Shown here: positions 1 to 25,642 of the stretch, in pieces
How the letters are laid out: each line of letters begins with the position of its first letter
How positions within the stretch are numbered: the first letter of the stretch is position 1
IMG/VR virus record: IMGVR_UViG_3300010354_000573
Span: 1-25,642 of that record
Length of the DNA stretch: 25,642 nt
Strand: one strand, 5' to 3'
Source of the DNA: a virus
Notes under the pieces: model-generated
Seen by the model: the letters and a program-made list of their open reading frames with translations, nothing else
What the model was told of the DNA's origin: nothing
The model's database searches: none
Made by a program: the position numbers and the translations under genes

Positions 1-827
1 AAAGTACCAAGTTTTTCTGGTTCACCTTCTTGGATCAGAGAGTTAGAACCCTGATAAAGATAATGGGTTCCAGCAACACCAGTTATATTCTCAATCTCAC
101 AACGAATTGGAAGGAATGGAGTAGAACACCAAACCCTATCAAGATTATTTGAGTTATCAAAAGTATGACTCTTGATAGTTTCTCCCTTCATTAACCAAGA
201 AAAATCTACAGTTCCTGCACCATACCACTCATAACTTATGGAAATCATCTGTTGTTTTGTTGGATCTGCGGTTACACCAGTCCAACCATTTCCATCAAAC
301 TTCTCACCATTCCATTGATCTCTACCAACTCTTATTTCTGTAGTAATTCCAGATGTACTGGTGCGAATTACATAAGAATATGTGCCCCCATTATCCTCAA
401 AATAAACACCATTATTATCGTCAAACAATCCAAATCTTCTACGAATGCCGACTTGTGGTGCTTCTAAACGAATTGCAAATGCAAGGGTTGCTGGCCTTCC
501 AGGAATGTATCTCATCACATTCTTGGTTTGGCGAATAACTTTACTACCAGATGTGGAACCAACTTCCATAATTATATTACTTGCGTATTGGTTCCAAGTT
601 GCAGTTCCAACACCAACTACTCTTTCATCCCAAACATCAGTTTCTTTACCATACTGGAAAGTATTAAAGAAAACTGTTTGGAAAGGAGCAGTTTTTAATC
701 TGTTGTTGTTAGAAAACTGAGGTCTCCAATCTGTCTGGTTTCCCCAGTGATCTGCGATATTATAAACTTCAAATAAAGATCTTTCTTGATCAAGATAATC
801 TTGTGTATTTTTATTCCAAATAGCCAT
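1..827 (-). CDS. Cyanophage virion structural protein, 3' end beyond window
   Basis: An uninterrupted minus-strand reading frame starts at the ATG at 827 (MAIWNKNTQDYLDQ...) and stays open for 275 codons to the left edge, so the gene is 3'-truncated by the window. Visible features are a short N-terminal tag (MAIWNKN), a segment LFEVYNIADHWGNQ, and a beta-rich middle (FQTVFFNTFQYGK, NVMRYIPGRPATLAFAIRL, FGLFDDNNGVYFED). I recognise this general N-terminus from T4-like cyanophage virion proteins and related marine myoviruses, where it is annotated only as structural; the function is not known to me. It begins 3 nt after the stop of the 104-aa gene, so it is probably co-transcribed from the promoter near 2990. 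The ribosome site is weak (a GGA about 10 nt upstream). The evidence for coding is strong, for the role only moderate. Confidence 0.88.
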   Translation of the reverse strand, partial: MAIWNKNTQDYLDQERSLFEVYNIADHWGNQTDWRPQFSNNNRLKTAPFQTVFFNTFQYGKETDVWDERVVGVGTATWNQYASNIIMEVGSTSGSKVIRQTKNVMRYIPGRPATLAFAIRLEAPQVGIRRRFGLFDDNNGVYFEDNGGTYSYVIRTSTSGITTEIRVGRDQWNGEKFDGNGWTGVTADPTKQQMISISYEWYGAGTVDFSWLMKGETIKSHTFDNSNNLDRVWCSTPFLPIRCEIENITGVAGTHYLYQGSNSLIQEGEPEKLGT

Positions 828-830
828 AAA

Positions 831-1145
831 TTAAATCCACTCTAATTTTGCTGGATGATATCTTTTTACATTTTTTATGTTTAAATTTTTTTCCTCTATT
901 GGATAAATTTGCTGAACTACCGCACCTGGATATTCTCCCTGAATCTGCTCACCTAAATCTCTTTTATTGGGAATTCCACTTTTAGTAGTTAAATCAAGTC
1001 GGTAAAGATTTCCATTCCATAAAATATCAGCACAATATTCTTCCCCAACTTGCTGTAATTCTGGTTGACTACCAATATTTAAAGTTCCATTAAAGTCGCC
1101 ATTAATAGTGATACTTTCTGAAAGAAATTGGTTAAAGCTTTTCAT
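831..1145 (-). CDS. Small head-associated protein with probable capsid-targeting peptide
   Basis: A 104-aa protein. I take the ATG at 1145 (MKSFNQFLSES...) rather than the upstream ATG at 1163, because it lies one base after the TGA of the preceding gene, a typical coupling geometry, and because its N-terminus resembles the capsid-targeting sequence of T4 internal head proteins (MKTYQEFIAEA type). The tract F-L-S-E-S also fits the T4 prohead protease rule (L/I)-x-E, so the first ten residues may be cleaved during head maturation. The rest carries a domain with VGxxY, a central W, then IQxxYPGAV; the same pattern occurs inside the neighbouring 605-aa protein, so the two share a paralogous domain. 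Role as an internal or core head protein is inferred from the N-terminal signal; no enzymatic motif is visible. Confidence 0.82.
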   Translation of the reverse strand: MKSFNQFLSESITINGDFNGTLNIGSQPELQQVGEEYCADILWNGNLYRLDLTTKSGIPNKRDLGEQIQGEYPGAVVQQIYPIEEKNLNIKNVKRYHPAKLEWI

Positions 1146-1146
1146 A

Positions 1147-2964
1147 TCAGCAATTCCACGCACGAAGAGATTTATTGATTCTGCTATCTGGATCTCTAGC
1201 AGTTTTTTTAGAAGTTAGTTTTGCTTTCATGCCTTTCATTCTGGCACAGAACGACGCCCTGCGGGGATTTCCAACCTTCTTTGAAGGTGCTTTAAGGTCG
1301 CTTCCAGGATTCTCACGTTCGTAGGATTTACGTCCTTTTTCGTTAAGTCCACCTTTTTTGTTTTTACCCTCTTTGCGAGTCCATGCGGCAGTTTCACCGA
1401 TGACTCCAATATTTAGAAGATAATTTTTTCTCTTCTGTTCAGAATCAGATGGAATGACAGCAACATTACAATTCATAGTTTCATTTGCCACAATGAATGG
1501 TTTTGTTGGATCATTGATTGCTGGAACATATGAATAAAGAACCGCACCAGGATAAATTTTTTGAATTGCTGCATCAACATCTTCTTTAGATGGTCTTTCT
1601 TGAGTAGAGAAGAACATGTTGATTTTTATAGTTTTGGTTTTCCAATTCAAAAGAATTGTATATGTTTGACCAACACTATAAATTGTTTTTGCTGCTTCAT
1701 CAACCAGTTCATTATCTGGAGTGTATGAATTAGCAAGTTTTACCATACTGCTGGGGAGTAAAGGACCTTTTGCCTTACCAGCAGCATTAGGAACTCCAGC
1801 ATCAGCAGCCTTATTAATTTTCTGCTGTCTTCTAGCCTTGTTTGGATCTCCACCACCAACTTCAAAACTTATCCCTTCGAGAACTTCTTTTACACAATTG
1901 GGAACCATTCTATTTCCTTTTTTCTTCATACCTTTAGCGGTATAACCTTTCCAACATGCTTCAGAAACATCCTCATCACTTGACATATATTCTGCTGCAG
2001 TATCAATAAAATCTGCTGCTCTGGTAATCTTGGATTGAACCCAAGCGGGGATTTGTTGATTTGGTTTCTTTACAATTTTTCTAAGAATATTGATAGATCT
2101 TTCAATCTGATCAAATTCAATTCTTGCCATATATCCTTCTTCGTCCTTCATCTTTCCAGAAGCAATTTCTTTATGATCTTCTGGAAAAAATTCTTCGGAT
2201 TTATTTCCCCAATTTTTTGCACCTGCCTTACGACACTTGACAAGTGCTCCTGATGCATAAGCACTAGGCCAAACGTCATAACGGGACTTTACTTTATGAT
2301 AGCAAGCATCCTTTTTGCCACTACCTTTTCCTTTGACATCCGACTGTTCATTCATTTTCTTTTTTCTTCCCTGACAGTGTGCTTTTTGTGAAAAACCTTT
2401 AGGATTATCACAATCTATCGATCTTTTATATTTATCTGACCACTCTTCATTTCTTTGATTTGGTTTATCTGTAGAAACGTATGTTGGTTTTGCAGCACCA
2501 GATTTTGCTTGTTGTCCTGGGTCTGCTGCTTTTTTTCTTCTTGAAGCAGAACGCCTTTCTGCAGGAGTCATTGATGCTCTTTTTGAAGAAGATACACACT
2601 TTGGAGTTCCTTCTCCTGGAGTATCACTTGCACAAGTACCACCAGTTACAACATTAACCCATCCAGGTTTTCCTTCTTTAGATTTAGAACCTTTAAACCA
2701 TTGATGAAGATTTCCTTCGGTTACTTTTTTCTTCTCAACTTTTTTCAATTGAGTATAGTAATCTGGGCGCTCATCAACATGTTGAAGTGCAGTAATTTTA
2801 GCCCCAGATTTACTGGTAGTATGCTCACCTTCAACTTCAGTGCCCATTTTTACTTGCTTCATAATGGTCTTTAAAGAAACCTTATGCTTTTTGGCAAGTT
2901 CTTTTGGAGATTTGTATGGTTTTGTTGGACCTTTAGGATCCCTCTCTTCTGTAAATGAAGACAT
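1147..2964 (-). CDS. Mosaic basic protein of short marine-phage modules (probable head protein)
   Basis: A 605-aa, strongly Lys/Arg-rich protein with paired cysteines. I prefer the ATG at 2964 (MSSFTEERDPKG) over the GTG at 2997, since the GTG overlaps the late promoter and lies upstream of its expected transcript start. Modules in order (residues from 2964): a helix-turn-helix-like segment running into VEGEHTT...PDYY, about 11-75 (resembles DUF5661); WFKG...GWVNV...C...PKC...MTPAERR, 85-165; CDNPKGFSQKAHC, 185-197; KDACYHKV...WPSAYASGALVKC, 218-244; a helical PAWVQSKI...AADFIDTAAEY unit, 305-327; CWKGY...GMKKKG...VPNC, 337-357; a domain paralogous to the 104-aa neighbour (VGQTY...IYPGAV), 430-475; and a C-terminal TRKEGKNKKGGLNEKGRKSY...NPRRASFCARM...LRAW unit, 529-603 (like DUF6321). 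These motifs occur in many marine phages and some giant viruses. Function unknown; nucleic-acid or head-core binding is inferred from charge. Confidence 0.85.
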   Translation of the reverse strand: MSSFTEERDPKGPTKPYKSPKELAKKHKVSLKTIMKQVKMGTEVEGEHTTSKSGAKITALQHVDERPDYYTQLKKVEKKKVTEGNLHQWFKGSKSKEGKPGWVNVVTGGTCASDTPGEGTPKCVSSSKRASMTPAERRSASRRKKAADPGQQAKSGAAKPTYVSTDKPNQRNEEWSDKYKRSIDCDNPKGFSQKAHCQGRKKKMNEQSDVKGKGSGKKDACYHKVKSRYDVWPSAYASGALVKCRKAGAKNWGNKSEEFFPEDHKEIASGKMKDEEGYMARIEFDQIERSINILRKIVKKPNQQIPAWVQSKITRAADFIDTAAEYMSSDEDVSEACWKGYTAKGMKKKGNRMVPNCVKEVLEGISFEVGGGDPNKARRQQKINKAADAGVPNAAGKAKGPLLPSSMVKLANSYTPDNELVDEAAKTIYSVGQTYTILLNWKTKTIKINMFFSTQERPSKEDVDAAIQKIYPGAVLYSYVPAINDPTKPFIVANETMNCNVAVIPSDSEQKRKNYLLNIGVIGETAAWTRKEGKNKKGGLNEKGRKSYERENPGSDLKAPSKKVGNPRRASFCARMKGMKAKLTSKKTARDPDSRINKSLRAWNC

Positions 2965-2987
2965 TAAAATATTAAAATCTTTAAAAA

Positions 2988-2995
2988 TATTTATC
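2988..2995 (-). promoter_or_regulatory. T4-type late promoter candidate (GATAAATA)
   Basis: Read on the minus strand this is GATAAATA, one mismatch from the T4 late consensus TATAAATA. It ends 24 nt before the ATG at 2964, giving a predicted leader of about 18 nt. It would drive the 605-aa, 104-aa and left-edge genes as one transcript. Confidence 0.6.
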
Positions 2996-2996
2996 A

Positions 2997-3003
2997 CTAA
3001 ATA
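2997..3003 (+). promoter_or_regulatory. Late-promoter-like element, plus strand (CTAAATA)
   Basis: CTAAATA on the plus strand keeps the TAAATA core of the late octamer and lies 21 nt before the ATG at 3025. It sits back-to-back with the minus-strand element at 2988-2995, so 60 bp of intergenic DNA would serve both directions. The match is weaker than the minus-strand ones. Confidence 0.4.
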
Positions 3004-3024
3004 GAATTAAATCGAAGAATTAAA

Positions 3025-3483
3025 ATGAAAAGATTACTACTCTTTTCGTTATTCTTTATAATGCCCGCTAGTGCAGCTGAAATCACATCAAGAATTACTG
3101 ATTCGGTACAGTTAAAAGTTGATGGTGCTGCAGTTCAATCTGCCAGAATTGGTGCTTCTTATTCTGTCTCTGGAACCAACATTCAATCTACATCTTTTGG
3201 TGGTGTAGGTGGTGCTGGAACCTATGATGTTAATACAGCAGGACAAGCATTCACATTCAGCGAAACTTTCAATGCTGCTGATACACCCGTAACTTCACAG
3301 ACAGTTACTACTGGCGTAATCGGTTCGCCCAATCTCTATGGCGACAGCGTAACTCAAACTGGTGGTGATAAGGGAACTCTTGCTGGTACTCTTTCTGGTA
3401 CTGGAGTTCCTACTGTAACTGCTGGCGGAGCAGGAACTACAGCAACTGGTCAAAGAACCATTGAATTGAGTGTATTTAAATGA
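3025..3483 (+). CDS. Exported cyanophage protein, first of tandem paralogues
   Basis: A 152-aa protein on the strand opposite to the virion genes. Residues 1-18 form a classical Sec signal peptide (MKRLLLFSLFFIMPASA, with cleavage expected after ASA). The mature part is rich in Thr, Ser, Gly and Ala with few charges, typical of a beta-sheet surface protein: ITDSVQLKVDG, SYSVSGTNIQS, then VNTAGQAFTFSETF and a C-terminal SVFK. The block SYSVSGTNI...AGQAFTFSETF is repeated in the next gene as SYTVTGTNI...QGAPFQFSETY, so the two are divergent tandem duplicates. I have an impression of similar families in T4-like cyanophages, always without function. It overlaps the next gene by ATGA, and a CTAAATA element precedes it. 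Location in the host periplasm or envelope is inferred from the signal peptide. Confidence 0.88.
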   Translation: MKRLLLFSLFFIMPASAAEITSRITDSVQLKVDGAAVQSARIGASYSVSGTNIQSTSFGGVGGAGTYDVNTAGQAFTFSETFNAADTPVTSQTVTTGVIGSPNLYGDSVTQTGGDKGTLAGTLSGTGVPTVTAGGAGTTATGQRTIELSVFK

Positions 3484-3839
3484 AAAGAATCCTAGCAGGA
3501 CTTTTCCTGCTAGGGTGTCATAATGCTGCCCTAGCAGAAAGTATCGTACCTAACTTTACAAGAGGTACAATAAATTCGACAACCGAATCTACTACTAAAA
3601 TTGTAGAGGCTATTCGCCAAGTTGAATATACAACTGGCACATCATACACTGTGACTGGAACTAACATTAACATTCCTGGCAATCCAAAACCTGGAGCAAA
3701 TTATACGATTATGAATCAAGGTGCTCCATTCCAGTTCAGTGAAACTTATCTCGGTCCTGGAGTGGCTAAAGAAACATGGATAGATCGATCAACAGAAATA
3801 AATTCAACTACTACATCAATCTCTGTCTTTACGCAGTAA
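3480..3839 (+). CDS. Exported cyanophage protein, second tandem paralogue
   Basis: A 119-aa protein whose ATG overlaps the stop of the previous gene (ATGA); no good Shine-Dalgarno is visible, so translation is probably coupled. The N-terminus MKRILAGLFLLGCHNAALAE is a signal peptide that can be read two ways: signal peptidase I after ALA (residue 19), or a lipobox-like LLGC with the cysteine at residue 13. The mature protein is Ser/Thr/Asn-rich (IVPNFTRGTINSTTESTT) and carries SYTVTGTNI...GAPFQFSETY, paralogous to the gene before it, ending in ISVFTQ. The signal-peptide coding region contains two overlapping perfect inverted repeats. Function unknown. It overlaps the following gene by 64 nt. 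Confidence 0.86.
   Translation: MKRILAGLFLLGCHNAALAESIVPNFTRGTINSTTESTTKIVEAIRQVEYTTGTSYTVTGTNINIPGNPKPGANYTIMNQGAPFQFSETYLGPGVAKETWIDRSTEINSTTTSISVFTQ
3491..3537 (+). promoter_or_regulatory. Two mutually exclusive hairpins in the 5' coding region
   Basis: CCTAGCAGGA (3491-3500) pairs perfectly with TCCTGCTAGG (3505-3514) across a 4-nt loop. The middle arm can instead pair through CTGCTAGGG (3507-3515) with CCCTAGCAG (3529-3537), 9 bp with a 13-nt loop. The first hairpin begins 11 nt after the A of the ATG at 3480, inside the ribosome footprint, so it could block initiation unless ribosomes arriving from the upstream gene open it. Confidence 0.55.
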
Positions 3840-4321
3840 TTCTAAATGGCACGGCATTTGCTCAATCTGCTCCTAGCAATACTAATATTGCAGGTCCTTC
3901 TGCTAGTGCCACTGGGAACGTTACTAATCAAGCAGTACAAGTCCTACAAGGGCCGTATGCAGTCAACACTTATGGACAGGGAGTTAGTTGCCAAGGACCA
4001 ACATTTTCAGTGTCTCCATTTCTTTTAAAAAGTGGCAATGAAAGTGATGATCCAAGTACATTCGCATCAAGAAATGAAAATTGGGGTATTTCTGCAGGAG
4101 TCAATATCCCATTAGATAATAGTTTAATGGAACTATGCAAGGCAAGAGCACGTACAGAAATAGAAAGGCAAAAGGCAGAAGCAGATAAAGCACGTCTTGA
4201 CTTTGAACTTGTTAGGATGCTAAAATGTGGTGAAGCAATTAAAAATGGTATTATGTTTCACCCAGAAAGTCCATATGCAAAGATATGCTCTGACATCGTA
4301 GTGACGAATATAAAAAAATAA
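3776..4321 (+). CDS. Exported cyanophage protein with C-terminal coiled coil
   Basis: A 181-aa protein. The only ATG in frame before the signal peptide is at 3776, inside the previous gene; it gives a positively charged start (MDRSINRNK), a hydrophobic stretch (LCLYAVILNG) and a cleavage site after TAFA at residue 29. The mature N-terminus is Ser/Thr/Asn-rich, followed by a patch with YAVNTYGQGVSCQGPTFSV, then a helical charged region (ARARTEIERQKAEADKARLD) that should form a coiled coil. It ends with CGEAIKNGIMFHPESPYAKIC. Four cysteines in the mature part would allow two disulfides in the periplasm. I have an impression of a similar family near these neighbours in other cyanophages; it has no function assigned that I know. 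The weak ribosome site and 64-nt overlap suggest translation coupled to the second gene. Confidence 0.84.
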   Translation: MDRSINRNKFNYYINLCLYAVILNGTAFAQSAPSNTNIAGPSASATGNVTNQAVQVLQGPYAVNTYGQGVSCQGPTFSVSPFLLKSGNESDDPSTFASRNENWGISAGVNIPLDNSLMELCKARARTEIERQKAEADKARLDFELVRMLKCGEAIKNGIMFHPESPYAKICSDIVVTNIKK

Positions 4322-4338
4322 TAAAAATGGTATAACAT

Positions 4339-4364
4339 TTTACATTAAAAAAATTCTATATATT
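4339..4364 (+). promoter_or_regulatory. Weak sigma70-like promoter candidate
   Basis: TTTACA (4339-4344) and TATATT (4359-4364) resemble -35 and -10 boxes, but the 14-nt spacing is shorter than the usual 16-18. If used, transcription would begin at about 4370 with the structured element. The flanks are very AT-rich, so chance matches are likely. Confidence 0.22.
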
Positions 4365-4365
4365 G

Positions 4366-4427
4366 TACGTTCATTCGCTATTTCCGAATAGCGAACGGAA
4401 GTAAGCCGACTCGGAACGGATCGTTCA
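4366..4427 (+). ncRNA. Structured non-coding element or leader
   Basis: This GC-richer island in AT-rich DNA contains a perfect 9-bp hairpin, TTCGCTATT (4374-4382) with AATAGCGAA (4387-4395) around a TCCG loop. It is followed by a small palindrome CCGACTCGG (4406-4414) and a second hairpin GAACG-GAT-CGTTC (4414-4426). It has no open frame of its own and ends 4 nt before the ATG of the 51-aa gene. It may be a structured leader, an RNA-processing site or a protein-binding site. I see no T-tract, so it is not an ordinary terminator. Confidence 0.5.
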
Positions 4428-4430
4428 TCT

Positions 4431-4586
4431 ATGGAAGCACTCTTATTAACTTGTCTTCAAGCACAATTTATCGTTGGTAAAGTGATTACTAATCCAGAAC
4501 TAACTCTTCAACAGAAGAATGACATTATCTGGGAAGTAAAACAAATGACAAGAAAAGAATGTAAGATAGACGCAAAAGCCGACTGA
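4431..4586 (+). CDS. 51-aa cyanophage conserved small protein
   Basis: The frame from ATG 4431 to TGA 4584-4586 encodes MEALLLTCLQAQFIVGK...NDIIWEVKQM...ECKIDAKAD. The pattern (MEALLLxCLQAQF, a later IIWEVKQ, and a Cys near the C-terminus) is one I associate with small cyanophage proteins of unknown function. The N-terminal half is hydrophobic without a clear cleavage site. No strong Shine-Dalgarno precedes it; instead the structured element at 4366-4427 ends just before the start codon, so initiation may depend on that structure. Confidence 0.75.
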   Translation: MEALLLTCLQAQFIVGKVITNPELTLQQKNDIIWEVKQMTRKECKIDAKAD

Positions 4587-4612
4587 AGGAACGCTCTTTA
4601 ACTTAAACCCTT

Positions 4613-4618
4613 AAGGAG
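4613..4618 (+). promoter_or_regulatory. Strong ribosome binding site (AAGGAG)
   Basis: AAGGAG lies 7 nt before the ATG at 4626. It is one of only two near-consensus Shine-Dalgarno sequences I see in the window and fixes the start of the DUF4278 gene. Confidence 0.8.
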
Positions 4619-4625
4619 AACCCTA

Positions 4626-4784
4626 ATGTCACAAGCAACTTATCGTGGATGTCAGTATAATACTGATACCCCTAAAGAAGAATATCGTAAGTGGTATTCC
4701 GAAACTCACGCACCAGCACATCCTAATAATGTATATCGTGGAACACCTTATCGTCCATGCAAGAATGAAGAGGTAGCAAAATGA
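4626..4784 (+). CDS. DUF4278-type small protein
   Basis: A 52-aa protein with two copies of the YRGxxY signature: TYRGCQY at residues 5-11 and VYRGTPY at residues 39-45. That doublet is the mark of DUF4278, a short family of cyanobacteria and their phages with no known function. The length is normal for the family. A strong AAGGAG precedes the start, and the stop overlaps the next start (ATGA). Its presence supports a cyanobacterial host. Confidence 0.85.
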   Translation: MSQATYRGCQYNTDTPKEEYRKWYSETHAPAHPNNVYRGTPYRPCKNEEVAK

Positions 4785-4867
4785 ACTGGTTGCATTTGAT
4801 CCGTATACAGACCATTAAAAGAAAAAAATTAGAAAACGCTCAGTATTACATGGCAACTTTGGGATGA
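4781..4867 (+). CDS. 28-aa putative small protein
   Basis: The frame starts in an ATGA overlap with the DUF4278 gene and ends in an ATGA overlap with the next frame. The product is MNWLHLIRIQTIKRKKLENAQ... followed by YYMATLG; it is basic with an aromatic start. The only evidence that it is translated is the exact overlaps at both ends, which form a coupled chain; no homologue is known to me. Confidence 0.5.
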   Translation: MNWLHLIRIQTIKRKKLENAQYYMATLG

Positions 4868-5019
4868 AATACTTGATTCCAATTTTAGTGCTATTGCGTA
4901 TTATATCAAATGATGGTGTTTTCAGTGAGCAGAGAAGATTCCCAATCAAAAAAGAACCACCCGAAATTCGGAAAGTTCAAAGAAGAAAGGGTAAAAAATT
5001 TTTTAAAATGCAATTCTAG
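4864..5019 (+). CDS. 51-aa basic protein with N-terminal hydrophobic segment
   Basis: The frame starts by ATGA overlap and ends at TAG 5017-5019, running 17 nt into the 3' end of the opposing 300-aa gene. Residues 1-14 (MKYLIPILVLLRII) are a hydrophobic segment that could be a membrane anchor or an uncleaved signal. The remainder is highly basic (RKVQRRKGKKFFKMQF). A small membrane-associated protein is plausible; the function is unknown. Confidence 0.55.
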   Translation: MKYLIPILVLLRIISNDGVFSEQRRFPIKKEPPEIRKVQRRKGKKFFKMQF

Positions 5020-5905
5020 ATGCTAATTTTTTAGCAATCTTTTTAGCAGGGGCAAACAAGGGTTTAAATCTTTGTTGCCCCTCTTTTGTAAATTTTTCTG
5101 ATATAATATCATCAATAATAATCTTGTTATCAATCTCGTATAAAGAGTTAATATCTACCTGATCTCTTAAATATTGTTCTGGATTGTCTATTTGATCTAC
5201 AAGACGTGTTCCATTTGCAGAGTATTCAAATATATCAATATGTCCTTCTTCTGCCATGACATAATGAAGTACAGGTTTGACTTGTTTGATTTTGATTTTA
5301 AACTTATTCTTCGTTGCTTCTTTTATGAATGGTTCAGCAGCGTTCTTTAATGCATTAAATGCTGTTGTCGCTATCATTGTAGACGCCGTAGTAACTACTG
5401 CTACAGCACCTGCCGTAGCAACAAGAGAAGGATCAGGTAAATTAATATCAACTCCACCGATTGTAAATGTTGGTTGTGGTTTATCTGCTGGTATTTCTGC
5501 AACAGAAGTAGATGGTTTCGTTGCTTGCTGAACTGCTGGAGGCAATTCTGGTGGTTTGCTATCTGGCAACCCTCTGTTCTTAGCAGCATCCTCCTGTTGC
5601 TTCTGTTGTTCTGCTCTTACAGCAGCATCAAATTCTTCTTGAGTTGGCACATTAACCGTTGGGTAATTCACCCTTGGGTTTGGTAACTCAAAAATTGGCA
5701 AAGATAAACCCCTATTAACAGGATCTGGAACAGACCTTGTTATAGGGATTTCTATTCTTTGAATTATTGTATCAGGGGACTGGAGCTGCTGAACCTGGGG
5801 CACTTTGTTGCTCCTCAGATTCTCCAGTTGCGCTTGGTTTATCTGGGGGACTTGGTGGTGTTGGTTCAACCTTAGGTTGGTTATCTGATTTACTTCCTGG
5901 GGCAT
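5003..5905 (-). CDS. Cyanophage protein, Pro/Gln-rich N-terminus, Ala-rich hydrophobic centre
   Basis: A 300-aa protein starting at ATG 5905. The first third is rich in Gln, Pro and Asn (VPQVQQLQSPDTIIQRIEIP), followed by a Pro/Lys/Glu linker. Residues about 155-192 are Ala/Val/Thr-rich and hydrophobic (VATAGAVAVVTTASTMIATT), possibly one or two membrane passes. The last third is charged and ends in a basic patch (KKIAKKLASRIAF). It overlaps the upstream 103-aa gene by 134 nt in another frame and, at its 3' end, both the convergent 51-aa gene and a plus-strand terminator. It may be envelope-associated; no enzymatic motif is visible. I recall comparable proteins next to small terminase genes in other cyanophages, without function. 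Confidence 0.8.
   Translation of the reverse strand: MPQEVNQITNLRLNQHHQVPQINQAQLENLRSNKVPQVQQLQSPDTIIQRIEIPITRSVPDPVNRGLSLPIFELPNPRVNYPTVNVPTQEEFDAAVRAEQQKQQEDAAKNRGLPDSKPPELPPAVQQATKPSTSVAEIPADKPQPTFTIGGVDINLPDPSLVATAGAVAVVTTASTMIATTAFNALKNAAEPFIKEATKNKFKIKIKQVKPVLHYVMAEEGHIDIFEYSANGTRLVDQIDNPEQYLRDQVDINSLYEIDNKIIIDDIISEKFTKEGQQRFKPLFAPAKKIAKKLASRIAF
5049..5089 (+). terminator. Probable rho-independent terminator of the plus-strand island
   Basis: GGGGCAAACAA (5049-5059) pairs with TTGTTGCCCC (5072-5081) with one bulged A, followed by TCTTTTGT. It lies 30 nt past the last plus-strand stop and inside the coding sequence of the convergent 300-aa gene, so the same bases do two jobs. Confidence 0.5.
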
Positions 5906-6083
5906 CTTTCTTTACGGCATCAACTCCAAAAGTAGCTAAAGAGGCCGTGAAAATTGACGCAATAAATGTTGGATCCATTTTTGGTAAAAATCCACCATAA
6001 CTTGCCGTTAAGAGTGCGGCACTCCATCCCAAAACAAGAATTCTCACTTTCACTGCTCCATTACTCGTTACTTTATTAGACAT
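5772..6083 (-). CDS. Small membrane protein (two hydrophobic segments), holin-like candidate
   Basis: A 103-aa protein, MSNKVTSNGAVKVR then hydrophobic VLGWSAALLTASYGGFL, a short loop with PKMDP, and a second hydrophobic FIASIFTASLATFGV. It ends in a Pro/Ser/Glu-rich charged tail (PTPPSPPDKPSATGESEEQQ). Two segments with a polar tail fit a small membrane protein such as a holin, but nothing proves that, and other membrane roles are equally open. A GATAAATA late promoter lies 25 nt upstream of the ATG within the end of gp16. The last 134 nt are shared with the 300-aa gene in the +1 frame. Confidence 0.8.
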   Translation of the reverse strand: MSNKVTSNGAVKVRILVLGWSAALLTASYGGFLPKMDPTFIASIFTASLATFGVDAVKKDAPGSKSDNQPKVEPTPPSPPDKPSATGESEEQQSAPGSAAPVP

Positions 6084-6096
6084 CGTTTTCAGAAAA

Positions 6097-6516
6097 CTAA
6101 TCCGAACTATTTATCTTATTTTCTTGTTTGATTAGTTTCAAAAGATCTGCAGTAGATCCAACATACAACGCATTGTTTGTGATTGTTTTTGGACCCTGAT
6201 ATTCATCATTAATATCCTTCATTTTTTTGTGTAGATCTGCTAGCTTATCTGCAACATCAGCAACATTTTTAATAAGTTGACCAGCAACTTCATATGCCCT
6301 TGGATGATCGGAACTAGCAGCAACATCTAATATTCCATTGACTGCTTCCTGACCTTTTTCAATCAAGGAATATAACTGTGCTCTACTATACTCATAATCT
6401 TTTTCTACTTCTATAGATTCTTTAGATTTTTCAATAGAAGATGGAACCTCAGTTTTTTTAACAATCTGAGTTTCTACATTTAATGCTTCACCAATTTTAT
6501 CGTATGAATTGTCCAT
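6097..6516 (-). CDS. gp16: Terminase small subunit (T4 gp16-like)
   Basis: A 139-aa protein, mostly charged helix, close to the T4 gp16 length of 164. It has the expected helical arrangement: a central YSRAQLYSLIEKGQEAVNGI, then LDVAASSDHPRAYEVAGQLI, and KNVADVADKLADLHKKM, typical of phage small terminases that form a ring and hand concatemeric DNA to the large subunit. The SDHPRAYEVAGQL segment is the most diagnostic piece. It lies 3 nt after gp15, in T4 order (13, 14, 15, 16). The large subunit gp17 is not in this window; instead other genes follow. Confidence 0.88.
   Translation of the reverse strand: MDNSYDKIGEALNVETQIVKKTEVPSSIEKSKESIEVEKDYEYSRAQLYSLIEKGQEAVNGILDVAASSDHPRAYEVAGQLIKNVADVADKLADLHKKMKDINDEYQGPKTITNNALYVGSTADLLKLIKQENKINSSD
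6108..6115 (-). promoter_or_regulatory. T4-type late promoter candidate (GATAAATA)
   Basis: Minus-strand GATAAATA inside the 3' end of gp16, giving a predicted leader of about 19 nt before the ATG at 6083. Confidence 0.6.
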
Positions 6517-6519
6517 AAG

Positions 6520-7572
6520 TTACACATCTTGTCCTAAAGTAGGACTATAAGTTTTAAAGTCCCCAAAAAATTCTACATCAGAATTAAATCCAAAATCATC
6601 ATCAAGTTCGATTAAAGCATCATCTAAAACATTAAGTACATCTATCGATGTTCCAATATCATGACTTGATACAACACTATTGTCAATACCTCTATAAACT
6701 GTTAATGTATTACCATCAACGGATTTAATCTGCATGTTTTCATCACCAATTTTAATGTACACATCTTTTGATAATGCAGTAGCATCATTCACATCAAATT
6801 TTGTTACCTTATTATCTATATCTTCTGCAAGAGAAGTTGTATTATCATTATTGTAATCATTTAATGCTCTAGGAGTAATAGTATAACGAACTTCTCGTTT
6901 TGCATTTTTAATGTCAGTACTACTGAAATAATCAACTTTGACTTTCTTAATCAATGCACTTGTATTATCTACTACAGGACCAAAGAAGTTTGTCTTTGCA
7001 GTAAATGACAACGTGTACATTAAATATCTCCTCTCACCATAATCTCCCTCATAATTATCACTCATAGAAATACTATTTAAGAATATTGGAGTATCTTTTT
7101 TTTCTCCAATGGATTCTACTAAATCTATTGTGATTGCAAAGGATGGTTGAAAAAATGGAAGTATCTGTTCTAAAATTTGAAGGGCATCGTCTTGAATTTT
7201 TGAGATAATATTCAATTCAAATGAAAGATTGTATGGAACTGGCATGAATACCTTGTTAATCTTCGTATTGTCTGAAGGATTAACGGCCTTAAATGTTTGA
7301 ATTGGAGATCCCTTTCTACTTCCATCATAAGATATACCCTTCATTTCAAAGGATAATCTTGGCAAACTGATACTCTGTTTTTTTGCCAGATCTGGTTGTT
7401 GTTCAATTCTTGCTAAAAACTTTTGAATAGGTCCATATGCAATAGGAACTAATAAATCACTTTTTTGATTTCCAGCAGAATCTTTGTGTTTAATGTAAAT
7501 ATTATTGAAAAGGGTTCCAAACCCTATAACATTTTTTCTTATAATTTCGTGATAAAAATAGTTTGAAATCAT
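6520..7572 (-). CDS. gp15: Tail sheath stabilizer and completion protein (T4 gp15-like)
   Basis: A 350-aa protein, longer than T4 gp15 (272 aa). gp15 caps the tail and joins it to the neck. The N-terminal 200 residues are the family core: FYHEIIRKNVIGFGTLFNNI, VPIAYGPIQKFLARIEQQP, SISLPRLSFEM, and MPVPYNLSFELNI...ILPFFQPSF. Residues about 247-314 are an extra unit with IKIGDENMQI and VYRGIDNSVVSSHDIGTSI, a beta module that recurs in the DUF4815 protein and in the gp7-position protein. The C-terminus FGFNSDVEFFGDFK resumes the gp15 core. It overlaps gp14 by one base (TAATG). Confidence 0.92.
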   Translation of the reverse strand: MISNYFYHEIIRKNVIGFGTLFNNIYIKHKDSAGNQKSDLLVPIAYGPIQKFLARIEQQPDLAKKQSISLPRLSFEMKGISYDGSRKGSPIQTFKAVNPSDNTKINKVFMPVPYNLSFELNIISKIQDDALQILEQILPFFQPSFAITIDLVESIGEKKDTPIFLNSISMSDNYEGDYGERRYLMYTLSFTAKTNFFGPVVDNTSALIKKVKVDYFSSTDIKNAKREVRYTITPRALNDYNNDNTTSLAEDIDNKVTKFDVNDATALSKDVYIKIGDENMQIKSVDGNTLTVYRGIDNSVVSSHDIGTSIDVLNVLDDALIELDDDFGFNSDVEFFGDFKTYSPTLGQDV

Positions 7573-9011
7573 TAGTAATCTCCGAATGGGTTTTTCTCTG
7601 AGAAGTCAAGAATTAAATCTGCCGCTTCTTGAATCTCTTCATTTTGATCAAAGTTGTCGAAAGTATCTACATCAGTATCAGTATATCTTTCGATATTACT
7701 TATTACATATCTTCCTGTTGATCCAAGTCCAACATGAGTAAACGTTGTAGCAGAACCAACAAGAATTTCTCCAATTCTGAATGTTCCAGTAACATTGTTG
7801 ACTTTGAGTACCAGAGTATCTGCATCCCAGGTTTTAACAATTGCTGTCGTTGAGGATGCAGATCCAGTAACTGTTTCATTAAGAACAAAGTTTCCAGTTC
7901 CAACACCAGACGGATTTCCAATTGTTATTGTTGGTACTGAAACATATCCAGAACCACCATTCGTAATTCTAATTTGTGCAATAGTACCTGCTGCACTTAC
8001 AACAGCGGTTCCAATTGCAGTAACTCCACCAGAAGGTGCAGCAGTGAATGAAACGGTTGGTATTATAGAATATTTAGATCCTGGGTTTGTTATAGTTACA
8101 ATACCAATGCTATTGCTGGTTGAAATGCCAGCGGTTGCTATCGCACCAGATCCAGAACCACCAATAAATTTAACTAGTGGTGGTGTTGAGTATCCAGCAC
8201 CAGGATTTGTAATAAGAATTTGATCGATAGAATATCCAGTGCTGAATCCACTAGATGATCTATTAGTCATGATTGCTACTGCCGTAGCATTAATTCCACC
8301 AGAAGGTGCTGCTTGAATTGCAACAGTTGGTGTACTCTTATATCCATATCCATCATTAACAACTGTAATATAAGAAACAGTTCCAGAACGAAGGGATGTT
8401 ACTGCAGTTGCGGTTTGTCCTATACCAACTAATGTTAATTTAACCGCATATCCAGATTCTTGGAAATTATCATCAACCTCATCAATATCAGTATCAATTA
8501 TCTCATCTTCATATTCAAATGGTTCACAAACCAATTCGTAAATATAGAGTTTATTTAATTGATAAAATTCAGTTTCATGTTCTACAAACTTGACTTCAAA
8601 AATAGTATCTGAAAGTGGGAAATAGATTAAGTCACCCTCTTTTGGTCTAATAGCAAGTTTAAAATTTTCTTTTACATTTCCAGCAGCATCAACTAAAAAT
8701 GGAGAAATATAATCTTCATATCTTTCACGAGATATAATCAACCTTAGTTCATCTTTAGATTGAATGCCAAATTTTGTAAGAATATCTCCTCCACCACCAA
8801 ATCCTTGGTAACTTAAAACATATGCCTCTATAGGAAAACTTTCGTCGAATTTTGATAATACATTCTCACGAATTATAGTTTTTTCAGATACAAAACGTCG
8901 AGGTAAGTATACAACTTCAACCCCATACATTTTAAGTTGCTCATTTATTAATTGTTGAACAAGATCTTGTTCAGACCTGCTTCCTTGTAGAAAAAATGGA
9001 TTTAATGCCAT
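7572..9011 (-). CDS. gp14: Neck protein (T4 gp14-like) with large repeat insertion
   Basis: A 479-aa protein against 256 aa in T4. gp14 is part of the head-to-tail neck that completes DNA-filled heads. Residues 1-195 are the family core (MALNPFFLQGSRSEQDLVQQ, YGVEVVYLPR, SYQGFGGGGDILTKFGI, KEGDLIYFPLSDTIFEVKF, YQLNKLYIYELVCEPFEYE), and the end (QEAADLILDFSEKNPFGDY) is also core. Residues about 196-440 are an insertion of four GxGY-type beta repeats (DGYGY 220, PGAGY 270, PGSKY 310, GGSGY 352) and a GNFVLNETVTGSAS...GTFRIGEILVG unit. Such units also occur in gp8, the DUF4815 protein and the gp7-position protein. The insertion lies between conserved ends, so the neck fold should be kept and the insert displayed outward (inference). 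Confidence 0.92.
   Translation of the reverse strand: MALNPFFLQGSRSEQDLVQQLINEQLKMYGVEVVYLPRRFVSEKTIIRENVLSKFDESFPIEAYVLSYQGFGGGGDILTKFGIQSKDELRLIISRERYEDYISPFLVDAAGNVKENFKLAIRPKEGDLIYFPLSDTIFEVKFVEHETEFYQLNKLYIYELVCEPFEYEDEIIDTDIDEVDDNFQESGYAVKLTLVGIGQTATAVTSLRSGTVSYITVVNDGYGYKSTPTVAIQAAPSGGINATAVAIMTNRSSSGFSTGYSIDQILITNPGAGYSTPPLVKFIGGSGSGAIATAGISTSNSIGIVTITNPGSKYSIIPTVSFTAAPSGGVTAIGTAVVSAAGTIAQIRITNGGSGYVSVPTITIGNPSGVGTGNFVLNETVTGSASSTTAIVKTWDADTLVLKVNNVTGTFRIGEILVGSATTFTHVGLGSTGRYVISNIERYTDTDVDTFDNFDQNEEIQEAADLILDFSEKNPFGDY
7692..8426 (-). repeat. GxGY beta-repeat insertion in gp14
   Basis: About 245 residues made of four repeats of the form (I/V)xxITxxNxGxGYxxxPTVxxxxxPSGG plus one GETVTG-type unit. 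They share Gly, Ser, Thr, Ile and Val bias and give a run of similar short DNA words. They are inserted inside the otherwise conserved neck protein. Confidence 0.8.
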
Positions 9012-9015
9012 AAGA

Positions 9016-9849
9016 TTAACCTATCATATCTAGTGGTGGCATTTCATACTCTGCTCTCATTCTGATCTTAATATCATCCAATTCTCTAATGGCATCTTCA
9101 TAAATTTGCCTTCCATTTAATTCAATTCCCCCAGGAAGTTTTACTCCTTGGAACTTAATTAAATTCTGACCCCATTGCTTTTTAATCAATGATGTTAGAT
9201 ACATTTTAAGGAAAGAATCATTCCAAACTTTTGGAAAATCTGTTGGATCAAGGATTCTATAACAACTTATAACAATATATTCTCCAGCAGTTAATCCACC
9301 CCAATGAGCGTCGATATACAATCTATTTTGTCTTTTAGTATATCTAATATTTTTATCAGTATTAATTAAGAAGTTAATGGTTTCCAAATACGTTTTGACC
9401 ATGGTATAGTTTAACAACTCAATAGAAGTAAAGTTGTAAACATCATTTAAGAAGATTTGATATGCAACGTTAAACATACCAGTAGAAAGTGTACTAGTAT
9501 CAACTTTGAATATTCCATCAATACCAATCACAGAATCTGGAATCGTGATATAATTTGAATCCTCATAGAAGTCAAATGTGGTTGTTCCTATTCCAGGAAC
9601 GTTAGAACTAGGACTAGTCGTTGTCGTGAGTCCAGTAATTCCTTTTCCTCTGTCAATATCATTTTGAGTTACTTTATATTTCAAATACATTTTTTCCACG
9701 CCATCAAAATGACGCTCTTGGAAAAATTGAAGAGCATCATCGACAAGATCATCTATCTGATCATCATCAACGTTTATCTCTAAGACAGGTGCTCCTAAGC
9801 GTCTTAGACAATAATCAATAAGAGATTGTCGTGAAGATGGTTTTGCCAT
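9016..9849 (-). CDS. gp13: Neck protein (T4 gp13-like)
   Basis: A 277-aa protein, near the T4 gp13 length (309 aa). gp13 joins gp14 in the neck that seals the filled head and accepts the tail. Diagnostic start: SRQSLIDYCLRRLGAPVLEI, then NVDDDQIDDLVDDALQFFQE, RHFDGVEKMYLKYKVT. Later blocks NFLINTDKNIRYTKRQNRLY and GEYIVISCYRILDPTDFPKV, and SLIKKQWGQNLIKFQGVKLP, are typical of the family. It lies 4 nt ahead of gp14 and has its own AATAAATA late promoter 20 nt upstream. Unlike gp14 and gp15 it carries no extra beta module. Confidence 0.93.
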   Translation of the reverse strand: MAKPSSRQSLIDYCLRRLGAPVLEINVDDDQIDDLVDDALQFFQERHFDGVEKMYLKYKVTQNDIDRGKGITGLTTTTSPSSNVPGIGTTTFDFYEDSNYITIPDSVIGIDGIFKVDTSTLSTGMFNVAYQIFLNDVYNFTSIELLNYTMVKTYLETINFLINTDKNIRYTKRQNRLYIDAHWGGLTAGEYIVISCYRILDPTDFPKVWNDSFLKMYLTSLIKKQWGQNLIKFQGVKLPGGIELNGRQIYEDAIRELDDIKIRMRAEYEMPPLDMIG

Positions 9850-9868
9850 GTATCGCTACTTTTTTTTC

Positions 9869-9876
9869 TATTTATT
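9869..9876 (-). promoter_or_regulatory. T4-type late promoter candidate (AATAAATA)
   Basis: Minus-strand AATAAATA overlapping the stop of the 61-aa gene; expected leader to gp13 about 14 nt, with no clear Shine-Dalgarno. Confidence 0.6.
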
Positions 9877-10060
9877 AAAATTCTTCTGAAGGTTTCTTTC
9901 TAGAATTAGTTTTTGTTAATTTAGCAATCTCTTCATTTAAAGATGCTATTTGTTGATTTAATGCAATCACTTTACATTCTAATGCGATTGATTGAGTAAT
10001 ACTTTCGTGCAACTTTTTTTGATATACTTGAATAAAAATATTATATTCTTGTTCAGTCAT
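9875..10060 (-). CDS. 61-aa coiled-coil protein before the neck genes
   Basis: The product is MTEQEYNIFIQVYQKKLHES...ECKVIALNQQIASLNEEIAKL followed by a basic tail. Hydrophobic residues spaced in heptads from about residue 20 to 50 predict a coiled coil, hence an oligomer. It has a good AGGAG ribosome site 6 nt before the start. It lies where T4 has wac (fibritin) before gene 13; that is a positional parallel only, as fibritin is about eight times longer. A hairpin and a late-promoter motif lie directly upstream. Confidence 0.8.
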   Translation of the reverse strand: MTEQEYNIFIQVYQKKLHESITQSIALECKVIALNQQIASLNEEIAKLTKTNSRKKPSEEF

Positions 10061-10070
10061 AGCAATCTCC

Positions 10071-10098
10071 TAAAAAAATAGGGGAGATTTCTCTCCCC
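10071..10098 (-). terminator. Terminator-like hairpin plus T tract
   Basis: On the minus strand GGGGAGA-GAAA-TCTCCCC (10098 down to 10081), a perfect 7-bp stem, is followed by TATTTTTTTA, a classical rho-independent terminator for the 548-aa fibre gene. The T tract runs straight into the AGGAG of the 61-aa gene. Confidence 0.7.
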
Positions 10099-10106
10099 GA
10101 TCAAAT

Positions 10107-10114
10107 TATTTATT
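10107..10114 (-). promoter_or_regulatory. T4-type late promoter candidate (AATAAATA)
   Basis: Minus-strand AATAAATA immediately after the fibre gene stop and just before the hairpin. If used, transcription would begin at about 10101, so the hairpin would form the 5' end of the 61-aa mRNA. Confidence 0.45.
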
Positions 10115-10118
10115 ATTC

Positions 10119-11765
10119 TCAGAACGTTCCGCCATCTACGATTATGTTTTGTAAATGTCTTCCTGTTACTCCACCGATAGTTGTATGTGAAATAACTGCC
10201 TCACCAGATCCTGCTGTATCTGTAACAAACAGACCTTTAAACTCAACATCAGCGTAGAATCCACTATCTACAGTAAGAACTCCACTTGACTCAGAAATTC
10301 TAGAAGCAAGGACAACTCTAGATTCAGAATCATCCCAATAGACCGCTGCTAATCTTGCGGCAGTATCAAAATAGTGGAAAAGTAATCCAATATCTTTATT
10401 TACATCACTACTTGGTGCATTACCATCAACTTTTGCAAGTTCAATTAACGTATCTTCTACAGTTAATGATGTAGTATTAACTTGAGTGGTGCTTCCACTA
10501 ACTGTTAAGTTACCAGTTACTGTTGTATTACCAGAACCATCAAAAGTAATTGCAGCAGTTCCACCACTATCTCTAATATCGTTACCATTGATACGGACAT
10601 CCCCACCAACAACTAAATCTGTAGAGAATGTAGAAACACCCGTTACGTTGATACCACTATTTGCAACTACAAGACCAGATGCATCACTATACGTTAAACT
10701 TGCATCATCTTGGAGAGCACCAGATGTTCCAGCAAGAACAACTCTTCCTGAGGTTAAATCAGATACGGTTGCTGAAGCAAATGTCGCTTCTCCAGCAGTT
10801 ACACTTATAGAGTTGCTAAACGTAGAAACTCCAACTACTGAAAGTCCAGCACCAACACGAACTGCATTGTTAACATTCACTACTCCAGTAAATGTTGAAA
10901 CTCCAGTAACTGACAGGTGATCAGTTACAGATACTGTTCCACCAGCAGAATCAAGAATTAAATTGCCAGAAGAAGTGTCAATTTCATTTGTAGCAGTTAT
11001 TCCAATTTGAATTCCATCAACAACAGCACCTGTCGCAAAAGTACCTATTCCAGAGAAACTTGCGTGTCTCCATCTCTTGCTATCTCCTCCACTTCCAATA
11101 TCAAATGTAGCATCAGTATTTGGAAGAATGTTGGAGTTTACATCGGCAGCAAATACAACATTATCTGTATTGGCATCACCAAGATTAATAGTACCACCTT
11201 TAAATGTTACTTCTCCAGTAAATGTTGAAATACCAGTTACTGTGAAATCACCACCAACATTCAAGTTTTTAGCAACACCAACACCACCAGTAAAGGTTAC
11301 TGCGCCACCAACCGATGAGTGTGAATTAGTATCTAAAAGAAAATCTACTGCATTAGTAAAGGTTGCAAGACCAACAACAAATTGATCCGCACTAACGCTA
11401 CCTAAAGAGTTGGACCAACTTAAAGTTCCAGTTCCGTTTGTCTTTAAGAAGAAATCTGCAGTTGGTGTTGCTGGGAAGGTGTAGGTTACAGCAGTTCCAA
11501 CCGAATCGGGTGCAGCAAGAGTAATTGAAGTTCCTGCAACTCCAACTGCGTGGGAACCAAAAAGATTAACTCCACCACCTACAGATGCAGTTTCTTTCTT
11601 CCAATATCTTGAAGATCCAAAAAACTTATTATTGGGGTTAGTTCCGTCTACACCAATATAAAAGTTAAATTCGTCGGTAATAAATGCTGGTTCTCCAGTA
11701 TTTAATCCTACTGCAGAGAAAGCAGATTGACTACCTCTTTTAAACCTAATCGTTGGGTTTGCCAT
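10119..11765 (-). CDS. Tail-fibre-like structural protein with VTGVSTF repeats
   Basis: A 548-aa protein. The start PTIRFKRGSQSAFSAVGLNT-GEPAF...YIG is the N-terminal motif found on many phage fibre proteins that start a beta-stacked shaft. The body is Ser/Thr/Gly/Val-rich with repeated units FTVTGISTFTGEV, LSVTGVSTFTGVV, LSVVGVSTFSNSI and INVTGVSTFSTDL. A more conserved C-terminal region follows (SLTVEDTLIELAKVDGN, DIGLLFHYFDTAARLAAVYW, SGFYADVEFKGLFVTDTAG) and the protein ends IVDGGTF. The same DGGxF ending occurs on the 107-aa protein encoded just upstream. A role in tail or head fibres and host contact is inferred from the repeat architecture. A late promoter and an AAGGA precede it. Confidence 0.85.
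   Translation of the reverse strand: MANPTIRFKRGSQSAFSAVGLNTGEPAFITDEFNFYIGVDGTNPNNKFFGSSRYWKKETASVGGGVNLFGSHAVGVAGTSITLAAPDSVGTAVTYTFPATPTADFFLKTNGTGTLSWSNSLGSVSADQFVVGLATFTNAVDFLLDTNSHSSVGGAVTFTGGVGVAKNLNVGGDFTVTGISTFTGEVTFKGGTINLGDANTDNVVFAADVNSNILPNTDATFDIGSGGDSKRWRHASFSGIGTFATGAVVDGIQIGITATNEIDTSSGNLILDSAGGTVSVTDHLSVTGVSTFTGVVNVNNAVRVGAGLSVVGVSTFSNSISVTAGEATFASATVSDLTSGRVVLAGTSGALQDDASLTYSDASGLVVANSGINVTGVSTFSTDLVVGGDVRINGNDIRDSGGTAAITFDGSGNTTVTGNLTVSGSTTQVNTTSLTVEDTLIELAKVDGNAPSSDVNKDIGLLFHYFDTAARLAAVYWDDSESRVVLASRISESSGVLTVDSGFYADVEFKGLFVTDTAGSGEAVISHTTIGGVTGRHLQNIIVDGGTF
10884..10912. repeat. 29-bp near-direct repeat (copy 1; copy 2 at 11214-11242)
   Basis: This 29-bp stretch and 11214-11242 differ at three positions by my count. 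Both encode the VTGVSTF-type repeats of the fibre gene and could mediate repeat-number change by recombination. Confidence 0.7.
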
Positions 11766-11791
11766 TTACCAATGCCTAGTTTCCTTAAATA

Positions 11792-11799
11792 TATTTATT
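11792..11799 (-). promoter_or_regulatory. T4-type late promoter candidate (AATAAATA)
   Basis: Minus-strand AATAAATA; expected leader of about 21 nt to the fibre gene start at 11765, with an AAGGA in the leader. Confidence 0.6.
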
Positions 11800-11804
11800 A
11801 AATT

Positions 11805-12128
11805 TTAAAAAACACCACCATCAAAATCAATATTATCTGCCCTGTTGGGATCAGTATCTAAAACATTGATAAAATCTCCTGGTATTCCTCCAGGAACAGC
11901 ATCTTGTAATATTTGGTCTGGATCAACCCCCTTCCATTTTTGAGTGGCAGAATCATATTGAAGAACAAATGTATCACTAACTCCAGTTAAATCAACATCC
12001 GATAATCCAGACAAAGAAGTTAATGATGCAACGTCAGATAAGTTGCTAGCAACTACTTTAATAGCAGATTGATCACCAGATCTAACTTTTATTGAATTTG
12101 AAGATGGAACCCTTACTCTAACTGCCAT
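11805..12128 (-). CDS. Small virion-associated protein ending in DGGVF
   Basis: A 107-aa protein. I take the ATG at 12128 (MAVRVRVPSSNSIKVRSGDQ), which overlaps the previous stop as TAATG, over the ATG at 12137. Features are an N-terminal basic beta segment, ASLTSLSGLSDVDLTGVSD, VLQYDSATQKWKGVD and the ending NIDFDGGVF. This N-terminus and the DGGxF ending resemble a cyanophage fibre or structural family; function unknown. The same ending on the downstream fibre protein suggests that the two have a common partner or assembly signal. Confidence 0.82.
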   Translation of the reverse strand: MAVRVRVPSSNSIKVRSGDQSAIKVVASNLSDVASLTSLSGLSDVDLTGVSDTFVLQYDSATQKWKGVDPDQILQDAVPGGIPGDFINVLDTDPNRADNIDFDGGVF

Positions 12129-12463
12129 TAGGTACAAACTCCTGCATTTACTAGTGCCATTCCTTCAACAACTCTAGTTTTAACTCCACTAGTGTCTGTC
12201 AGTAAAACATCGTAAACATATCTTCCAGGTTTTAAAACGGCAGTTTGTCCAGACGTTAATGCAATACCAACAGTTCCAGTACTTGATGTGATGGTTACAC
12301 TAAAATTTGTCTTGGAAGAACTTCCTGGATGTTTTGCTAATTTAGCAATTCCAGTATATCCAGCAAGATTTTTAGTGGAATTTGTGAGATCATCTTCTAG
12401 CAGAAAACTGTTCGAAAAATTTGCACCCTGCTCAATAGATATGTTTACTACTCTTACTGACAT
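12128..12463 (-). CDS. Small beta-sandwich virion protein (BppU N-terminal-like)
   Basis: A 111-aa protein: VNISIEQGANFSNSFLLEDD, TNSTKNLAGYTGIAKLAKHP, TNFSVTITSSTGTVGIALTS, AVLKPGRYVYDVLLTD, TRVVEGMALVNAGV. The pattern (EQGAxF, LxGYT, IxLTxxQTxxLKPGRYVYDV, RVVEGxxxV) is that of short Ig-like domains on many phage tail and baseplate proteins, similar to the N-terminal domain of lactococcal phage BppU. It probably decorates the tail or baseplate. It is preceded by the best late promoter of the window (TATAAATA) with a 17-nt predicted leader and no Shine-Dalgarno. Confidence 0.85.
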   Translation of the reverse strand: MSVRVVNISIEQGANFSNSFLLEDDLTNSTKNLAGYTGIAKLAKHPGSSSKTNFSVTITSSTGTVGIALTSGQTAVLKPGRYVYDVLLTDTSGVKTRVVEGMALVNAGVCT

Positions 12464-12485
12464 GAGTAATTAGTCATTTTACTAT

Positions 12486-12493
12486 TATTTATA
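12486..12493 (-). promoter_or_regulatory. T4-type late promoter, perfect TATAAATA
   Basis: Exact T4 late consensus on the minus strand, overlapping the stop of the 68-aa gene; ATG of the 111-aa gene is 22 nt downstream. Confidence 0.72.
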
Positions 12494-12695
12494 GTTTATC
12501 CAAAATGAGTTTCATCATGGACTTTATTTCAGATACATCATTTTTTAAATTTTCAATCTCTTCTCTTTCTTTCAATTTTCTTTCTCTGTGAGAAATGTAT
12601 TCTTCATACTCTTTATAGTTGGTGTTGACTATAGCATTAGAATACCTATCTCTTTTTAGAGAAGAGTGCCCTTCAACAGGAATATAATCGCTCAT
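12489..12695 (-). CDS. 68-aa coiled-coil protein (cyanophage small protein)
   Basis: MSDYIPVEGHSSLKRDRYSN-AIVNTN then KEYEEYISHRERKLKEREEI and LKNDVSEIKSMMKLILDKL. The start (DYIPVEGHxxLxRD...AIVNT) and the ending (LKNDVSEIKSMMKLIL) are widespread in T4-like marine phage small proteins. The second half is a strong coiled coil. The ATG overlaps the stop of the 2504-aa gene (ATGA), so its translation is coupled to that gene, and the product may be a small assembly partner or accessory (inference). Confidence 0.85.
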   Translation of the reverse strand: MSDYIPVEGHSSLKRDRYSNAIVNTNYKEYEEYISHRERKLKEREEIENLKNDVSEIKSMMKLILDKL

Positions 12696-15600
12696 GATGC
12701 AAGGGCAATAACTCTCAGATCAGAAATCTTAGGAACAAACGCTTGATTAGTTCCTGTCATGACTATCTTAATCATAAATCCATTAAACGCTGGGAGATTG
12801 TCTTGAGAGTAGAGGTACTCATAGAACTCACCATCACCATCTCCAGGAGTAGATGATGGGACATTATCATTTGGTAATCCATTGTTTAATGCAGGGTCAA
12901 TAACAGTGTATTCTGTACCATCATTAACTCCAGATTTGGTCAGGTTTGTATAACCAGGGAAGAGTTGATATGGTTGATCAGAATCTGATAAATCTTGTCT
13001 GAATAATCTATAAAGAACTCTAATCTCATTGCTAGAATATCTAAATCCAGAGAATCTTACCTGTAAAGATCTTGCTGGAGTTGAGAGAGAAACTTTCTTA
13101 GATACATACACTGCAGCGTTAGGGTCCCCAATTGGTGAATTGACTCTCTTATCAGATGCAAAATCACTTACAATATTATCAATTCTATTTGAAGTTGTGA
13201 TAATATTTAATCTTTGAAGATCAATTACGGGCGACAATCTATCAGTTTCTGTATTCATATTGAATTCCATGGTGAATGATTTATTACCTGGGAGATTTGT
13301 CAATCTATTAGTTTCATTTATTTGAGAACAAATAATTCTTGGCGATGTAAAGTAATTTGTTTCATTAAGAGAAATTTGTTCAAATCCCATATCTTCAAAT
13401 GATACTTCGTTTCCAGAAATACTGGTCCCAGAAACCGTTCTCACTCTAGTAGTAATATTTGTTCCTGCAGGTTTTAATGTAGAAACATTAGGAGTGATTG
13501 CTTCAAATTGGATATTTTGTGTTGCTTTTGCAACAAATCCACCACCAACTTTTGATGAATTAAAGTGTAATGGTTGGAATCCATTGGCATTTCCAACAGT
13601 TCTATCAACACCATTACTTGCAAAATCAACTTTAAGTGCATAAGTATCCAGAGACCTTGGATCTGTTACTGTTGCAGATGACAAGTCGTGGGTCTTGTTG
13701 ATTCTTCTCAGAGAAACTCCATTGAATTCATACTTATTGACATAAGATCCAACTGGATGGGTTTTGACTAATGTATTATCAATTCCTCTGGTAACACCAG
13801 TGAGATTGTTTCCGCTAGTCCCTTCATAACTGATGATCTCATCATTGACAATGACGTAACCTGGATTTGTTGAAGATACTCCAACGTTTTCAAAAGTATT
13901 AAAGATTGTTATTGAAGAAAGTTGGATATCTGCAATGGATGTGCTAGAATATTCTGCATTTAAAGTTACTGGGGTGTAATCACTATCAATATTTGAAAGA
14001 GTAACTTTATTTGATGCAGCGTGCATACCGTGGTTTCTGTGAGAAACTACAATATGAGATCCATCTGATTGGGTTGAGATATTAATAGTTGTTGGAACTG
14101 CAGGCAATGTTGATGCAACACCAACATTATTATATGCAATGGTATTAACCGTATCAAAATTTCCTTGTACTCCAGTCAAGGAAAGTTGATTGACTGATGT
14201 AACAACTCCAACGTTGAATCTTACATTTTTGCTAGTAGCACCTACTTGTGCAGAAAGTACATCACCAACAGAGTATCCAGTACCACCATTAGTCACGGTA
14301 ACGATTCCAATGGATCCATTTACAACTTGAACCAGTGCAACTGCACCAGATCCTCCACCAGTTACACTATTAAGATTTACATTTGAGTATAAGAATGTGC
14401 CAGATGATGGTGTTAAACCAGATCCAACATTATTTACAGTCAAGTTGAGAATATTATTAGTAGATCTTCCAACACCAATAATGCCTGCAGTTTTAACTAA
14501 TTTTCCAGTAGCATTAGGATTATTGATTTGAGTAATCGTAACTCCTGGAGTCAGGAACGTTGATGGAACTGTGCTTCCAAGACCAACAACAACTTCTCTA
14601 GATGCACTATAAATTGGATTTGGTTTCAGGGTTACGATATTATCGTTACCAGCGGAAAGACGTGGGTTATATGCAGTAAATGTTCCAGTTGAAGATGTAA
14701 AACTTGCTCTGTGAATTACAAACTTAAGATCTTCAGATTGACTTGGATCCCAAGTTGAACCATTTTGTGGTTTAAACAGAGAACCGAGATATGGTTGTTG
14801 AGAAACAACAATCTGTTGATTTTGACTAAGATTTGCTGTGGTGACATCAACTTCACCCATTCTAGCAATCCAAACATTATAATTATTTGATGGTGAGGTT
14901 AATACGAGAGCGTATGATTGTCCTCCAGTCAAGTGAATTGGTGAATTGAATCTAAATTTAGTTGCTGATGTGCCATCAGTTGAAGTATTTACTTGAGATG
15001 GTTCAAGAGTCACTTCACCGAATGGAACAATCTCAGTAGTTGGTAAATCAGAACTGGTAGTTCTAACTTGTAACGTTACTGGAATTGTAGAATCTTTTGA
15101 TTGGAAGTATACGTCTATCGAAGTGATAAAACAGTCATCACCCTTAGCAACTACAAATGTTTCTGCTAAAGGATCAATCCAATCTTTCTGAACGTTTTGA
15201 TTATCTCTGACTTTCTTAGTATATCCAAATTCAGAATCAATAGTTCTAGAGTCAGAAAGAGTAATAGTTTCAATTTGACCATTTCTGGTTGACAGATAAG
15301 TGCTCTGCTTAATGTCAAGAAGACCAGAAGATACAAATTTCGCCTCTCCAGCACTAGACACAGATCCAGGGACTGTGCTATTGATTGGACTTGAAGACAA
15401 TCTAAATGTCTTTGAACCTGTGGCAAATTGTGGATTGGTTGCAAACTTTGGATTTGGAATATAGAGAGATCCAATTAATGTTGCAGAAGAATCAGAAATT
15501 AATCTCAAGTTAGTAATGGTTGCTTCTGCACCACTAGTTTCACCCTTCAACTTCATACCAACTTTAACTCTACCCTTAAAGATTGGGTTTGCCATATCAG

Positions 15601-18600
15601 ACAAACTTGAAGTATCAATATTGAGTACAGTTGAAGTTGCAGAATATTGACTGCTCAATCCTACTGTAGAATCGTATGGATTAGAATTGAATATAATTGT
15701 TGGTGCATTATAAGGACCATACTTGTGATCTGGAACTGCTGCTCTTGCAACAAACTGCTCTGATTCTTTAGAAGAATTTGTTGTTGATTCTAATGATCTT
15801 ATAGTTTCTCCAACAACAAATACTCCATTATCCATTTGAATTTCTAACAGTTTAGGAACACAATATTCCGTCATGTTAACATTCTCAAAGAAAGCATAGA
15901 ACTGTGTAGAAGGTTTGACTCTTCTGGCAGAAAATTCAATGTTTCTTTCTCTGCAATATGGAACAATGTCTCTACTTACAAGTTTTTCACCAAGATAAAC
16001 TGAATCTACTTTTGGAGTTACATTATATTGAATTGCTTGCTTCGATTGTTTTGTCGAAACTTTATATTCAGAAAGGTAAGAATCTTGGTAAGTATCTCTA
16101 AATGTAGTTTGTCTATATTTTCTTCTATGAGGACCACCGTTATTTACAAACGATCCTACAGTTTTATTGCTTGATGGGGTCTTTGCCTTCTCAACATACT
16201 CGTCAGATACTACAGTTTTACCTGCCCATACTGTCTTCCAAATTTCCCAGTCAATTGGAGAGAATCCAGTATTTGGATCTGATTGATATACAGAAATCCA
16301 AGCATCATAATCTCCTTTCTGATCCACTTTGATTGGATCAAACATTTTTTCTTCGATCCAAGTATCCGATTCTGGATACAGTTCTATATTACCAATCCAA
16401 TTTACTAATGAGAATGGATTGATATTTTCATATCTAGTTGCAAAGTTTTGTTGGACGAAAGTAGTTTCATCATACTTTAATGTAATCAAATCTCCAGTTC
16501 TCTGGATATTTGCATTCTGAAGATCAGTTACATACTTGAGATCAACTGCTGCATTAGCAGTGGTTCCAATACCAATCGCAGAGGCAGATCCTAAAAGAAG
16601 ATCTAAAGATGTTGTATAATGTGATGGTCTGAGTTCGCCCTTATCAACGTTAATACTTGACTTGAAATCGGGACTAGATACGTTATGGGGATCATGAGAT
16701 CTAAAGTTATCTACATAGAAACCATTTTTGAATCTATCAAGTCCAGTTACAGGATCTTTAATCGACAGATTTTCAGTTTCCTGCTCAAGCAAACTCAATG
16801 CAGTGAAATACTCTACATTCTTAATTCTTGACTCAAGATTGCTGATATCACGCATCTGATAACGCTTGTGCTTAGTTAAAGAAACTAAGTTGTCAGTTCT
16901 TGCGTGAGTTGAATATGGTGGTAAACTAATTGTAGCAACTTCAAAAGAATCTGTTGGGATTATTGGTGGAACTGGGGACTCTGAAGGTTCTCCATGAACA
17001 ACTTCAAAATCACCATCTCTATCTAAAACAAGTTTATCAATTCTTCCTAACTTGTAAGAATAACCGAGAACCAACGCTTCTCCGCCAACAAGATTAGTTG
17101 TTACAGATGAACCATTATTGGGGAATATTCTAGAAGAATATTCAAATGGGGATCTAGAACTGCTGGTATCGTAATCAGAAACTCTTGGTCTAAGATCAAT
17201 GGTATCAGAATTTCTCAGATTTCTATCATTAATTCTTGGAAGATCTGTTCCATTGCTAACAACATTTGCAGGCCAACTAAGATATGAGAAGAACTCTCCA
17301 TCATCCGAAGATGGTGTGCTATAATAATCAAAAACGATAGTAACTTGTCTAGAAGGTGCAGGTGCAGATTCCTTTCTGATTAATCTGCCATAATCTAAGA
17401 ATTCTAATCTTTCTCCACTATCTAAAACATAATTATCATTGATCTTCTTGTCTCCAAGGGTTATTGCACTAATTGTTGCACTAACTTGGGATAACTTACA
17501 AGTGAATCTTTCGTTTAATTGATATTCTCTTTCATTTTGATATACGAAAGTTACTGTAGTTGCGGTTGTGGAAACAACTCTAGCAACAGCACCAGAAGTT
17601 TCTCCAACAAATTCATCTCCAGATGAAACTTGAGTCAGATCACCAACTACATTGAATACTGTTAATTTTGGAAGAGTTGGAGCAGTATTGTCATCCGACT
17701 CATAAATTGCATGTATTCTTAAAACTTCTGCTTTGTTTAATGAAATTTCTTTGTCCTGAACTCTAGTTCCATAAACAGTACTATAGGTCAGACCATCATT
17801 CAGAGATGTATTTACAGTAGAACCAGATGCAGAATTATTAGATCTAGTAAGAGTAAGAGTTGCACATCTATTCAAAACTTTTGATTTTGAATTAACTTTG
17901 AATTTTCTTAAAGTTGCTGTAAGACGTGCATTTGCATCTGTAGCAGTCGATAACTGAGACAGAGTTAATGTCTTAGAATCTTGTGAGAAAGATAACTTAC
18001 CTTCAGACAAAGGTTCAATAGTTCCATTAGAATATGTTAATACATATCTTTCTTCATCAAAAGGTTCAAAAGTAGAATCTGGATCATTTTCAATTACAAC
18101 GCAACCATTTGAGGACACATTTGCAGCATATGTCTTTCTATATACAAGTTGAGTATTGTCAAGATTGATATTGCTAATATTAGCATGTGGCATTGGTTGG
18201 AAGAACGATGCCTTATCAGAATCAATCAAATCTGGTAATCTCAATTGCAAATCGTTAAGAGTTAATTGAGAAGATGGAAGATCTCCATCACAAATATCAG
18301 AAACAGTTGTTACAGCAGATACTTCAACACTGTTTAAACCAGTGCCGATAGAAGAAACTTTATTATAAGTGACTGTAGAGAAACCTGTTCTTGTATAAGA
18401 AACAATGTCTCCTACGTTTAAACCTTCAGCAAATTTTGTTGTAACAGGTCCAGTTATAGTCGATATGCCACCACTAGATGCACTAATTGTTAATGTCTGA
18501 TCTGACAAATTAAATACATCTGAAAGATCTAAATCAGCACTAAAACTACTTACCCCAACAGTAGAGAACAGTGATTTTACATCAAAGAAACTATAATCTG

Positions 18601-20206
18601 TTATGGTTGAAATAGTTGGCGATGAACTAATTCCATTTACAGAAATACTTTCTCCAACAATAAATGATCCACTAACTGATTCTAAAGTTAATACTTGACT
18701 TCCAGTAACTGATTGTGTAAGATATCCCTTAGATCCACTGCTATTTCCTTCAATTAACGCTGGAGTTGCAATAGATACTGTACTTCCAATCGTTACTGAT
18801 GTGTAAGTATTAATATCGTATAAAAATCCTTCAAATTCTGTAGTGTCATCTTCATATGCAGAATCTTTCAGTTTAAAATCATAACATCTTGCCTTACCAA
18901 TTTCAGTTCCAGCAGCAACAAGACCACTTGATCCTACTCTACTATTTCTCAAACTTAATGTTGCTGTAGTTCCAAATCCAACCACTGGAGATCCAGTAAC
19001 ATTGTTTAAAACAACTCTATTACCAATGGTATATGGAAGAGAAAATGTTGGAACATCATTTGATGTATTTGGTTTATCTACATCCAAAAATGTTGAGGTT
19101 TGTTTTTCAATTTCATATCCTCTAACGTATGCTTTTCCTGGAGAAACTTGAAGCGTTAAAAGATTTTCTGATGGAGTATTTCCCTGTGCTGTTTTTTGAG
19201 TTTCTAAGTAAACTCCACCGTTAGCAATTCTATCATTTAAGGATTCTTTTACAAATACCTCGAATGGTTTTACATAATAATCTCCAGATTCATCATATGT
19301 TCTTCTAGCAAACTCATCTTTAATATAGTTTAACTCAGTATTTTTTGTGTAAGACGATAACAACCCGTTATCGACTCTCATTAACTCAATAAAATCCTCA
19401 TCGTTAAAATCATCTAATGATTTTTTGATTAATGCCGTTGAAATTTGAAATCTGTCTGCTCCTGGAGCAGCAAAGTTCGAAAATCCTTGAGCATTATCAT
19501 TTAAAGTATCATCGTCAAATGATGTTACAATATCTTCGCTGACTAACAAACCAATTCTATAACTTGGTTTATTTGAATATTGATCTAAAAGAATTGTTTC
19601 TGATTGTACTTTTACAAAGTACCCTCTAATAAAATATATACCTTCTTGAATAAATGCTGCTGATGCAGTAGCAGTAGCAGCGTCGGAAATACAAGTTGCA
19701 AATGGATTTCCAGATCTAATTACACTAATACCATATTCAATGTCTGATTGAGTGATTAATCTTTCACCAGAAATAAATTTATCGCTCTGAAAATCCGTAC
19801 TAGAAGATGCCACATAACGGATATAAAGAGTGTTGTTACCTCTATCAGATTCTGTATCAGATAAAACTTTAACTACAGTAGCAGATACTCCAGAAGTTTC
19901 ACCTACAATGGTTACCCCAATTAAATTATCAATATATGATGAAACTGAAACGCCAAAGAATGTAGGGTCAATTTGAACGCACTCATAATTTGCGTCATAT
20001 CCAGTTTGTCCTGGAATGACTTTGGCACCCTCTTTGAACATGTAGGTGCCAAATCTTTCGATTTGATTTTGTAAAATTGTTTGGAGAGTTGTTAACTCTC
20101 TTGCTTGAATCGCAGTTCCTGGCTTAAAAAGAACTCTATGATAGTTCTTATTTTCATCAAAGTCGTCATTGTATGGAGTGACATTGAGGTTGGTATTTTG
20201 TGGCAT
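12692..20206 (-). CDS. Giant DUF4815-type virion structural protein
   Basis: A 2504-aa protein. The N-terminus (NVTPYNDDFDENKNYHRVLF, KPGTAIQARELTTLQTILQN, QIERFGTYMFKEGAKVIPGQ) is the DUF4815 signature found on large cyanophage and marine phage tail-associated proteins. A helical patch (RYQMRDISNLESRIKNVEYF, about residues 1114-1134) and the motif DPLAETFVVAKGDDCFITSI (about residue 1675) recall phage baseplate and fibre proteins. The rest is a long series of beta modules: GETSG-type units (about residues 100, 865, 1555), one TNGGTGY unit (about 1970), and an IVNDEIISYEG...TRGIDNTLVKTHPVGSYV unit (about 2110-2160). It follows gp8 by 2 nt, so it sits where T4 has genes 9-12, making a baseplate or tail-fibre-attachment role likely. 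Exact equivalence to one T4 protein is not shown. Confidence 0.92.
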   Translation of the reverse strand: MPQNTNLNVTPYNDDFDENKNYHRVLFKPGTAIQARELTTLQTILQNQIERFGTYMFKEGAKVIPGQTGYDANYECVQIDPTFFGVSVSSYIDNLIGVTIVGETSGVSATVVKVLSDTESDRGNNTLYIRYVASSSTDFQSDKFISGERLITQSDIEYGISVIRSGNPFATCISDAATATASAAFIQEGIYFIRGYFVKVQSETILLDQYSNKPSYRIGLLVSEDIVTSFDDDTLNDNAQGFSNFAAPGADRFQISTALIKKSLDDFNDEDFIELMRVDNGLLSSYTKNTELNYIKDEFARRTYDESGDYYVKPFEVFVKESLNDRIANGGVYLETQKTAQGNTPSENLLTLQVSPGKAYVRGYEIEKQTSTFLDVDKPNTSNDVPTFSLPYTIGNRVVLNNVTGSPVVGFGTTATLSLRNSRVGSSGLVAAGTEIGKARCYDFKLKDSAYEDDTTEFEGFLYDINTYTSVTIGSTVSIATPALIEGNSSGSKGYLTQSVTGSQVLTLESVSGSFIVGESISVNGISSSPTISTITDYSFFDVKSLFSTVGVSSFSADLDLSDVFNLSDQTLTISASSGGISTITGPVTTKFAEGLNVGDIVSYTRTGFSTVTYNKVSSIGTGLNSVEVSAVTTVSDICDGDLPSSQLTLNDLQLRLPDLIDSDKASFFQPMPHANISNINLDNTQLVYRKTYAANVSSNGCVVIENDPDSTFEPFDEERYVLTYSNGTIEPLSEGKLSFSQDSKTLTLSQLSTATDANARLTATLRKFKVNSKSKVLNRCATLTLTRSNNSASGSTVNTSLNDGLTYSTVYGTRVQDKEISLNKAEVLRIHAIYESDDNTAPTLPKLTVFNVVGDLTQVSSGDEFVGETSGAVARVVSTTATTVTFVYQNEREYQLNERFTCKLSQVSATISAITLGDKKINDNYVLDSGERLEFLDYGRLIRKESAPAPSRQVTIVFDYYSTPSSDDGEFFSYLSWPANVVSNGTDLPRINDRNLRNSDTIDLRPRVSDYDTSSSRSPFEYSSRIFPNNGSSVTTNLVGGEALVLGYSYKLGRIDKLVLDRDGDFEVVHGEPSESPVPPIIPTDSFEVATISLPPYSTHARTDNLVSLTKHKRYQMRDISNLESRIKNVEYFTALSLLEQETENLSIKDPVTGLDRFKNGFYVDNFRSHDPHNVSSPDFKSSINVDKGELRPSHYTTSLDLLLGSASAIGIGTTANAAVDLKYVTDLQNANIQRTGDLITLKYDETTFVQQNFATRYENINPFSLVNWIGNIELYPESDTWIEEKMFDPIKVDQKGDYDAWISVYQSDPNTGFSPIDWEIWKTVWAGKTVVSDEYVEKAKTPSSNKTVGSFVNNGGPHRRKYRQTTFRDTYQDSYLSEYKVSTKQSKQAIQYNVTPKVDSVYLGEKLVSRDIVPYCRERNIEFSARRVKPSTQFYAFFENVNMTEYCVPKLLEIQMDNGVFVVGETIRSLESTTNSSKESEQFVARAAVPDHKYGPYNAPTIIFNSNPYDSTVGLSSQYSATSTVLNIDTSSLSDMANPIFKGRVKVGMKLKGETSGAEATITNLRLISDSSATLIGSLYIPNPKFATNPQFATGSKTFRLSSSPINSTVPGSVSSAGEAKFVSSGLLDIKQSTYLSTRNGQIETITLSDSRTIDSEFGYTKKVRDNQNVQKDWIDPLAETFVVAKGDDCFITSIDVYFQSKDSTIPVTLQVRTTSSDLPTTEIVPFGEVTLEPSQVNTSTDGTSATKFRFNSPIHLTGGQSYALVLTSPSNNYNVWIARMGEVDVTTANLSQNQQIVVSQQPYLGSLFKPQNGSTWDPSQSEDLKFVIHRASFTSSTGTFTAYNPRLSAGNDNIVTLKPNPIYSASREVVVGLGSTVPSTFLTPGVTITQINNPNATGKLVKTAGIIGVGRSTNNILNLTVNNVGSGLTPSSGTFLYSNVNLNSVTGGGSGAVALVQVVNGSIGIVTVTNGGTGYSVGDVLSAQVGATSKNVRFNVGVVTSVNQLSLTGVQGNFDTVNTIAYNNVGVASTLPAVPTTINISTQSDGSHIVVSHRNHGMHAASNKVTLSNIDSDYTPVTLNAEYSSTSIADIQLSSITIFNTFENVGVSSTNPGYVIVNDEIISYEGTSGNNLTGVTRGIDNTLVKTHPVGSYVNKYEFNGVSLRRINKTHDLSSATVTDPRSLDTYALKVDFASNGVDRTVGNANGFQPLHFNSSKVGGGFVAKATQNIQFEAITPNVSTLKPAGTNITTRVRTVSGTSISGNEVSFEDMGFEQISLNETNYFTSPRIICSQINETNRLTNLPGNKSFTMEFNMNTETDRLSPVIDLQRLNIITTSNRIDNIVSDFASDKRVNSPIGDPNAAVYVSKKVSLSTPARSLQVRFSGFRYSSNEIRVLYRLFRQDLSDSDQPYQLFPGYTNLTKSGVNDGTEYTVIDPALNNGLPNDNVPSSTPGDGDGEFYEYLYSQDNLPAFNGFMIKIVMTGTNQAFVPKISDLRVIALAS

Positions 20207-20208
20207 CT

Positions 20209-21822
20209 TTAAAACTCTAATACAATTTTAATGTCTTCTTTTTGACTGGTAGAACGAGGAATTGCTGCTCTGTTATCTATATAGATGACTTCTCCAGAAT
20301 ACTTTTCGATTTCTGGATTTGCTATTCCTTCGATAAAACTCTGATCTAGATTTATAATTCTTGAACCCGAAACCGTTGTGACTCCAGGGTTTGCAGCACT
20401 TCCAAATGTGCTTTGAATCTGTAAATTAGATCCAGAAGCCGCACCAGAAATTGTAAGAGAACCACCACCTGCAAGTTCACTATTTCTCTTGAAATCCCAA
20501 ATTTTATAACTAAATCCACTTGTTCCAAGACCAACTGGTTGATAATATTTTAGAACACCAGTTGTACTATCATATGAAGCAACTCTTCCAGCAGCAGTTG
20601 ATCCAATTCCGATAGTTTGGGTTATTAAACTATCTGCAGTATAATTTCCTGCCGTAGGTGTTTCTAATTTAATAGCACCTAAAGCACTTGCTTGAGATAC
20701 TGTTAATAATTGTGTTTTGCTACCATAAACTGTTGGATTTTTGATAATACCAACTCTTGCAAAATCATTACCAACAATAAAATCTGGATTATTTCCAGTA
20801 TTTTCATATCTAGAATAAACAAGAACTCTATAAGCACCAAGTTCTTTATAGATATCATGTCCATGTCCACCTGTTGGTGGGATAATGACATCAAAAGTTG
20901 CTATCGATGATGATGCAGCGCCCACTGCAGTCAATCCAATAGATCTCAAATCTCCACCAGTTTCAGTTAATGGCGCATTTGGATAGAACTGAATTGTACC
21001 TCTAGTATAACCAGTACCACCATTTGTAACTGAAACGTTACTTACTTTTCCATCAGAACCAACGGTAATACTAACTTTACCATTGGTTCCATCTCCAAGG
21101 ATTGGAATATTCTTATAAGTTCCTGATGGAGAATATCCAGATCCTCGGTTTGTGATGGTGACCGTTTTAATTTCACCATCTACAGCGTTATTTTTAACAT
21201 CTGCAGTATCACCATTACCCCAATTTGAAGGAACTGGAACAAATTCTACAGAGTCAAATTTAATGATATCACTTGGAGAAATAGTATAAAGATATTTCCA
21301 AACATATCCATCACCAGAAGTTCCAGCAACTCTTGGTTCTAAATCAGTAAAAGTTGGTTCATCTAAGGATGGTTGTCCTGTAGGATGGTCAGGATCAATA
21401 CCATTTTGAAGGCAAATATAAACTTTAAAATCTTTATTTACGACATAATAGTTTGAATCATATAGAGTAGTAGAACTAGTTACTTTTGCCAGGTTGCTAG
21501 AACTATAGTCATGTCTATACATGTCATAAACTGTACCCGAGGTCCAAGTGACCTTTCTGATCATTCTTCTGACATCTTCAGTGCTCACTTTTTTCAAAGC
21601 AATCATCGTGTCAAAATAATCATTCTGCTCCTTGAACATGTCTTTTGGAGCAGGAACATTAGTATTCCAATCAGTTGTTCCAGAACCAGTCGCAGTATCA
21701 GTAGAGTTTGGTAACCCTATAAAAGTATAGTAAACATTAGTTGTCGTACCAATACCAGTGAAACTTTTTACAAAAGTTTCTGCATTCAATATTCTAAATT
21801 GATCTGAAATGATAGCAGGCAT
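20209..21822 (-). CDS. gp8: Baseplate wedge protein (T4 gp8-like)
   Basis: A 537-aa protein, against 334 aa in T4. gp8 is a wedge subunit of the tail baseplate. The diagnostic segment is GDGYVWKYLYTISPSD (residues 170-185), nearly the same as T4 gp8 (GDGYVWEYLF). The N-terminal ISDQFRILNAETFVKSF and the DYFDTMIALKKVSTEDVRRM segment, then YDSNYYVVNKDFKVYICLQN, also fit. Residues about 215-300 carry two GxGY-type units (NRGSGY, NGGTGY), and about 400-450 a further beta unit (SLITQTIGIGSTAAGRVASY); both are extra compared with T4. The gene is preceded by a doubled late promoter motif with a very short leader and no Shine-Dalgarno. Confidence 0.9.
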   Translation of the reverse strand: MPAIISDQFRILNAETFVKSFTGIGTTTNVYYTFIGLPNSTDTATGSGTTDWNTNVPAPKDMFKEQNDYFDTMIALKKVSTEDVRRMIRKVTWTSGTVYDMYRHDYSSSNLAKVTSSTTLYDSNYYVVNKDFKVYICLQNGIDPDHPTGQPSLDEPTFTDLEPRVAGTSGDGYVWKYLYTISPSDIIKFDSVEFVPVPSNWGNGDTADVKNNAVDGEIKTVTITNRGSGYSPSGTYKNIPILGDGTNGKVSITVGSDGKVSNVSVTNGGTGYTRGTIQFYPNAPLTETGGDLRSIGLTAVGAASSSIATFDVIIPPTGGHGHDIYKELGAYRVLVYSRYENTGNNPDFIVGNDFARVGIIKNPTVYGSKTQLLTVSQASALGAIKLETPTAGNYTADSLITQTIGIGSTAAGRVASYDSTTGVLKYYQPVGLGTSGFSYKIWDFKRNSELAGGGSLTISGAASGSNLQIQSTFGSAANPGVTTVSGSRIINLDQSFIEGIANPEIEKYSGEVIYIDNRAAIPRSTSQKEDIKIVLEF

Positions 21823-21835
21823 TTTTACAGTTTTT

Positions 21836-21847
21836 TATTTATTTATC
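21836..21847 (-). promoter_or_regulatory. Overlapping pair of late promoter motifs
   Basis: Minus-strand GATAAATAAATA contains GATAAATA (21847-21840) and AATAAATA (21843-21836). Predicted leaders to gp8 are only about 12 and 8 nt, so the mRNA would be close to leaderless. Confidence 0.6.
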
Positions 21848-24800
21848 TTATTCATACTGTGCCTTTAATGCAGTTCTTCTCACTATTGTTGGAGAAGTTT
21901 CAATTCCAGATAAACCATTATGTTTTGGAACAGTAAATGATATTGGATTTGTTCTAGAATCAAAGTTGAACATTCTTCCCCAACTATAAGTTCCAACTCT
22001 ACCTGTGGTATCAAAACCAACAGAATCGAGAGTTACTGAAGTTGTAGCAACTCCAACAATTGATAATACGTTACTGTAGACAGTAACTATTCCAGAAACT
22101 CCATTATTATCAACTTGATCTGCTCTATAGATATTATCTATGAAGGAAGTTCCAACTCCAACGGTGCTCACGCTAGTGGAAACAAGAATTGAAGTAACAC
22201 CAAGTCCAGTTACAGTATTTCTTGCAACATAATAATCCCCAGTGGTAATACCACTTCTTTCAATAAATGGATTTAATTGAGAACTTGCAGCAATTCTATT
22301 TGTATTCAATCCAACATCACTTTGAATACTGAATATTAACATTGGAGTATTTGTACCAATTCCAGTTGCACTACTTGCAATACTTACAATCTTACCATAG
22401 TCACCCTCTACATTCACGCTACTAAAGTGCTCATAAACTGTAGATTGTGGGGAAATAATGACTTTTACATCTGATGTTGAAATATAACCAAATCCACCAT
22501 CAACAATTGTCAGAGAGGAAATATTTCCTGAGGCAGAGACATTTGCAGTGATTGTAGCACTTGTTTTCTCACCATCAGATGTATAATACTTGCTAGTAGA
22601 TCCGACACCAACGACAAATGATCCATTATCAGTCAGAGAATATAAAGAATCAGAAACTGATGTTTTGAGTGACCAATTAACACCATCTAAGGAGTTTGCA
22701 ACAACTCCATTCTCACCAGAAGCAACAAATACATTTGAACTAAAGGTTACTGTATAGAAATCGTCTGTTGATCCAAGAGAATTGGTAATCCAAGGACCAT
22801 TTAATAAAGTAGAGAATCCAACAGTTCCATTATCACCAACTACAACGTACTTGTTCTTTCCATAAACAATATCATTTAAGTTTTCATTTGAAGATGATGG
22901 TGGTCTAACAACAGTGAACTGTCTGTTTGTGATAGATCCCATAACAGAGGAAATTATCACTCCACTGTTACCAACAGCAACAAATTGATCATCTACACTT
23001 GAGTAGATGACAGAATTTAAATTATTTGTTACATTGGACACTGGGTTAACTAATGTATCAACAAAAGATGGGATATTAATCAACCAAACAGTTCCAATAC
23101 CAGCAGGATCTCCAGTGTAAATGGTTCCACTTGAATTTAACCACTTACCATTCTGTGGATATACATTATCCGATACTAAAACTGTTCCTCCAGTTCCAAC
23201 AGCGACAAACTTATCTCTACCATAAGCAACAGAAACAAACTTTCTTGTTGTGCTTGATGGTGTAAAGATCCATCTGCCAAGTCCTCCTGGTTCTGCAACA
23301 TAAGAATAAATTGTTGATGCACTCCAGTTAGAACCATAATTAGTTGAGTATCCAACTTTTGCATCTGAACCAACACCAACCCAAGTCGTGCTTCCAAAAG
23401 CAACACTATTTAATTGATTATTAGTGGTGAATGATGGGGTAGTTCTTGTCCAAGTTGATAATGTTGTAGATGTTGAAATTCCACCATTTTCATCACATGC
23501 AAGATACATGAAGTTAGATCCATCATATTTAATATCTCTTAAGATTGTTTGATTTATTGTGGTTGTAACTCCAGACACCCAAGTTTTACCAACTTCTAAC
23601 ACTTGAGATTGTGAATAAACACCTACATCAGGTGATGTGATATATCCAGATCCAGAAGATGTTAATGTTAAGGATGTAATCGATCCACCAGCAGAAACTG
23701 AAGATACAGTTGCCTTTGCAGCAACACTATCTGGAGATTCTTTAATAATGGTAATATTAGTATCACCTTCTAAAGTATTGTCAATAACTCTATATTCTGG
23801 ATAAGAGTGCTCAACATAAATTTCAGAATCGGAAACAGAAAGATCTTTGATTAATTTTGTTGCTGGATATACTCTTGGTTCAAGGTAATCTCTTGCTTTA
23901 CTTATGATTTCGCCACCAATAATTAAGTCAGAAGTTTGTTTAGTCCAAGTTATACATCTGTTGAAATTTGGATCTGTTGATATTCCGATATCATTATAAT
24001 CATTTGTCTGTGCTTTGTCAGAACTTGTAAGATCGATTACAGTTCTATCAAATTGTGCCAAGACACCTCTAGCAGATTCTAATTTTAAGGTATCTCCAAC
24101 TTTAATTGATTGTAATGGAGTTTCTGAAATAACATCTCCAGAAGAACCTTGATAGAAAAGAATTTTTAATTTACTGCTAGGTCTTGGTGCTTCTGCAAAT
24201 TCAAATTTAGTACCTCCAGTAAAGAAGTAATCTTTACCAGGAATTTGAAGAACATCATTAATGAATACAAGTAAGTTATTTTGAAGTACAATTCCAGATC
24301 CAGGACTAGATTCAATACTATATGGTTCTGGGAGTAGATTTGTTGTTCTAGTTAAAGTAAAGATTCTCTTGACGCCATCAAATTCATTTGAGAAGTCATC
24401 AATCTTAATCAATTGTCCAAAAGTCCATCCAGCAAATTTGTCTGTGTATACACTCTTAACAGTAAATGTTATAGTGCTTCCTATTCCAACTACAGATGGA
24501 CTTGAGAGTTGAAGAACTTCATTCTCCTTATAACCCATTCCACGATCAACAATATTGTAGGAAAGTAAACTTCCACCAACACCAACTACAACATCAACTA
24601 TTGCCCCAGATCCAGATCCACCAGTCAGAGATCTGTATGAGTAAGATCCTCCAGTGTATCCAGTTCCTACTCCAACTTCAACCTCATTAATAATACCTTT
24701 TCTTGGTAAAGATTCTCTACCACTTCCAGTGAAAGATATTGTTGTGATTCCAGAAACACCATCGTCAATCAATTCATAGTCAGTTGTTGTATCAACACCA

Positions 24801-25642
24801 ACAGGTCTTTGGAAGATATTATTGATAAGGATTATGCCATTATGGGTGCTAATTCCTGTAAGATTTTGGGTATCATTCAGTAAAACAAATGATTTTCCAG
24901 TTCCTACTAAACCAGTAAATTGATGGGAAATATCATCAAAGATATAATTCTTATCGTAGTTCTTTCTATAGAATGCTCTTCCAGCAAAGGTTGAGTGTGT
25001 AGAAATTCCAGGATTTAGGGTAGTAAAACCTACAGGTCCATATGGGGCAGTGCTAAAGTAAATATGACCCTTAGAAATCTTATAATCACCCTGAAGAACA
25101 GTTACTGCTGCGCCTACAGTGTGCGCTGCTGAAACAGTATCAAATTTACCTCTATTTACCAGTAAAACGTTTGTTGATCCAAGTCCAACAGTTCTAACAC
25201 TTAGAATTTCACTATCAATTTGAAGTAAAGTATTGGATGCTATTGAAGTTATTCCAGATAAAGTAATCGTAGTTGAAGCAGCGCCAACTCCAGTCGCAAG
25301 ACCAACACTGATACTCTTCTTAGACAATGGACTCTGAATGATGTTATCAACGGTAATTAATACTCTTGGATCAGCAATAGTCGAATCTACAGAGAAACTG
25401 TGACTTGTTCCAGCACCAACTGTCAATCCTACCCCAGACAATGATCTAAACTGGAAGAACAAATTATTTACAGTAGCGTCTGTTTTAATTCCAGAAACTT
25501 TAAAGTTATTATCATCTACTTTATAAACATAAAGTTCAGTTGGCAATCTGTCTGTAGAAACTCCAGATGCAGTTCTTGATGTTGTCGCAATCGCAACTGC
25601 GCTGCCATTACCAGGATCATAAACTATTTTTTCTCCAGTTGA
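21848..25642 (-). CDS. Giant baseplate-region protein with 7-blade propeller (5' end outside window)
   Basis: The frame is open to the right edge of the window; the TTG at 25546 is not a start, because reading continues upstream without stop (GEKIVYDPGNGSAVAIATTS precedes it). 1264 residues are visible. It contains an IDSEILSV...VNRGKFDTVSAAHTVGA unit near the visible N-terminus (about 25090-25270), several GxGY-type units (about 24500-24690, 23620-23700, 22445-22540), and between about 22557 and 23560 seven propeller blades with VAVGxxGxxxxS signatures and SxDGxxW-type Asp-box ends (SLDGVNWSLKTS, STNYGSNWSAST). It lies just before gp8, the place of T4 gene 7 (baseplate wedge, 1032 aa), but I cannot see decisive gp7 residues. 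A role in wedge assembly or host contact is inferred. Confidence 0.85.
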   Translation of the reverse strand, partial: STGEKIVYDPGNGSAVAIATTSRTASGVSTDRLPTELYVYKVDDNNFKVSGIKTDATVNNLFFQFRSLSGVGLTVGAGTSHSFSVDSTIADPRVLITVDNIIQSPLSKKSISVGLATGVGAASTTITLSGITSIASNTLLQIDSEILSVRTVGLGSTNVLLVNRGKFDTVSAAHTVGAAVTVLQGDYKISKGHIYFSTAPYGPVGFTTLNPGISTHSTFAGRAFYRKNYDKNYIFDDISHQFTGLVGTGKSFVLLNDTQNLTGISTHNGIILINNIFQRPVGVDTTTDYELIDDGVSGITTISFTGSGRESLPRKGIINEVEVGVGTGYTGGSYSYRSLTGGSGSGAIVDVVVGVGGSLLSYNIVDRGMGYKENEVLQLSSPSVVGIGSTITFTVKSVYTDKFAGWTFGQLIKIDDFSNEFDGVKRIFTLTRTTNLLPEPYSIESSPGSGIVLQNNLLVFINDVLQIPGKDYFFTGGTKFEFAEAPRPSSKLKILFYQGSSGDVISETPLQSIKVGDTLKLESARGVLAQFDRTVIDLTSSDKAQTNDYNDIGISTDPNFNRCITWTKQTSDLIIGGEIISKARDYLEPRVYPATKLIKDLSVSDSEIYVEHSYPEYRVIDNTLEGDTNITIIKESPDSVAAKATVSSVSAGGSITSLTLTSSGSGYITSPDVGVYSQSQVLEVGKTWVSGVTTTINQTILRDIKYDGSNFMYLACDENGGISTSTTLSTWTRTTPSFTTNNQLNSVAFGSTTWVGVGSDAKVGYSTNYGSNWSASTIYSYVAEPGGLGRWIFTPSSTTRKFVSVAYGRDKFVAVGTGGTVLVSDNVYPQNGKWLNSSGTIYTGDPAGIGTVWLINIPSFVDTLVNPVSNVTNNLNSVIYSSVDDQFVAVGNSGVIISSVMGSITNRQFTVVRPPSSSNENLNDIVYGKNKYVVVGDNGTVGFSTLLNGPWITNSLGSTDDFYTVTFSSNVFVASGENGVVANSLDGVNWSLKTSVSDSLYSLTDNGSFVVGVGSTSKYYTSDGEKTSATITANVSASGNISSLTIVDGGFGYISTSDVKVIISPQSTVYEHFSSVNVEGDYGKIVSIASSATGIGTNTPMLIFSIQSDVGLNTNRIAASSQLNPFIERSGITTGDYYVARNTVTGLGVTSILVSTSVSTVGVGTSFIDNIYRADQVDNNGVSGIVTVYSNVLSIVGVATTSVTLDSVGFDTTGRVGTYSWGRMFNFDSRTNPISFTVPKHNGLSGIETSPTIVRRTALKAQYE
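22557..23560 (-). repeat. Seven beta-propeller repeats (about 48 aa each)
   Basis: Seven consecutive units start with patterns such as LNSVAFGSTTWVGVGS, FVSVAYGRDKFVAVGTGG, LNDIVYGKNKYVVVGDNG and FYTVTFSSNVFVASGENG, and most end in a Trp-containing strand. The spacing of about 48 residues and the count of seven suggest a closed propeller of BNR or Ycf48-like type. Confidence 0.75.

Follow-up and report, generated by a model that had tools for sequence, protein, structure and literature searches.

A late module of exported and membrane proteins shared by T4-like and T7-like cyanophages, with a possible role in outer-membrane disruption at lysis

The window analyzed here is a virus record of 25,642 bases with a G+C content of 35.5%, in which no RNA families were found. 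Its minus strand carries cyanophage T4-like virion genes, among them those for the terminase small subunit and the tail sheath stabilizer. Three plus-strand open reading frames (ORFs) reported in a first-pass annotation, here called P1, P2, and P3, were confirmed at the positions given in Table 1, which also lists two minus-strand genes, DUF6450 and Pro-TM, and the promoters. The trio had been placed inside the virion operon; instead, it adjoins that operon and has a late promoter of its own. On the other side of this promoter, a 616-amino acid protein encoded at 1147–2997 (minus strand) joins the DUF5661 and DUF6321 domains; its start is probably at 2964, because a late promoter motif, ATAAATA, lies at 2994 on the minus strand, diverging from the P1 promoter. 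Short plus-strand ORFs at approximately 4431–4586 and 4626–4784 occur in the interval 4321–5003.

Table 1. Positions of the trio, its convergent membrane partners, and their late promoters in the window
Feature	Position	Strand	Description
T4-type late promoter CTAAATA	2997–3003	+	22–28 nt upstream of P1
P1	3025–3483	+	Exported protein, 152 aa; phrog_564 / T4-GC 237; P2 paralogue
P2	3480–3839	+	Exported beta-rich protein, 119 aa; phrog_650 / DUF6322 (PF19847) / T4-GC 236
P3	3776–4321	+	Exported protein, 181 aa; phrog_848 and phrog_1755 / T4-GC 235
Pro-TM	5003–5905	−	Proline-rich membrane protein; phrog_9426/phrog_570, T4-GC 234 relative; convergent with trio
DUF6450 protein (PF20048)	5772–6083	−	Small membrane protein; phrog_721/2714/21865, T4-GC 218 relative; convergent with trio
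T4-type late promoter ATAAATA	6108–6114	−	Approximately 25–31 nt upstream of DUF6450 gene

Among the 19 genes of the window, Sec-type signals were predicted in exactly P1, P2, P3, and the membrane protein at 5772–6083 by a rule-based scan that looked for a positively charged n-region, a hydrophobic core, and a small-x-small site. Across approximately 450 distinct orthologue sequences, the hydrophobic core, charge, and small-x-small site were retained in nearly all groups, in agreement with the earlier proposal that all three proteins carry such signals. The signal sequences were less conserved than the mature parts (identity of 55% versus 82% in P2 and 43% versus 76% in P3). In an orthologue scan, a lipobox was absent from P1 and P2 and occurred in at most 4% of P3 sequences; the reading of P2 as a lipoprotein, suggested by an LLGC motif in the window's copy, was rejected because the cysteine is not conserved. 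Compared with an i-spanin, which has an N-terminal (type II) transmembrane segment and a periplasmic coiled coil, P3 combines an N-terminal hydrophobic segment with a long predicted helix, yet has a likely cleavage site. The median dN/dS values were 0.11 for P1, 0.19 for P2, and 0.17 for P3, indicating that all three are real genes under purifying selection.

P1 and P2 had been described as diverged paralogues, and the profile comparison bears this out (hhalign probability 97.7%, E-value 1.4e−12; BLASTP E-value 8e−6); the duplication is ancient. The genes overlap by 4 nt (P1/P2) and 64 nt (P2/P3), and the P2/P3 overlap was kept in a single relative frame in 162 of 163 cases. For P3, in which four cysteines and a coiled coil had been noted, cysteines 72, 121, 151, and 171 of the mature part were invariant in 75 diverse orthologues, and a helix of 42 residues was predicted at 115–156 with a pLDDT of approximately 85–94, from which the T7-like copies lack exactly seven residues, or one heptad. 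In three phages the P3 start has been annotated too late, so that the signal peptide is lost (P-SSP7 045, at 38783; S-TIP37 47, at 20214; and S-RIP2 54, at 869); these starts were misannotated because the true start overlaps P2.

The sequences are already known as hypothetical families. Profile matches assigned P1 to phrog_564 (E-value 1e−31), P2 to phrog_650 (4e−31), and P3 to phrog_848 (5e−54), and phage records numbered 280 for phrog_564, 358 for phrog_650, and 462 for phrog_848/1755, all from cyanophages or marine viruses. In S-SM1, profiles related P1 to T4-GC 237, P2 to T4-GC 236, P3 to T4-GC 235, the DUF6450 protein to T4-GC 218, and Pro-TM to T4-GC 234. The P1-P2-P3 order, the P2/P3 overlap, and the convergence with relatives of T4-GCs 234 and 218 were all found, with S-SM1 arranged likewise. 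Sullivan et al. (2010, PMC3037559) grouped T4-GCs 218, 219, 234, 235, and 237 into a cluster of hypothetical genes that occurs in all cyanophages studied except S-PM2, and supposed that the clustering had functional reasons. By these profile matches, the trio is a member of the T4-GC 237/236/235 cyanophage cluster rather than a one-off. To call it unexpected, as the first-pass annotation did, was an overstatement, given that the trio occurs in hundreds of cyanophages and that its cluster has been on record since 2010.

The motif [AC]TAAATA, documented as a cyanophage late promoter (PMC2984593), occurs only once on the plus strand of the window, at the P1 promoter. Among distinct loci, it was present within 60 nt of P1 in 94 of 95 that are window-like and 43 of 47 that are S-RIM8-like; for DUF6450, the motif lay upstream in 46 of 81 and 48 of 50, respectively, against a baseline of 1–2% of random 60-mers and 10–30% of other ORFs. 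It was never found upstream of P2, nor upstream of Pro-TM in T4-like loci. On the simplest reading of this promoter pattern, T4-like phages have one late operon for P1-P2-P3 and another, convergent with it, for DUF6450-Pro-TM.

The same genes occur in T7-like cyanophages in another arrangement. In P-SSP7, genes 042–045 encode, in order, Pro-TM (phrog_9426), DUF6450 (phrog_721), P2 (phrog_650), and P3 (phrog_1755), on one strand and shortly before the large terminase gene. This set recurs in S-RIP2, S-TIP37, and P-SCSP1g, with Pro-TM on the other strand in P-SCSP1g; in that phage, DUF6450-P2-P3 (4513–5598) lies on the strand opposite to its left-hand neighbours, as if the whole block had been flipped or relocated while Pro-TM stayed. 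Among podovirus-type IMG/VR loci showing DUF6450, the gene was upstream on the same strand in 69 of 69 (median distance, 149 nt), whereas among T4-like IMG/VR loci it was downstream on the opposite strand in 171 of 174 copies. Within 22 complete phages, P3 and DUF6450 occurred together in all 12 P3-positive genomes, and neither occurred in eight of the 10 P3-negative genomes; the other two, S-CREM2 and S-B68, showed no more than weak matches to DUF6450, interrupted by stop codons. This co-occurrence gave a Fisher p-value of 1.4e−4 on a hand-picked set of records that are not phylogenetically independent. S-TIM5 has both genes, approximately 29 kb apart. Judged by gene order and linkage, P2, P3, DUF6450, and Pro-TM travel as one module, as one operon in T7-like phages and as two convergent late operons in T4-like phages. 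In the T4-like phages S-H38, S-SM2, and Bellamy, a variable metabolic-gene island separates P3 from DUF6450, with genes for carbon metabolism and photosynthesis such as gnd, zwf, and ptoX, and also talC in S-H38. The gap between the convergent halves may be a place where insertions are tolerated because it separates two late operons.

For the DUF6450 homologue P-SSP7 043, the record annotates two TMHMM segments, and a plain hydropathy scan placed one above the threshold; we read the protein as having two putative transmembrane segments and as holin-like. The P-SSP7 Pro-TM (gene 042), which together with S-SM1 T4-GC 234 is homologous to the window's protein, has a proline-rich N-terminal part, a transmembrane segment, and a basic C-terminal part. 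From this charge pattern, Pro-TM is probably oriented N-out, with the transmembrane segment in its second half. In Syn9, two further proteins encoded between DUF6450 and Pro-TM (gp162-gp163, 3091–3992) appear membrane-anchored by an N-terminal transmembrane segment, and gp163 (T4-GC 219) has a glycine-rich C-terminal half. Given these, the T4-like module may comprise six or seven envelope proteins.

The structural models of P2 and P3 were weak. AlphaFold predicted long beta hairpins for P2 (pLDDT 80, pTM 0.35) and a single confident helix for P3 (pLDDT 68, pTM 0.39), and no fold was identified for either. The fold search with P2 gave weak matches (best Z-score of 4.0 over 53 residues with an rmsd of 5.6; best Foldseek E-value of 3e−3). 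These matches, to hairpin-barrel toxins and ring collars at Z-scores of 4 or less, at most hint at a ring-like assembly of hairpins and are not evidence of function. The results for P3 were too uncertain to use, and a PDB sequence search with both proteins returned nothing useful. Chains of cyanobacterial outer-membrane complexes did not appear in the fold-match lists, which rules nothing out. Assignment of P3 to the OEP/TolC family (PF02321) was rejected at 13.3 bits against a cut-off of 22; among the P3 orthologues, PF02321 matched five of 75, with a best E-value of 0.029. No enzyme motif was found in the trio, and a role in defence or anti-defence was rejected because PADLOC gave no meaningful match.

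Most matches to the trio in genome collections, where the hits bore mixed species names, were phage contigs binned into metagenome-assembled or single-cell genomes, but three high-GC contigs of freshwater Synechococcaceae (63–66% G+C) were chromosomal and carried P1-P2-P3 (L362, 159–2834; L363, 305–2040; and L364, 10310–12814). Their neighbours include citrate synthase on two contigs and a DUF3352 protein on two, with HrcA or NAD kinase nearby. A convergent Pro-TM was visible on L362 and L364, and DUF6450 was not found in the genomes of the three contigs. The host P3 proteins formed one supported clade with dN/dS values of 0.07–0.14; host P2 and Pro-TM were similarly constrained, and host P1 less so (0.35, from one measurable pair). 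Other cyanobacterial genomes carry more distant P3 homologues that stand alone and show the four-cysteine pattern (L369, 1432–2064; L370, 1396–2010; and L371, 1468–2001); they are unannotated by Pfam, and one is located on a single contig, at 1.9 Mb. P3 is homologous to exported proteins encoded on cyanobacterial chromosomes (BLASTP E-value 3e−10, 30% identity over 117 aa). Any P3 match occurred in seven of 300 family genomes, two of which look like phage contigs. Because P1-P2-P3 occur on chromosomes without DUF6450, these exported proteins do not kill the cell by themselves; living cells tolerate P1–P3, which have a function on the host side and may serve another envelope role there.

The first-pass annotation had suggested a coordinated envelope function in superinfection exclusion, receptor masking, or lysis control. 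The conserved export signals, the late promoter, and the linkage to and co-occurrence with two membrane proteins give good support to a coordinated, late, envelope-directed function, and they do not choose among those three roles. Five envelope-directed proteins, late promoters in T4-like phages, and a position near the terminase gene in T7-like genomes together point to lysis. In T7, the holin gene and the overlapping Rz/Rz1 pair are located there too, near the terminase genes. Outer-membrane disruption is our best guess because many phages with the module are on a published list of spanin-less phages, which includes P-SSP7, Syn9, S-SM1, S-SM2, and P-SSM2 (Kongari et al. 2018, PMC6139136), all of which carry the module. 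That survey found no spanins in 20 marine cyanophages, for which a fragile membrane was the guess offered, and proposed that the part of the o-spanin could be taken by an outer-membrane protein and that of the i-spanin by a membrane protein oriented N-out. We therefore tentatively propose, with a probability of roughly 0.4, that P1–P3, DUF6450, and Pro-TM form a late envelope module that opens the outer membrane at lysis in place of Rz/Rz1 spanins. Both convergent operons would fire late from gp55-type late promoters, and Sec would deliver P1–P3 to the periplasm or the outer membrane, where P3 could assemble through its helix and disulphides and P1/P2 through their long beta hairpins. DUF6450 would act as a holin-like trigger, and Pro-TM would join the inner membrane to P1–P3, allowing the outer membrane to be opened when the cell lyses; P1–P3 and Pro-TM would fit the o-spanin-like and N-out i-spanin-like roles. 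The fuller proposition, that this is a spanin-independent disruption system common to T4-like and T7-like phages, with no sequence kin among known lysis proteins and with homologues in hosts, in which P1–P3 are pre-assembled in the outer membrane and triggered via Pro-TM and DUF6450, is possible but doubtful.

Several observations weigh against lysis. S-PM2, P60, and Syn5 have neither P3 nor DUF6450, although they too are on record as spanin-less; no endolysin was found beside the module, and no similarity to a known holin or spanin was detected. The chromosomal P1-P2-P3 genes are under purifying selection without DUF6450, and the P3-DUF6450 pair in S-TIM5 is widely separated. The lack of a lipobox and the weakness of the structural models also count against this reading. 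The host copies fit a trigger-dependent part of a lysis system and, equally, a surface or exclusion role, in which P1–P3 would coat or alter the outer membrane and block the adsorption of other phages or of the phage's own progeny. On that view, the chromosomal copies would either protect a host that has domesticated them or be ordinary surface proteins. This role is favoured by the persistence of P1-P2-P3, with Pro-TM where visible, in Synechococcaceae chromosomes at low dN/dS for P2, P3, and Pro-TM, by the stand-alone four-cysteine homologues of P3, and by the fact that duplications like that of P1/P2 are common among surface proteins. However, exclusion genes are usually early and the trio has a late-type promoter; it is strongly linked to a small membrane protein, no known defence family was matched, and host copies are rare, which makes this role rather unlikely.

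The homology of P3 with chromosomal exported proteins of cyanobacteria, and the metabolic genes between the two operons of several T4-like phages, would also suit a host-derived periplasmic or outer-membrane helper, an auxiliary set of envelope genes that supports the metabolism or envelope integrity of the infected cell until lysis and does not itself cause lysis or exclusion. We consider such a helper unlikely, given that a core phage function is suggested both by the occurrence beside the terminase gene in small T7-like genomes and by the strict co-occurrence with DUF6450; the lack of an enzyme motif in the trio also argues against it. It is very unlikely that P1–P3 belong to the virion, being first exported and then added to the particle at a late stage or as it is released, even though their promoter type is common to virion genes and the weak P2 matches include phage collar proteins. 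All three have predicted signal peptides, no solved virion chain was matched by sequence, and the wording of PMC3037559 implies that T4-GCs 235 and 237 were still hypothetical despite virion proteomics of S-SM1, which carries them. S-CREM2 and S-SZBM1, for which virion protein tables exist, lack the trio.

For the open question of how the outer membrane of Prochlorococcus and Synechococcus is breached by marine cyanophages, the proposed lysis module offers a concrete alternative to a fragile membrane, with named genes; a genetic system exists for S-TIP37 and Syn9 (PMC8776855). If true, the proposal would account for the final step in a process through which much of the primary production of the ocean is recycled. 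Even if the lysis reading is wrong, the analysis reveals an envelope function that is conserved in two families of phages and in some hosts. In the limited literature searched, the two-phage-family module, its paired late promoters, the co-occurrence, the link to spanin-less phages, and the host copies were not described. The portion of PMC3037559 on the T4-GC cluster gives neither a function nor export signals and treats the cluster as a T4-like mobile cassette; in contrast, our analysis links it to T7-like cyanophages, two late promoters, and host copies.

Compared with the Rz/Rz1 spanins of lambda and T7, the module is likewise targeted to the envelope, includes an overlapping gene pair, is late, and in T7-like genomes lies near holin-like and terminase genes. 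Unlike them, it has no lipoprotein and no sequence similarity to spanins, its P2 and P3 carry Sec-type signals, it has additional membrane partners, and its lysis function is putative. The DUF6450 protein resembles class II holins (T7 gp17.5 and phage 21 S) in its size of approximately 100 aa and in two putative hydrophobic segments, read as N-in/C-in, but it has no sequence match among holin families and its membrane activity is putative. Finally, P3 shows a weak local resemblance to OEP/TolC proteins, with a beta segment followed by a long periplasmic-type helix, but has only half of their repeat and four additional cysteines.
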